Shown here one piece after another: positions 1-49,712 of a DNA stretch of 49,712 nucleotides. The position numbers were made by a program, and so were the translations under genes. The notes under the pieces are model-generated. The model did not search any database, was not told the DNA's origin, and saw nothing but the letters and a program-made list of their open reading frames with translations. The stretch is from a virus: the IMG/VR virus record IMGVR_UViG_3300010885_042435, positions 1-49,712 of that record; one strand, 5' to 3'. The stretch's first letter is position 1. Each line of letters starts with the position of its first letter.

Positions 1-1043
1 ATGCACCCCGGCCCGCCGGGGCATGACGAATCAAACCCGCCGCCGCCGTAGCCGGGCGCGAAATAGATTGCCGACGAGCCGTAAGTGGAGTAGGGGATGG
101 CTACGCCGCCGCTGCCGAACGCTGGCTCGGCATCGCAGTCCTCTGTGACTTTCATGCCGAGCAAAGCAACAGCGTCGAAAAGCCCGCTGCGACTCGTCGC
201 CGGGTGCCTGCGGCATGGCGACACAGGACGGGGGGCTTGGGGGGTGCCGTCTGGGTTGTTCCCGATTGTGCCGCCAATGCCGCCGCCGAACGTGTAGTTG
301 CCGCTGTATTGGACGGCTCCAGTGAACGGATAGGTGATCGATCCGCCCGCCTGACCGAAGTAGGCTCCGTAGCCAGTGCTGCCGGAGTTGCCTCCGACCC
401 ACCCGTCCCCGCCGCTGCCGTAGCCCGCGTTGACGGTGCTTGCCCCAAACGCCACTACCGATTCAGTGCCATATGTGACGCTGGCACGCGGAGAAAGTCC
501 GCCTGGTATGGGTGCGTTTTGGATATAGGCGGTCAGCGTCTGCCACGATTGAAACGGCGTGCGGTTCCATGTCTTCCACGCCAGACCGCCGCCTGCGCCT
601 CCCTCCGAAAATGTCCCACCGTTTCCAACGCACCACACCTTCACGCTCGTCGCCCAGCACGGCGGCGTCAGCGTTGTGGACGCAGTGATGAGTCTGACGT
701 TTGAGCCGCTCGCAAACGTCCAGTTAAAAAATTCAGCGGGCTGCCCAGCGCCGCACTTGTTGATTGCGAAAACGCGGAAAACGCCGCCGTCGCACCAACT
801 CAGAGTCGCCTGCCTTAGCCAAGCTTCGTTATTTGAGACAACCTGCCATGACGTGTTTGATGAGTTGACAGCGATCTCGACACGGTAGCCAGTGATCGGG
901 CCACCGCCAACGGATTCGGGGGCGTCCCACGCGAGCGTGCCAGACAGGAAGTACACGGCGTTGCCAATGCCGACCTGCCGCAGATTCGTCGGCGGCCCCG
1001 GCACAAGGCACGGACGACACGGGAAGCCAAGATGACCTTTCAC
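1..1043 (-). CDS. Tail/receptor protein with FN3 and glycine-rich region, 3' end cut by window edge
   Basis: The frame opens with GTG at 1043, whose GTGA overlaps the stop of the collagen-like fibre gene, and stays open to base 1. Residues about 12-105 read as a fibronectin type III domain ([38 protein letters not shown]). A glycine-rich domain follows from about residue 140, opening with [10 protein letters not shown] and [12 protein letters not shown], the same opening as the protein at the right edge of the window. Such modules are common in phage tail fibres and receptor-binding proteins, so a virion-surface role is inferred. The C-terminus lies beyond base 1; the last visible residues (CPGGPGC) look close to the end of a glycine-rich domain. 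Confidence 0.75.
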
Positions 1044-2059
1044 GCGAGGTCTCCAACAAGCAGCCATGAGTTGCTGCCAAGGTAGACGAGCGTCGCGCCA
1101 GACCCGACCGCACGTAGAGACGTGCCGGGCGTGCCAAGCACGCTCGCGCCGTCGCCCTGCACCTGCACGTCGGCGCTGCCGATGCGCGCGAGGTCGATGT
1201 GCGAACCAGCCACCCACGCCACGCTAGACGAGCTTGGGACCGTGAGAAGAAGCGTGCCGGTTGCCATGTTGAGCGTGAGTAGCGTGCCAACGTCGGACAG
1301 TTGCAGCGTGTAGTTGGCGGTCTTTGTGCTGATCGTTTGCGGGTCGCCAAACGAACCGGCGATCCCCTGCGGTCCGGTGCTGCCCGTGGCTCCCGCCGGA
1401 CCGGTCAACCCCTGCGGTCCCTGCGGTCCGGTCGCGCCCCGATCGCCCTGCGGTCCGGTGCTGCCCGTGGCTCCCGCCGGACCGGTCAACCCCTGCGGTC
1501 CCTGCGGTCCGGTCGCGCCCTGATCGCCCTGCGGTCCGGTGCTGCCCGTGGCTCCCGCCGGACCGGTCAACCCCTGCGGTCCGGTCGCGCCCGTGCTTCC
1601 GACGCCGCCCTTCGCCGCGAGCCGCGTCCAGAAGGTTCCCTCCGATGGAGTGTCTCCGACGTTGCCACCGTTGGCGTTGATTCGATACCACGTCTCGTCG
1701 TTGAACGTGGCAACGTCTCCAACGGCATATTCCTCGCCTCCGCTGTAGGCTCCGCGGAAATTCCACAGCGCGGCGGCACCGGTGTCGCCCTTGGGCAACA
1801 CCAGCGAGAGCGTCTGCGTTGGTGCCGCGCCGGTGATAGTGGCGGACGCCGTGTCGCCCTTCGTGACGGTGCCGATGGACAGCGAGTTAGGCGGGCCAAC
1901 CGGGCCGGTGTCTCCCTTGTTGCCCTTCTCGCCCGTCTGCGCAATCGTCACGGTGACGGTGTCGCCGTTACCAGCAACGGCAACGCTCACCGTCGAGCCG
2001 TTCGTCACGGTCGTGGTGATGCCGCTCGCGTCGGTGACCGATACGACGATGTCATTCAT
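1040..2059 (-). CDS. Collagen-like tail fibre protein with a carbohydrate-binding-like module
   Basis: This 339-residue protein has a beta-rich N-terminus (residues 1-45), a short Gly-X-Y stretch near 43-57, a module near 95-150 resembling a chitin-binding/CBM5-12 type domain ([26 protein letters not shown]), then about 75 residues of collagen repeats ([23 protein letters not shown]) and a beta-rich C-terminus. The collagen part is encoded by near-identical 81-bp repeats. It starts with an ATGA overlap with the gene before it and hands over to the FN3 gene by a GTGA overlap. Collagen-like fibres are typical phage adhesins, so it is most likely a side or tip fibre that contacts the host surface. 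Confidence 0.85.
1368..1601 (-). repeat. 81-bp tandem repeats encoding collagen triplets
   Basis: Two full units and a third, shorter one start near 1368, 1449 and 1530, at an exact spacing of 81 bases (27 codons, nine Gly-X-Y triplets). The full copies differ at very few positions (one reads GDQ where the other reads GDR), so they are recent or kept alike by recombination. Repeat number could vary between isolates and change fibre length. Confidence 0.85.
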
Positions 2060-2427
2060 GTGCCGGGTGCCTTTGCTACGACCAGCCCAGCGAGGATCGT
2101 CCGCGTCATCTCACTGCCGGGCGTGATCCACCGCAGATACCATCGGTACGTGTACGCGGGGTTGAGCGACTGCGTCTGCGTTTCGGTGAGCGACCATACA
2201 AGCGCACCGGTCGACGCGTTGGCAACGTAGATGGACGGCGTGGCCGCGGTCGCACCGACCGTGCTGATGATCCCGGCACCACCACCGCCAAGCACCTGCG
2301 ACACGTACACGACCGACTGAAATTGGTACCCGGTCACGTCGCGTGAAAGGCTGATGGCTACGTTGATTTCGTCGCCGGTGATGAGCTTGATGTCCAACGC
2401 ACCGGGAAGCTGCGAGTAGGTACTCAT
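2056..2427 (-). CDS. Small virion protein, tail-fibre operon
   Basis: A 123-residue beta-rich protein whose stop overlaps the collagen-fibre start (ATGA). The middle holds a glycine-rich turn (QVLGGGGAG) and the second half a pattern of the type W.L....[13 protein letters not shown], which resembles small phage baseplate or fibre-associated proteins. I do not recognise a named family. The tight coupling to the collagen fibre suggests that the two are made together, perhaps as a fibre and its adaptor. Confidence 0.65.
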
Positions 2428-2436
2428 GATTATGTC

Positions 2437-2838
2437 CTAGCTGTTCCAGCCGCACTCCTTGTGCAGCTTGTCAATGTCTACTTCACCCTGCACCACTAGC
2501 TCGCAAACGAACAGCACGACAAGCTGCACCGCCCACGGCACCACGACCACCCAACGCACCGCACCGTAGCTGTGGCTCATCTCCGCGTTGCGACGCGTGG
2601 CGTTGAAGGCGAACCCGGCGTGAACCAACTGCTCCCACTGCTGAAGCACAAGCTGCATCTGTCCTTCATTTCCGTGCGCCGCTTGCAACGCCGCCGACGG
2701 GCAGTGCCGAACCGCGAGCATTGTCAACTCTGCAATCCCGACACTCCCGATCATCGCGCGACGGAACAACGCCGGGCGCAACGCCGCCCACACTCTGTCT
2801 ATGATCGTGTCGAGCGCCTTCAGTTGAGAGCGAGCCAT
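2437..2838 (-). CDS. Putative membrane protein, possible holin-like
   Basis: A 133-residue protein with a moderately hydrophobic N-terminal half and one clear membrane segment near residues 94-115 (AVRWVVVVPWAVQLVVLFVC), followed by an acidic/basic C-terminal tail (DIDKLHKECGW). It sits at the end of a run of small membrane proteins between the papain-like protease and the tail-fibre genes, a position where phages often keep holins. The lysis role is inferred only from topology and place; no family is recognised. Confidence 0.55.
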   Translation of the reverse strand: MARSQLKALDTIIDRVWAALRPALFRRAMIGSVGIAELTMLAVRHCPSAALQAAHGNEGQMQLVLQQWEQLVHAGFAFNATRRNAEMSHSYGAVRWVVVVPWAVQLVVLFVCELVVQGEVDIDKLHKECGWNS

Positions 2839-2938
2839 ACGCCACCGTCACGGCTGCTGCCGCCTTTGGAGCCTCGGCGGCAACCGCATCCGGTCCCGCC
2901 GACAACGATGCCAACGACGCGAGAATCCACTGCCACAT
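2666..2938 (-). CDS. Doubtful small ORF with hydrophobic N-terminus
   Basis: An ATG at 2938, placed after a GGTGG sequence and beside the stop at 2941, opens a frame whose first 30 residues (MWQWILASLASLSAG...) look like a short secreted or membrane peptide. From 2838 downward the same frame overlaps the start of the next gene and reads like an out-of-frame shadow. Either only the first part is meaningful and a frameshift cut it, or the ORF is spurious. It would fill the otherwise empty 2839-2938 stretch. Confidence 0.3.
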   Translation of the reverse strand: MWQWILASLASLSAGPDAVAAEAPKAAAAVTVAYGSLSTEGARHDHRQSVGGVAPGVVPSRDDRECRDCRVDNARGSALPVGGVASGARK

Positions 2939-2940
2939 AG

Positions 2941-3186
2941 TCACCACCCTTCGGCATGATTGAGCGAGTGCGGGTCGTGCTGTGCTACCACCGGCTGCGG
3001 CGGCTGCTCACCAGCGAGCATGACCCACAGCCCCATCCTTGCGATGCGTGCAAGCAGCTTGAGGACCGGGCGGTGCGGTCGTGTGTCCGGTCGCACCGGC
3101 GAGTCGGGCGATGACGCAAGCCACCATCCAAGAGCGAGGCACACGATGCAACCGGCGACGGTGAGTCTGTGGTCAGGCTTGGGCAT
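2941..3186 (-). CDS. Small membrane protein, unknown function
   Basis: An 81-residue protein with a hydrophobic segment at residues 9-25 (LTVAGCIVCLALGWWLA) and a second, weaker one near 44-60. The C-terminus is rich in Pro, Gln and His. Its start lies inside the end of the preceding GlsB-like gene (14-base overlap), so the two are probably translated together. No family is recognised. It belongs to the block of membrane or secreted proteins at 2437-5546. Confidence 0.6.
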   Translation of the reverse strand: MPKPDHRLTVAGCIVCLALGWWLASSPDSPVRPDTRPHRPVLKLLARIARMGLWVMLAGEQPPQPVVAQHDPHSLNHAEGW

Positions 3187-3409
3187 TGGAGTCCTCGTAC
3201 CAGCGGTAGATGAACAACACGGCGACGGCTCCCAACACGGAGAACACGAAGCCAGCCGCGTGGTTCCCAAACGGCAAGCCGCCGACGATTGAGCCGACGA
3301 TGCCAAGCCCGATGGTGGGCAACCATCCCTGCGGACTCCTGCCTGGATAGGCCCACTTGGCGACGCCGCCCGCGGCGGCACCAAACACAAGCCACACGAT
3401 GATGCTCAC
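3173..3409 (-). CDS. GlsB/YeaQ/YmgE-family small membrane protein
   Basis: This 78-residue protein matches the GlsB/YeaQ/YmgE (transglycosylase-associated protein) family in length and pattern: an N-terminal helix (IIVWLVFGAAAGGVAKW), a glycine-rich middle (TIGLGIVGSIVGG) and a final hydrophobic helix (FVFSVLGAVAVLFIYRW). In bacteria the family is linked to stress and the envelope, but its molecular role is poorly known. In a phage it may act on the envelope at lysis or superinfection. It is coupled by ATGA to the papain-like protease upstream. Confidence 0.85.
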   Translation of the reverse strand: MSIIVWLVFGAAAGGVAKWAYPGRSPQGWLPTIGLGIVGSIVGGLPFGNHAAGFVFSVLGAVAVLFIYRWYEDSNAQA

Positions 3410-4491
3410 TTCGACACCTCCAGCCAGTTGCCGTGGTCAAGGTTGCGGTACGCGAAGTCAACGCCGCCGATTGCAAAGCTATCGTCTTGTGCAAGGATCG
3501 CCTGTGCGTCTGCCTTGCTCATCCAGAAACTTCCGTCGGGCTGATCGGCGGGCCACCTGCTTCCGCTGACCCACGTCCCACCCCAGCTATTCAAAACCAA
3601 AGCGCCGTCTCGCTTGCCGTCGTTCTTTGCGTAGCGGATTCCGCACACGACCATGCAGTGACTCCACGATCCGCCGCGCGGGAGGAAGCCATCCGCGTCT
3701 CGCACACTCGTCGCGGCGAAGCCGACGTTGGAACAGATCGGCACGCAATAGCCCGACTCAATGCTTGCACACAGCGACTCCCAATCGGTGACCTGTGCCA
3801 CCGCCTTCGCGGTGTGTTCGTTGGCAAGCTTTGCAAGCGAAAGCGGTACGCCATACGCACCCCACTGCTTGGAAAGCGGGATGGAGTAGACGCTCAGGTC
3901 AACGTCGCCATACTTCTCGCGATACAAGATGCCGCCGGTGCCGTTCTTCAACCCGGCAACCCATCGTGCGGCCGCGCCTCCGTAGCTGCCGTCGCTGAAC
4001 CCCGCGAACGTGACAGGCGGGAGCCGCGCAGCGGTGCGGCTTCCGCCGTAGATGGCTTCGGTGCAGACAAGCTTGGGTGGATTCGGCATCCTGCCGGTGG
4101 CCCAATCCACCGACTGCCCGATGTACGATCCCATGCCCCAGCCAAAGCTGACGCAGGAACCGTGCGGGCCTTGGTTCCACGGACCGAACGGCGTGCCGTA
4201 GACCGCGCGGTGTGCTTTGTCCGCGTAGCGGTACAGGAACGTGTCTTGCCCCTTCGCACCGGCAAGCGCGTCCGCACCGGCTTGGCGGAACGTCGGCTTG
4301 TCTAGCTCACGCAGGAACCGCTGCGTGCCTTCCGGGTTTGGCGTGTAGCCGTAGTTTTCGTTGCTGCCGATGACGGCACGCTCGGTGTACCACAGCGCAC
4401 GCGTGGCAAGCCACGCGGCACACGCAACGAGAACGCCGCCGATGATCGCCCGCCACGACAGCGGGTCGTAATGGTGGTCACTTGATGGCAT
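3406..4491 (-). CDS. Membrane-anchored papain-like (C1 family) cysteine protease
   Basis: The 361-residue protein has an N-terminal membrane segment at about 13-34 and then a papain-type catalytic domain. The order of active-site residues is normal: oxyanion Gln107 and nucleophile Cys113 in NQGPHGSCVSF, His278 in GGSWSHCMVV and Asn301 in LVLNSWGG. The start at 4491 overlaps the previous gene by 14 bases and gives the short cytoplasmic tail expected before an anchor. C1 proteases are rare in phages. With membrane proteins on both sides and no lysozyme, amidase or transglycosylase recognised in the window, it could take part in host envelope breakdown, or be an ectolytic or virion-associated enzyme. 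Confidence 0.85.
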   Translation of the reverse strand: MPSSDHHYDPLSWRAIIGGVLVACAAWLATRALWYTERAVIGSNENYGYTPNPEGTQRFLRELDKPTFRQAGADALAGAKGQDTFLYRYADKAHRAVYGTPFGPWNQGPHGSCVSFGWGMGSYIGQSVDWATGRMPNPPKLVCTEAIYGGSRTAARLPPVTFAGFSDGSYGGAAARWVAGLKNGTGGILYREKYGDVDLSVYSIPLSKQWGAYGVPLSLAKLANEHTAKAVAQVTDWESLCASIESGYCVPICSNVGFAATSVRDADGFLPRGGSWSHCMVVCGIRYAKNDGKRDGALVLNSWGGTWVSGSRWPADQPDGSFWMSKADAQAILAQDDSFAIGGVDFAYRNLDHGNWLEVSK

Positions 4492-4924
4492 TGGCCGCGG
4501 CCCTCCCGATCTCGCGGAACGCTGCCACCCAGCGACCGCGCGACGCGGCGTCCACGGGACCACCGTCTACACCGACCTGCTCGTCAAGGTAGTCCTTGAT
4601 TGCCTCGCGGACGTGCGGCTGACGGTTGCCGATGGAGTCGTTTTGCATCCGTAACTCCCGCGCCCGCCGACGCAGGTCGGCGAACTGCGTGCCGGTCTTG
4701 AGCATCGGCTCGGGCTGCTCGCCGTCCCACGCGATGCAGTCGGCCACCTCGGCACACAGGCACGCCACCGCGGCGGCGTCGTGACCGGCGTGCGGACCGA
4801 TGAACTTCCCGCGAAGACTCAACGCGGTCGGGTCATGCGGGGCGTGCTGCTCCAATCCGCCCACCAACAGCGAAGCGGCTGCAAGCACTAGCAGAACAAT
4901 CGCGGCAACGTGGCGAGGGGTCAT
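4478..4924 (-). CDS. Secreted or membrane-anchored protein, unknown function
   Basis: About 148 residues, with a signal-anchor at residues 6-24 (VAAIVLLVLAAASLLVGG), then a soluble part containing two Cys (LCAEVADC) and a long charged helical region (FADLRRRARELRMQND). ATG 4924 is chosen because AGGAG lies five bases upstream; a GTG at 4930 that overlaps the previous stop is the alternative. A periplasmic or spanin-like role would suit its place in the membrane block, but this is conjecture. Confidence 0.6.
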   Translation of the reverse strand: MTPRHVAAIVLLVLAAASLLVGGLEQHAPHDPTALSLRGKFIGPHAGHDAAAVACLCAEVADCIAWDGEQPEPMLKTGTQFADLRRRARELRMQNDSIGNRQPHVREAIKDYLDEQVGVDGGPVDAASRGRWVAAFREIGRAAANAIK

Positions 4925-4926
4925 GG

Positions 4927-5172
4927 TCACTCCTTGTCTGAACCGGCGACGAGCGCCAGCGTCAGCGCGTCGATGGCTTTCCTCTCGGGGTCGGTCAGCG
5001 TGTCGGTCAGGTTCAGACGCAGGCGGACCAGCGCAAGGTTGGCGATTGCCTCTTGATAGCTCGGTCCCTTCGGCTTAGAGGGCGGGCCGAACGCGGCTGG
5101 CTTGCCGGTGACCTTTGCCATCGGGAACAGGAAGACGGCGGCGGCGGCGGCACACAGCAACAGCGAAATCAT
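4927..5172 (-). CDS. Small signal-peptide-bearing protein
   Basis: An 81-residue protein with a hydrophobic N-terminus (MISLLLCAAAAAVFLFPMA), a Pro/Lys-rich linker and a helical C-terminus containing DTLTDPERKAIDAL. It could be an outer or inner component of an envelope-active pair. The start overlaps the stop of the gene before it by ATGA. No family is recognised. Confidence 0.6.
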   Translation of the reverse strand: MISLLLCAAAAAVFLFPMAKVTGKPAAFGPPSKPKGPSYQEAIANLALVRLRLNLTDTLTDPERKAIDALTLALVAGSDKE

Positions 5173-5546
5173 GGGGCGGTCCTTGTCAGCGGGAGGATGA
5201 CTTCCAAAGCACCAGCGGTGATGGCAAGGAACGCCATGCGAATGATGCCGCGTTGCACCAGCCAGAACGGCCAGAACACGGCGGGGATGGCAAGCGGCGC
5301 AAGCGTGTCGAACAACACGGCAACACCCGCCATGACCGCGGCGCGTTTCTGCTCCCCGGTCAGCGTTGTCAGGCCGTCGACCTGCTCAATCGCGAGCCGC
5401 AAGAACGCAAACAAAAGCTCGCCAAGCTCGACAAGCGTCAGCCCGTCCGTCGCCTTCATGCGTGCGGTCACGGAGAACGCCGCCAGCTTGTCCGCCAGCG
5501 TGTCCAAGTGAGCGGTCGCGGCGACTGGCGCGTCGGAAATCGGCAT
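5169..5546 (-). CDS. Holin-like membrane protein, unknown family
   Basis: A 125-residue protein starting at 5546, five bases after a GGAGG ribosome site. It has an N-terminal helix, then hydrophobic stretches near residues 73-104 (AAVMAGVAVLFDTLAPLAI, PAVFWPFWLV) and 107-119, with a short positive end. Two or more membrane segments, small size and the neighbourhood of other envelope proteins make a holin or holin partner possible. There is no recognisable domain to confirm this. Confidence 0.6.
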   Translation of the reverse strand: MPISDAPVAATAHLDTLADKLAAFSVTARMKATDGLTLVELGELLFAFLRLAIEQVDGLTTLTGEQKRAAVMAGVAVLFDTLAPLAIPAVFWPFWLVQRGIIRMAFLAITAGALEVILPLTRTAP

Positions 5547-5592
5547 CCTTGCCTCCATGCTCCATCGTACTGACGGCACCGCCGCCCGTGTA

Positions 5593-5817
5593 TCAGCCCG
5601 CGTCGTTCTTCAACGCCACCTGATACAGCAGGTCGAACACGTCCCGCGTCGCTTTGGCGTGGTCGATGTCATCCGCGTCCGCCGCAAGCTTGAACTTCTC
5701 CACGTCAAGCTGCGTGCCGTCCGGCGCGAGCAGGTAGATTTCCACAGTGCGTTCGTCAATCGTCAGCACAACCTTGCTGGACGTGTCCAGCAATTCACTC
5801 TTGCGTCGCTTCGTCAT
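5593..5817 (-). CDS. Small conserved-looking phage protein, unknown function
   Basis: A 74-residue charged protein beginning MTKRRKSELL. It has a central beta-rich half (VVLTIDERTVEIYLLAPDG) and a helical end (HAKATRDVFDLLYQVAL). The start overlaps the upstream HTH gene by 23 bases, so it probably belongs to the same transcript. No function can be assigned. Confidence 0.6.
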   Translation of the reverse strand: MTKRRKSELLDTSSKVVLTIDERTVEIYLLAPDGTQLDVEKFKLAADADDIDHAKATRDVFDLLYQVALKNDAG

Positions 5818-6151
5818 CGAAACAAATATCCTTCTCGCTATAGACCGGGAACTGGTATTCCTTCGGGGTCTTGGCGACACGCCGCAACTCACGCGTGCGC
5901 TCATCCCACTTGGCGCGCACGGCTGCGGAACGCTCCGCAATTTCTTCCGGGGTGGGGTCGATGATCGGCTCGACCTTCGCACGCGTGGCGGCAGCGAACG
6001 AGCCGTACCGCGGCGGCAACCCAAGCCGCCTGCGAATCGCGGAGACGTTGTCCTGCGTGATGCCAAGCTCGTCGGCGATGGCACGAAGCGACACACCCGC
6101 GGCCCATAGCTCGCGGAATCTCTGCTCTGGAACGTCCCGTCCGCCGGGCAT
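5795..6151 (-). CDS. Helix-turn-helix DNA-binding protein (GcrA-like N-terminus)
   Basis: The 118-residue protein opens with a helix-turn-helix: RFRELWAAGVSLRAIADELG as the first helices and TQDNVSAIRRRLG as the recognition helix. Such start-positioned HTH units occur in GcrA-type regulators and in resolvases/transposases. The C-terminal half is charged (PTPEEIAERSAAVRAKW). It is similar in plan to the protein at 6994-7281, so the two may be paralogous transcription regulators acting on phage promoters. Confidence 0.7.
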   Translation of the reverse strand: MPGGRDVPEQRFRELWAAGVSLRAIADELGITQDNVSAIRRRLGLPPRYGSFAAATRAKVEPIIDPTPEEIAERSAAVRAKWDERTRELRRVAKTPKEYQFPVYSEKDICFDDEATQE

Positions 6152-6168
6152 CCATGCCCCCGATCCGG

Positions 6169-6333
6169 TCAGCCCTTCTTGGGCCTGCCGTGTTCACGTC
6201 GCTGCTCGGCACCCTCAAGTTCCATGACGCGCACGCGAAGCCTCTTGAGTTCGTCGATGGCACTTGCCACCACGGTCCAGCCACGCACGCGCAGACGGCA
6301 AAGCTCTTGAAGCTGCAAGGTCAACTCATCCAC
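6169..6333 (-). CDS. Small coiled-coil protein
   Basis: A GTG at 6333 follows GGGGGAG at a spacing of six bases and gives a 54-residue helical protein (VDELTLQLQELCRLRVRGW...), rich in Leu, Arg and Glu and ending in a basic tail (REHGRPKKG). It may be a small DNA-binding or partner protein of the HTH gene that follows 17 bases later. No family is recognised. Confidence 0.5.
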   Translation of the reverse strand: MDELTLQLQELCRLRVRGWTVVASAIDELKRLRVRVMELEGAEQRREHGRPKKG

Positions 6334-6362
6334 GCTTGTCTCCCCCTTGTTGTGTGGCAGCA

Positions 6363-6393
6363 CGCCGGGCGGCGTTGAACCCACCGCCCGGCG
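6363..6393. terminator. GC-rich hairpin, possible terminator
   Basis: A perfect 10-bp stem (CGCCGGGCGG with CCGCCCGGCG) and an 11-base loop lie in the 77-base gap between the secreted protein ending at 6411 and the GTG start at 6333. There is no T-run behind it on either strand, so termination would be weak or factor-dependent. Confidence 0.45.
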
Positions 6394-6410
6394 CGCGTTC
6401 CACGTTGAAC

Positions 6411-6731
6411 TCACTCGTACCGGATGCACGCGAACCAGCCGCGGCGGACCGTGGAGTAGGCGACTCCACGCTCCACGATGCGGTACCTGCCGCGCATCGC
6501 GTCGGTGTAGAAGCAGCAGGCACGCTCCGCCGCGTCGGGACCGGCGGTGCTGAACCCGATTCCCTCGCGGCGACCCCCGGCCCTACCGCAATGCCGCAGC
6601 ACGCCGGTGCGTGCCATCGACTCCGCATCTTGCTGCGCGGTGGTCACGGTCGTGGTCACGATGACCGTCTCGGCACCGGCGACGCCGCACACGGCAAACG
6701 CCAGCAGGACGGCGGCAATGAATCCCTTCAT
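6411..6731 (-). CDS. Secreted Cys-containing protein, unknown function
   Basis: A 106-residue protein with a classical signal peptide (MKGFIAAVLLAFAVCGVAGA, cleavage predicted after the AGA). The mature part carries paired cysteines and aromatic residues (GIGFSTAGPDAAERACCFY, VRRGWFACIRYE). A strong AAGGAG site precedes ATG 6731. The pattern resembles small exported domains in environmental bacteria, so it may be a host-derived cargo gene acting outside the cytoplasm, for example a lysogenic conversion or envelope factor. Confidence 0.65.
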   Translation of the reverse strand: MKGFIAAVLLAFAVCGVAGAETVIVTTTVTTAQQDAESMARTGVLRHCGRAGGRREGIGFSTAGPDAAERACCFYTDAMRGRYRIVERGVAYSTVRRGWFACIRYE

Positions 6732-6909
6732 GCGAAACGCTCCTTCCTTGAAGAACAGGACGCACCCGCGTCCGATGCGTGGAAGGTACGCAACGCGTCA
6801 AGCAATCGACGCAGGCCAACTCGTACAGCCTGCCGCCGTGAGCAAAACCTCTGCCCATTTTTGTTTTGGCAGAGGGTCCGTAACGCATGGCATCGGCAAA
6901 GCGGTTCAT
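6583..6909 (-). CDS. Doubtful ORF overlapping the secreted-protein gene
   Basis: The ATG at 6909 overlaps the stop of the 31-residue gene before it (ATGA), and the first 50 codons (MNRFADAMRYGPSAKTKMG...) would fill 6732-6909. Beyond that the frame runs inside the secreted-protein gene and reads like a shadow. The stretch also contains a hairpin (6849-6874). The coupling argues for a short real peptide, the hairpin and overlap against it. Confidence 0.3.
   Translation of the reverse strand: MNRFADAMRYGPSAKTKMGRGFAHGGRLYELACVDCLTRCVPSTHRTRVRPVLQGRSVSHEGIHCRRPAGVCRVRRRRCRDGHRDHDRDHRAARCGVDGTHRRAAALR
6849..6874 (-). terminator. Hairpin with A/T-rich loop upstream of secreted-protein gene
   Basis: On the minus strand CTCTGCC pairs with GGCAGAG (7 bp) around an A-rich loop and is followed by GTTTTGC. 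It lies between the replication-side genes and the secreted protein at 6731, where an attenuating terminator would make sense. Strength is uncertain. Confidence 0.35.
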
Positions 6910-7001
6910 TCTTTCCATCTCATCGCAAAGGCCAAAAACGTCAGGGCAAGGACTCCGCCAAAAAACGTCAGCGTCGGCACGCCATCTATTGCGTCAAACA
7001 T
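6906..7001 (-). CDS. 31-residue single-span membrane peptide
   Basis: ATG 7001 follows GGGGAACAA and overlaps the end of the HTH gene by eight bases. It encodes MFDAIDGVPTLTFFGGVLAL and a further 11 residues, a single hydrophobic span with a positively charged end (RWKE). The size and coupling fit the micro-proteins often seen in phage operons. The function is unknown. Confidence 0.45.
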   Translation of the reverse strand: MFDAIDGVPTLTFFGGVLALTFLAFAMRWKE

Positions 7002-7281
7002 TTGTTCCCCGCGACAGCGTGCCGCTGCGCTTGTCGGAAAGATGCTTGGCCCACACCTCGGCGCGACGCTGCTCGTACTCCGCGACCTGCTCGGCGGTCG
7101 GTTCCCCGTCAAACCGATAAGCGACCCGACGCCGGGGCCGTTTGCACAGCCCCAAGCGTTGGGCCTCCTTCTGGACCGTCGAGGACGATACGCCAAGCCG
7201 CTGGGCGATGATGCGAGTCTCCTCGTTCTTCGCCCATAGCTCACGCAGCAGCCGAACGTCGTAGGTCACGCGGCTTCCCAT
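6994..7281 (-). CDS. Helix-turn-helix DNA-binding protein, paralogue-like to 5795-6151
   Basis: A 95-residue protein with an N-terminal HTH (VRLLRELWAKNEETRIIAQ, then LGVSSSTVQKEAQRLGL) and a charged helical end (TAEQVAEYEQRRAEVWAKH). Its layout matches the 118-residue HTH protein at 5795. ATG 7281 shares a base with the stop of the sliding-clamp gene (TGATG), so it is made with the replication genes. It is probably a transcription regulator. Confidence 0.7.
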   Translation of the reverse strand: MGSRVTYDVRLLRELWAKNEETRIIAQRLGVSSSTVQKEAQRLGLCKRPRRRVAYRFDGEPTAEQVAEYEQRRAEVWAKHLSDKRSGTLSRGTNV

Positions 7282-8420
7282 CAGTCCCTCGCGAGCGGCA
7301 TGATGACGGTGTAGGAATCCTCGCACCGCAGCACGACCGCCGTGCTGCTGCTCTCCACGTCGATGTCCACCGCGGCGGCGAGGTCGAGCGACTCAAGCCA
7401 CTCAATGGCAAACGCCGGGTCCACCTCGACGCCGCACCTGTTGCCGACCTCGCGAAGCTCGCACCTCGCGGATGACTGCCCGTACTCCGATGAACTGGAG
7501 GTCATCGTCATGCCGTTGTCGCCGACCACAACCCGCGTGCCTTTGCTGCTTTCGCTGGCACAAATTGCCGCCATGCGTGCGGCGTGGAGCAGAGCGGACA
7601 CTTCTGCCACCGACAGTTCCACGTCGCGTTCCGGCGTGACCTTCCGCCAATCGGGGAAGGTTCCCTCGACAAGCCTCGCCTGCACCACGACGCCGTCTAT
7701 GTTGGCGAGCAGCTCGTTGCCCGCGGACTCAAGCTGCACCGCGTTCCGCGATGCGGCCAGCTTGCAGATGATGTCCACCGCACGCTTCGGCACCAGCGTC
7801 TTGGAGTTGTCGAGGTCTTGCTCAACCTCGCACGTCGCGCAGCACAGCCGCCGTCCGTCCGTCGCCACGAACGCAAGCTGACCGTAGTCGGAGTCCTTGT
7901 TGGCGGTGAACTCAATATGCACACCGGCCAACGCGGGGCGACCGGACCTCGTGTCCGCCGCAAACTTCACCGACTCCATCATCGTGACGAACTGGTCGGC
8001 TGGGAGCCGCGAGATTGGCTTGCCAATGCCTTCGTGTGCGTCGGGAAAGTCCGCAACCGACTCGGTCGGCAGCGTCCACTTCCCGTCACCGCACTCGACC
8101 ACGCACCGCGATCCATCCACCTGCAACGACACCTCGTCATCCTGCTTGCAGGAGTTGAGTATTTGCATCAGCCTCGCGTGCGGCAGCAGCACCGCCGGGC
8201 CGGTCGCCCCGCGGAGCGGGTACGTGATGCGAAGCTCAAGGTCCGTCGCGCTGATCGTCTCGTCGGAGCCGATCAGCACGTTGGCAAGAATCGGTCGCAG
8301 CGGGCGGGACGGCACCGCGTCTTTGATTGCGTTGAACGCCGCCTTCAATTCAGCGACGCTGAACTTGAGGGCTGTGCCAGTAGGCCGCGCCGCCCTGCGA
8401 ACCTTGACTGCTGATGTCAT
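7281..8420 (-). CDS. dnaN: DNA polymerase III beta subunit (sliding clamp)
   Basis: This 379-residue protein has the length and three-domain repeat of bacterial beta clamps: domain 1 with LKAAFNAIKDAVPSRPLRPI and TDLELRI, domain 2 with FVATDGRRLC, domain 3 ending in VIMPLARD, the usual C-terminus (normally MPxR). ATG 8420 follows AAAGGGAG. A phage-encoded clamp would load host or phage polymerase on phage DNA. No replicative polymerase is recognised in the window, so the clamp may serve to recruit the host polymerase III together with the phage primase-polymerase. Confidence 0.9.
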   Translation of the reverse strand: MTSAVKVRRAARPTGTALKFSVAELKAAFNAIKDAVPSRPLRPILANVLIGSDETISATDLELRITYPLRGATGPAVLLPHARLMQILNSCKQDDEVSLQVDGSRCVVECGDGKWTLPTESVADFPDAHEGIGKPISRLPADQFVTMMESVKFAADTRSGRPALAGVHIEFTANKDSDYGQLAFVATDGRRLCCATCEVEQDLDNSKTLVPKRAVDIICKLAASRNAVQLESAGNELLANIDGVVVQARLVEGTFPDWRKVTPERDVELSVAEVSALLHAARMAAICASESSKGTRVVVGDNGMTMTSSSSEYGQSSARCELREVGNRCGVEVDPAFAIEWLESLDLAAAVDIDVESSSTAVVLRCEDSYTVIMPLARD

Positions 8421-8526
8421 CACGAACTCCCTTTCGTTTTGCCAACCCAACCAACACGCCAAGCGTGAACGTCACGACTTGAGCGAGGACTCCCAGTGCG
8501 ATAAGCGTGGCCTGTGCTGCGGTCAT
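8350..8526 (-). CDS. Small membrane protein overlapping the clamp gene
   Basis: A 58-residue protein whose ATG overlaps the stop of the VRR-NUC gene (ATGA). Residues 5-28 form a membrane helix (ATLIALGVLAQVVTFTLGVL), followed by a basic stretch. The last 71 bases overlap the beginning of dnaN in another frame. The coupling supports expression; the long overlap lowers confidence. Confidence 0.45.
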   Translation of the reverse strand: MTAAQATLIALGVLAQVVTFTLGVLVGLAKRKGVRDDISSQGSQGGAAYWHSPQVQRR

Positions 8527-8843
8527 CGGAACGCCTCCAGTAGTTCGCGTGCTTGCTCCTTGCTCGTCACGACGTGACACGGCGCGCCGCCCTTCGTTTC
8601 GATCTCGTTCATGCGTCGCCGTTGGATGGCGGTCGGCTGCTTCCCCGGCTGCTTCACCTCAAAGAAAACGGCGGAGCCGTTCTTGAGCAGCAGCAGGTCG
8701 GGGACACCGGCCAGCTGGTACGGACCGCCGTGGATTTTCATTGACCACCAGCCAAGCGATTCGGCTACCCGAACAATGGCGGCGACAATGGTGGACTCGC
8801 GTGGCACTCCGTTGCCCTCCGTGGCGGTTGCGTACCCGAACAA
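8523..8843 (-). CDS. VRR-NUC domain nuclease
   Basis: About 106 residues in the longest form. The PD-(D/E)XK-type VRR-NUC fold is visible: early Glu in RESTIVAAIVRV, GVPDLLLL with the catalytic Asp, FFEVKQPGKQ with the E-x-K pair, and QRRRMNEIETKGG at the end. Family members act as structure-specific nucleases in DNA repair and replication. Its place between the helicase/zinc-finger genes and the clamp gene supports a replication-fork or recombination role. The true start may be an internal GTG (VPREST...) preceded by GGAGGG, because the first codons coincide with a repeated TTGTTCGG motif. Confidence 0.85.
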   Translation of the reverse strand: MFGYATATEGNGVPRESTIVAAIVRVAESLGWWSMKIHGGPYQLAGVPDLLLLKNGSAVFFEVKQPGKQPTAIQRRRMNEIETKGGAPCHVVTSKEQARELLEAFR

Positions 8844-8854
8844 ACGCGCGGCGG

Positions 8855-8883
8855 ATGATACACAACCGCGCCAAAAGTTCCAA
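8855..8883 (-). promoter_or_regulatory. Possible sigma70-like promoter before the VRR-NUC gene
   Basis: On the minus strand TTGGAA and TATCAT are separated by 17 bases, just upstream of the VRR-NUC start. The two boxes are reasonable but not strong, and the match is unsupported by a second copy. Confidence 0.35.
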
Positions 8884-8887
8884 GCGG

Positions 8888-9205
8888 TTACGCGGTCCGC
8901 AAGTATTCCGCGATGCGGTCACGCAGTTTGTCGTTGTGGTTGACCATATGCTCCAGATACCTCCGCCCGTTGGGCTGCTTGTCGGCCTCCGCCAGCGTCA
9001 TGCCCGCGAACCGCCCGTACTTGAAGCGGAACTCGCCGTGGTCCGCCACAACCGGCGGCCCGCCCTCCATCCGCCGCGGTGCCTTGCACCACTGACTCGC
9101 GCCGCAGAAACAGCACTCGGCAAGCACCTCTCCCCTCCACTCGTCAATGGCATCGTGCGCCGACGCGCCGCACCGGTCGCAGGTGACGTGGCCGTCGAGC
9201 TTCAT
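8888..9205 (-). CDS. Zinc-ribbon protein with DUF3820-like C-terminus
   Basis: The 105-residue protein (ATG 9205 overlapping the helicase stop by ATGA) has four zinc-ligand cysteines in two pairs (CDRCGASAHD, CCFCGASQWC). It ends in FKYGRFAGMTLAEAD and GRRYLEHMV, resembling the short DUF3820/exonuclease-tail module (FGKYKG...YL.W). That module often accompanies nucleases. With the UvrD-like helicase before it and VRR-NUC after it, a role in DNA processing is likely but unproven. Confidence 0.6.
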   Translation of the reverse strand: MKLDGHVTCDRCGASAHDAIDEWRGEVLAECCFCGASQWCKAPRRMEGGPPVVADHGEFRFKYGRFAGMTLAEADKQPNGRRYLEHMVNHNDKLRDRIAEYLRTA

Positions 9206-10848
9206 AGCACCTCCATCCGCAACGCACCCTGCCGCCCCTCGTTGACCACGAACAGGTTCCGCCTCGCACGCGTCACACCCACGTAGGCAATGCGGCACTC
9301 CTCGTCGTGCTGGGCGGCGTCCTCCTCGCCGTTGGCAACGCGGGTGCTGATCGTCGTGAGCAACGCCACGTTGTCGGCCTCCGCGCCCTTCACGCTGTGG
9401 ATCGTGCCGACGCGCACTCTAGGCTCCGACGCAAGCGCCGCGCCGAACTGCTTCGCCTGCCGCCGCCATGCCGAACCGCGGTCAACCCACTTGACCCACT
9501 CGCCGGATGCGATGGCGGCACGCAGCGGCTCGGTCGCGCCGACCTCCTCAAGCTCGCTGGGGAAAATCAAGTCCCACTGAGCAAGCGTCTCGGGCTGCTT
9601 CCACTTGGCCTTCGTACCGCGGGTGAGGATCGTCTCGCGGTCCTTCGTCTTTTGCGGGAGAAGTTCCTGCGCCTTTGACCACTGCACGCCCGTGATCGGC
9701 TCGCCGTTTTCCAGCGCGTACAACGCCTGCAAGCCAAGCGTCCGTGATGTCAGCCCGTCCGCCGTCGATGTCCACCGCACCGGCTTGTGGTTCGCCTGCA
9801 TCGCAGCGTAGAGGCGATTCGCTTGGTAGTTGGTGCGTGCGATGAGCAGCCAATCCTCGCGAGGGTCAACGACGTGTGCGAGGTCTTCTAGGTCGGAAAG
9901 CTCGGAGATGGACCCGGCGTGATCTGCCGGTGCGATGCCACGGTCGAAGTACCCCTTGTGCATGCGCCGCAGGCACCGCTCGCCAAGCTCAAGAATCGGC
10001 GCGGGGCAGCGATACGACTTCGGCATGATGCGTTGCTTCGCTACGTCCCACGACAGGAAGCACTCGGAACTTGACCCCGCGAACCCGTAGATGGCTTGGA
10101 AGGGATCGCCGACGAGGTAGCACCACCTCACGCTCGGTGCCGACACCAGCCGCTTGCACACGGCGTCGAGCAACGGGCTGGCATCCTGCTGTTCGTCAAA
10201 CAGCCACGCCGACACGTCGGGCAATTCGCCCTCTGGTGTCTTGCGGTAGATGCCCTCGGTCGTGCTGGCCCCAATGCCAGCGAACCGCATGAGCAGGTCG
10301 GTGAAGTCGACGCGGTCTTCCAGCCGCTTCGCGGACTCGTAGCGGTCGGATATCGAAACAATCTTGGCGAAGTCCGGCACGTTGTCATCAACGGCTCGGG
10401 CGGCGCGGACCACCTCGCCCAACGGCAGCAACGCGGACCGCGACAGGCTCCAGCAGTTGAGCGCGGCGGCAACCACCGGGTCGCCCACGTAAGCGTGCCG
10501 CCCCGACTCGTCATCCAGCTGCGTCGCCAGCTTCACACCTAACGCGTTCGACAGCCACTCAATGTCATCCTTGCGGTCGGTGATTAGCTGCCCGGCCTGC
10601 ACACCAAGGCAGCGGTACGCGGTCGAGTGGACGGTGCGGAACCATCCCTTCACCGACAGGAGCGACTCGTCGCAGCCCCACGCTCTGGACGCTCTGGCGA
10701 CCGCCTCCGCCCGTGCGGCGCGGGTGAACGACGCAAAGCCCAGCCGCAGCGGATCGCCGCCCAGCGGCTCAAGAGCGGCCTCCATGATGCGGAGCAGTTC
10801 CGTTGTTTTGCCGGTCCCCGCTCCGCCGATAAGACGCGCAATCTGCAT
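9202..10848 (-). CDS. UvrD/Rep-family superfamily 1 DNA helicase
   Basis: The 548-residue protein begins at ATG 10848 (MQIARLIGGAGTGKT), placing the Walker A motif at residues 8-15 right after the start, as in UvrD-like helicases. Further motifs are FASFTRAAR (Ia), WLFDEQQDASPLL (II, DEQQD), YLVGDPFQAIYGF (III), VGTIHSVKGAEADNV (V) and RIAYVGVTRARRNLFVV (VI). It should translocate 3'-5' on single-stranded DNA using ATP, in replication or recombination. A 230-base repeat-containing intergenic region lies before it. Confidence 0.9.
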   Translation of the reverse strand: MQIARLIGGAGTGKTTELLRIMEAALEPLGGDPLRLGFASFTRAARAEAVARASRAWGCDESLLSVKGWFRTVHSTAYRCLGVQAGQLITDRKDDIEWLSNALGVKLATQLDDESGRHAYVGDPVVAAALNCWSLSRSALLPLGEVVRAARAVDDNVPDFAKIVSISDRYESAKRLEDRVDFTDLLMRFAGIGASTTEGIYRKTPEGELPDVSAWLFDEQQDASPLLDAVCKRLVSAPSVRWCYLVGDPFQAIYGFAGSSSECFLSWDVAKQRIMPKSYRCPAPILELGERCLRRMHKGYFDRGIAPADHAGSISELSDLEDLAHVVDPREDWLLIARTNYQANRLYAAMQANHKPVRWTSTADGLTSRTLGLQALYALENGEPITGVQWSKAQELLPQKTKDRETILTRGTKAKWKQPETLAQWDLIFPSELEEVGATEPLRAAIASGEWVKWVDRGSAWRRQAKQFGAALASEPRVRVGTIHSVKGAEADNVALLTTISTRVANGEEDAAQHDEECRIAYVGVTRARRNLFVVNEGRQGALRMEVL

Positions 10849-11078
10849 GATATATATGGGCCTTTTTTCTGCGGGGGTGGATCGGAAAAGGCGGTTATGC
10901 CCCCCCACCGTGAGTAGTTGCGACAAAAAAGAATCGCCAAACCGGTTTCATCGCGGGTTTTCTCGGCAGCGTCCGTGCCTTGTTTTCAGCAACGAAACGC
11001 ACCTTGCCGGGAAAACCGAACGCTCGCGAAGCTCAAACAGGCACTACGAAATTCGCCTATATATAAGGGGGAATTTCG
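10849..11078 (-). repeat. Intergenic repeat element, copy A, upstream of the UvrD-like helicase
   Basis: No gene is seen in these 230 bases. Two blocks match the region 21550-21765: the core at 10861-10900 (minus strand GCATAACCGCCTTTTCCGA, then C-run and A-run) and a second block at 11004-11065 (plus strand TGCCGGGAAAACCG, CTCAAAC, CGCCTATATA). TATATA flanks both ends. The core alone recurs at 46681-46730. It may be a promoter, RNA leader or replication site; what it does is unknown. Confidence 0.7.
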
Positions 11079-12773
11079 TCAGCCCGTGTCGTTCGCCAGC
11101 CGGTCAAGCGCGGTGAACTCCGCCTTTGACCAGACCACGTAGCTTTTCCGCGTGCCGCCAAGGTGGCGGAACTCCGCGTGCTGAAAGTCCTCGTCGTTGG
11201 TCAACGCCAGCAGCCTACGCTTGAACGCCAGCCGCTCGCCCTCGCCGACGCGGTGCTGCCGTTCGATGTCTTCCCACACCTTGCCCCACGCGAACCACAG
11301 CGTGCCGTCCTGCCGCCACGCGGCTCGTCCCGTCGGGTCGGGAATGTCATCGTCGCTCGGCTGGCTGGCTTGGCTCAACCGGTCGTAAAGCCAACCGGCC
11401 AGCAGCACGTACCGCAGCGACGATGCACCGGGGTACTCATGCTCGACCATATCCAGCAGCTTCGCCTTGACCCCGCGGACAACACGCTTGGTCGGGTTCT
11501 GGCTCCCGGTGTTGTCGGCGACCTTGTAGCCGCCGTCCCATATCCGCTTCCACCGGGCAGGCTCATCGTCCAGCATGATGACGCCGGTGTTGGCAAGCAC
11601 CGCCGCTGCGACCTTGGCCGCGGAGCGGAACTGGTCAACCGTCAGCGACACGTTGCCCGTTCCGTTGGCGGTCCACCGCCGCCACGCCGGAACGTGCAGC
11701 CGGTACTCCAGCGGGTCGGAATGGACGCACGTCAGCCGCCACTCACCCGGTCCCCACTCTGGATCGGAGTCGGACCCCGGCACCAGCGGCGAGAACGACA
11801 GGCCGATCTCGGTGAACACACGCGTGGCCGATGACGGCGGCGCGGACCTCGCCACCTCCGTCCCGTCCGCCGTGGCCTGCGGCTGCGACTCGGACTGTGC
11901 AATCGCCACCACCGTATCCACACCGGCGGCGCGCGTCTTGCGGACGAAGCCGATGGCCGACCGGAAGATCGCCACCACCTCGTCATCATCCATCGGCGGC
12001 TTGCACTGCACGACGTTGACCATGCGGACCTTCATGAGCAAGTCCTGCTGCTCAATCTCGTCATCCAGATTCGGACCGGCGCGGAACGCCTCGCGGATCG
12101 CGAACCGCCGCACCTCCTCGTTGCGTGAGCCGGACGGCACCGGTTTCTCCAGCACCAACCGCGCCGGTGCGCGGCCCGTGCCGACGCGATGGCTTGTGCC
12201 ATCGTCGTTCCACAGCAGGTTCACCAGCCGCTCTGGCAACGGCTGAAGCTCCACGTCATCGGGCGACAGCCCCGGCACCCACTCGTAGACCTTGCCGGTG
12301 TGGTGCGTGCTAGGCGGGATGACCGACTGCGCCGCGTTGCCACCGTTGCCGATCCGCACTTCGATGCCAAGCACCTTCCGCACGGCGACGGCTGGCAGCG
12401 ACTCGTCCCACTTGAACAGCCGGTGCGGCCCGCGGCCCGCGGTGTAGGTCGGCGTCCAGATTTCGCCAAGGCCAAGGTTGTCCCACGCTTCCTTCGCTTC
12501 CGGCCCGTCGAGTTCCACGTCAACGACGCCGCTGCGCGGGCCAAGCAGCAGGCCGATGTTGGTCGGCTTGCCGGTGTCGTACCACGAAAGGATTTCTGTC
12601 TCGTCGCACGTCGCCCGGTGCTGCCACTGGTCGCCCATCGGGTGCTTCCCCGGCGTCGCGCAGTCGCGTCCCTTCCAGCAGGTGCATACAGACGGCTGGG
12701 CGCACCCCCAAAGCCTGACGATGTGCCAGCCGCGAGATGCGTAGCTGGCTGCAAGCGGACCGATCCCGGTCAT
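11079..12773 (-). CDS. Bifunctional primase-polymerase (Prim-Pol) with PriCT-1 domain
   Basis: The 564-residue protein starts at ATG 12773 after GGAGGG. The N-terminal 200 residues are a Prim-Pol domain: ASYASRGWHIVRL, CATPGKHP, NIGLLLGPRSGVVDVELDG carrying the acidic metal ligands, YTAGRGPHRLFKW and the basic/His region SVIPPSTHHTGKVYEW. Residues about 225-290 fit a primase C-terminal 1 domain (SGSRNEEVRRFAIREA, DDDEVVAIFRSAIG). The last part is not recognised; no Walker-type helicase motifs are seen there, so helicase activity probably comes from the separate helicases. It should synthesise primers for phage replication. Confidence 0.88.
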   Translation of the reverse strand: MTGIGPLAASYASRGWHIVRLWGCAQPSVCTCWKGRDCATPGKHPMGDQWQHRATCDETEILSWYDTGKPTNIGLLLGPRSGVVDVELDGPEAKEAWDNLGLGEIWTPTYTAGRGPHRLFKWDESLPAVAVRKVLGIEVRIGNGGNAAQSVIPPSTHHTGKVYEWVPGLSPDDVELQPLPERLVNLLWNDDGTSHRVGTGRAPARLVLEKPVPSGSRNEEVRRFAIREAFRAGPNLDDEIEQQDLLMKVRMVNVVQCKPPMDDDEVVAIFRSAIGFVRKTRAAGVDTVVAIAQSESQPQATADGTEVARSAPPSSATRVFTEIGLSFSPLVPGSDSDPEWGPGEWRLTCVHSDPLEYRLHVPAWRRWTANGTGNVSLTVDQFRSAAKVAAAVLANTGVIMLDDEPARWKRIWDGGYKVADNTGSQNPTKRVVRGVKAKLLDMVEHEYPGASSLRYVLLAGWLYDRLSQASQPSDDDIPDPTGRAAWRQDGTLWFAWGKVWEDIERQHRVGEGERLAFKRRLLALTNDEDFQHAEFRHLGGTRKSYVVWSKAEFTALDRLANDTG

Positions 12774-12802
12774 GGTCGTTCCCTCCGTGTGTGTTTTGAA
12801 AT

Positions 12803-12835
12803 GCCGGGGCGGCGGACTCCGCCAGCCGCCCCGGC
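12803..12835 (-). terminator. Probable rho-independent terminator
   Basis: An 11-bp perfect GC stem (GCCGGGGCGGC with GCCGCCCCGGC) and an 11-base loop lie between the gene ending at 12856 and the Prim-Pol start. On the minus strand it is followed by ATTTCAAAAC, a weak T/A tract. It may lower read-through into the primase gene. Confidence 0.6.
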
Positions 12836-12855
12836 TACGCGTCCCTGCGAAACGC

Positions 12856-13626
12856 TTAGGCGTCATGCCCAGCGTCGAACTGTGCCGCGATCCGCATGAG
12901 CGGATCGGTGTAGAGCTTCTTGATGACCAGCCCCTCCTCACGGCTGACCGTGCCGACAAGTTCCGGCACGATCTGCGAGTAGTCGATGCCGCTCTTGCTC
13001 GCCACCTTCTGAAGCGTGAGGCTCACGACCGACCGGTAGTGCGCGACCTTGAGCCGACGCACGAACGGACAGAACGTCGCGAGCGAACCCGCACCGATGG
13101 AGAGCAGCACCGGCCACGCCTCGCCCGGCTGAAGAATCGCGACGGTCCGCGACTCCTTGAGCCGCCGACCGACGCCACCCTTGCCGCTGCCCCAGCCGAA
13201 CGGCGAACCCTCCTTGCCCATCGCCTCCCAATCGTAGGTGCGGTCGCCGATACGGAACCGCTCCAGATCGTCCGCGTTGATGTCGCCCAGCGAGTCGTTC
13301 GTCCGCACCGCCGTCTGGAGGTCGTAGGAGGTGAGGACCGGGCGCTCGCCCTTGGTCATGTCCTCACTGCCCCACAACTGCCCCAGCGGGGCGACGAGAA
13401 CCATCAGCCCGGTGATCGCCTTGCACTCGACCTCCGCGCCGTCGCTGTTCACGTACTGCCACGTCTTGCCACCACCGGCTGGCGTCTTGACGCGGATCAA
13501 GTCGCCGACGGAGATGGACTCACCGGCCAGCAGGTTCGCCTGCATGGCTTCCGCAAAGTCGCCGTCACCCGCGAGTGCGAGGTATCCGGCATCGACACGC
13601 TCCACGACCGAAATTTCCTTGCTCAT
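12856..13626 (-). CDS. Conserved-looking replication-module protein, unknown function
   Basis: A 256-residue, mostly beta-rich protein with no signal peptide. Visible features are a basic glycine-rich segment (WGSGKGGVGRRLKESRTVAI), a long ordered middle (LLSIGAGSLATFCPFVRRL) and a helical C-terminus (REEGLVIKKLYTDPLMRIA). Proteins of this size and glycine/basic pattern in the replication module are often single-strand-binding or recombination proteins, but I cannot name a family. The motif TTGTTCGGGTA lies just upstream, followed by a GGGAG ribosome site. Confidence 0.6.
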   Translation of the reverse strand: MSKEISVVERVDAGYLALAGDGDFAEAMQANLLAGESISVGDLIRVKTPAGGGKTWQYVNSDGAEVECKAITGLMVLVAPLGQLWGSEDMTKGERPVLTSYDLQTAVRTNDSLGDINADDLERFRIGDRTYDWEAMGKEGSPFGWGSGKGGVGRRLKESRTVAILQPGEAWPVLLSIGAGSLATFCPFVRRLKVAHYRSVVSLTLQKVASKSGIDYSQIVPELVGTVSREEGLVIKKLYTDPLMRIAAQFDAGHDA

Positions 13627-13660
13627 GTTCTCCCTTTCTGTGGGAATGATACCCGAACAA

Positions 13661-14122
13661 TCAGCCCATCACGCGACTACGCAGCCGCGTCTCAACGTAC
13701 TCGCTGCACAACCCTTCAAACGCCGTCCCCTTGGAGCAGTCGGCAAGGTCGCCGCCGCCACGCTTCGCACGCTCGGTCAGCCACGCCTTGAGCGTCGCGG
13801 TGTTCACCGTGACAAGCTCGTCGGCCAATCCCTCCGCCTCCGCCGCGGCAAGCACCGCATCGCGGCTGTCCTTCGGAACGGACAGCCGCAACGTCTGGTC
13901 GACCCACCACGTCTTGCCAGCGGCGCGACACCCGTCGAGTCCGCTCGCGGCAAGTTGCTCCGCGGCAAGGTTCTCCAACTCCTCAAGCTCACGATCCATC
14001 TGCTTGACCGCCGCCGCCGCCGCGTCGCGCTTCGCCTGCCGGTCGACAAGTCGAGCCAGCAGCGCGGAGAGCGAGTCGGGTGGTGTCAGCCCCTCGGCCA
14101 ATGCCGTCAGGTCAACCGTCAT
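13661..14122 (-). CDS. Coiled-coil phage protein, unknown function
   Basis: ATG 14122 overlaps the helicase stop (ATGA) and gives 153 residues. A coiled coil runs from about 24 to 60 (RQAKRDAAAAAVKQMDRELE), then a beta segment (KTWWVDQTLRLSVPKDS) and a winged C-terminal part (VTVNTATLKAWLTERAKRG). This plan is common in small phage proteins downstream of helicases, sometimes annotated as nuclease inhibitors or recombination helpers. I cannot decide between these. Confidence 0.65.
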   Translation of the reverse strand: MTVDLTALAEGLTPPDSLSALLARLVDRQAKRDAAAAAVKQMDRELEELENLAAEQLAASGLDGCRAAGKTWWVDQTLRLSVPKDSRDAVLAAAEAEGLADELVTVNTATLKAWLTERAKRGGGDLADCSKGTAFEGLCSEYVETRLRSRVMG

Positions 14123-15543
14123 GCCTGCACTCCAATCCTCGGCGAAAGCTTTGCCAGCACCGCGTCGACCACGGATCGACGCTCCCTCAATGCCGCGTAC
14201 ACCTGTTCGTCCACCGTACCCTGCGTCACAAGGTGGTAGTACCGAACGCACCGCGTCTGACCCGGTCGCCGTAACCGCGCCAGACTTTGTTCGTAGTCGC
14301 CCAAGCTGAAACCCAGCGAGTAGTAGAAGCAGTACGCGCTCCTCGACAGGTCGATTCCAGCGCCGCCGCTTTGAATCTGCACGCCGATGATCGTCGCGTT
14401 GCCAGCCTGCCACTCCGCAAGCTGGTTCTCCTCGCCAGACAGTTCAGCGTAGGTGCGGCCCAGCCGCCGCGACACCGCGCCGACCTCGTTCAAGTCGGTG
14501 CGGAACTTGCAGAACACCACCACCTGTTCCGTGTCCGGCAGGTCGGACAGCCGGTCCTCAAGCATCGCTGCCTTTTCCGGCATCCCGTCGATGAGAACCG
14601 TTCCCGCTTCGTCCGTGCGTGCGTAGCCGCCGGTCGCCTGTTGCAGACGCAAGAGCTTGGTCAACGCGTTGGCCGCGGTCACGGTCCCCGCGTCAATCTC
14701 CGCGGTCATGTTCCGCTCAAGCTCGCGGTAGTACCGCTGCGTCTTGCCGTCCAGCGGCACCGAGACGGTGTCATGAATCGCCTCTGGCAAGTCCAGCACG
14801 TCATCTATGTTGACGCGCCACATATGCGGGTCGGTCTTTGCGGCAAGCTCGCCCTGCCGAATCCACCGCCGGACCTTGCCTGGGAAGCGTGCGTCGCAGT
14901 CCGCGTAGCGTGAGCGGTAACACACGAACGACGGACCGAAAATCTCCGGGTCCAAAAACCGGAACTGCCCGTAGAAGTCGAGCGGTGAGTGCGGCATCGG
15001 CGTGCCGGTTAGGCACAGCCGTTTTGCATCGGGCTGCTTCTCCGCCAGCTTTGCCAGCCACTTGCTCGCCTTGCCCGTCGGCGACTTGATGCGATGCGAC
15101 TCGTCCACGATGATCGCGTCCCACCTCACGTCGGCCACCACCTTGGCAAGCTCACCTCGCCACACCGAATCCACGTTGATGATCGCACACACCGGCCCGC
15201 GTGCCGCCGCCGCACGCAGCCGCTTGGCCCGCGCTGCGGTCGATCCATCGACCAGCAGCAACGGGTCAAGCGGCGGTGCGTCGATGGCAAGCAGCGCCGT
15301 CAGGCTCTTGCCCGTCCCCATATCCATCGCGAGCATCGCGGCGGGCCTCCCTGCCGCCCACGATGCCGCGTCGGTCTGGCACTTCCACGGCTTCACCGTG
15401 CCGCTGGCGTGAAGGCCAATCTGCTTTACCCACGCGGGGCCAACAGCAATCGGACAGACAATCAACACGTTCATCCTGCGCTCCTTCGCTTGCTCGCGTT
15501 TCAGCCGCCACGGACTCCACGTCCGCCATCGTGCGTCAGGCAT
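14119..15543 (-). CDS. SNF2-like superfamily 2 DNA helicase with unusual motif order
   Basis: The longest form has 474 residues. Helicase motifs are Walker A (MDMGTGKS, 73-80), DESH box (147-150), LTGTP (178-182) followed by FYGQFRFLDP typical of SNF2-like proteins, motif V (QSGGAGIDLS) and motif VI (SLARLRRPGQT). Oddly, the segment LIVCPIAVGPAWVKQ, which in related helicases follows Walker A as motif Ia, lies before it at about residues 27-41. Start choice is open: ATG 15543 overlaps the previous gene by eight bases, while ATG 15474 has an ideal AAGGAG site and would begin just before the LIVCP segment. It should remodel or unwind DNA at phage replication. Confidence 0.88.
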   Translation of the reverse strand: MPDARWRTWSPWRLKREQAKERRMNVLIVCPIAVGPAWVKQIGLHASGTVKPWKCQTDAASWAAGRPAAMLAMDMGTGKSLTALLAIDAPPLDPLLLVDGSTAARAKRLRAAAARGPVCAIINVDSVWRGELAKVVADVRWDAIIVDESHRIKSPTGKASKWLAKLAEKQPDAKRLCLTGTPMPHSPLDFYGQFRFLDPEIFGPSFVCYRSRYADCDARFPGKVRRWIRQGELAAKTDPHMWRVNIDDVLDLPEAIHDTVSVPLDGKTQRYYRELERNMTAEIDAGTVTAANALTKLLRLQQATGGYARTDEAGTVLIDGMPEKAAMLEDRLSDLPDTEQVVVFCKFRTDLNEVGAVSRRLGRTYAELSGEENQLAEWQAGNATIIGVQIQSGGAGIDLSRSAYCFYYSLGFSLGDYEQSLARLRRPGQTRCVRYYHLVTQGTVDEQVYAALRERRSVVDAVLAKLSPRIGVQA

Positions 15544-15973
15544 TCGCCTTCCACGCCTCCGCTTCGGTGCGCAGTTCCATCGCGGCCTGCAAGTTCCTCA
15601 CGTCCACTGACAACGCCGCAATGGCACGCTGGAGCGACTCCATCGCGTCGACCACCGGCGTCGGCGTCGGCGCGACGGCCTCCGCGGTCGGCTGCTCGTC
15701 ATCCGCCACCGTCGGCTGCGCGGCGCGAGCGGCGCGGTAGTCGGCAAGCAGCCGCTCCGCCGCGGACCGATCCACGAACACCGGCCCGGTGCGTCCGTCC
15801 CCAGCGGTGCGGAACAGCTTCACCGCCGGGAGCGCGCCGGTGCGGTGCGCGTCGGACAGGTAGCTGTGCAGGGAGCGTGTCGGGTCGCCATGCGCCGCAG
15901 CGATCTTAGAAATCTGCTCGTACCCGGCAGGCACGTCATCCATCGAAACAATCGGTCGCGTCTTGTGAGCCAT
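15536..15973 (-). CDS. Unknown protein with disordered linker and coiled coil
   Basis: A 145-residue protein starting at ATG 15973 after AAAGGGA. The N-terminal 80 residues have an HTH-like or RNA/DNA-binding look (YEQISKIAAAHG, TRSLHSYLSDAHRTGALP, VFVDRSAAERLLADY), similar to small winged or excisionase-like domains. Residues 90-110 are a Pro/Thr/Val linker, followed by a helical end. It overlaps the helicase gene by eight bases and may be a helicase loader or regulator, a guess from position. Confidence 0.55.
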   Translation of the reverse strand: MAHKTRPIVSMDDVPAGYEQISKIAAAHGDPTRSLHSYLSDAHRTGALPAVKLFRTAGDGRTGPVFVDRSAAERLLADYRAARAAQPTVADDEQPTAEAVAPTPTPVVDAMESLQRAIAALSVDVRNLQAAMELRTEAEAWKANA

Positions 15974-16025
15974 CTGGAATCCCTTTCCTGTTGTGAAGTC
16001 CATCCATCCACCGTCATGGAGTCGG

Positions 16026-16319
16026 CTACGCTGCCGTCTCCTCAGTCGTGAGTGAGTCGTGCGCGATCTCGTCGCGAAGCGTGTCGATCTTGGCCTGAAT
16101 CGCACCCGCCTTGCGGATGAGTGCGACAAGCGCGTCGTTCTTTGCAGCCGCCTTGGTCGCGTGCCACCGCCCGTCGAGGGGGAAGAAAGCCGCCCCCATC
16201 TGCACCAGCGGCACGCCGTCCGCGACGATCCCCGTCACGACGCCTTCGTCAACCCACCAGCTTGGGTCCGTCGAGCCGATGCACACGTAGACCTTGTAGA
16301 CCGGCGTTCCCTTTTCCAT
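16026..16319 (-). CDS. Small phage protein, unknown function
   Basis: A 97-residue protein: the N-terminal half is beta-rich with aromatic residues (YKVYVCIGSTDPSWWVDEG, GAAFFPLDGRW) and the C-terminal half is a helix (KAAAKNDALVALIRKAGAI). It sits behind a strong terminator (16364-16402), so it probably depends on its own weak promoter or read-through. No family is recognised. Confidence 0.6.
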   Translation of the reverse strand: MEKGTPVYKVYVCIGSTDPSWWVDEGVVTGIVADGVPLVQMGAAFFPLDGRWHATKAAAKNDALVALIRKAGAIQAKIDTLRDEIAHDSLTTEETAA

Positions 16320-16363
16320 CGTCGCGTCCTTTCGACTTGGTCCGTTCGATTGAAGAAAAAGAA

Positions 16364-16402
16364 CCGGGGCGGGCGGGAGAACGGTGGAACCGCCCGCCCC
16401 GG
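16364..16402 (-). terminator. Strong rho-independent terminator after the DUF932 gene
   Basis: A perfect 13-bp stem (CCGGGGCGGGCGG with CCGCCCGCCCCGG), loop of 13 bases, followed on the minus strand by TTCTTTTTCTTC. It lies 33 bases after the DUF932 stop at 16435 and separates the accessory early genes from the replication operon. Confidence 0.8.
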
Positions 16403-16434
16403 CGACTGCCGCTTACGCGGCGTCTGGCGGCGGA

Positions 16435-17310
16435 CTAGACCGCCATCTCGTACACCAGCCTCTCGGCGTGCGCGACGTGCTGGTCACGCATCGCACGAAT
16501 CACGCGAGCCATCTCGGTCGGGTTGCCACGTCGCGTCGCGTCGTGCTGCACGTATCCTTGAACCGCGTTGAACGCCTCCCAGCCGCTGACCACGAAGTCG
16601 TTGCCGATGTCGCCGCGGCCCGTCGCCAGCCGCTCACGCTGGAGTCGGCGGAAGATTGCCTCCGTGCGGTTCTTGTGGATCGTCAGCCCGCGGCCCTCAC
16701 GCTCCGACGGCTCACCGTAGATAGCCGTGAGGAAGTCGGTCATGCGGACACGCCGCTCCTCCATGCCGCGGATGACGGTCGTGAGGTTCGACCAGTTCGC
16801 TTCCAGTTGGCCGAACGCCGACAGCAACTCATCCATCTGCGTCCGCAGGTTGGCAGTGTGCCGGATCGACACCGACGTGGACTCGACCTGCCGCAACCGC
16901 GCCATGTTCTTGCACGCGTCGCGGTACCACCCCAGCATCGCGTCGTAGGAACCCGTGCCGCCGTAGGGGGCGTTGAGGATCAGCCGCGGGAACACGTTGT
17001 CCCGCGTGCCGAACACGGACACCCGGTACTCCTTGGTGGGCTGCACCGCCACGTAGTGTCCGTGGTCGAAGTAGCAGCGCACGTCGGCCACGCCGCCGAA
17101 CACGGCACCAGCCGCTTCAACGAGTGCCACCACGTCATCGTTCGTGTGCGGTACGTACCGCTGCGACACGCTCGACCGCCCGACGCACTCGCCGTTGTCG
17201 GAACGGAACAGCCCGTAGTGAGGCGTCCGCATCCCGTCCGGTCCGGTGAGCGGGAACTTGTCGACGCCGAAACCGAACTCCGCACGAACCTTGTCTGCAA
17301 TCGCGTTCAT
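16435..17310 (-). CDS. DUF932 family protein
   Basis: The 291-residue protein fits DUF932 (phage/plasmid-like protein) in length and in its order of motifs: LFRSDNGECVGRSSVSQRYVP, then FDHGHYVAVQPTKEY, a middle VFPRLILNAPYGGTGSYD and SVSIRHTANL, with a helical end (NFVVSGW-like NDFVVSGWEAFNAVQGY). Family members are widespread on plasmids and phages; their biochemical role is unknown. ATG 17310 follows GAGGA. It ends at a strong terminator. Confidence 0.85.
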   Translation of the reverse strand: MNAIADKVRAEFGFGVDKFPLTGPDGMRTPHYGLFRSDNGECVGRSSVSQRYVPHTNDDVVALVEAAGAVFGGVADVRCYFDHGHYVAVQPTKEYRVSVFGTRDNVFPRLILNAPYGGTGSYDAMLGWYRDACKNMARLRQVESTSVSIRHTANLRTQMDELLSAFGQLEANWSNLTTVIRGMEERRVRMTDFLTAIYGEPSEREGRGLTIHKNRTEAIFRRLQRERLATGRGDIGNDFVVSGWEAFNAVQGYVQHDATRRGNPTEMARVIRAMRDQHVAHAERLVYEMAV

Positions 17311-17371
17311 CGTTGTAGTCCTCGTCGTTAGGGAATCGAAACAATCGTCCACGCGGCAACGTGCCGCAGTC

Positions 17372-17503
17372 CTAGAAAACCTTGATGACGTAGTTGCCGC
17401 TCTCGACGGTCATGGTGAAGCGGATGCTTTCCAAATAAAGCACCGCCAGCACCTCCGCAAGAATCGCCCGCTCACGCATCGGAATGTCAATCGTGCTGTT
17501 CAT
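17372..17503 (-). CDS. 43-residue small protein
   Basis: ATG 17503 follows AAGGA at eight bases and encodes MNSTIDIPMRERAILAEVLA and a further 23 residues ending in YVIKVF. The product is a short helix followed by a beta hairpin. It fills the space between the DUF932 gene and the 17614 gene, and its codon use looks like its neighbours. The function is unknown. Confidence 0.55.
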   Translation of the reverse strand: MNSTIDIPMRERAILAEVLAVLYLESIRFTMTVESGNYVIKVF

Positions 17504-17613
17504 TGGTCCGTTCCTTGTTGTTGATGTTTGAAGTGCCACCCGATTCGCAGCTGGTCGGCAGGGAGGGTGGCCCCACCTTTAGGAATCCGAACAATCGGCG
17601 GCGGCTAAAACCA

Positions 17614-17799
17614 CTACGCTTTTAGGCACTCCGACAGATAGTCGGCAAGGCATCTACCACCGCCGTGGCGCGACACAAACTCATTGAGCGGCTCGTCGCC
17701 GCGGATGTCTGTGTAGCGAGACGGGCAACGAATCACAACGCGCCCGCAAAACAGCACGGCGATGTATTCCCCGCACGCTTCAAAGATTGTCGTATACAT
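17614..17799 (-). CDS. Small Cys-containing protein under the repeated promoter
   Basis: A 61-residue protein (MYTTIFEACGEYIAVLFCG...) with four cysteines spaced along its length (FEACG, LFCGR, IRCPS, SECLKA). The ATG has a strong AAGGAG site eight bases upstream and is preceded by the conserved promoter/leader at 17818-17873. Short early proteins of this kind are often host-takeover or anti-defence factors; no specific function is visible. Confidence 0.65.
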   Translation of the reverse strand: MYTTIFEACGEYIAVLFCGRVVIRCPSRYTDIRGDEPLNEFVSRHGGGRCLADYLSECLKA

Positions 17800-17844
17800 T
17801 TCGCTCTCCTTGAGTCCGTCGCGGTGTCCGCCGCGACTTGTGTG

Positions 17845-17873
17845 ATTGTAGTCTATCGACCGAACCGCGTCAA
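17845..17873 (-). promoter_or_regulatory. Conserved sigma70-like promoter P1
   Basis: Minus strand TTGACG, a 17-base spacer containing CGATAG, then TACAAT. The transcript leader holds a 7-bp hairpin (GTCGCGG with CCGCGAC) before the ribosome site of the 17799 gene. The AT-rich tract upstream (CCAAAAAAATC) is shared with P2 and P3. Confidence 0.8.
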
Positions 17874-17898
17874 TAGGGTGGGTGAAAGATTTTTTTGG

Positions 17899-18141
17899 TC
17901 ACTCGCCGCCGTTGATGTTCCGACCGCTGCCGTCCAGCACGTACCACTCGTCGTTGCTGGGGGAGAGTCGGTTGCTGTAGTTCGCCTCCGCGTAGGCGTT
18001 GGCGTCAGCGTCGTTGAGTGCGAGGAACCGCTCCACCACTTCAAACTCACCGTCCGCCCGCAGGAATGCCACGTTGTAATCGTGACCTTTCCACAGGAGC
18101 CAAGCATCCTTTGGCACGCTCATGCTGAACTTCTGAACCAT
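17899..18141 (-). CDS. Small acidic protein under the repeated promoter
   Basis: A 79(-80)-residue protein beginning MVQKFSMSVPKDAWLLWKGH at ATG 18141, behind a purine-rich ribosome site (GGAAAAGGGA). It is acidic, with FLALNDADANAYAEANY and a C-terminal glycine-rich end. It is driven by promoter P2 at 18196. No family is recognised; an early host-interaction role is possible. Confidence 0.6.
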   Translation of the reverse strand: MVQKFSMSVPKDAWLLWKGHDYNVAFLRADGEFEVVERFLALNDADANAYAEANYSNRLSPSNDEWYVLDGSGRNINGGE

Positions 18142-18195
18142 CGTCGTTTTTCCCTTTTCCTGTGTGTGTCGCGGTGTCCGCCGCGTCATGCCTGT

Positions 18196-18223
18196 ATTAT
18201 ACCTATCGTCCATTCCGCGTCAA
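18196..18223 (-). promoter_or_regulatory. Conserved sigma70-like promoter P2
   Basis: Minus strand TTGACG, 16-base spacer ending GGACGATAGG, perfect TATAAT. The following leader holds CGCGG-CGGACA-CCGCG, the same hairpin as in P1 and P3. An AT-rich tract (CCAAAAATTTTTTGCC) lies upstream like an UP element. Confidence 0.88.
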
Positions 18224-18301
18224 TAGCTTTGGCAAAAAATTTTTGGGGCCTGTTTTCTAGGGGTTTTTGACACCACCCCACCCCGTATGGGGGGGGCGTG
18301 G

Positions 18302-18535
18302 TCACCCCGGCGGGTCGATCCGCACCTCCGCCGTCGTTTCGATCCACACCCGCGCGCCGCACGACAGCGGCTTGCAGGCGGAGTAGACCACGCGGCTCGG
18401 ACCAAGGATGGCAACGACGTGTGCGTAGGTGTTGCCGCCGCTCGTCTTCACCGTCAGCACCGGCTCCGCCGCGCCCGTCTTGGCGTTGCGGCGGATGACG
18501 TGCTGGTTGACGTGTATGCGTGTGATGCGTCCCAT
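18302..18535 (-). CDS. Small basic beta-rich protein
   Basis: A 77-residue protein (MGRITRIHVNQHVIRRNAKT...) with conserved-looking beta strands (PVLTVKTSGGNTYAHVVAI, SRVVYSACKPLSCGARVWI). It resembles small phage proteins of unknown function found in early regions. It lies about 80 bases upstream of promoter P2; the gap holds a GC-rich hairpin-like sequence (18270-18300). Confidence 0.6.
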   Translation of the reverse strand: MGRITRIHVNQHVIRRNAKTGAAEPVLTVKTSGGNTYAHVVAILGPSRVVYSACKPLSCGARVWIETTAEVRIDPPG

Positions 18536-18556
18536 GCGTCCATCCTTGTCGCTGTG

Positions 18557-18697
18557 TCAACGCACGCCACCAAGCAGGCGGAGCGCGGTGTCGATGGCCT
18601 CCGCCACCAGCGGTGCCACGCGTCCACCGGCACCAAGCTCCTGCCCGAAACGGATGAGCGACAACGCGACGATCAGCGAGTCGAGCTTGAGTCTCAT
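18557..18697 (-). CDS. 46-residue helical protein
   Basis: ATG 18697 overlaps the stop of the 18694 gene (ATGA) and encodes MRLKLDSLIVALSLIRFGQE and a further 26 residues, a mostly hydrophobic amphipathic helix pair. Translational coupling is the main support. The function is unknown. Confidence 0.5.
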   Translation of the reverse strand: MRLKLDSLIVALSLIRFGQELGAGGRVAPLVAEAIDTALRLLGGVR

Positions 18698-18990
18698 CGC
18701 CCGCCCCCCTTCGCCGCACGCCGCGCCGCTTTGCGTGCATCGGCACTCGCTCGCCTCGCGTTGATGCGTTCCGCGGCGTCCGACAGCCACGCCGCCAACG
18801 CCAACGCCTCATGCGGCGTGAGCGTGATGGACGCGTCGCGCCGCAGCCGGTGGCAGAGCGGACCGTCTGGGTCGCTTGTGAAGCTGCTCGACGTTTCCAG
18901 TTCGATGCGGTTGTCCAGCACCTCGCCGTGGATCGTCGCCGGATGGCTGATCCACGCCGTCTGTGCCTTGAAGAAATGCTTGCCTTTCAT
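18694..18990 (-). CDS. Small phage protein, unknown function
   Basis: A 98-residue protein: the N-terminal half is beta-rich (AQTAWISHPATIHGEVLDN) and the C-terminal half is an Ala/Arg-rich helix (HEALALAAWLSDAAERINA) ending in a strongly basic tail (RKAARRAAKGGGR). The basic tail suggests nucleic-acid binding. It is coupled by ATGA to genes on both sides. Confidence 0.6.
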   Translation of the reverse strand: MKGKHFFKAQTAWISHPATIHGEVLDNRIELETSSSFTSDPDGPLCHRLRRDASITLTPHEALALAAWLSDAAERINARRASADARKAARRAAKGGGR

Positions 18991-19262
18991 CGCTGCAACT
19001 CCTTTTGCACTACCGCCTGCGCCACGCGATTGCAGACCGACAGCCGGTCGGCGTCATCGCCCTGCGTCAGCACCACCGCATCGTTCATCACCTCGACAAG
19101 CAAGTCCTTGAGGATGGCGGCAGCTTTGTCGGCGTCTACCGCGACTCCGTTCTTGTGTGCCTTTCGGATCGACCGCAGGAGACGCACGTAGTCATCGACG
19201 CCATCGAACATGGCGGCGAACGCATCCACAGCCTCGTAGGTGTCAACGGTCACCTCACTCAC
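18987..19262 (-). CDS. Small acidic helical protein
   Basis: A GTG start at 19262 overlaps the previous stop (GTGA) and gives 91 residues, almost entirely helical and acidic (EAVDAFAAMFDGVDDYVRLL, KAAAILKDLLVEVMNDAVVL). No family is recognised. It belongs to the coupled run 19603-18557. Confidence 0.6.
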   Translation of the reverse strand: MSEVTVDTYEAVDAFAAMFDGVDDYVRLLRSIRKAHKNGVAVDADKAAAILKDLLVEVMNDAVVLTQGDDADRLSVCNRVAQAVVQKELQR

Positions 19263-19603
19263 AGCCGCACCGCCTTTCTCTCGCGTCGTGTCCTGCCAAC
19301 CTTGCCCGTGATCTTGTATGGCCGTGCAACAATCAGCCCCGGCATCACGCTCCGCCGTGCCGACAACGACAGCACGACGTGACCGCCGTCGCGTGTGCTG
19401 TACGCTTCGATCCACCGGCGGCGGCGATACTCCGCCAGCCGAATGAACCGGAACGGTCCCTTCGCCGCCATCGGAATCTTGACCCGCTTGCCAGCCTCGT
19501 CGCGAGTCAGGTAGTAGGGTCCGCCCGTCGCACGAAACAAGTCTCCCGGCTCCAGCGTCACGCGTTCACTCACGCGGTACTCGTCTTTGTAGTTGATGCC
19601 CAC
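19259..19603 (-). CDS. Small beta-rich basic protein, unknown function
   Basis: GTG 19603 is chosen because GGGAGG lies six bases upstream; a longer frame exists but would run antisense through the zinc-ribbon gene. The 114-residue product has an early acidic part (YKDEYRVSERVTLEPGDLF), aromatic/basic strands (GPFRFIRLAEYRRRRWIEAY) and a basic end. This pattern suits a small nucleic-acid-binding beta-barrel, but no family is recognised. It heads the coupled operon that runs down to 18557. Confidence 0.6.
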   Translation of the reverse strand: MGINYKDEYRVSERVTLEPGDLFRATGGPYYLTRDEAGKRVKIPMAAKGPFRFIRLAEYRRRRWIEAYSTRDGGHVVLSLSARRSVMPGLIVARPYKITGKVGRTRRERKAVRL

Positions 19604-19630
19604 CGTAGTCCTCCCGTGTATGATTCCACC

Positions 19631-19840
19631 ATGCTCGACACCTACCACTGCCCGAACTGCTCCGCCTTGCTGCACGCCACCGGCTCCATCACGGTGGACG
19701 GCGTTGAATGTCCCGTCTTTCAATGCGACGCCTGCGTTGTCACCAAGCCTGTCTTTGGCGAACCGTTCAAGGTCGCGTTGACGTTTGCGGTCAATCCAGC
19801 GGGCCAACCGTTTGACCCGGTGGATGACACGCTGCTCTGA
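19631..19840 (+). CDS. Zinc-ribbon protein on the opposite strand, possibly leaderless
   Basis: One of only two plus-strand genes recognised. The 69-residue protein has two CxxC knuckles (YHCPNCSALL and FQCDACVV), a classical zinc ribbon, then a beta-rich acidic tail. It stops three bases before the stop of the convergent amidotransferase gene and starts 28 bases from the divergent 19603 gene. No ribosome site precedes the ATG, but TATGAT at 19619-19624 lies six bases upstream, so the mRNA may begin at or near the start codon. It may be a small DNA- or protein-binding regulator. Confidence 0.65.
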   Translation: MLDTYHCPNCSALLHATGSITVDGVECPVFQCDACVVTKPVFGEPFKVALTFAVNPAGQPFDPVDDTLL

Positions 19841-19843
19841 CGC

Positions 19844-20476
19844 TCACGCGTACTCCAGAATCTCGCCCTCGGGGAACTCGCTCACGTAGCCCGGCAGGCG
19901 GAACTTGAGCGACGCGAGGTAGTACGCGTCGCGAGTCTCGCCGACGTGGAGCGGCTGGCCGTTCGCACGCGTGGCGATGAGCCGGTCGGGCCAGAGCGCC
20001 ATCATCGCGAACGGGAACACGCCCATCGCTTCGCGTGCCGTGCGTGCCGCACGCGACAGCGGCTTGCCGCGGAACTTCTGGAGCATCAGCCCCAGCACCT
20101 CGCTGTCGCACTCCGTGTGCATCCGCAGGCGGTGCTTGGTGACGAGCGACCGGTAGTGGTGGATGACCCCGTTGTGGACAACGTATGAGTCTCCGCCGTC
20201 GTGCGGGTGGTTGTTCGTGTTGTCCGCCGGGTCGCCGTGCGTCGCCCAGCGGCAGTGGCCGATGAGCAGCCGCGCGTCCTTCGCCATCGCGAGCAGTCCA
20301 AGCGAATCAACAATCGCACCGGTCTGCTTGTAGGTGCGGAGCTTGCCGCGTCCGTCCACCCACGCCATGCCCCACGCGTGTGGTCCGCGGCTCATCGTGA
20401 TGGTCGCGATAGCCTTGATGGTGGGGAGGTCGAGCTTGTTGTCGCCCTTCGCAACGAATCCAAAAATGCCGCACAT
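19844..20476 (-). CDS. Class II (Ntn-type) glutamine amidotransferase
   Basis: The 210-residue protein starts MCGIFGFV: removal of Met exposes Cys2, the catalytic nucleophile. Other GATase-II signatures are SRGPHAWGMAW, LLIGHCRWATHGDP (the Arg and Thr/His of the glutamine pocket), NHPHDGG and VVHNGVIHHY. It is a stand-alone domain that releases ammonia from glutamine. The partner is almost certainly the amidoligase 77 bases upstream in the same transcript, a combination reported as a recurring but biochemically unassigned pair in bacteria and phages. Confidence 0.9.
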   Translation of the reverse strand: MCGIFGFVAKGDNKLDLPTIKAIATITMSRGPHAWGMAWVDGRGKLRTYKQTGAIVDSLGLLAMAKDARLLIGHCRWATHGDPADNTNNHPHDGGDSYVVHNGVIHHYRSLVTKHRLRMHTECDSEVLGLMLQKFRGKPLSRAARTAREAMGVFPFAMMALWPDRLIATRANGQPLHVGETRDAYYLASLKFRLPGYVSEFPEGEILEYA

Positions 20477-20510
20477 GGTTGAGTCCCTTTTGTGTGTCGT
20501 GTGGTCGTGA

Positions 20511-20536
20511 CCCCGGCGGCGACGTTGCCGCCGGGG
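20511..20536 (-). terminator. Intercistronic GC hairpin between amidoligase and amidotransferase
   Basis: A 10-bp perfect stem (CCCCGGCGGC with GCCGCCGGGG) and six-base loop between the two genes. No T-run follows, so it may tune the ratio of the two products by attenuation or RNA processing instead of ending transcription. Confidence 0.5.
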
Positions 20537-20552
20537 TTGCGTATCCGAACAA

Positions 20553-21416
20553 TCAGCCGTCCAGCGGAGCGGCGTCGTACTTCTTCGCGAGGCGGGAAAG
20601 CTGCTTGCGAGCGGCGTCCATCGTCGGCACGCCGTCGGCTTCGATGACGCCGTAGACACCCTTGGTGCTGGCACCGTTCTTCCGCCAGCCGATGGAGTAG
20701 AGCAGGCGGACAAGCTCCGCGTGACCCTCGCCGCCGGTGAACCGACCGCGGTTGCGAGTCGCGGACGCGCTGGTGGCGAACCGCGTGGCCTTCACGTTCA
20801 TCGCCTTCTCGACCAGTGCGACGCACAGCCGCACGTAGGCCGCGGCCTTCTCGGCATTGAGCGACGCACCGAACACGCGAAACTCGACGGTGGGCTTGCC
20901 GCCCGTGGCGAGGTTGAGGACGTGGTAGCGGTCGTGGCGAGCGTGCGCCTCGGCGCTGGAAGCGTTGCCGTACTGCTTCACGCTCTTGCACCAGCAGGTG
21001 CGGTAGCGGCTGCCGACACCCTGCTCGCGGCCGCGCGTGCCGGTCACAGCGTAGAGCGCCTTCTCATGGTTGGCGACAAGGTTGAGCAGCTTGCGGACGG
21101 CGGGGGTGTTCGCCTTGTCGAAGCCGACGTGAACGTGCAGGCCGCACGACGCGTTGACCTGACCGCCGCGCCGCTTGATCTCGGCGATGACCTCGCACAG
21201 CTGACGCAGGCCATCGGCACCCTTCAGCACCGGCGAGACAAACTCGCAGCCGACGCGGTTGTCATTCGGCGGGATGATCGACGGGTCGGCGTCAGCCAGC
21301 CAGCCAGCCGGGAGCCACTCGACCTGTGCGCCGCAGCCGTGTCCACCGCGGACAACCGCACCGCGGGGCATGTGCGTCTCAATCTCGACACCGAAAGTGA
21401 TCTCAGCAGCGTTCAT
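20553..21416 (-). CDS. Amidoligase (COOH-NH2 ligase, amidoligase_2 type)
   Basis: The 287-residue protein matches the glutamine-synthetase-fold amidoligase family: ITFGVEIETHMP at the N-terminus (acidic metal ligands), GCEFVSPVLKGADGL, then GGQVNASCGLHVHVGFD and, near the end, TVEFRVFGASLNAEK with the nucleotide-site Arg. Such enzymes are predicted to join a carboxylate to an amine using ATP. It is transcribed from promoter P3 and followed by the class II amidotransferase, which could supply ammonia or activate glutamine. The substrate is unknown: peptide tags, cell-wall units or modified DNA bases are all possible. Confidence 0.9.
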   Translation of the reverse strand: MNAAEITFGVEIETHMPRGAVVRGGHGCGAQVEWLPAGWLADADPSIIPPNDNRVGCEFVSPVLKGADGLRQLCEVIAEIKRRGGQVNASCGLHVHVGFDKANTPAVRKLLNLVANHEKALYAVTGTRGREQGVGSRYRTCWCKSVKQYGNASSAEAHARHDRYHVLNLATGGKPTVEFRVFGASLNAEKAAAYVRLCVALVEKAMNVKATRFATSASATRNRGRFTGGEGHAELVRLLYSIGWRKNGASTKGVYGVIEADGVPTMDAARKQLSRLAKKYDAAPLDG

Positions 21417-21753
21417 CGTTCCGTTCTCCGTTGTAGGTCACACCGCGGGGTCCGCCGCGTTGTGCCTGTATTATACCTATCGTCCGTTTTGCGTCAATAG
21501 GTTGGGCAAAAATAATTTTTGGTCCGTTTCCCCGCGGAAAACGCGGTTTCGCCCTCTTATATAGACCCCCTTTTTGCTGGGGGTGGGTCGAAAAAGGCGG
21601 TTATGCTTCCCGCCCACGGCAAAAAAACGTCGGCGGGATCGGTTCCACCGCGGATTCCCGCGGCACCACAACGCGGTCACCGGCAACGCGTTGCGTGCGT
21701 GTGCCGGGAAAACCGGACTCACGCGGACCTCAAACGGCCACCCGCGAAATCGC
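21417..21753 (-). promoter_or_regulatory. 337-base regulatory region upstream of the amidoligase gene
   Basis: No gene is seen here. From the amidoligase start outward it holds a leader with the CGCGG/CCGCG hairpin, promoter P3 (21470-21497), an AT-rich tract, and then the intergenic repeat copy B up to the stop of the HTH gene at 21754. Its length suggests layered control of the amidoligase operon. Confidence 0.75.
21470..21497 (-). promoter_or_regulatory. Conserved sigma70-like promoter P3
   Basis: Minus strand TTGACG, 16-base spacer ending GGACGATAGG, perfect TATAAT. This is the best promoter in the window by consensus. The leader runs to the amidoligase ATG at 21416 with GGAG just before it and shares the CGCGG-CGGAC-CCCGCG hairpin with P1 and P2. 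Confidence 0.9.
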
Positions 21754-21765
21754 CTATATAGAAGA
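21550..21765 (-). repeat. Intergenic repeat element, copy B
   Basis: Core at 21558-21606 (minus strand GCATAACCGCCTTTTTCGA, C-run, AGCAAAAAGGGGGTC, TATATA) and second block at 21701-21760 (plus strand TGCCGGGAAAACCG, CTCAAACGG, CGCCTATATA), both nearly identical to copy A at 10849-11078. The second block runs into the stop codon of the HTH gene. The core may fold: GACCC pairs with GGGTC. Confidence 0.75.
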
Positions 21766-21999
21766 AGACTTTTTAGGACGCCGCCCCGCGGCGATCCAAT
21801 TCGGGTTGCCGCTTGTTTCGTGGATCAGCGGCTTGAGCGCGGTGAGGTCGGCGGGGGCGAGCGCAGCCAGCCGTCCGCCCACGTAGTAGATGCCGATGCC
21901 GGACCGCTTGGCGGCGCGGCTGATGGTCTTGGCGGAGCAGCCCAGCTTTTCAGCTGCCTGCCGTGTCGAGTAGTAGCCCACGCGAATCTCCTTTGCCAT
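21754..21999 (-). CDS. Small helix-turn-helix protein, excisionase/regulator-like
   Basis: ATG 21999 (MAKEIRVGYYSTRQAAEKLG) gives 81 residues with an HTH of the MerR/excisionase kind: YYSTRQAAEKLGCSAKTISR as helices and turn, then IGIYYVGGRLAAL as the wing. An earlier ATG lies inside the -10 box of the promoter at 22013-22041, so 21999 is preferred. Together with the 22047 gene beside the integrase, it is a candidate excisionase or lysogeny regulator. Confidence 0.7.
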   Translation of the reverse strand: MAKEIRVGYYSTRQAAEKLGCSAKTISRAAKRSGIGIYYVGGRLAALAPADLTALKPLIHETSGNPNWIAAGRRPKKSSSI

Positions 22000-22012
22000 C
22001 CGTTCAACCCCC

Positions 22013-22041
22013 ATTCTATTGTCGCGTTCAAGCCAAAACAA
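22013..22041 (-). promoter_or_regulatory. Possible promoter before the 21999 HTH gene
   Basis: Minus strand TTGTTT, 17-base spacer, TAGAAT, immediately upstream of the HTH start. It lies between two small DNA-binding genes of the lysogeny module, a sensible place for a regulated promoter. Confidence 0.45.
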
Positions 22042-22046
22042 CTTGC

Positions 22047-22277
22047 CTACCCAAGTTTTGACCGCGGCCTGCCAGCGTGCGACGGGTCGCGCTCCGCGTG
22101 TTCCTTGATGTTCTTCTCGACCGACTCGCGGCTGACCGCCCACGCGCGGCCCGACAGGCGGAACGCGTCAAGGTCGCCGCGCCCGATGAGCTTGATGACC
22201 CACACGTCGGTGCATCCCAACAAGTCCGCCGCGTCTGGCACAGAAATCCACTCCGTTTTGCTAGGTGTTTTTGCCAT
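22047..22277 (-). CDS. Excisionase-like helix-turn-helix protein (HTH_17 type)
   Basis: The 76-residue protein starts MAKTPSKTEWISVPDAADLL at 22277. It shows the classic winged helix of phage excisionases and MerR-like regulators: VPDAADLLGCTDVWVIKLIG followed by the wing FRLSGRAWAVSRESVEKNI. It lies divergently to the integrase across a 274-base gap and is most likely the recombination directionality factor or an immunity regulator. Confidence 0.75.
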   Translation of the reverse strand: MAKTPSKTEWISVPDAADLLGCTDVWVIKLIGRGDLDAFRLSGRAWAVSRESVEKNIKEHAERDPSHAGRPRSKLG

Positions 22278-22551
22278 GTTTGCTTTCCCGAACAAGGGGA
22301 CCAATAATGAAGCCGGGGGGGGAGACCCCCGGCTTCACCTCGCCCGTGCGAGGGTTTGGTTGGCGGTTCGCCATCGAACCTTCGTAAGTGGCGGGGACGC
22401 CAACAAACCCAACCCAGCCAGCACAACCGCGACAACAGGAGAGGGGTCGCGCCCCCACTACGAGCGACACAAACGCTACCCCCTTCCCCCCCTAATTGCC
22501 TACGCTCCCCATTTGCATGGACGCCACCGGGGTCAACCCTTGGAGGACACC
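22278..22551. other. Divergent integrase/excisionase region, candidate attP
   Basis: No gene is seen. It contains an 11-bp stem hairpin (22309-22336), a perfect 6-bp inverted repeat GGTTCG-CCAT-CGAACC (22365-22380), a C-rich tract near 22482-22495 and a GGAGG ribosome site for the integrase. Phage attachment sites usually lie beside the integrase, so attP is probably here, but the core cannot be seen without the host junction. Confidence 0.4.
22309..22336. terminator. GC-rich hairpin in the integrase/excisionase gap
   Basis: GAAGCCGGGGG pairs perfectly with CCCCCGGCTTC across a six-base loop. On the minus strand it is followed by ATTATT. It may insulate the two divergent genes or be an arm of the recombination site. 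Confidence 0.45.
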
Positions 22552-23430
22552 ATGCTGCTCGTCACGTTTCTGACCACCGTCTACGTCCCGCTTCGCTTGC
22601 GTGGCCGCTCGCAGGAGAGCGTCCGCCTGCTCCATCACGCCATCCGGCGGTTCTCTCGGTGGCTGCGGCACGACGCCACGCTTGAGGACTTGGATGACCT
22701 CGTTGTCGCGCAGTTCCTGCTTGCCCGATCCGCGGAGGTGTCACCGAACTCGGTGGCACGCGAGCGGTCCGGCCTCGTTGCTCTGTGGAATCTCGCGCAG
22801 GCCCGCGGGTTGGTGCGGCTGCGACCGTGCGTGCAGGCGGAACTCCTGCCAGAGAAGACACCGCGTGCGTTGACCGCGGAGGAACTCGACGCGTTGGTGG
22901 CAAGTGCCGCGGCGGCGCAAGGCTGGATTGGCCCGGTGCGTGCCTCGTCGTTCTTTCTCGCGTTGATCGGCGTCGGGTTCTACACCGGCGAACGCATCAC
23001 AGCGATGCTGACGATTCCACGCGAGTGCTGGCGGCGACCGTGGCTCACGGTCCCAGCCGTCTCACGCAAGGGTGGGCGGCAGGAACGCATCTACGAGTTG
23101 CCCGATGACGTGGCCGACCTGCTCGACGCGGCGTCGAAGCACGAAGGACCGCACCTGCTTTGGTTCCCCTCGTCCGACACCGCACTCCGCAAGCGGTGGA
23201 AGGTCATCACGCGTCGTGCCGGGCTGGGCGACGCACGCGATGTTCAGTTTCACGTCCTGCGCAAAAGCACCGCGTCGCATCTAGCCGCGGCTGGCGGTGA
23301 TGCCACCACGTATCTCGGACACTCGTCCGACCGCGTCACGCGGAAAAGCTATCTCGACCCGCGCATCACCACCGCGAACAAGCCAAAAATCTGGCAGATG
23401 CTCCCGCACCTGTTTCCAAAGCGAGCTTAG
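22552..23430 (+). CDS. int: Tyrosine recombinase (phage integrase)
   Basis: ATG 22552 follows TGGAGG at six bases and gives 292 residues. The N-terminal part is a SAM-like core-binding domain (QESVRLLHHAIRRFSRWL). The catalytic domain has the first Arg in GFYTGERITAML, Lys in VSRKGGRQER, the HxxR box in FHVLRKSTASHLAA, then LGHSSDRVTRKSYLDP with the late His and the nucleophilic Tyr. This shows that the phage can integrate. It is on the opposite strand to nearly all other genes and ends at a strong two-sided hairpin. Confidence 0.92.
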   Translation: MLLVTFLTTVYVPLRLRGRSQESVRLLHHAIRRFSRWLRHDATLEDLDDLVVAQFLLARSAEVSPNSVARERSGLVALWNLAQARGLVRLRPCVQAELLPEKTPRALTAEELDALVASAAAAQGWIGPVRASSFFLALIGVGFYTGERITAMLTIPRECWRRPWLTVPAVSRKGGRQERIYELPDDVADLLDAASKHEGPHLLWFPSSDTALRKRWKVITRRAGLGDARDVQFHVLRKSTASHLAAAGGDATTYLGHSSDRVTRKSYLDPRITTANKPKIWQMLPHLFPKRA

Positions 23431-23433
23431 GCA

Positions 23434-23482
23434 CACGGGGGCGCGCGGAGAAGGGAGGGAAACTCCGCGCGCCGCGCCCGTG
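23434..23482. terminator. Bidirectional terminator between convergent genes
   Basis: An 11-bp perfect stem (GGCGCGCGGAG with CTCCGCGCGCC) enclosed by a further CACGGG/CCCGTG pairing fills the gap between the integrase stop (23430) and the stop of the convergent gene (23485). There is no T-run, but the position and strength suit a shared terminator. Confidence 0.7.
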
Positions 23483-23484
23483 GC

Positions 23485-23685
23485 CTAGTCGTGAGGCTCG
23501 TTCCAGTACGGTTCGCGAGGCTTGTCGGCCAACAACCGCAGCAGCCTCGCGCGTTCTTTCAGCAGACGAATCACGTCCGCCGCCAGCGTTCCGCTGGTGC
23601 CGGTGTACGCACCGCTGAAGCGACGCGCACGGTGTTCCATCCGTGCAAGGTCATCGCTGGTCAGCGCCGGGTAGCGTTCGTCCAT
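23485..23685 (-). CDS. Small helical protein, unknown function
   Basis: A 66-residue protein (MDERYPALTSDDLARMEHRA...) that starts inside the end of the Nmad1-like gene (35-base overlap). It is mostly charged helix (VIRLLKERARLLRLLADKP) with a short Gly/Thr turn. It is the last gene of the leftward run before the integrase. The function is unknown. Confidence 0.55.
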   Translation of the reverse strand: MDERYPALTSDDLARMEHRARRFSGAYTGTSGTLAADVIRLLKERARLLRLLADKPREPYWNEPHD

Positions 23686-24133
23686 TGTTCTGCTCGCGGT
23701 AGAGAACCAAGGCAATCGCACAATACGCAGCCATGTCGAGCAACGTGTCCTCGACGCCGTCGAATTCGACACGTCCGCGGTGGCAAAATGAACGCAGCCG
23801 CGTCATCTTGTCGGCCATGCGGATGAGGCACGCACGCCACGGCTCGACGCCGATGAGGTCGGCACCGCTGCGAATGTTGGCAAGCGCGTCATCATCGGCA
23901 CCGTAGTCCTGCGACTTGGCGACGTGGATGGCACTGATCTCGTCCAGCACCTTCATGAACGCCAGCGAGCCGGGTCGGAGCGTCACCGACCGCGGCGGCG
24001 CATGACACCGACCGCCGTCGCAGCATCCGCCCGCCTCGTACCCGATCATCTTTGGGTCGTTGGCCGGTGTCCCCGCCAGCCGGTCACCGACAGCCTGCCG
24101 CAGTGCGGCGTTGGATTCATCAAGCGTGTTCAT
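23651..24133 (-). CDS. Nmad1/MazG-like all-alpha protein
   Basis: A 160-residue protein starting MNTLDESNAALRQ at an ATGA overlap with the phosphoesterase gene. After a Cys-rich N-terminus (EAGGCCDGGRCHAPP) comes an all-alpha part with KSQDYGADDDALANI, WRACLIRMADKMTRL and DTLLDMAAYCAIALVLY. This fits the family named nucleotide modification associated domain 1 (DUF1599), which resembles MazG nucleotide pyrophosphohydrolases. It may hydrolyse or sanitise a nucleotide pool connected with DNA modification; the catalytic activity is an inference. Confidence 0.7.
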   Translation of the reverse strand: MNTLDESNAALRQAVGDRLAGTPANDPKMIGYEAGGCCDGGRCHAPPRSVTLRPGSLAFMKVLDEISAIHVAKSQDYGADDDALANIRSGADLIGVEPWRACLIRMADKMTRLRSFCHRGRVEFDGVEDTLLDMAAYCAIALVLYREQNNGRTLPGADQR

Positions 24134-25323
24134 GTTGCTGCTCCCTTTACGTGCATCGCGACTAGCCCTCCCGTTGGGCTGTAGAGGAAAGTCTCGCACG
24201 CCTGTCTACTCCCGATGAATCCGTTCACGGAGTGCCAATCGTCTGGTGGGCAGAGCGCGGGAGCGGTGCGAACGATGACACCGTCGAGCGTTTCAATCGG
24301 TCGGCTCCACTCCGCCGCCTGCGAATGGAAATGCCCCGTGTGCCACTCGCGGTACGGGCAGCGGCTCCATTCCGCCGCGGCCTCCAGCGCCATGATCTGC
24401 GGCAGCTTTCGCTTGGCACGATGCCCGTGAGCGAAGCCAAGCAGGTTCTTTCCGTGCGTGAGGTACTGCCGTCCGGTGAACTCGGGCCGCACCGCCACCC
24501 GCTTGTCGCCACGGAACCGCTCTTGCAGGATGCGCTGAAACGTCCACGTCAGCACCTCGTCGTGGTTGCCGTTGACTACCACTACGTCCGTGGCGCACGT
24601 CTCGGCACTGCGTGCGACGATGCCTAGCAGCGTGTCGCAGCCGACCGAAATCATCTTCTGGAGCCGTCCGTCGCGCTCCAGCGGCGTGCCGCTTGTCGTG
24701 CTGCCGTCGGGGCGGTCGTAGTGAAACAGGTCTCCAAGGAACGCCACGACCCGACGGGCCGGGCGGGCATCGTCGCCCACGGCAAGCAAGCCCTCGCCAG
24801 CCTCACGCACCAGCCGCTCCGCAATTCCAAGGTCGTAGTCATCTCCGCCCGTCGTGGCGTGCCACGCGTATTTTCCGAAATGACAGTCGGCCACGACGAG
24901 TAGCTGCATGAGGTCGGACGGCGGTCGGCGCGCTCTGACAGACTTGGTCAAAGGGCGGCGGAGCGTTTTTGCCGCCCCGGCAATCATCGCTTCGACCACC
25001 TCGCGCGTGGTCGGTCCGCCGCGTGGCTTGAGCCGGACGAACACGCGGTGCAACTCGGTGACCGTCGTGCCGCCGTTGCCATCGGTGCTGGCACACTCCC
25101 ACTTGGTCGCTTCGCTGGCGGCGACCTCGTAGCGGGTGAGGTCGGCTTCGATGTGCCGCAACAAGTCCTCGACGGTCTTGATGCGTCGGCTGGTGGACCG
25201 CGCTTCCAGCACGTCACCGTCGCGGCGTTGCGTCACCTGCTCTGCGTCGGCGTCTGGCTTGGGTGGCGGGGTCTTTGCCAACACGTCGGCTAGGACGCCG
25301 CGTCGTTCCTTGCGTCGAGCCAT
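24130..25323 (-). CDS. Calcineurin-like metallophosphoesterase
   Basis: The 397-residue protein has a charged N-terminal region (1-135) and then a metallophosphoesterase domain with all metal motifs in order: VVADCHFGK (D146, H148), VAFLGDLFHYD, VVVNGNHDEVL, GFAHGHRAK and WHTGHFHSQ. Phage members of this family act on nucleic acids or phosphate esters; here it may be a nuclease of the SbcD/Mre11 kind or a phosphatase. It is coupled by ATGA to the Nmad1-like gene and overlaps the gene before it. Confidence 0.88.
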   Translation of the reverse strand: MARRKERRGVLADVLAKTPPPKPDADAEQVTQRRDGDVLEARSTSRRIKTVEDLLRHIEADLTRYEVAASEATKWECASTDGNGGTTVTELHRVFVRLKPRGGPTTREVVEAMIAGAAKTLRRPLTKSVRARRPPSDLMQLLVVADCHFGKYAWHATTGGDDYDLGIAERLVREAGEGLLAVGDDARPARRVVAFLGDLFHYDRPDGSTTSGTPLERDGRLQKMISVGCDTLLGIVARSAETCATDVVVVNGNHDEVLTWTFQRILQERFRGDKRVAVRPEFTGRQYLTHGKNLLGFAHGHRAKRKLPQIMALEAAAEWSRCPYREWHTGHFHSQAAEWSRPIETLDGVIVRTAPALCPPDDWHSVNGFIGSRQACETFLYSPTGGLVAMHVKGAAT

Positions 25324-25562
25324 GCCAGCACTCCTTGGATGCCCGACGTTTTCCAGCCGCGGTCCTTCGCGGCCTCCATGACCGCCCGTGCCAACGCACG
25401 CTTCTGCACTCCGGGCATCTTGCCAGCGTGGAACGCCTCACGCACGGACCCAAGCTCTTGCTGCGCCGCGTCGGGGAGCAGCTCAAACCACGCGCGAAAA
25501 CCGGGGCGGTGGTTTCGCACGCTGGCTGTGATGTCAGCCAGAAGGCTTTTTGCCTTTGCCAC
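25290..25562 (-). CDS. Small helical protein upstream of the phosphoesterase
   Basis: A 90-residue helical protein (MAKAKSLLADITASVRNHRP...) with a conserved-looking middle (FELLPDAAQQELGSVREAF) and an HTH-like end (ALARAVMEAAKDRGWKTSG). It overlaps the phosphoesterase start by 34 bases. It could be a small DNA-binding partner; no family is recognised. Confidence 0.6.
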   Translation of the reverse strand: MAKAKSLLADITASVRNHRPGFRAWFELLPDAAQQELGSVREAFHAGKMPGVQKRALARAVMEAAKDRGWKTSGIQGVLAWLDARNDAAS

Positions 25563-25719
25563 GCTTCCCGTCCTTGGGTTTCTTGGCGGCGGATCGGCGG
25601 AGGAATACGTTGCCGTCTATGTCGGGCGTGCCATGAACAATGTCTTCATCGTCAATGATGTCATCGGTGGTCATGAACTCCCGCGGCTTGCTCTGCTTCT
25701 TCGACGGCTTGCGTGGCAT
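25534..25719 (-). CDS. Small basic, disordered protein
   Basis: A 61-residue protein with basic ends (MPRKPSKKQSKPREF and KKPKDGKRGKGKKPSG) and an acidic middle (TTDDIIDDEDIVHGTPDID). GGGAGA lies about nine bases before the ATG. It overlaps the next gene by 29 bases. The charge pattern suggests nucleic-acid or chaperone-like binding. The function is unknown. Confidence 0.55.
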   Translation of the reverse strand: MPRKPSKKQSKPREFMTTDDIIDDEDIVHGTPDIDGNVFLRRSAAKKPKDGKRGKGKKPSG

Positions 25720-25741
25720 GGCGACGAGTCTCCCAGCGGTG

Positions 25742-26197
25742 TCAAGAAACCTGCGGACCCTGTTTCAACCCCTCATTCGTCAGCGGGCTGGCGTGCAGCG
25801 AATTGGCGATGGCCGCGATGTCATCCTGCTCGACGGGGTGCGGCAGCACCGCGTTCAACGCCGCGTTGACGCCTCGCTCCACGACGCCGGACACGACGGC
25901 ACCGGCGGCGTCGAGTGCGTTCTGCCGTTTGGCGCACCCGCAATCCTTGCCCGTGATCGCTTGCACACGCTCCTTGGTGATGCCGACCGCCGCCAGCCCG
26001 TTGGCAACCGCGGTGCCGATCTTGAGCGGCGGCACCGTGACACGCTTGGTCGCCGTGTCGGAGGCGATCTTGCGTGCCATCTCGGGGATGGTGCGGCACA
26101 CGCGGTACGTTGGCAGTCGCTTGGCAAGGTATCCGCACCGCGTGCATCGCAGCGACTCCGCGTTGAAGTCGCACATTGGTTCGTCTAGCTCCCCCAT
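25742..26197 (-). CDS. Zinc-finger-containing small protein
   Basis: About 151 residues. The N-terminus has cysteines in C-x9-C-x2-C spacing (MCDFNAESLRCTRCGYLAKR) with a further Cys (YRVCR), a likely zinc finger. The middle has DCGCAKRQN and the rest is helical. ATG 26197 has AGGTG at a good spacing but overlaps the tail gene by 13 bases; ATG 26176 (MCDFN) is the alternative. It closes the structural operon and may be a tail-associated or regulatory protein. Confidence 0.55.
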   Translation of the reverse strand: MGELDEPMCDFNAESLRCTRCGYLAKRLPTYRVCRTIPEMARKIASDTATKRVTVPPLKIGTAVANGLAAVGITKERVQAITGKDCGCAKRQNALDAAGAVVSGVVERGVNAALNAVLPHPVEQDDIAAIANSLHASPLTNEGLKQGPQVS

Positions 26198-29178
26198 ATT
26201 TTCACCTGCACGGTTTGCGTGTTGTCCCCCGACGTGATCGTGATCGTGCCTTCGGTGGTTGGCGTCGGCGGGTCTTCCGTCGCCAGCACCTTTATCAAGC
26301 CGTCCTCGGTTTTCTCCGCCGTGAACCAAGTGCCGGTGCGCGAGATTGTCCACTCGCAGGGCGGCGACTCAAGGTGCCACACGGCTCCGTAGAGTGGGCA
26401 TTGCTTGCGAATGTAAATTGGCGAGCCAACGTATCCGTGCAGCTGCCACATTTGGCCGTCGGAATAGGATCGTACTGTTGGTGCCACCAGCGGCGACCAC
26501 GACTGTTGCGGTTCCTCGCCAATGAAATACAGTCGGTGCCACGCGATGTCGAACGGGCAGTACGATTCGCCCCGGCCCTCTTGCGTGACGTATGTTGTCG
26601 CGCCGTACAGCGGCAGCATGATGTACCTGTCAAACCTGCTGTTGTGTTCACCAAACGTGTAATTGCGGGTGACCTCCGGGCAGCAGAAAGTGACGGAAAG
26701 CTGCCCGCCATCTGCCGGGACCGTCGCTTCCTGTGGGTCGGCGGTCGCCGTCGTGTCCTCCGACGGGTCGCCTATTTCGCCAAGAGATAACGTCACGCAC
26801 GTCGTATACGTCCCCGCAACACCCGGCAGCGCGTAGATGTTTTTTCCATCGGTACAACTTGCTGCGACGCATCCAAGGGTGCCGTACACGAAACCACCGC
26901 TTACCGTAACATACCACCCGGCACCGCTGTTGTTTGACTCAAAGCTACCGGCAAGCTGCCACGAGCTGCACCAATTTGTGCGACGCCGCCCTGCGAAGAC
27001 TAGCAAACCGCCGGAACCGATGTAACCGGAGACGCGGGCAGAAACAGGTGCGATGCCAATGTAAATCTCAGCCGTACACGTCACCGTGCTTGGCTGGCAA
27101 ACCACGTCGCCGCCGTCGAACGTGCCGATCTTGTTGCAACGAAGATCGTACACGTCTCCGCCGGGGACGCTGACTGTCATGTCCGCTGGTGGGCAGACCC
27201 CCTTCGTCGGCCAGCCAACGGCGCAACGCGGGCCGTTGGCCGATGCGTTATCGTCGCCGCCAAGCTCATACGTCCCTGACGAAAAACCGCCCGCCTCGTA
27301 CAGCCGACCCTCAATCGTGATCGTCTCCCGGCACGGCCCGTTTTCGATTGCCCACAACAGGTCACCGCAAAAAAACCAATACGCGTTTGCGTAAGGTGAG
27401 GCTCCGCTTGCCGTTGTGTTGTCGTTGTATGGGGCGAAGTAATCTCCCCTTGCCGCGTTCACCCCGTCGCACGTCGCAAGCGCTCCGTAGTAGCCGCAAG
27501 AGTAATAGGACAAAAATCGAGACGATCTTCGCAGGTGGATGACGTAAGGCTCGTCCGAGCCGGTGCAGTAGTTCGTCGCCTGCACACTCCCTTTTTCGTT
27601 TGTCTCCGTCCACGTTGCCCGCGGCAACGCAGACGTGTACGTCACCGTGTTGGGAACAACTTCCGAAACCGCGAAGCTCGTAGCTTGGCTGTACGGATCG
27701 TACAGCATCGAGCCACCGACATAGCCTGCATCGCATAGGCCGACGCCGCAGAACTGATTCGGCGGCGTGATGGAGACAAGCCTTGTTGTTGTCTCGGGGG
27801 ATGGCGTGGGGTACAAGCCAATCGGGTATGCGTAGTAATTCTGCATCTCGATTTCCAGCGGCTCGCCGTTGAGGAAAGCGGCCACCTCGTCGTGATTGAA
27901 GTTCCACTCCGACGCGATGCGGTTGGTGGCGTCAGGTACCCGGAACCGCATGATGTATTTCAAGTCGGACGCTTGGACGTAATCGTCAAGGGCGAACTCC
28001 CAATCCGCCTCGCCGTACTGCGATGAGTTAGGCCACAGCCAAGCATTGGAATACCCAAAGAACGAACCGCTGAGATAATTGCCCGGCGTCACCTCGCACG
28101 AAAAACCTCGCTTCAAAAAATCATCACCCGCCATGCCGTACTCAATCGTCGGCATGACGATTGTCTGCCCCGCCTGCAAGCTGCATAGCTCCACCGTCTT
28201 GATCGGATACGCCGGTGTGCTTGCAGGGTCTTCGCCGTAGGTCGTGGAGCAGGTGCCAATCGTGGAGTCCGCGTATTGCCCAGCGGGAGGGAGCGAAAGC
28301 GGCGGCAGACCGCCCGATGGTATTTCCGTTATCGTCCCGGTCGCATACTTGTAGACCATGACGCGAAGCCGTTTGTAGAGATGCAGCCCGCCTCGCGAGT
28401 GGCGGATGACGTACTCAAGCTCCACGCTCTTTGTCGCTGGGACATAGTTGAACAGCGAGGAGGTGGCGGTGAACACGGCACGGAAGCCGATGTAGATGTA
28501 AAAACGCGGGATGACCGCGACGGTCATCATCGAACGGAGCGCGGAGGCAGTTGCCGTCGAGCCGCTCAACCACTCCGCACCGGACACCACGTTGCACTCG
28601 ACCACCTCCGCTGACACTGTTGCCGTCGTGCTGTCTTGGTTGCTGCTGGCGTCGTACTCCCATTGGACCGGTCCCTCATACAACCCCAGGTACGCATACT
28701 GTTTTCCGCCGTAGAAACGCTCCCACGTCATCGGTCGCGTCACGCCGCGTAGCGTGACGCGAATCTCACCAATGCCCTTGCCGTGCGATCCGTTTTGCTC
28801 AAACAGGTGCAGCTTGTAGACAGCGGTGGACGTTTCGCCGCTCGACATTGCGTTTGCGCCCAAGACCGTGACGCGACCCGCGATCGCGTACTTGGTGGCA
28901 ACGCGATGCGCACCAATGTCCGTGATGCGTTTGATTGGAACCGACCATCCGTGCATGGGCTGCGGAATGTTCGACGTTCCCGCCGGGAAGGTTGTCTCAA
29001 CCTCTTCGGGGTCGGGGTCTTCAATCCGAACGCACCGGAGGAAGTCAATCGGCGTCGGGCATCCGCCGCCGCCGCAGCATGTGCTGCACGGCAGGATGAT
29101 CCCCAGCGGGTACATTCCCGCGGCAAGAATGAACACGCACCAGATGAGAGCGGAGAGCGGGTCGGCGGCGTCGATCAT
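26185..29178 (-). CDS. Large tail-tip or receptor-type protein with BACON-like C-terminus
   Basis: The 997-residue protein opens with a hydrophobic segment (LSALIWCVFILAAGMYPLGI) followed by a Cys/Gly cluster (CSTCCGGGGCP). The long middle is beta-rich with many Tyr and Cys pairs. Near the C-terminus there are two BACON-like stretches: DPQEATVPADGGQLSVTFCC and, at the very end, WTISRTGTWFTAEK with EGTITITSGDNTQTVQVKI. BACON domains are carbohydrate-binding Ig-like modules, also found in phage tail proteins. Its place as the last large gene of the tail operon supports a distal-tail, host-contact role. The N-terminal hydrophobic part is odd for a virion protein and could insert into a membrane. 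Confidence 0.75.
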   Translation of the reverse strand: MIDAADPLSALIWCVFILAAGMYPLGIILPCSTCCGGGGCPTPIDFLRCVRIEDPDPEEVETTFPAGTSNIPQPMHGWSVPIKRITDIGAHRVATKYAIAGRVTVLGANAMSSGETSTAVYKLHLFEQNGSHGKGIGEIRVTLRGVTRPMTWERFYGGKQYAYLGLYEGPVQWEYDASSNQDSTTATVSAEVVECNVVSGAEWLSGSTATASALRSMMTVAVIPRFYIYIGFRAVFTATSSLFNYVPATKSVELEYVIRHSRGGLHLYKRLRVMVYKYATGTITEIPSGGLPPLSLPPAGQYADSTIGTCSTTYGEDPASTPAYPIKTVELCSLQAGQTIVMPTIEYGMAGDDFLKRGFSCEVTPGNYLSGSFFGYSNAWLWPNSSQYGEADWEFALDDYVQASDLKYIMRFRVPDATNRIASEWNFNHDEVAAFLNGEPLEIEMQNYYAYPIGLYPTPSPETTTRLVSITPPNQFCGVGLCDAGYVGGSMLYDPYSQATSFAVSEVVPNTVTYTSALPRATWTETNEKGSVQATNYCTGSDEPYVIHLRRSSRFLSYYSCGYYGALATCDGVNAARGDYFAPYNDNTTASGASPYANAYWFFCGDLLWAIENGPCRETITIEGRLYEAGGFSSGTYELGGDDNASANGPRCAVGWPTKGVCPPADMTVSVPGGDVYDLRCNKIGTFDGGDVVCQPSTVTCTAEIYIGIAPVSARVSGYIGSGGLLVFAGRRRTNWCSSWQLAGSFESNNSGAGWYVTVSGGFVYGTLGCVAASCTDGKNIYALPGVAGTYTTCVTLSLGEIGDPSEDTTATADPQEATVPADGGQLSVTFCCPEVTRNYTFGEHNSRFDRYIMLPLYGATTYVTQEGRGESYCPFDIAWHRLYFIGEEPQQSWSPLVAPTVRSYSDGQMWQLHGYVGSPIYIRKQCPLYGAVWHLESPPCEWTISRTGTWFTAEKTEDGLIKVLATEDPPTPTTEGTITITSGDNTQTVQVKIWGS

Positions 29179-29514
29179 CTAGCACTCCGCACTGATGACA
29201 TAAAACCCGCCATTGCATCTGGCAAGCATCACCCACTTGCCCGCCTTGATTTTGGAAAACTTGTTCCACGCCGTGACGGTCTGCCCGCTGGCCGCGGCCT
29301 CGCTGCCGGGGGTGCCGCTCCAGATGGTCAACGTCTGGCTGCTGCCCTTGTCCCACGCCGTCGTGGTCTTGCTCAAGTAGTGCGGCGCGGCCTGCGAGTT
29401 GTTACCGCCCTGCATCGCACCCTGCCGTCGGTGCGTGTCGCCGGATTGCCTGACAACGTCGGCAATCTGCTTGGCGGCATCCTGCGTGAACGTGACGCGT
29501 TTCTCACGGCTCAT
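29179..29514 (-). CDS. Small tail-operon protein, unknown function
   Basis: A 111-residue protein: helical N-terminus (TQDAAKQIADVVRQSGDTHR) and a beta-rich C-terminal half (SQTLTIWSGTPGSEAA, IKAGKWVMLARCNGGFYVIS). The stop touches the start of the 997-residue protein (TAG-ATG) and the start overlaps the gene before it (ATGA), so it is part of the tail assembly line. It may be a tail-tip adaptor. Confidence 0.6.
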   Translation of the reverse strand: MSREKRVTFTQDAAKQIADVVRQSGDTHRRQGAMQGGNNSQAAPHYLSKTTTAWDKGSSQTLTIWSGTPGSEAAASGQTVTAWNKFSKIKAGKWVMLARCNGGFYVISAEC

Positions 29515-30377
29515 GACGGCAGCGTCGGGAAAATCCCCGCGAAGGACGCCTCCCGGTAAATCTTGAAGGTGAGCATATCGGGCGGCGACCCAGCCGACTT
29601 TGCCGACCCGCCCGACAACGCCACCGGATCGCTGACCGGCTCACGCAGCTTGTCGAGAATTTTTTGACGTTGCCCGCCGACGATTTCGTTGTAGCCCACG
29701 TCCCACAATTGCAACTCCCAGCCCTCTGGCCGGTACGCGATGTCAACTGAGATTGACCAGTACGCGACCTCGGTGTTGTTGATTTGCTCCACCTCACGCT
29801 GACCAGACAACCCTTGCACCTTGAGCGTCCTTGCCGGGAATCCGCTCCACGAATCGCTGTTGACCGCGTTGATGTAGTTCATGGCAAGCGACTTGGGAAA
29901 CGCCTGCCGTGCGCCGTTTATTTGGATGCGCCACTCGGCTTGGTCACGCGTCGCGCCTTCAAGCGGGTCGCCCGCGGAGTTCACAATCAACTGCGGCGAG
30001 GAAAGTCCGTTGTTGTAGTGGACGATTGCCGGGACTGATGTCAGCGCGCCGTTGAACGAAAACTTGTCCGGTCGCTGCCAGGGCATCGCTGTCGGACCGG
30101 CCTCCTTGTCCTCGGGCCTGAGAATGTCGTAGTTGAATTCGACCTTGTAGTGCAGTGGGTCGCCGTCGTTCGCCGTCGAGATGTCCGTGCAGACAACGGC
30201 GGAAAAGTCGGGGTGCTGGTCAAGCCACCCGATACCGCACGCATCCGATATGTCCGTGACCGGGGTCGTGGCATCGTCCACCGTGACCATGAAGGCACGC
30301 TTCACCTTCACGTTCTCGCCAAACTTCTGCGAGGCACCGCGGTTGTCGATGATCTCGCGAACGGCTGTGACGCTCAT
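29511..30377 (-). CDS. Distal tail structural protein
   Basis: The 288-residue beta-rich protein directly follows the tape measure gene (ATGA overlap), the usual place of the distal tail or tail-tip hub protein in siphoviruses. Features are FMVTVDDATTPVTDISDACG, a glycine-poor middle with paired Trp residues (DSWSGFPARTLKVQG) and WSISVDIAYRPEGWELQL near the end. No named family is recognised; the call rests mainly on position and size. Confidence 0.65.
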   Translation of the reverse strand: MSVTAVREIIDNRGASQKFGENVKVKRAFMVTVDDATTPVTDISDACGIGWLDQHPDFSAVVCTDISTANDGDPLHYKVEFNYDILRPEDKEAGPTAMPWQRPDKFSFNGALTSVPAIVHYNNGLSSPQLIVNSAGDPLEGATRDQAEWRIQINGARQAFPKSLAMNYINAVNSDSWSGFPARTLKVQGLSGQREVEQINNTEVAYWSISVDIAYRPEGWELQLWDVGYNEIVGGQRQKILDKLREPVSDPVALSGGSAKSAGSPPDMLTFKIYREASFAGIFPTLPS

Positions 30378-33300
30378 ATGTCGATGACCTCCGTGTCGGC
30401 CAAGTCATCCGCGACCTTGGCAAGCAGTCGCGTTTGCTTTTCCATTTCCTTGAGCTGCTTCTTTGTCGGGTCATCTTGTCCGCGGAGCAGACGGAAGAAC
30501 GTGCTGGCCCCCTCGCTGCTGTTCACGTCAACGGCTTGGTTGGCGCGGCGGTCCGGTCCCGCGTTTCTTTCGCGCTTGTCCTTCTCGTCCGCGACGGAGT
30601 CCTCAAGCTCACTCCGCAGGTTGCCCATCCGCTCCTTGAACTGCTCGGGGTCAATGATCCCGGCGTCGACAGCGTCTCGCAGTTCTTCCTGCGCCTCGCG
30701 GAACTTGTCGGACGCGTCCTGCTCTGCTTTGCCGGGAAGCGACTCGGTGAGTTTCTTCTTTAGTTCGCCGGTGCGCTTTTCAAGTTCGTCGGAATCTATG
30801 ACGCCGTTGTCGAACGCGTCCTGCAATTTCTGGCGGTCCTTGTTGAACTTGTCGGCAAGCGTCTCCTCGCCGCCACCGGGCAGCGACTCCTTCAACTTGT
30901 CACGCACCTGCTTTTTCGCCGCGTCCTTTTCCTCCTCTGTCAGCGATTTGTTCTCGTCAATCTTTTTGATCTCGGCGGCGACCTTTTGCCCCTCCGTCTG
31001 GAGTCCCTCGCGAATCTTCTTGGCGAAATCCAAGTCCTCGCCGACGCGTTTCAGTTCCTCGTTCATCGCATCGGCGGCTTCCGACATTTGCTTGCGTGCT
31101 TCCTCGGGGTCGATGAGTCCCTTGTCGAGCTTGTCTTTGATCGCGCCCGCGGCGGATGCGAACTGGTCGCGTGCATCCTGACCGGCGGCACCAAGGTCTT
31201 TGCCAGCCTTGGCGGACTTTTCGATTTCCTTTGAGATGTCGGCGGACGCCTTCTTTTGCTCCTCCGCGTACTTGGCGGCGCTCTGTGCGAGCGGGTCTTG
31301 CTTCGCAAACTCGTCGCGCACCTTCGCCTCCGCGGCGGCGCGCTGCTCGGCGGTGAGCAGACCACGCTGCTCCAAGTCGTTGACCTCCGCAATCTTCTCC
31401 TGCATCTTCTCGTATGGTGACAGCAGGTCTTCCTTGATCGTCTTGGCGCGGTCCTCCGCCTTTTTCTGGCGGTCGGCCTCCGCCTTCTCGGCGTCCTCCT
31501 TCGCCTTCATCTGCGCTTCAATAGCTTCCTTGTCGGCGGGAGACGTGGTTTTCGGCGGTTCAATGCCCGCCCAAGCCTCAAGCTGCTCGACAACGTAGGA
31601 CACCCACCCGCCGACGCTCTTGAACGCCTCGTAGATCATGTTGGCACCGCCAGCCAGCGAGCCAAACAACGCCGACAGCACGCCGCTCTGCGACACCCAC
31701 TCAATCGCAGACGAGACGAGGTTGCCAAAAATCGTGTAGATGGCGGTGATGCCGCGGGTGATGTTGCCACTCACGAACTCGGCAACCTGCTCAAGGCCAG
31801 CGATCAGCGGCTCAATGAAGGAATCCACCGCGGAGAAAGCGTTGGAGAGCATATCCACCTGCGCGCCGATAGCCGCGGCGATGGCGCTCACGCCACTCAA
31901 CTGAAGCAAAGCGCCGACAAGGCGACCAGCTAACCCCACCCCCTCGCCGATGCGCTCAACAAACAGGCCAGCGGCCCCGCCAATCTCGGCAAAGATGTTT
32001 CCAATCGGGGCGAACGCCTTGGACAGGCCGCCGACGGTCGCCGCCAGCCCGTTGGCAACGCGAGAAAAAAGCTCCGTGAAAGGCGCGAGTAGCGTTGTGC
32101 CAAGCCGCGCACTGGCAACGCCAACTTTGTCGAACGCGTCATCCAGTTTGGAGAAACGGCTCACGTCAACTTGGCTCATGGTGCCGCCAAGCTTTGCCAT
32201 GCTGTTGCGTGTTTCTTCAATCCCGGCAAGCGCGGGCAACACGTCGTTGCCGCTCTTGCCGAACAACTTTATCGCCAACGCCGCGCGGGTGGCCGGGTCT
32301 TCGATGGCGTTGAGTTTCTTGGCGGCTTGCTCAAGCAGTTCGTTGGGGTTGGTTGTTTCAATCTCTTGCTGCGAGATGCCGATGGCGGCAAACGCCGCGG
32401 CCTGCTCCTTCGCGCCGCCGCGTGCCTCGCTGACCGCTTTGAGGAACTTTGTCTGCGCACCGGCGAGCGACTCCACCTCAACGCCAGCGTTCGACGCCGC
32501 GACCTTGAGCGTCTCGTATTCCTGGAACGAAACGCCCAACCGCGTTGCAAGCTGCTGCGTTCGCTCGACCTCTGCGCCGACCGCACCAAGCGCGCCGGTC
32601 AGCCTGACCACGGCGGCGACCGTTCCCGCCGCCACGGTGCCAATCACGGCAAGCTGCGGTGCGATCCCGGCAAGCGAGGCTCCGCCCGACGAGACGGCGT
32701 TGGATAGCCCCTCGCCGACGCCGCTAAACATTCCCTTCAAGCCAGCAATCGGGCCACCGCTGAACCCCTTGATGACGTTCTGCAACCCGCCGCCGAACGA
32801 GTTGAGCGCACGCGCCGCCGCACCGATGGGACCGGGCAGTGCGGACATTCCGTCTGCAAACTCTTTGGAGCCTTTGTCCGACGCCTTGAGCGCGTCTTCT
32901 GCCTTCCCGCTGGCGCGTGCAAACGTCTCCTGCGAGATTGCACCCTGTGCCAGCAGCCCACGCAGGTCGGCAAGCTCGGCTTCGTACTTTTCGGTTGCGG
33001 TGCGGTTGGACTCCGTGATCTGCTTGCCACGCTCCATCGCCTCGGCGAGTTTCTTCGTCTCGGGGTTAGCAGCTGCGACCGCGCGGGTGAACGTCTCCTG
33101 CGAGATTGCACCCTGCGCCAGCAGCCCACGCAGGTCGGCAAGCTCGGCGTCGTACTTCTCTGTCGCGGTGAGGTTGGCCTCGGTGACCGCCTTGCCTCGC
33201 TCCATCGCCTCGGCAAGCTTCTTTGTCTCGGGGTTAGCAGCTGCGACCGCGCGGGTGAACGTCTCCTGCGAGATTGCACCCTGCGCCAGCAGGTCGCGGA

Positions 33301-34090
33301 GTCCCGCCACCTCCGCGTCGTACTTCTCTGTCGCGGTGAGGTTGGCTTCCGTGACCGCCCTGCCGCGTGCCATCGCGTCGGCAAGCGCCTTCGCAGCGGG
33401 GTCCGCCGCCGCCATCGCGTCTTGCACGTTCTTTGTCGCGGCGGCGTACTGCTGATCGTCGATGATGCCTCGCTGGAGCGCGTCATCCAGCGTGGCGAGT
33501 TGCTTTTCGTACTTGGCAGTCGGCGCTTCCATCTCCGCCATGACGCCGCGGGTTTCTTGCAGCACGCGGTTGAACGCCTGCTGATCCGTTTCCGACCCGT
33601 TGATCGCGCCGGGAAGCCTCGCGATGGCGTCGCGGTACTCCTCGACGGAAATCTTCCCGGCAAAAAAGTCCGCTTTGTTCTGCGACAATTCGTTCTTGAG
33701 CTTCTCCAACGCTGGCGTCGCCGCCTTTGCGGACGCGACCACCTGCGCCTCGGCCTCGGCGTATTGCTCCGCCGACATTGACGCCGCGGCCTGCGAGCCT
33801 CGCAAGGCATCAAGCCCCGCCTTGATGCGGTCGGCCTCCGACACCGCTCCCTTGAACCGCGTCTGGAGCCGCGTGTAAGCGGTCGCGTAGTCCTCCACGG
33901 ACACGCTGCCGTCGGCCATGCCAGCGGACAACGCCGCCATCTTGGTTTGGAAGTCGGCCTGCTGCGCGGCGGTACGCTTGGCCGACGCCGCGAACTGCCC
34001 AAAGCCGGACACCGACTGCCCAATGGCACCAAGCAGACCCGCGGCGGAGGCGGTGAACGTGGCGCGAACGGAACCGATTGCGTCAGCCAT
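30374..34090 (-). CDS. Tape measure protein
   Basis: At 1238 residues this is the longest gene, as expected for the protein that sets tail length (roughly 180 nm if 1.5 angstrom per residue holds). It has an Ala/Gln-rich helical N-terminus (FGQFAASAKRTAAQQADF), a series of 56-residue repeats (see the repeat entry), hydrophobic glycine-rich segments in the middle (LAVIGTVAAGTVAAVVRLTG, FVERIGEGVGLAGRLVGALL) and a long charged coiled coil at the C-terminus. The start overlaps the tail chaperone gene by eight bases. Confidence 0.92.
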   Translation of the reverse strand: MADAIGSVRATFTASAAGLLGAIGQSVSGFGQFAASAKRTAAQQADFQTKMAALSAGMADGSVSVEDYATAYTRLQTRFKGAVSEADRIKAGLDALRGSQAAASMSAEQYAEAEAQVVASAKAATPALEKLKNELSQNKADFFAGKISVEEYRDAIARLPGAINGSETDQQAFNRVLQETRGVMAEMEAPTAKYEKQLATLDDALQRGIIDDQQYAAATKNVQDAMAAADPAAKALADAMARGRAVTEANLTATEKYDAEVAGLRDLLAQGAISQETFTRAVAAANPETKKLAEAMERGKAVTEANLTATEKYDAELADLRGLLAQGAISQETFTRAVAAANPETKKLAEAMERGKQITESNRTATEKYEAELADLRGLLAQGAISQETFARASGKAEDALKASDKGSKEFADGMSALPGPIGAAARALNSFGGGLQNVIKGFSGGPIAGLKGMFSGVGEGLSNAVSSGGASLAGIAPQLAVIGTVAAGTVAAVVRLTGALGAVGAEVERTQQLATRLGVSFQEYETLKVAASNAGVEVESLAGAQTKFLKAVSEARGGAKEQAAAFAAIGISQQEIETTNPNELLEQAAKKLNAIEDPATRAALAIKLFGKSGNDVLPALAGIEETRNSMAKLGGTMSQVDVSRFSKLDDAFDKVGVASARLGTTLLAPFTELFSRVANGLAATVGGLSKAFAPIGNIFAEIGGAAGLFVERIGEGVGLAGRLVGALLQLSGVSAIAAAIGAQVDMLSNAFSAVDSFIEPLIAGLEQVAEFVSGNITRGITAIYTIFGNLVSSAIEWVSQSGVLSALFGSLAGGANMIYEAFKSVGGWVSYVVEQLEAWAGIEPPKTTSPADKEAIEAQMKAKEDAEKAEADRQKKAEDRAKTIKEDLLSPYEKMQEKIAEVNDLEQRGLLTAEQRAAAEAKVRDEFAKQDPLAQSAAKYAEEQKKASADISKEIEKSAKAGKDLGAAGQDARDQFASAAGAIKDKLDKGLIDPEEARKQMSEAADAMNEELKRVGEDLDFAKKIREGLQTEGQKVAAEIKKIDENKSLTEEEKDAAKKQVRDKLKESLPGGGEETLADKFNKDRQKLQDAFDNGVIDSDELEKRTGELKKKLTESLPGKAEQDASDKFREAQEELRDAVDAGIIDPEQFKERMGNLRSELEDSVADEKDKRERNAGPDRRANQAVDVNSSEGASTFFRLLRGQDDPTKKQLKEMEKQTRLLAKVADDLADTEVIDI
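32925..33420 (-). repeat. Tandem 168-bp repeats inside the tape measure gene
   Basis: About three 56-residue units share GAISQETFTRAVAAANPET, KKLAEAMERGKAVTEAN and LTATEKYDAEL, and a fourth is more diverged. Neighbouring units are nearly identical at DNA level over more than 60 bases (for example from 33051 and 33219), so unequal recombination could add or remove one unit and change tail length in steps. Confidence 0.85.
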
Positions 34091-34759
34091 CGCCGCCCTC
34101 TGTCTTCTTGAACAACCCGCCCAGCTTCATAAGCTCGCGTTGAATGTCATCCGGCGACATTGGCCGCTCGTAGTAGCACGGCAAAAAGTTTCTTTCGTCC
34201 ACGTCTTTTGCACCGGCGGACCACGCCACGACGCTGGCAATCGTTGCGGTCTGCCGCCACGACTGCCCCCACGGTTCGTGTATGTAGTACGCCTGCCACT
34301 CCGCCAACTCCGCAGCGTCGCAGCGTTGCAGCAGTTCTTTGACCGTGCAGCCCAACGCGAGAGCGAGACGAAAGTAGAACTTGCGCGAGACGTGGCCCTC
34401 CCTCGGAGGGCGGTCTAGTTTTTTGCCGCGTCCTCCAAGTTGCCAGCCTCAAAGCCGTTCATCCTCATGCACTCACGGAACAGACGTTCGATGACAAGCG
34501 CCGACTTCTCGCCAAGCGCGCAAAGCTCGGCGTCGCTAAACAGCGATGCGCCGTCGGCGTCGCACAGGCAGCGGCGAAGCATCTTGAGCCGGTACTGCGG
34601 CAGCAGCTTGTCTTCCGTGGACTGCCACTCGCGCTCAAACGATTCGCGCTCGGTGCCGCTCATCACGCGAAGCAGCACGGTGTCGCCCCACTCGGGGACG
34701 GCAACCTCTTTGGTCGAACGGTCGTTGGCGGCGAGAATCTGCTCTTTGGTCAGCGGCAT
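34083..34759 (-). CDS. Tail assembly chaperone GT, made by -1 frameshift
   Basis: The upstream G frame ends at 34415; slipping back one base on A AAA AAC (34418-34424) continues into a frame that reads LDRPPREGHVSRKFYFRLAL, then LGCTVKELLQRCDAAELAEW and on to 34083. The second part matches the T domain of siphovirus tail chaperones (LALALGCTV.ELL...EL.EW.AYY). The fusion would have about 225 residues. As in lambda gpG-GT, a minority GT product bridges the tape measure and tube proteins. No start codon with a ribosome site is needed for the T part. Confidence 0.9.
34396..34424 (-). promoter_or_regulatory. Programmed -1 frameshift site with stem-loop
   Basis: The heptamer A AAA AAC sits in frame just before the G stop codon TAG. 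Seven bases later a 6-bp GC stem (CCCTCC with GGAGGG, loop GAG) follows. Slippery heptamer, spacer and stem are all canonical. Confidence 0.92.
34415..34759 (-). CDS. Tail assembly chaperone G
   Basis: The 114-residue helical, acidic protein starts at ATG 34759 (MPLTKEQILAANDRSTKEVA), with GGAGG just upstream. The features EVAVPEWGDTVLLRVMSGTE and FREWQ-like EREWQSTEDKL are typical of phage tail assembly chaperones. It lies between the tail-tube genes and the tape measure gene, the standard place. Most ribosomes stop here; some shift into the T frame. Confidence 0.88.
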   Translation of the reverse strand: MPLTKEQILAANDRSTKEVAVPEWGDTVLLRVMSGTERESFEREWQSTEDKLLPQYRLKMLRRCLCDADGASLFSDAELCALGEKSALVIERLFRECMRMNGFEAGNLEDAAKN

Positions 34760-34779
34760 GGAAGCCTCCTTGGTATGTG

Positions 34780-35142
34780 TCACTCAAACGATCTGCGAAA
34801 AGTGTAGGACACACGTAAATAGTCACCGACCTTCGCCGTGACCTTGAGTTTCTCCAAGACCGCTGAGGGAAACGTCAACGACCAGTTGCTGCCCGAAATG
34901 AGCAGCGTGCCGGACGCACCCACGTTGTCGCTGGAGAACTCCTCCGCAAACGCGGACAGAGTCACGACGTGGTCGCAGAGGGTCTTTTCGTAGACCGACA
35001 GATACCGTCCCGCTTCGTCGTTGTTGTTTGCGAGCGGGCGGATTTCCTTGAGCGACGTGTTGAAGTCACCGTCGATGTCGGTGACCTTGCCTAGATTGCC
35101 GCCGTTGAAAGTTGCGGTGACGCCTTGCGCAGAAATCAACAC
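34780..35142 (-). CDS. Tail-tube-like protein, copy 3
   Basis: A 120-residue beta-rich protein (MLISAQGVTATFNGGNLGKV...) of the same plan as the two genes before it: an SxQG.T.TF start, GKVTDIDGDFNTSLKEI, and an end of the form VGDYLRVSYTFRRSFE. It is the most diverged of the three. Small single-domain tube proteins build the tail tube in siphoviruses; whether this copy forms the tube or a terminator ring is open. Confidence 0.65.
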   Translation of the reverse strand: MLISAQGVTATFNGGNLGKVTDIDGDFNTSLKEIRPLANNNDEAGRYLSVYEKTLCDHVVTLSAFAEEFSSDNVGASGTLLISGSNWSLTFPSAVLEKLKVTAKVGDYLRVSYTFRRSFE

Positions 35143-35160
35143 GGCGTCACCCCCAACGGT

Positions 35161-35526
35161 TCAGTCGAGCGTGCCGCCAAGCTTGAACGTGAGCGAGAGC
35201 TTCACGACCTCGCCGACCGCGTACTTGACGCTGACCGCCGTCACGATGGCCGTGCCGGTGATGCCGCCGACAGACGTAGTGAGGGTGTCCTCGTCGCCGA
35301 CCGCAGGATAGCTCTCCGCGGTGGAGTAGAGCGCCTCCACCTTGACCTCGTCGCCGTCGAGCAGCTGCGCCGGTTCGTAGGACCGCGGGTCGCCGTCATC
35401 AAGCGACAGGTCGCTCACGTCGATGGTGCCGCCCGCGCGGCTCACGTCGATGCCGGTGATATGGCCGATGGTGCCGCCGAACGACAGCGTGGCACCCTGC
35501 GACGTTGCGATTGTGTTGGTGGGCAT
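35161..35526 (-). CDS. Tail-tube-like protein, copy 2
   Basis: A 121-residue protein with TSQGATLSFGGTIGHITGID at the start and AVGEVVKLSLTFKLGGTLD at the end. It aligns by eye over its whole length with the proteins at 35534 and 34780. Typical tube-protein beta-sandwich pattern; probably a virion component in many copies. The short gaps (7 and 18 bases) place all three in one transcript. Confidence 0.7.
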   Translation of the reverse strand: MPTNTIATSQGATLSFGGTIGHITGIDVSRAGGTIDVSDLSLDDGDPRSYEPAQLLDGDEVKVEALYSTAESYPAVGDEDTLTTSVGGITGTAIVTAVSVKYAVGEVVKLSLTFKLGGTLD

Positions 35527-35533
35527 CGTTCAA

Positions 35534-35908
35534 CTACTCCTTGCTGAGCTTGAAGGTGGCACTGCCTTTGATGAGGTCTCCGACCGCGGCCTTCACGCTG
35601 GCTTGCGTGCAGATTGCTTGCGTGCATTCACCGGCCTTGGTGCTGCCGAAATTGCCGGTCAGCGTGAAGCTGCCTTTCTCGCCAACGGTCGGCAGGCCGT
35701 CGCCGATGAAGTCAACCTTCACCTCGGGGCTGTCTGACAGCGGCGCTTTCTTGAACAGCCGACGCTGCTTCGCCGCAACGCCAAGATGCGACACGTCGGT
35801 CTGCGGCGCGCTCGCCGAAACGTCGATGGCGGTGATCTTTCCCGTCAGCCCGGCGAACGTAAAGCCGACGCTGCCCTGCGAAGAAACAACTGTGCTTGTG
35901 CCGGGCAT
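35534..35908 (-). CDS. Tail-tube-like protein, copy 1
   Basis: A 124-residue protein with SSQGSVGFTFAGLTGKITAI at the start, DSPEVKVDFIGDGLPTVGEK in the middle and AVGDLIKGSATFKLSKE at the end, parallel to copies 2 and 3. It has two extra Cys (ECTQAICTQ). Position between the tail-completion gene and the chaperones fits the major tail protein. Which of the three is the main tube subunit cannot be told from sequence. Confidence 0.7.
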   Translation of the reverse strand: MPGTSTVVSSQGSVGFTFAGLTGKITAIDVSASAPQTDVSHLGVAAKQRRLFKKAPLSDSPEVKVDFIGDGLPTVGEKGSFTLTGNFGSTKAGECTQAICTQASVKAAVGDLIKGSATFKLSKE

Positions 35909-35924
35909 CCTTGCCCTCCTGTTG

Positions 35925-36362
35925 CTACTCGGTCAGCCGAATCGAAAACGTCTGCGACAGTGCGTATATGGGAGTCGCCTTGCCGTCGACCGGCATGGCA
36001 ACCTCGTCGGACTCCGCCGACTGCACCACACTTAGTATTTTACTTCCGTAGGCGTCGCCCGTGTATGAAGCCAGCACGTCAAAAACGGCGCTGCCAGCTT
36101 CGCGTACCGCGACGTAGGTGTCCGCGTAGCACTCGACCTGTAGCTCTACGTGGCTGGTGTTTGTCAGCCCGGTCAGGTCAACGGTGTCGCGGTCGGTGGA
36201 CAGCCGCCGGTACACGGCGAACGTGCTGATGCCGTCCGCACCCGCCTTGGTTGCGCCCTGCGGTGCAAGCACCGGATAGACGCGATGCCCAAGGTGATAC
36301 GCGGACCGCGGGTCGGTCGTGAGCAGCCAGTGGACAAACTTCTCGACGATGTTTTTCAGCAT
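35925..36362 (-). CDS. Tail completion/terminator protein (DUF3168-like)
   Basis: The 145-residue protein (MLKNIVEKFVHWLLTTDPRS...) has the marks of the phage tail-completion family: RVYPVLAPQGATKAGADGIS, then FAVYRRLSTDRD, VELQVECYADTY and a final beta strand SQTFSIRL. These proteins cap the tail tube at the head-proximal end. ATG 36362 shares a base with the stop of the gp10-like gene; a GTG one codon upstream is also possible. Confidence 0.8.
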   Translation of the reverse strand: MLKNIVEKFVHWLLTTDPRSAYHLGHRVYPVLAPQGATKAGADGISTFAVYRRLSTDRDTVDLTGLTNTSHVELQVECYADTYVAVREAGSAVFDVLASYTGDAYGSKILSVVQSAESDEVAMPVDGKATPIYALSQTFSIRLTE

Positions 36363-36940
36363 CACTCAAGCCCTCTGACGCGGGCCTCGTCTATGGCACG
36401 GTCGAGCGCAAGCTCCAGTTCCGCGGCCAGCTTGTCCGCGCACTCTTTCGACGTGGTCGAGAACGCCCGGCCCAGCGGGTGATAGCCGCGTAGACCGCGG
36501 GCCTTTCGCGTAACCATCGGCCACGCGAACTTCCAGCCGGGGGGCGTGTAGTTTTCCGACAACGCCAGCGACGAAAGAATCCGCGAGTTCTTGGGCGTGC
36601 GGTCCTCGGTGCCAAACTCTATCCAGTGCGAGTGGAACCCCTTGTTGTCGCCGGTCTGTTTGCTGACGGCACGCTTGTAGCCGACCACGCCAAACACCAC
36701 GCCGCCAGCGGCACCGCCGTACTTGCGCACCCGTGAGCCGACGGCGTTGTAGAGGTTGCCGGTCGGGCCTTGCGGCGTCAGTGCGCGCAGCTCGTTCTCC
36801 ATCGGCTTGAGCGCGTTGCCCATCGCCTTGTAGAGATGCTTGCTTGTGACGATGTTGGGCAGACGCCGGATGGCATCCATCACAAGCTCAATCCCCTCCA
36901 CCTTCATGGAGTTGGATTTATCGCCAAGGAAGCCAGCCAT
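36362..36940 (-). CDS. HK97 gp10-like minor tail/connector protein
   Basis: The 192-residue protein fits the HK97 gp10 family: VEGIELVMDAIRRLPNIVTS at the start, ALKPMENELRALTPQGPTGN and the HWIEFGTEDR box. ATG 36940 shares a base with the preceding stop. The family works at the head-tail interface during tail joining. The C-terminal third is basic and longer than usual. Confidence 0.8.
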   Translation of the reverse strand: MAGFLGDKSNSMKVEGIELVMDAIRRLPNIVTSKHLYKAMGNALKPMENELRALTPQGPTGNLYNAVGSRVRKYGGAAGGVVFGVVGYKRAVSKQTGDNKGFHSHWIEFGTEDRTPKNSRILSSLALSENYTPPGWKFAWPMVTRKARGLRGYHPLGRAFSTTSKECADKLAAELELALDRAIDEARVRGLE

Positions 36941-37263
36941 CAGTCGGCCTCCTCGGCGCAAAGCAGTTCGATGTCCTCAAGCTGCGGCCCGCGGTACAGC
37001 ACGCTTTGCACGTTCAGCACGCCGCCGTTCCATCGCAGCCGCATGCGCGTCGTGATGCCCGGTACGCGTCGCATCCGCACCTTGTACGAGATGACCGACT
37101 GCTGCCGTCCGCTCTGCACAATCTCGCGAGCGTTCAAGCCCTCGACAGACGCCCACGTCGTGGCATACACGACCCACGTAAGCGTCGTTTCGCCAAGCGC
37201 GTTGACCGCCTCTCGCGGCTGCTCAATCACGACGCGCCGCTTCAAGTCACCGGCAAACCACAT
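36940..37263 (-). CDS. Head closure / head-tail adaptor protein
   Basis: A 107-residue protein with the pattern of phage head-tail joining proteins (SPP1 gp16-like): GDLKRRVVIEQPREAVNALG, TWASVEGLNAREIVQSGR, then the conserved beta strands SYKVRMRRVPGITTRMRLRW and LYRGPQLEDIELLCAE. It should seal the connector after DNA packaging. It is placed directly between the connector gene and the gp10-like gene, as in HK97-type phages. Confidence 0.85.
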   Translation of the reverse strand: MWFAGDLKRRVVIEQPREAVNALGETTLTWVVYATTWASVEGLNAREIVQSGRQQSVISYKVRMRRVPGITTRMRLRWNGGVLNVQSVLYRGPQLEDIELLCAEEAD

Positions 37264-37265
37264 GG

Positions 37266-37715
37266 CTAGGTTCCCAGCAGGATGAGCTTGTAGCTGGTTC
37301 CGGCGGTGCCGCCGATGACGATGTTTTTCGCCGTGCCGGTCACCGCCCAGCCCGTGTAGTCGTTGGACGCGAAGTCCACCTGACCGCGGCCCACCGTTGC
37401 AACGCGTGCCGCCCACGGTGCGGACACGCCGCCGGACACCGTTACGGTGCCGCCGGTCTGCCCCGCGGGGTCGGACAGGTTTTGCAACAGGAAAACCTTT
37501 ACGGACGTAAAACCGGCGGCGGACAGGTCGACCGCCTTTCCGCCAGTGACAACGACACCGGAGTCGGCGTACACCTTCTGGCACTGATAGCCGCCGGTGC
37601 CGTGCGTGAGCAGCCGCTCAAACGAAGCCGGGTACACAAGCAGCGAGTCGAATTCGCCGTCCGTGCGCAGGTGCGACGTGAGCGCCAGCGAAATGCGCGT
37701 GGTCAATTCACTCAT
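37266..37715 (-). CDS. Virion-module protein, unknown function
   Basis: The 149-residue beta-rich protein (MSELTTRISLALTSHLRTDG...) has a helical N-terminus and a Gly/Val/Thr-rich remainder (VSGGVSAPWAARVATVGRGQ, IVIGGTAGTSYKLILLGT). It is coupled by ATGA to the head-tail connector. Such an inserted beta-domain between connector genes may be a decoration or tube-related protein. Not recognised with certainty. Confidence 0.6.
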   Translation of the reverse strand: MSELTTRISLALTSHLRTDGEFDSLLVYPASFERLLTHGTGGYQCQKVYADSGVVVTGGKAVDLSAAGFTSVKVFLLQNLSDPAGQTGGTVTVSGGVSAPWAARVATVGRGQVDFASNDYTGWAVTGTAKNIVIGGTAGTSYKLILLGT

Positions 37716-38401
37716 GCGTAAGACCCCCAGCCATGAACGGCAAGCAGTTCGTCCACCCCCATCGGCACCGTGGCGGTCGCAACGGCGGAGCCGGTCATGA
37801 CCGCCTCGCGGTTGTTGTACCAATGCGCCGCCAGCATCAAGATCGCGTGGACGATACCCTTCGGCACAGCCGTCGCGTCGGCTCCGTACCCCGCCCACCA
37901 CCGCACCGTGACCGCTGACCGCACCGGACCCGTCACCGGCCAGTACCCGTTCACCGCTGGGGTCAACACCGCGGGCGTGCTGAAACGCTGCGCGAGGAAC
38001 GTACCGGGATTGGACGCGATGGCTGGCTCCGTTTCAGTCATCGTGAGCCGCACCATTCCATCGTTGAGGTAGCTCACCTCAATCGCCTGCCTGCCCGGCG
38101 TCGGGCTGAACGGCGGCATTGGCAGTGGGAACTCAATCGCAGCCGGAAACGTGTCCGTCTGCATCTCAAGCTGCGTGTCAACAAAGCAGCGGTCGCACCG
38201 GGCCTCCGCGTAGTACCTCCCGGCGGAGATGAGCGACGTGAGGTACTCGTCTTCCTCGTCATGCTCAATGCGGAGATGCGCCTTGAGGTGACGCAGCGAC
38301 ACCGGCTCGACCACCGGCTGCGTAATCCTAGCAAGCGAGCGGTACCTGCGACCCGTGTCGCCAAGGTACAGATTCGTGAAGACGAGGTTGTTGTACGGCA
38401 C
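37712..38401 (-). CDS. Head-tail connector protein (gp6-like)
   Basis: The 229-residue protein has the gp6-like connector core: EPVSLRHLKAHLRIEHDEED followed by EYLTSLISAGRYYAEARC, then a beta-rich part and the final VPKGIVHAILMLAAHWYNNR, all typical of phage gp6 connectors. The N-terminal 25 residues are extra. It forms the ring below the portal. A terminator separates it from the capsid gene. Confidence 0.87.
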   Translation of the reverse strand: MPYNNLVFTNLYLGDTGRRYRSLARITQPVVEPVSLRHLKAHLRIEHDEEDEYLTSLISAGRYYAEARCDRCFVDTQLEMQTDTFPAAIEFPLPMPPFSPTPGRQAIEVSYLNDGMVRLTMTETEPAIASNPGTFLAQRFSTPAVLTPAVNGYWPVTGPVRSAVTVRWWAGYGADATAVPKGIVHAILMLAAHWYNNREAVMTGSAVATATVPMGVDELLAVHGWGSYA

Positions 38402-38420
38402 GGCAGACTCCAGAAAGAAA

Positions 38421-38456
38421 CGCGGGGCGGGCGGATTTGCGTCCGTCCGCCCCGCG
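38421..38456 (-). terminator. Rho-independent terminator after the major capsid gene
   Basis: A 15-base arm pair (CGCGGGGCGGACGGA with TCCGCCCGCCCCGCG, one G-T pair) and six-base loop, followed on the minus strand by TTTCTTTC. It lies 43 bases after the capsid stop and would keep capsid mRNA more abundant than the connector and tail mRNA. Confidence 0.8.
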
Positions 38457-38498
38457 AAGAATCAGAGGGCATCCCTGCCCGCGTCAGCCGTCCGTGGC

Positions 38499-39935
38499 TC
38501 AGGAAGCAGCCTTGGTCTTCATCGCGACGTAGGCACCGGCCTCGGTGTTGGAGCCGACGCCATGCACCTGGATGTCCAGGCGGGTCGTGGCGACCATGAG
38601 CGTCTGATCCAGCTCCGCGTAACGCTCGGTGCTGGTGCGAATGTTCACGGCCTTGCGGTCACCGTAGATCGCGGCAAGCTCAAGGTCACCGAACAGCACC
38701 TTGATCTTGGCGTTGTCGGTGCCAAGGGTGCTGTCCATCATGTTGCACAGCACGACGGGGTAGCCAAGGAACCGCAGGCCAAGAGCGTTCTGCACGCTGT
38801 CCTGCGTGTTGCCGCCGGACAGGCCGGTGGACGAACCGCTGGTGAGGGCCAGCCGCTGCATCGACGCGGCGAAACCCGCGGGCGACACGAACCACTTGGC
38901 ATTGGCCCTCGCGTAGAGAGGGAGTGCCGCGAGGGCGGTCACGAAGTCCTGCACCGAAAACGTCTCAAACGACGTGGCGGTGGCCGACTGCACGATGCCC
39001 TTGGCACCGCTCACCGCGGCGATGGCCGGGATGAGTCCGGTGATGCCGCCGTAGCCAGCCGCACCGGTGCCGTTGAAACCGCAATCGTCAATCGTCTTGG
39101 CGAAAGCACGACCGATTTCAACCGTGATGTACGAGGCGAGGTCGATGATGCTGTCGGCGAGGATTTCGCTCGACATACGGTTCGACACCGCCAGCTTCTT
39201 GGCAACGAGGTTGACCCGATCCCACGCAGCGTCGGAGTCGGTCACGGTCGAGTTCTCGTTGACCCAGTACGTGGTCAGACCACCGGCACGCCGCGGGATC
39301 GCGAGCGTCTCGTTGTTCATCGTGACGGTGCGGACGTTGGGGGCGAACTGCCCGTACTCGTTCACCAGCACGATGACCTGATCCAGCACTTCGGCGGGGA
39401 TCAGCGCGCCGCCCAGCGTGGCGGAGTTCTCGGACTGAGCGCGGGCCTCGACGCCGTGATCCTTGCACCACCGACGGCTCTCGGCGTCGTTGAACACGTA
39501 GCCGCGGTACCACATGCCCGCGCGGTAGGCACGCTCGTCGGCGTTGGGGCCGGTGAAGCCACGGACGTTCGTGACACGGGGCAGGGCAGGGACGCTCATC
39601 CGCTTCTCCTCGACGGGGGTTTCGACAACTTCTTCCTTGGCGATGGCGGACACGGGGGCCGGGGCCGCACGGTTCAGCACCGCGCGAAGCTCGCGCTCCT
39701 TCGCGGCGATCTTCCGCAGCCGCTCAATCTGCGACTTGATCGACTCCGCACGCTGGCAAAGCTCGTCCAGCTTCGCCGACTTCTCCTCGGGCATCGGCTC
39801 CGCGGCCTCGTCCGCCTCGTCGGTCAGCACGCCCATCTCCGCAAGAACGGAGGCGAGCGTGTCAAGCAGCATCTTGACCTGCTTGCCGTCGGCAACAACG
39901 TCATCGGCGGGGGCGGCGGGGACGGGATCGGCCAC
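38499..39935 (-). CDS. HK97-fold major capsid protein with N-terminal scaffold domain
   Basis: A GTG start at 39935 follows GGAGG at six bases and gives 478 residues. Residues about 20-100 are coiled coil (KSAKLDELCQRAESIKSQIE, RLRKIAAKERELRAV), the scaffolding delta domain cut off by the prohead protease. The HK97 fold follows: ATLGGALIPAEVLDQVIVLV, TMNNETLAIPRRAGGLTTYW, LVAKKLAVSNRMSSEILADS, then LRFLGYPVVLCNMMD and KVLFGDLELAAIYGDRK. It is preceded by a palindrome and a hairpin leader. Confidence 0.93.
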   Translation of the reverse strand: MADPVPAAPADDVVADGKQVKMLLDTLASVLAEMGVLTDEADEAAEPMPEEKSAKLDELCQRAESIKSQIERLRKIAAKERELRAVLNRAAPAPVSAIAKEEVVETPVEEKRMSVPALPRVTNVRGFTGPNADERAYRAGMWYRGYVFNDAESRRWCKDHGVEARAQSENSATLGGALIPAEVLDQVIVLVNEYGQFAPNVRTVTMNNETLAIPRRAGGLTTYWVNENSTVTDSDAAWDRVNLVAKKLAVSNRMSSEILADSIIDLASYITVEIGRAFAKTIDDCGFNGTGAAGYGGITGLIPAIAAVSGAKGIVQSATATSFETFSVQDFVTALAALPLYARANAKWFVSPAGFAASMQRLALTSGSSTGLSGGNTQDSVQNALGLRFLGYPVVLCNMMDSTLGTDNAKIKVLFGDLELAAIYGDRKAVNIRTSTERYAELDQTLMVATTRLDIQVHGVGSNTEAGAYVAMKTKAAS

Positions 39936-40022
39936 GGGGAACCTCCATGTAGTGCGGGGACGCGGAGCGTCTTGCTCCGATCCCTCAAACCTACGCGGAG
40001 AAGTCACGCGGGGCGAGGGTGC

Positions 40023-40043
40023 AGTGTTGTACGGTACAACACT
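40023..40043. promoter_or_regulatory. Perfect 10-bp-arm palindrome upstream of the capsid gene
   Basis: AGTGTTGTAC and GTACAACACT flank a single base, immediately downstream of a stop codon and about 90 bases before the capsid start. Such a site could bind a dimeric regulator or form an RNA hairpin; no second copy was noticed. Confidence 0.6.
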
Positions 40044-40220
40044 TCACCTGCTGCGACGCCAGATGGCGTCGGCCTTCACGACGCAGCGACACGTCGCGCC
40101 GCACTTGCGGCACTGAAGATAGCGAAGCTGGTAGTCGCCGCACGACCGGCTGGACCGTGTGCGCAGCCGCCCGCCACCGCACTCGCAGTTGTCGCCGGTC
40201 TGCTTCTTAGCGTTTGCCAT
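40044..40220 (-). CDS. Small zinc-binding-like protein between protease and capsid genes
   Basis: ATG 40220 overlaps the protease stop by 14 bases and gives 58 residues with cysteines in pairs (DNCECGGGRL, YLQCRKCGATCRC) and basic ends. The pattern looks like a zinc ribbon. An inserted small gene at this place is unusual for the capsid module; it may bind DNA, RNA or the terminase. Confidence 0.6.
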   Translation of the reverse strand: MANAKKQTGDNCECGGGRLRTRSSRSCGDYQLRYLQCRKCGATCRCVVKADAIWRRSR

Positions 40221-40929
40221 TGGCAGCAAGCCACTCCATGTATTGAGCGCGGGCCGCGACGAACTTCTGAGCCTCGGCAATCTTCTTACCGCGGTCAGCG
40301 AGGACGCGGGTGTGTGCGTCGAACGAACGACGCGCCACGCTCACGCTGGCATCGGGGTACGCTGGGTAGGTCACCGGACCCACGTCCATGAGGTCCGACA
40401 CCGCGTTCACGGTGCGGATATGCCGCCCGTTCTCGACGTGCCACGACTCACCACCCTTCGCGATGACGAACGCGAAAGAGCTTCCGCGGATATCGCCTCG
40501 ACGGATGGACTCGACCAGCCCGCGATGCGCGGCGGGGGGAAGCACCTCGTACCGCAGGCCGACCTCGTCTACCGACAGCTTGAGCGTTTCGGGGAACCGC
40601 CCAAGAACGTAGTTGGGGTCGTGGTTGAAAAGCGCACGCGTCATGAGCGGCGTCTTGCGTCCGCGCCGCTCTGACACCAGTGAGAACGCGCCGGGGTCGA
40701 TCCGCTCCACGAAATCACCAAGGTCGAGCGAGTCAACGCCAAAGCGTGCCGCGTACCCGACAATCCACTCCTGCGGCTCGGCGGATTCGTCATCGCTGCC
40801 GTCTTCCTTCTTTGCCGCCCGCGTCTCCACGGAAAGCATTGGCACGGCGGCGTCCGCCGTCTCGGTCACGATGAAGCGGCGCTCCAGCGCGCCGTGATCG
40901 CCAAGGTCAAGAAGTTGCTGGGTCGGCAT
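40207..40929 (-). CDS. HK97-type prohead protease (U35 family)
   Basis: The 240-residue protein has the U35 serine-protease signatures: VGYAARFGVDSLDLGDFVER, the catalytic His in RALFNHDPNYVLGR, RYEVLPPAAHRGLVESIRRG, and the catalytic Ser in IRGSSFAFVI, followed by VSDLMDVGPVTYPAYPDASV. It cleaves the capsid scaffold domain during maturation. It overlaps the portal gene by 23 bases. Confidence 0.92.
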   Translation of the reverse strand: MPTQQLLDLGDHGALERRFIVTETADAAVPMLSVETRAAKKEDGSDDESAEPQEWIVGYAARFGVDSLDLGDFVERIDPGAFSLVSERRGRKTPLMTRALFNHDPNYVLGRFPETLKLSVDEVGLRYEVLPPAAHRGLVESIRRGDIRGSSFAFVIAKGGESWHVENGRHIRTVNAVSDLMDVGPVTYPAYPDASVSVARRSFDAHTRVLADRGKKIAEAQKFVAARAQYMEWLAANGKR

Positions 40930-42436
40930 TGGGAACTCCTGCGACGGGCTGCACCACCGGTGCGGTCACCTTGACCCCGGCGATGATGGCACTGACCTGT
41001 TGGGACGATAGCTGCGGGAACGACGCGGCAAGCACCGCGCTCGCACCATCCGACGTGAGCAGACCGGATGCAATGTTCGCAAGCACTTCCAGAAGGCTTG
41101 TGATCTGCGCACCGTTCAACGCGGCGGCGGCAAAGTTCTGCTCCACAGTGTCCGGTGTGCCGGTCGGTGCCGACGCTGGTTGCGATTCCTCCGCGGGCGA
41201 CTCCTCGGTGGGTTGCTCCTCCTCCGCCGGGGCAACCGGCTCCGCCGCCATCCGCTCCACGGTGGTCATGTTGAGCGGGAAGAAATGCTGGTCGCCGCCC
41301 TCCACCGGGTTGAGCGACTCCGCCGCGCGGGCCTCGTTCACGCTCATCACGCCGCGGTCGATCATGCTGGAAAGGTATTGCGACCGGGCCGCGGCGTCGC
41401 CGCGAAGCAGGCCACGCACGTCGAACTCCACGAAATACTTGTCGGGCTGCGCGATGAGGTCGCGGGTGAACGCCGCCTCAAAACGTCGCAGCCAAGGCAG
41501 GATCGACCCTTGGGTGAAGTCGATGCTCTGCTGTTCAATGTTGCTGAAGGTAGCTCGCGACAAGTCCTGCACCATGTGCGGCGGCACGCGGTACAGCCTG
41601 CATATCTCCTCGACTTGAAAACGCCGCGCCTCAAGGAACTGGCTGTCCGTGTTGGTCGACCCAAGCTCATGCGCCTTCAGCCCGCCTGTGAGGACAGCCG
41701 TCTTGCTCGACTTGTCGGGGCCGCGGTGCATCCGCTCCCAGTTCTCTCGCAGACGCTCCGCCGCTTCGGCGGCAAGGTTGCCATCGGTCTCCAGCACGAT
41801 GCCGGGCCTCGCGCCGTTGCCAAAATATCTTGCTCCGTGCATCTCGCAGGCGCGTGCCAAGCCGATGGCTTCCTTGCCAAGCTCAATCGGAAGCTGCCCG
41901 ACGATGCCGTCGTTGCTCATCCAGCGGACGTGAAAAATCTGGTCTTGGTTGTAGACCGTCTTGGCACCGCTCGGCTCGGTGTACGTGTACCGCAGCCGCC
42001 CGTTCTCAATACGTTCCACCTTCATGCGGCTGGGGTGCAGCGGCACAAGCTCGGCAACGGTGCCAGCCGGGCCGGGGCAGATTTCGGAATAGCAGTTGCC
42101 GTACAGCCCAAGGTGGATCATCGAAGTCTCGCGCCACTCAAACGATGTCATCCATGCGTTTGGCGCGATAGACAGCAGCGTGTCGAGCCAGCCGGGGTAG
42201 CGGTCCTTGCCGCCGCTTGCGAGCCGCTGGTACGCGTGGACCGGAAGGCTGGCAACCGTCTCCGCGAGGACGCGCACGCACGCCATCACGACCGTTGTCT
42301 TGAAGGCGTTCTCGGAAGTAATCCGCACGCCCGATGACGCACCGCGTGCGAAGCCGTAGTCATCGTCCAGCAGCGCCCCAAAGAACCGCTGTTCCGGTGA
42401 CACGTCCCACACCGCGGAGATAATTTGGTCGCTCAT
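40907..42436 (-). CDS. Portal protein (HK97 family)
   Basis: ATG 42436 overlaps the terminase stop (ATGA). The 509-residue product has the HK97 portal features: VMACVRVLAETVASLPVHAY, WMTSFEWRETSMIHLGLYGN, YTEPSGAKTVYNQDQIFHVR, LEARRFQVEEICRLYRVPPH and TQGSILPWLRRFEAAFTRDL. The C-terminal 120 residues are Glu/Pro/Ala-rich and disordered. It forms the dodecameric DNA gateway. Confidence 0.93.
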   Translation of the reverse strand: MSDQIISAVWDVSPEQRFFGALLDDDYGFARGASSGVRITSENAFKTTVVMACVRVLAETVASLPVHAYQRLASGGKDRYPGWLDTLLSIAPNAWMTSFEWRETSMIHLGLYGNCYSEICPGPAGTVAELVPLHPSRMKVERIENGRLRYTYTEPSGAKTVYNQDQIFHVRWMSNDGIVGQLPIELGKEAIGLARACEMHGARYFGNGARPGIVLETDGNLAAEAAERLRENWERMHRGPDKSSKTAVLTGGLKAHELGSTNTDSQFLEARRFQVEEICRLYRVPPHMVQDLSRATFSNIEQQSIDFTQGSILPWLRRFEAAFTRDLIAQPDKYFVEFDVRGLLRGDAAARSQYLSSMIDRGVMSVNEARAAESLNPVEGGDQHFFPLNMTTVERMAAEPVAPAEEEQPTEESPAEESQPASAPTGTPDTVEQNFAAAALNGAQITSLLEVLANIASGLLTSDGASAVLAASFPQLSSQQVSAIIAGVKVTAPVVQPVAGVPNADPATS

Positions 42437-44049
42437 AGCAGAATGATTTCCGGTGCCGGTGCTGGCGGTTCCTTTGCCTCCGCCGACCATGCACCAAGTG
42501 CCATGACCAGCGAGATGATGCCGTCCACCCGTTCGTGACTGTTTTCCTTTGGCTTCACCGGGCGGATATGGCCGTCGGCGTTTTGCCGGATTGCCACGTT
42601 GCCAGCCATCCACTGAAGCACCGGGTTGCCGCCGTGCCGAATCTTCCCGGCGGACAGCAAAGTTTCCAGCAGCTTGCTAGGCGCGCTCATCCCGGCAAAA
42701 CCCTGTTGCCACTGCACTACGTTGATGCCGTCTCCCTGTAGCTGGTTCGCTAACTGCGTCGCGTTCCACCTGTCAATCGCCAGCTTGCGGACGTTGTGCG
42801 TGCTGGCGAACTCCACGATGTCGCGCCGTATCACGTCGTAGTCGGTCACGTTGCCGCTGGTGGCGGACACGAAACCTCCATTCGCCCATTGTAAAAATGG
42901 CACTTTGTCCCGTCTTTCGCGCTCGGTCATGTTGTCGGATGGAATCCAAAACCGACACAGCACGTCGAGCGATCCATCGTCCGCGGGGAAGCACGCAACG
43001 AAGGCGGACGTGTCATACGTGCTGGCAAGGTCAAGCCCGCACCAACACTCCCTGCCAACGAGGTCGTGCGGAGGCTGCGAGTTGCACGCCTGCCACGTTT
43101 CCATTTTGATCCACCGCGTGTCTTGGCTCGTCCACTGGTTCAAGCGGTAGCGGCGGAACGACCCCTCCTTGCTGACAGACTGCTGCGCCTCGCGGCAGTC
43201 CGCGGCAAAGTCCGCTTCGTTGATGGTCACGCCCCACGATGGATTCGCCTTGGGCCATGCGTCGGGCGACTTCCAATCTTCCTCCGCCGGAACCTCGTAG
43301 ATGCACGGGAAGAACGTCGGGTCGTGCCGCCAATCATTCTGCACCGCCTTGGCGTATGCGTACTGCTCGTAGCAGATGCTCGCTCGGTCGTAGCCCGCCG
43401 TTGTGATGCTGACGAGAAGCGGCTGCTCCCGCGCCGCACCACCGTAGCGAAGCGAATCAAAAAGCCTACGGTCACGCTGGGCGTGCAGCTCGTCAAAAAG
43501 CAGACCGTGGATATTCAACCCCTCCGCGCGGAACGCGTCGGCGGACAGGACTCTGTAGAACGACGCCGCGCTGCGGTAGGCAATGGTGCGGCGCGAGTCC
43601 ACGACCTCAAGCGCCGCGGAGAGCAGCGGGGACGCACGCACCATCGACGCCGCTTCACGGAACACGATGGAGGCGGACTCCCGGTCCGTTGCCGCGCCGT
43701 AGATTTCGGCACCGGCTTCGCCGTCCGCCAGCAGGAGGTACAGGCCAATCCCGGCGAGGATCGTAGACTTGCCGGATTTCTTCGCGGTGCTGATGTACGC
43801 CATGCGGTAGCGGCGCAAGCCGTTGTCCACACGCGCCCAGCCGAAAAGCTCGGCGAGCATTTCCTGCTGCCACTCCAGCAGGTGGAACGGCTGACCGGCG
43901 AAGCGTCCCTTGGAATGACGCAGCCAATCTTGGAAGAACGCCAGGACGTGTTCCGCCCGCTGGCTGTCGAAGTAGAACTCAAGCCCCTGCTTGATTGCCT
44001 CGCTTCGCGACAAAGGCTGCAATCGGGTCGGCTTCGGCTCGGCTTCCAT
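42433..44049 (-). CDS. Terminase large subunit
   Basis: The 538-residue protein has an N-terminal ATPase with FHLLEWQQEMLAELFGW, Walker A at 88-95 (TAKKSGKS), Walker B at 183-188 (LLFDEL) and motif III near LLVSITTAGYD. The C-terminal nuclease shows WCGLDLASTYDTSAFV (first Asp), KLAIDRWNATQLANQL and RVDGIISLVMALG (last Asp). This is the HK97-like terminase type. The start lies 70 bases inside the small subunit gene. Confidence 0.94.
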   Translation of the reverse strand: MEAEPKPTRLQPLSRSEAIKQGLEFYFDSQRAEHVLAFFQDWLRHSKGRFAGQPFHLLEWQQEMLAELFGWARVDNGLRRYRMAYISTAKKSGKSTILAGIGLYLLLADGEAGAEIYGAATDRESASIVFREAASMVRASPLLSAALEVVDSRRTIAYRSAASFYRVLSADAFRAEGLNIHGLLFDELHAQRDRRLFDSLRYGGAAREQPLLVSITTAGYDRASICYEQYAYAKAVQNDWRHDPTFFPCIYEVPAEEDWKSPDAWPKANPSWGVTINEADFAADCREAQQSVSKEGSFRRYRLNQWTSQDTRWIKMETWQACNSQPPHDLVGRECWCGLDLASTYDTSAFVACFPADDGSLDVLCRFWIPSDNMTERERRDKVPFLQWANGGFVSATSGNVTDYDVIRRDIVEFASTHNVRKLAIDRWNATQLANQLQGDGINVVQWQQGFAGMSAPSKLLETLLSAGKIRHGGNPVLQWMAGNVAIRQNADGHIRPVKPKENSHERVDGIISLVMALGAWSAEAKEPPAPAPEIILL

Positions 44050-44506
44050 TCGTTGTCACCTGAGACCGGCTGCTCGGCGTCATGCCGAACTCTTGCTCTA
44101 TCCGCAGCATCGCGGCGTGGTGCCGGTGCATCTGCGTTGCCCACGGCGCGACCTGCGTGTATTTGATTCGCAGCTTGCCGTCCGTGCGGTTGGGGTCGGG
44201 CTCCCAGTGCGTGTATTCCTCACCCGCGATCTTCACCTTCTCATAGCACGCAAGGTAGAGGGCCGTTTCAATGCAGTACCGCGTGAGCGTCGGTACGTCG
44301 GCCTCGGTCAGCACGCGCATCCTCGCCAGCCTTGGCACGATGTCGCGCCACACTTCAGCCGACTTGCCGTCGAGCGTAGACGGCTGCGGCAGGTCGAGCG
44401 GAACGATGTCAGGCGTCGGCTCGTCGCCGTTGAGCGTTTCCTTGCTCGGGTTGCCGCGAATGTATTTGAGGATCGACGGCTGCGGAGCCGGGCCGCGCTT
44501 GCCCAT
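43979..44506 (-). CDS. Terminase small subunit, P27 family
   Basis: The 175-residue protein has the P27 marks: an N-terminal basic region (MGKRGPAPQPSILKYIRGNP), then AEVWRDIVPRLARMRVLTEA and DVPTLTRYCIETALY, and a conserved ending (RHHAAMLRIEQEFGMTPSSR). It recognises phage DNA and starts packaging. P27 terminases are often paired with an HNH nuclease at the cos site, as here. Confidence 0.9.
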   Translation of the reverse strand: MGKRGPAPQPSILKYIRGNPSKETLNGDEPTPDIVPLDLPQPSTLDGKSAEVWRDIVPRLARMRVLTEADVPTLTRYCIETALYLACYEKVKIAGEEYTHWEPDPNRTDGKLRIKYTQVAPWATQMHRHHAAMLRIEQEFGMTPSSRSQVTTNGSRAEADPIAAFVAKRGNQAGA

Positions 44507-44518
44507 AAGTGTTTTCTC

Positions 44519-45208
44519 CTATGACCAAAAATACATCAAAGCGTCTTGCCATGCTGGCCACGCGTCTTCTGTGAAAACTGTTTTCGGCACGGAGTGGTGC
44601 TTGAAATGCGAAAGCAACGGAGCGATCCTTCGCCGCGCGTTGCCGCAGCTTTTGTCAAACCGGAAGTGGTACTCCATCGCCAATGCCCTCACGCCTTCAA
44701 GTGGAAAACCTGCGTCGAGGATCGGCAGCTCTCCGCCCTCGATGTCCAGCTTGATTCCCTGCGGCGTGTGCTTGTGTATCTCGGAAGCGAGCGACAGGTT
44801 GCTTACGAAGCGTTGCACGCCAGCCGACCGCGGTGATGATCGGGCTGGGGTGCGCGGGTTGAATTGGACCGACGTGACACCGCTATCACGCGCTGTCACG
44901 AATGCGGTTGTCACGGTTGAGTGACAGCCATTCAGCCTAAAATTTTCTTTGGCTATTGCCGTGTTTTCGCTGCAAGCTTCGTAGCCAACGACGATTGCGT
45001 CGTATTGCTTTTCTGCCCACACAGCAAACGCCCCCACGTTTGCACCGCAGTCCAGCCAAAGCTCTCCCTGCCCGACAGAAAACCCTAGCCGCGGTTTTTC
45101 GTAGCAGCGAGCCTCAACAACCTCCCGGTACACTTCATCATCCTGCTTGCCGCGAGAGGCAAACAGCATCCCACCAACGCTGATGGTTTTCAGTCCGGCT
45201 GTTGTCAT
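44519..45208 (-). CDS. FkbM-type SAM-dependent methyltransferase
   Basis: ATG 45208 overlaps the dioxygenase stop (ATGA) and gives 229 residues. SAM-binding motif I is ELWLDCGANVGAFAVWA (50-65), the next acidic motif IVVGYEACSENTAIAKENF, and the FkbM signature GIKLDIEGGELPIL (151-164). FkbM proteins methylate hydroxyl groups of sugars or polyketides. The coupling to the dioxygenase raises the possibility that it methylates a hydroxylated base or a sugar attached to it; capsid or host glycan targets are alternatives. Confidence 0.85.
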   Translation of the reverse strand: MTTAGLKTISVGGMLFASRGKQDDEVYREVVEARCYEKPRLGFSVGQGELWLDCGANVGAFAVWAEKQYDAIVVGYEACSENTAIAKENFRLNGCHSTVTTAFVTARDSGVTSVQFNPRTPARSSPRSAGVQRFVSNLSLASEIHKHTPQGIKLDIEGGELPILDAGFPLEGVRALAMEYHFRFDKSCGNARRRIAPLLSHFKHHSVPKTVFTEDAWPAWQDALMYFWS

Positions 45209-46047
45209 GTGTGGCCCGCCTCGTCTTTCTTGACATGTGCAGCTTTGCGTCGCTCGGTTGCCGTCCGCCGCTCTCGCAACGCATCCACCTCGCCACGCAC
45301 GGTGTCGCAGTTCCACATTTGCTTGAGCGAGTAGTAGACGATGGTGAAGCGGAACGCGTCCTCCGACAGCCGCCTAATCGGCGTGACGCCATGCAGCAGC
45401 TTCTGCCCGTCGAAAAGAATCAGCGAGCGGTCGCCAATCTCAAACGCGATGCCAAGCTCGGGGCAGGCGAGGTGGCCGCCTTGCGTGTTGTGGCGGAAAC
45501 CGATCATCGCGGAGCAGACTTGCGAGAAGTTGCCAGCGTCGAAGTGGTACTGGAGAGGGTTGTTGTAGTGGACGATGCCACTTGTGAAGACGCTGCCGGG
45601 GATCATCCACTGCTCTCGCACCCGCGTCGCTACTTCGCGATGATGCGCGTGCGTTTCTGAAAAGAACTTCTGGTAGTACGAGTCCACAGCTGGCGCAGCG
45701 TTGCAGATCGCGGCGTGTTCTTGCGGGTGATCAGTCGCCATCGACGTGGCCCGGCACGGATGCCCTCGCAGCGTGTTGCGCGGCGCGTAGCCGAAAATCC
45801 TGCTGGTGGAAACAAGCCCGCTGGTTCGCGTGCTGGTCGAATACTTCACGCCTTGAACCGCAGCACGCGCGCGTTCCACCTCGGGGTGCGACAGCCTCGC
45901 GATGTAGACGATCTTCGTCTGGCCGTTCACCTGCACGGTGCAGTCATCGGCGACGAGCGTGTCGCAGTCTGACTCCTGTGCGGACCGCTTTTGAAGCGCT
46001 CGCGGGTCAATGTCACGCGGGGTCGCGCTGAGATACCGCATAGCCAT
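45205..46047 (-). CDS. TET/JBP-like 2-oxoglutarate/Fe(II) dioxygenase
   Basis: The 280-residue protein has all catalytic features of this enzyme group: iron ligands H168 and D170 in LQYHFDAGNF, H219 in LLHGVTPI, and a 2-oxoglutarate-binding Arg near 233 (FRFTIVYYSL). The surrounding pattern, FTSGIVHYNN before the HxD and GGHLACPELGIAFEI between the ligands, matches phage TET/JBP-type base dioxygenases better than prolyl hydroxylases. Known members oxidise 5-methylcytosine or thymine in DNA. It lies between a ParB-like gene and the methyltransferase with 35- and 4-base overlaps, beside the terminase. No cytosine methylase is seen in the window, so its substrate may be thymine, or 5-methylcytosine made by the host. 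Confidence 0.8.
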   Translation of the reverse strand: MAMRYLSATPRDIDPRALQKRSAQESDCDTLVADDCTVQVNGQTKIVYIARLSHPEVERARAAVQGVKYSTSTRTSGLVSTSRIFGYAPRNTLRGHPCRATSMATDHPQEHAAICNAAPAVDSYYQKFFSETHAHHREVATRVREQWMIPGSVFTSGIVHYNNPLQYHFDAGNFSQVCSAMIGFRHNTQGGHLACPELGIAFEIGDRSLILFDGQKLLHGVTPIRRLSEDAFRFTIVYYSLKQMWNCDTVRGEVDALRERRTATERRKAAHVKKDEAGHT

Positions 46048-46666
46048 TGGTTTCCAAGAGGTGCAGAATGACTTCCGTGTTGTTCGCTAACCCGAACTTT
46101 TCTGCGTGTTCGCCAAGCGCGTTCACGACCGCCTCGTACTGGTCGTTTTCAAAGACAAGCACGACCTGACGAATCGCACTGGCCGCATAGTCGCGGTCGG
46201 TGTCCGCTCCCTTCGCCTCAACGGGCTGCACCTCGTCAACGCTTCTGGACGTGTCGTACAAGCCAGCCTGCGCCGCGGTGCTGGCGAGCATCTGCTGAAG
46301 CGCTTCGCTGCCCGTATCCACGCTGCGAAGCAACTCGTCCAGCTTCACCGCGTCGCTGTCCGCCATCGCCGCCAACGGGTCGAGCGTTGCGAGCAGCTTG
46401 TCCGCCTCCGCCTCGTTCACGTCGAGTACCAAAACTGGTACGGTCGCGTCCGCCGCCGTTTCGGCGCGGAGGTGGCCGTCGATGAGCATGAGGGAGCCGT
46501 CCTCAAGCTCGCGGGCCAGCACCGCGTCGGCCATGCCGATCTCCGCCAGCACCCCGCGTAACGCGTCCTGCTGCGATTTGGGGTGCGTTCGCCAGTTCTT
46601 GGGGTTTGGACGCAGGTCGGACGCGGGGACCGTCCTGAGTTCACGCACGCGGTTGCGTATGTTCAT
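46013..46666 (-). CDS. ParB-like domain protein
   Basis: The 217-residue protein begins with a ParB/sulfiredoxin-like fold: RTVPASDLRPNPKNWRTHPK, ALRGVLAEIGMADAVLA and LMLIDGHLRAETAADATVPV, where DGHLR is the GHRR-type box. The C-terminal half is helical and acidic (SDAVKLDELLRSVDTGSEAL). ParB-like proteins of phages often stand near terminases and DNA-modification enzymes and may guide or nick DNA. The start is 14 bases downstream of the third copy of the GCATAACC repeat core. Confidence 0.82.
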   Translation of the reverse strand: MNIRNRVRELRTVPASDLRPNPKNWRTHPKSQQDALRGVLAEIGMADAVLARELEDGSLMLIDGHLRAETAADATVPVLVLDVNEAEADKLLATLDPLAAMADSDAVKLDELLRSVDTGSEALQQMLASTAAQAGLYDTSRSVDEVQPVEAKGADTDRDYAASAIRQVVLVFENDQYEAVVNALGEHAEKFGLANNTEVILHLLETNGYAVSQRDPA

Positions 46667-46675
46667 GCCAAAAAC

Positions 46676-46730
46676 TCCTTATTATTTAGGGTCTTTTTTG
46701 CTTTTGGGAGACCGAAAAAGGCGGTTATGC
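46676..46730 (-). repeat. Intergenic repeat core, copy C, before the ParB-like gene
   Basis: On the minus strand GCATAACCGCCTTTTTCGGT, CTCCC, AAAAGCAAAAAAGACC and TAAATAATAAGGAG lead straight into the ParB start, with the AAGGAG as ribosome site. It matches the cores of copies A and B but lacks their second block. GGTCT can pair with AGACC; in copy B the same place has GACCC and GGGTC, a compensatory change. Confidence 0.65.
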
Positions 46731-46846
46731 TTCCCCCCCTGCAAAACTCCCGGCCACGCGTGGCGGGGGGAAACGCGTGGTTTGTAAGGTGGGGGCTGTG
46801 GGGATTTTGACCCCCCCCGGTGTCGGGCAGGGCGGGCGCACTTGCT
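46731..46846. other. GC-rich intergenic stretch with hairpins
   Basis: Between the HNH stop and the repeat core lie CCACGCG/CGCGTGG arms (near 46755-46781) and G/C runs (GGGG-ATTTTGA-CCCC near 46799-46815). These could terminate the HNH transcript. No gene is seen. The cos site could lie in this area, since it is flanked by the HNH and terminase modules. Confidence 0.4.
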
Positions 46847-47143
46847 TCAGCCGCCGCCCACGGTCTTGGACGAGTGGCACCGCACGCACAAGGTTTGCAG
46901 GTTCGTCAAGTCATCGGTGCCGCCAATCCGCTTCGGTACGACGTGGTCGACGTGCGCCTCACGCTTGCCGTCGCACAGCTTGCCGCACGCGCGGCACTCC
47001 CAGTTGTCACGCACCAGCACCGCTTTGCGTGTGGCGAACCACGACGCGTCGCAGTAGCCACGCTGGTACGCGTTGGCGCGCTCGACGGCGGGGCGTACAC
47101 GCTGCTTCGGTGCGGGGCGGTGCGTTGGTACGCGGCGTGGCAT
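46847..47143 (-). CDS. HNH endonuclease
   Basis: The 98-residue protein has a basic N-terminus and the zinc-bound HNH fold: DNWECRACGKLCDG with two of the zinc cysteines, AHVDHVVPKRIGGTDDLTNL with the His-Asp-His metal/nucleophile residues, and LCVRCHSSKTVGGG with the second zinc pair. Small HNH nucleases near P27 terminases assist cos cleavage in HK97-type phages. ATG 47143 shares a base with the stop of the preceding gene. Confidence 0.9.
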   Translation of the reverse strand: MPRRVPTHRPAPKQRVRPAVERANAYQRGYCDASWFATRKAVLVRDNWECRACGKLCDGKREAHVDHVVPKRIGGTDDLTNLQTLCVRCHSSKTVGGG

Positions 47144-47415
47144 CAGAGCGTGGACGCCTCGCGGAAAGCGGCCACGTCGAGTTCCTCGACCGCGCCGTCA
47201 GCGATGCCCTCGGCAAGAAGACGCCGCGGCAATTCGTAGTCGCAGTACGCCTCGTCAACCGCTAGATACACCAGACCGTTAGCGTCGGCTGGCAGCTCGG
47301 ACGCGGGTGGGATTGCCGTCTGCGTCAGCGTTTCCTCGTTGGGATAGCCGTAGGCTGCGTCGAGCGCGGCCCGCATGGCTTCATACGAGTCGGCGGTGGC
47401 CCGAAAGAACCTCAT
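47143..47415 (-). CDS. Small acidic protein behind the lectin-like tail gene
   Basis: A 90-residue protein (MRFFRATADSYEAMRAALDA...) with YLAVDEAYCDYELPRRLLAE near the end. The ATG overlaps the previous stop (ATGA). The acidic, short alpha/beta pattern is like small phage fibre-assembly or fibre-attached proteins of unknown function. Position suggests late expression with the tail genes. Confidence 0.6.
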   Translation of the reverse strand: MRFFRATADSYEAMRAALDAAYGYPNEETLTQTAIPPASELPADANGLVYLAVDEAYCDYELPRRLLAEGIADGAVEELDVAAFREASTL

Positions 47416-48236
47416 GCGACGGTCACTCCCCACTTGGCACCAAGATACCGCTCGACAACGACCCGCTGCGCGTCGGTCAGCCGATTCGCGTATACCACAA
47501 ACTCGCATAACTGACCGTCGAAGTTATATGCCGTGAATGCGGGGGTCGGATTGCCTCTGATGTTGCCGATGGAGATGCCGCTGAAGCCGGTGGTCCCGGC
47601 TGTCGCGTCTGTTCCTTTGACGCCGTTGACGAACACGCTGTGTCCGGCGGATTGCTCGCTCCTGCAACACGAGACGTACACCGTGCCGAACGCAATCGAC
47701 CGAGAGGCGACCTTTCCGGCGGCACCGTCATCCCTTGAGAACACAAGGTTCGTTGTGTTTTCCGCTGGGTAATGGACGATCCGATTGGCGGGCTGGAAGT
47801 TGTCCCAGATAATCGGAGCCACGTTGAAGGCGAGAGTGTAGCCGCTGCGGACACGAAACACTGAGAACACCGACGGCCTATCAATCGTCATCGCGGTGTT
47901 GACCAGCCGGTGATTCGTTGTCGAGTACGTCATCGCGTTCCGCCCGTTTACGGCGTTGCGCGCATACAGCGGCTGTGCGTTTGCCGTCGCTTGCGTCAGG
48001 TGATTCCCCCTGCCGCTCTTGTCAATGATCTGGCTGATGTTGCCGCCGTTGAGCGTCACAGTCGACTCGTCGCTGGCGTCCCACCACGCCGCGATGTACG
48101 GCACGGTGAGCGGAGCGAGCGCAGACGAGATGCTGGCCGTGGGGTTGCTGGGAACCGGCACCGGCGTTGGCTGCCCAAGCAGCGGCCGGGGCATAAGAGC
48201 GGCGGAGTACCCGGACGTGTATATGCCTACGTTCAC
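47412..48236 (-). CDS. Lectin-like (concanavalin/laminin-G fold) tail protein
   Basis: A GTG at 48236 overlaps the previous stop (GTGA) and gives 274 residues. From about residue 45 the sequence follows the concanavalin-like pattern: AAWWDASDESTVTLNGGNIS, IIDKSGRGNHLTQATAN, then IRGNPTPAFTAYNFDGQLCE and FVVYANRLTDAQRVVVERYL, the typical end of a laminin-G-like domain. Such modules bind sugars. It is probably part of the receptor-binding apparatus. Confidence 0.8.
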   Translation of the reverse strand: MNVGIYTSGYSAALMPRPLLGQPTPVPVPSNPTASISSALAPLTVPYIAAWWDASDESTVTLNGGNISQIIDKSGRGNHLTQATANAQPLYARNAVNGRNAMTYSTTNHRLVNTAMTIDRPSVFSVFRVRSGYTLAFNVAPIIWDNFQPANRIVHYPAENTTNLVFSRDDGAAGKVASRSIAFGTVYVSCCRSEQSAGHSVFVNGVKGTDATAGTTGFSGISIGNIRGNPTPAFTAYNFDGQLCEFVVYANRLTDAQRVVVERYLGAKWGVTVA

Positions 48237-48616
48237 AGGTCTGCACCCAACGCGATCACGTCGATGGACTCCGCCTTCTCGGTGCTGACACGCACCGACC
48301 ACGACGCGGATGGCAGGACAAGGTTGTTGTACGTTGTCGAGACTCGCGTGCCTTGCACCGTCGCCGACACCGTCGCCGCCGCCACGGCAATCTCGTCGAA
48401 GGCAAAAAAGGACGTACCATCGTGCAGGAACACACGCACTTGACCGGCGGTTGTGGTGACGCGCGCCTTGATTACGAGTTCAACTACTCTGGTCCCACCG
48501 GCGCTGCCCGTAATCAAGGTGGCGACCGTGCCGCTGCCGTCTCGGTTGGTGTTGGCGGTTGCGATGTTCACGGACGCGATGCGCGGCGTCACGGCAAAAA
48601 CTGGATTCAGTGCCAT
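48233..48616 (-). CDS. Small beta-rich tail protein
   Basis: A 127-residue protein (MALNPVFAVTPRIASVNIAT...) of almost pure beta pattern, with RVVELVIKARVTTTAGQVRV, FLHDGTSFFAFDEIAVAA and TYNNLVLPSASWSVRVS. Its layout resembles phage tail proteins that sit between a fibre adaptor and a lectin-like tip. It is coupled by GTGA to the lectin-like gene. Confidence 0.65.
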   Translation of the reverse strand: MALNPVFAVTPRIASVNIATANTNRDGSGTVATLITGSAGGTRVVELVIKARVTTTAGQVRVFLHDGTSFFAFDEIAVAAATVSATVQGTRVSTTYNNLVLPSASWSVRVSTEKAESIDVIALGADL

Positions 48617-48628
48617 CGTTCAAAACTC

Positions 48629-48880
48629 CTATCGGAATGTCGACCAGAGGTAGAGGCGTGCGGCGGCGTTCACGCCTGCCGCGATGTCGCTGATCTGCGC
48701 GACAGTGTGCGTGTGCGAAACCTCCGGAGTCGCATACGCCAGCGAGTTCCATAAGGTACTGCCGTCGCCCACCTTGAACCGCCGCGTGTCCGTTTCAACG
48801 ACAATCTGCCCATCCGCGATCACCGGATTGGTCGCCGCCAGTGCCGCTGCGGTGCCGCGCTGTGTCTGTATCACGCTCAT
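48629..48880 (-). CDS. Tail protein with hyaluronidase/tropism-determinant-like N-terminal motif
   Basis: ATG 48880 overlaps the stop of the 22-residue ORF (ATGA) and gives 83 residues. The start MSVIQTQRGTAAALAATNPV with GQIVVETDTRRFKVGDGSTL is the well-known N-terminal motif of phage fibre and major-tropism-determinant proteins (RRGT...NPVL..GE...ETDT..KVGDG...W). Here it stands almost alone, followed by a short helical end (AAGVNAAARLYLWSTFR). It may attach further fibre proteins to the tail. Confidence 0.78.
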   Translation of the reverse strand: MSVIQTQRGTAAALAATNPVIADGQIVVETDTRRFKVGDGSTLWNSLAYATPEVSHTHTVAQISDIAAGVNAAARLYLWSTFR

Positions 48881-48945
48881 TGCAGCGACTCCCACACTTC
48901 CTGCACGCCGAAATACCACGCCGGGGCGCGAAGAACGTCACTCAT
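48877..48945 (-). CDS. 22-residue micro-ORF coupled at both ends
   Basis: ATG 48945 overlaps the stop of the glycine-rich gene and its own stop overlaps the next ATG; both junctions read ATGA. It encodes MSDVLRAPAWYFGVQEVWES plus two residues. It may be a real micro-protein or a translational bridge that keeps ribosomes moving from the glycine-rich gene to the next one. Confidence 0.5.
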   Translation of the reverse strand: MSDVLRAPAWYFGVQEVWESLQ

Positions 48946-49712
48946 GCGAAATACAGCACTACAACGCCGCCTCCCGCAGTCGCCGTGCCGCCGTCTGATA
49001 TTGCACCGCCGCCGCCGAGACCGGCGTTTTTCAGTCCAGAGAACTCGTCAGAAAAACCACCTGTCCCAAACGCGCCGGTTGCCGCACCTGTTTCCGTAGT
49101 CGTTCCGCCCGCGAGCGAGACGGCGGCAAATAGCCCAGACACGTCCGTTGGTCGCAGCCTGTTTGCAACCGTTGGGCTGTTGCTATTCCCCCCGACACCG
49201 CCGCCCCATCCTGTCACCTTGTACGCCGCCGCGCCGCCAGCAGCGCCGCCGTCGCCGCCAGAATATGAGCCGCCGTTGGCGTAGTAGCCAGTACCGCTGA
49301 CAGTTGTGTACCCAACGGAAGAGCAAGAGCCACCGTTACCACTGATTGTTGTTCCGCCAAGCGTCACCGTGGTGTTTCCGCCGGTGCCGTTATTAGTGCT
49401 GGAAATTGCACCGACGCCGTAGGAGACAGACTGCCCTCCGCTCACGCTCCAAGTCTTGTACGCACAGCCGCCAGCACCGCCGCTGTCGTTTACCGCACGG
49501 CCACCTCCCGCGCCAATCGCCCACGCCTTCATGCTGCTCGCACCGCTTGGCACTGTGTAGCTGGTGCCGCTGGTGAGAAGAACGGCCACTGGGGTGAACG
49601 ACAGATTCACAGTCAGCGTCGCCACCGACGAAAAAATCTGCGACAGGTTCGCGGTCATCCAGCAGCGATACCGATAGCCGCTGCTGCCGGTTTGGAGATT
49701 GGTGAGCGATAG
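48942..49712 (-). CDS. Ig-like/glycine-rich tail protein, 5' end cut by window edge
   Basis: The frame is open to the right edge. The first visible residues (LSLTNLQTGSSGYRYRCW, SSVATLTV) are the end of a bacterial Ig-like domain. Next comes a glycine-rich domain opening with TVPSGASSMKAWAIGAGGG and GGAGGCAYKTW, ending in GGTATAGGGVVVLYFA, the typical end of such tail tip domains. An internal ATG at 49658 would split the Ig-like domain, so the true start lies beyond 49712. The protein is related to that at 1-1043 and is likely receptor-binding. Confidence 0.75.
   Translation of the reverse strand, partial: LSLTNLQTGSSGYRYRCWMTANLSQIFSSVATLTVNLSFTPVAVLLTSGTSYTVPSGASSMKAWAIGAGGGRAVNDSGGAGGCAYKTWSVSGGQSVSYGVGAISSTNNGTGGNTTVTLGGTTISGNGGSCSSVGYTTVSGTGYYANGGSYSGGDGGAAGGAAAYKVTGWGGGVGGNSNSPTVANRLRPTDVSGLFAAVSLAGGTTTETGAATGAFGTGGFSDEFSGLKNAGLGGGGAISDGGTATAGGGVVVLYFA

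Follow-up and report, generated by a model that had tools for sequence, protein, structure and literature searches.

A neighbourhood of three genes, encoding a ParB-like protein, a TET/JBP dioxygenase and an FkbM-family methyltransferase, is coupled in phage genomes to an extent that far exceeds chance, and this coupling, tested from three sides, is the strongest result of our analysis of one virus record, 49,712 bases long (the window). We consider it fairly probable that the trio constitutes a phage DNA hypermodification cassette, in which the ParB-like protein would serve as an adaptor, the TET enzyme would act on thymine and the FkbM enzyme would O-methylate the product to give a 5-methoxymethyl pyrimidine. 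The FkbM cassette would be a new form of TET/JBP-based hypermodification of phage DNA, its predicted product being a methoxymethyl base. If true, this would add to the known natural bases of DNA and give FkbM methyltransferases their first function in DNA.

Gene layout and protein families of the cassette

Nearly all genes of the window lie on the minus strand, in the order tail-like genes, HNH, ParB-like, TET, FkbM, TerS, TerL, portal and capsid (Table 1). A sequence-only reading of this DNA had described three overlapping genes at 44519-46666, with a complete HxD...H...R dioxygenase site, a ParB-like box and an FkbM methyltransferase, and each of these elements was recovered here. The ParB and TET genes overlap by 35 bases, or by 29 if the second TET ATG is used, and the TET and FkbM genes by 4, the FkbM start being taken at the ATG (45208) and a GTG-started reading frame to 45316 being judged over-long. 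Strong AGGAG-type sites precede ParB (AAGGAG) and TerS (AGGAG), and TET and FkbM have no comparable site, which fits translational coupling of the cassette as one unit; the same -4 spacing between TET and FkbM is seen again in most related loci. Repeats within the cassette look like chance only, and no terminal repeat was found in the 49,712-base record. Elsewhere in the window, a tyrosine integrase is encoded at 22552-23430 on the plus strand, opposite to nearly all other genes, and the phage is therefore probably temperate. In addition, a predicted tail or fibre gene (1040-2059, minus strand) contains collagen-like GPxG repeats, and an amidoligase (20553-21416, minus strand) and a class II glutamine amidotransferase (19844-20476, minus strand) form a pair.

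Table 1. Features of the ParB-TET-FkbM cassette and its flanks in the window; dioxygenase residues are numbered on the 280-aa protein.
Feature	Position	Strand	Remarks
HNH endonuclease gene, upstream of cassette	46847..47143	-	also upstream in L008, L009, L018, L021
ParB-like protein, TET partner	46013..46666	-	217 aa; PHROG, family profile, ParB_N in relatives
TET/JBP 2-oxoglutarate/Fe(II) dioxygenase	45205..46047	-	280 aa; 278 aa from second ATG at 46041
HxD Fe(II)-binding motif of dioxygenase, H168 and D170	45538..45546	-	invariant in 61/61 homologues
Distal Fe(II) H219 to 2-oxoglutarate R233 of dioxygenase	45349..45393	-	H 61/61; R 60/61, one gap
ATGA overlap, TET stop/FkbM start	45205..45208	-	4 bases
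FkbM-family SAM methyltransferase, predicted hydroxymethyl-base methylator	44519..45208	-	229 aa from ATG; profiles, fold, neighbourhood
Terminase small subunit (TerS)	43979..44506	-	12 bases downstream of FkbM
Terminase large subunit (TerL)	42433..44049	-	profile matches

By its profile match and its modelled fold, the dioxygenase is a true TET/JBP protein, for which DNA oxidation is predicted. The Pfam Tet_JBP profile (PF12851) matched it at 1.2e-11 with 44.6 bits, against a cut-off of 34.9. A search of the PDB with an AlphaFold model (pLDDT 72.6, moderate confidence) gave 26 fold matches at E<=0.001, all of them to TET enzymes (CMD1, NgTET1, CcTet, TET2); prolyl hydroxylases and other dioxygenases entered the ranking only from 5e-3, after ranks 1-26, which places the TET fold nearer than that of prolyl hydroxylases or AlkB. 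The choice between TET/JBP and prolyl-hydroxylase families, which the sequence-only reading had left to a profile search, thus fell to TET/JBP for both the best profile and the best fold matches, with no hydroxylase family among them, and a prolyl- or metabolite-hydroxylase identity is ruled out by the Tet_JBP profile and the fold ranking. A profile search of the PDB with a narrow TET alignment gave no match, and phmmer with the dioxygenase gave one sensible match only, to CMD1 at 0.019. The fold, the HxD...H...R site and PF12851 are common to the window protein and the TET/JBP family (TET1-3, NgTET1, CcTet, CMD1, JBP1/2 and phage TETs), from which the window protein differs in being short and stand-alone and in having a near-obligate ParB-like partner gene; its identity to the nearest named phage proteins is about 29-36%. 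TET matches were present in 97 of 50,697 public phage records (about 0.2%). None of the three cassette proteins matched a defence system in PADLOC.

The PHROG name ‘queuine tRNA-ribosyltransferase’ is probably a carried-over annotation, the dioxygenase sequence being Tet_JBP. Other TETs are likely misnamed either in this way (also PHROG 6059) or as DnaJ/SNF2, and one ParB-like protein as DNA methylase; records with likely misnaming of one or the other include MW055906, NC_023701 and others, MN698246 gp18 and JF974286 CPAG_00033.

In the ParB-like protein, a ParB domain (LIDGHLRAETA) at the N-terminus is followed by a C-terminal tail (RQVVLVF...NNTEVILHLLETNGY), relatives of which were seen in our survey beside TET genes only. 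Its assignment is backed by PHROG 723 (4.7e-12) and also PHROG 620, by a family profile that matched solved ParB/Noc/Spo0J structures at 3.2e-14, and by Pfam ParB_N, which matches 10 of 24 members of the ParB family, the window protein not being among them. In the related locus L021 (1865-5731), three ParB-like genes precede, one each, FkbM, TET and a third putative methyltransferase, and in L011 one ParB gene precedes TET and another precedes a C5-methyltransferase, as if every enzyme had its own adaptor. We infer a role for the ParB-like protein in DNA loading or targeting. The three-ParB cassette of L021 is followed by a DUF5131-like gene.

The FkbM call was borne out by both curated family profiles (PF05050, 32.5 bits against a cut-off of 22.7; TIGR01444, 47.3 against 37.7) and by a fold of the generic class I (SAM) methyltransferase type. 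No close solved relative of the window protein was matched, and no solved DNA-modifying FkbM; as the fold is generic and such a relative is missing, the acceptor is not readable from the sequence. While the window protein resembles the FkbM family in passing these cut-offs, its subfamily differs in being tied to ParB-TET and in giving no relative in a pattern scan of 84,980 bacterial and archaeal genomes. Similarly, a genome-wide scan with the TET alignment, intended like the FkbM scan to detect prophage hosts, gave no relative.

Conservation of the neighbourhood and exchange of its third gene

The ParB-TET-FkbM triplet, for which the sequence-only reading had proposed a neighbourhood survey, proved to be strongly conserved in related as well as very distant phages. 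Among 59 clusters of TET homologues, obtained by clustering at 90% identity, a ParB gene lies upstream of TET in 58, the only exception being L102; the count is 58 because L018, at first scored like L102 as having no adjacent ParB, does have one. A scan anchored on the ParB protein, with only its last 60 residues as the query, found TET adjoining in 61 of 61 loci, including loci shared with the TET-anchored survey. The third scan, anchored on FkbM, covered 60 loci and found TET beside FkbM in nearly all of those where the contig reaches (it is cut by the contig edge in L120 and L121), and in this search the association holds down to 23-33% identity and in many lineages. Only L083 and L084 depart clearly from this pattern, and both still have a ParB-like gene at most two genes upstream of FkbM. 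In L083 (4015-6684) the order is ParB, radical SAM and FkbM, with the radical SAM enzyme in the TET position, and in L084 (5207-6666) ParB is followed by FkbM, with a gene resembling the L083 radical SAM further down. Although TET matches occur in only about 0.2% of public phage records, the six such records with the nearest FkbM relatives belong to two lineages that both carry the trio: ParB-FkbM-TET in MED4-117 and the Prochlorococcus phages MED4-184 and P-HS2, and ParB-TET-FkbM in Pelagibacter phage HTVC112P. P-HS2 is a cultured Prochlorococcus siphovirus (PMC7852597), and its assignment is based on FkbM match coordinates that are the same as in MED4-184.

The third position of ParB-TET cassettes is exchangeable, being occupied by FkbM, glycosyltransferases, kinases, aGPT-PPlase, a family of ~292 aa, once by a C5-methyltransferase (L011), or by none. 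Of 75 loci in the Prochlorococcus-type lineage, 64 have FkbM between ParB and TET, 5 have a glycosyltransferase there, and 6 have no gene in that place. None of the 59 TET clusters combines FkbM (31 clusters) with another decorating enzyme (17) (Fisher p 8e-8, a value that, like the slot counts over these clusters, ignores kinship), and in a quick TET tree with long branches at least six changes of the FkbM label fall on starred branches. The mutual exclusion points to the TET product, and not a sugar, as the substrate of FkbM, and the exchange with enzymes that glycosylate or phosphorylate hydroxyls makes the TET-made hydroxyl the most likely target of this enzyme. Action of FkbM on a sugar added by a glycosyltransferase is not favoured, since the two never share a cassette. 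The earlier proposal that FkbM caps a hydroxymethyl base therefore gains good support from context, through the shared slot and the mutual exclusion, and its product would be that predicted above.

Substrate, product and alternative explanations

As the sequence-only reading had stated, the window encodes no C5-methyltransferase and its cassette no glycosyltransferase. Likewise, 46 of 47 related records, among them complete genomes of cultured phages, have no C5-methyltransferase gene, although such an absence counts for less in the many virus records that are fragments. No thymidylate-synthase-type hydroxymethylase, as in the nucleotide-level route of T4 and SPO1, was found in any of 30 records, and neither a 5hmU DNA kinase nor an aGPT-PPlase lies beside the ParB-TET pair of the window, both being present in relatives with the same pair. 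Phage-encoded C5-methylation and nucleotide-level hydroxymethylation were rejected on these gene absences. Since C5-methyltransferase and hydroxymethylase are both missing, and the ParB-TET pair of phage Tonitrus is linked to thymidine, thymine is the preferred substrate, and the gene content, together with this analogy, suggests that the TET enzyme more likely acts on thymine in DNA than on host-made 5-methylcytosine (5mC).

We propose that the ParB-like adaptor would bind or load on phage DNA and recruit TET through its TET-specific C-terminal tail. The TET enzyme would then act on a pyrimidine within the DNA and hydroxylate its 5-methyl group, most likely converting thymine to 5-hydroxymethyluracil, and FkbM, with SAM, would O-methylate the hydroxyl to yield 5-methoxymethyluracil, or 5-methoxymethylcytosine if 5mC were the substrate. 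Such a small uncharged cap may hide the DNA from restriction enzymes as well as from enzymes that recognise 5-hydroxymethyl pyrimidines.

That the same cassette oxidises 5mC supplied by host methylation, with 5-methoxymethylcytosine as the product, is unlikely but is the chief rival reading. Its best argument is L011 (3-3164), which lies inside the TET clade of the window and has the order ParB-TET-ParB-C5-methyltransferase, with ParB and the C5-methyltransferase in place of FkbM, an arrangement that fits a 5mC substrate; it holds the sole C5-methyltransferase among the 47 records. Moreover, 5mC oxidases are among the nearest solved structures of the window TET, and the phage TETs characterised in the 2021 work of Burke et al. 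are said to act on 5mC. However, the methyltransferase is missing from the window and from the other 46 of those records, and enzymes of thymidine hypermodification sit in other ParB-TET cassettes. As TET enzymes can proceed to formyl and carboxyl products, the base might instead be oxidised to a carboxylic acid, from which FkbM would make a methyl ester, or an amide would follow with the amidoligase; this we regard as very improbable. Amidoligase and glutamine amidotransferase genes do occur in the window and in some relatives, and their homologues directly follow FkbM in L038/L039; Amidoligase_2 occurred in 5 of 43 ParB-TET/FkbM records, as compared with 74 phage records out of 50,697 that the window protein matched in tblastn, two counts obtained by different methods. 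Yet most FkbM records lack an amidoligase, and the enzymes with which FkbM shares its slot, glycosyltransferases and kinases, have hydroxyls as their targets.

A looser connection between the genes is also conceivable. The hydroxyl groups that named FkbM enzymes methylate belong to small molecules and glycans, and the lack of a match to any solved DNA-modifying FkbM would suit a phage methyltransferase with an unrelated target, such as a glycan or a protein, that stands beside the TET module by chance. We consider this decidedly improbable, given that the association with TET persists to such low identities in many lineages, with ATGA overlaps and glycosyltransferase exchange, and that the pattern scan of bacterial and archaeal genomes gave no relatives of the protein. 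Alternatively, the cassette might mark DNA for packaging or shield it from the phage's own HNH enzyme or terminase, and not protect against host restriction. In the window and its close relatives the cassette has an HNH gene on one side and the terminase genes on the other, and a terminase is also nearby in Kharcho, Indlovu, Terij and MED4-117, but no terminase gene adjoins the cassette in Klevey, and many other hypermodifications are anti-restriction; packaging or self-protection therefore seems improbable to us. The reading that we prefer remains hydroxymethylation by TET, most likely of thymine, followed by O-methylation by FkbM.

Relation to known hypermodification systems

ParB-TET cassettes with a kinase, pyrophosphorylase or glycosyltransferase are already known in outline. 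The ParB-TET of Rhodococcus phage Tonitrus, with aGPT-PPlase and a kinase, is a published thymidine hypermodification system (PMC11955845), in which ParB, TET and then a decorating enzyme follow one another as in the window, and the ParB-TET-glycosyltransferase cassettes of Mycobacterium and Arthrobacter phages share this order. In contrast to all of these, the decorator in the window is FkbM, and its cassette holds no kinase, pyrophosphorylase, glycosyltransferase or deacetylase. The 5mC-dependent phage TET pathway, which comprises C5-methyltransferase, TET and a glycosyl- or other transferase, is alike in principle in that oxidation precedes capping, and differs in the C5-methyltransferase that the window and nearly all related records lack. 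The 5-hydroxymethylcytosine (5hmC) carbamoyltransferase found by MetaGPA is likewise a small-group transferase that caps a hydroxymethyl pyrimidine, but there 5hmC is made at the nucleotide level by a thymidylate-synthase relative (PMC8670742), which the window lacks, and the group transferred is carbamoyl, whereas methyl is predicted here. Our literature search, with partial coverage that leaves room for an earlier mention, found no paper linking TET/JBP to ParB or FkbM.

In our estimation it is evenly balanced whether phages with the trio carry 5-methoxymethyluracil or -cytosine as an undescribed base and the ParB-TET pair is a general platform for capping enzymes that add methyl, sugar or phosphate groups or belong to the ~292-aa family. 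On this proposal, the ParB-like adaptor and TET would form a platform of interchangeable parts for DNA hypermodification. If it is right, the cassette would also offer a DNA-writing enzyme for sequencing chemistry, one that blocks hydroxymethyl groups, and would represent a new anti-restriction strategy that is seemingly common in marine viromes. The occurrence of the trio in cultured marine phages, P-HS2/MED4-184/MED4-117 and HTVC112P, makes the predicted base easy to test. In addition, the ~292-aa family, of which the one member scanned had no Pfam match, is a candidate new base-decorating enzyme; it follows TET in L047, L055 (1485-2363), L063 and L040, and in L046 (1510-3293) it is present as two tandem copies.
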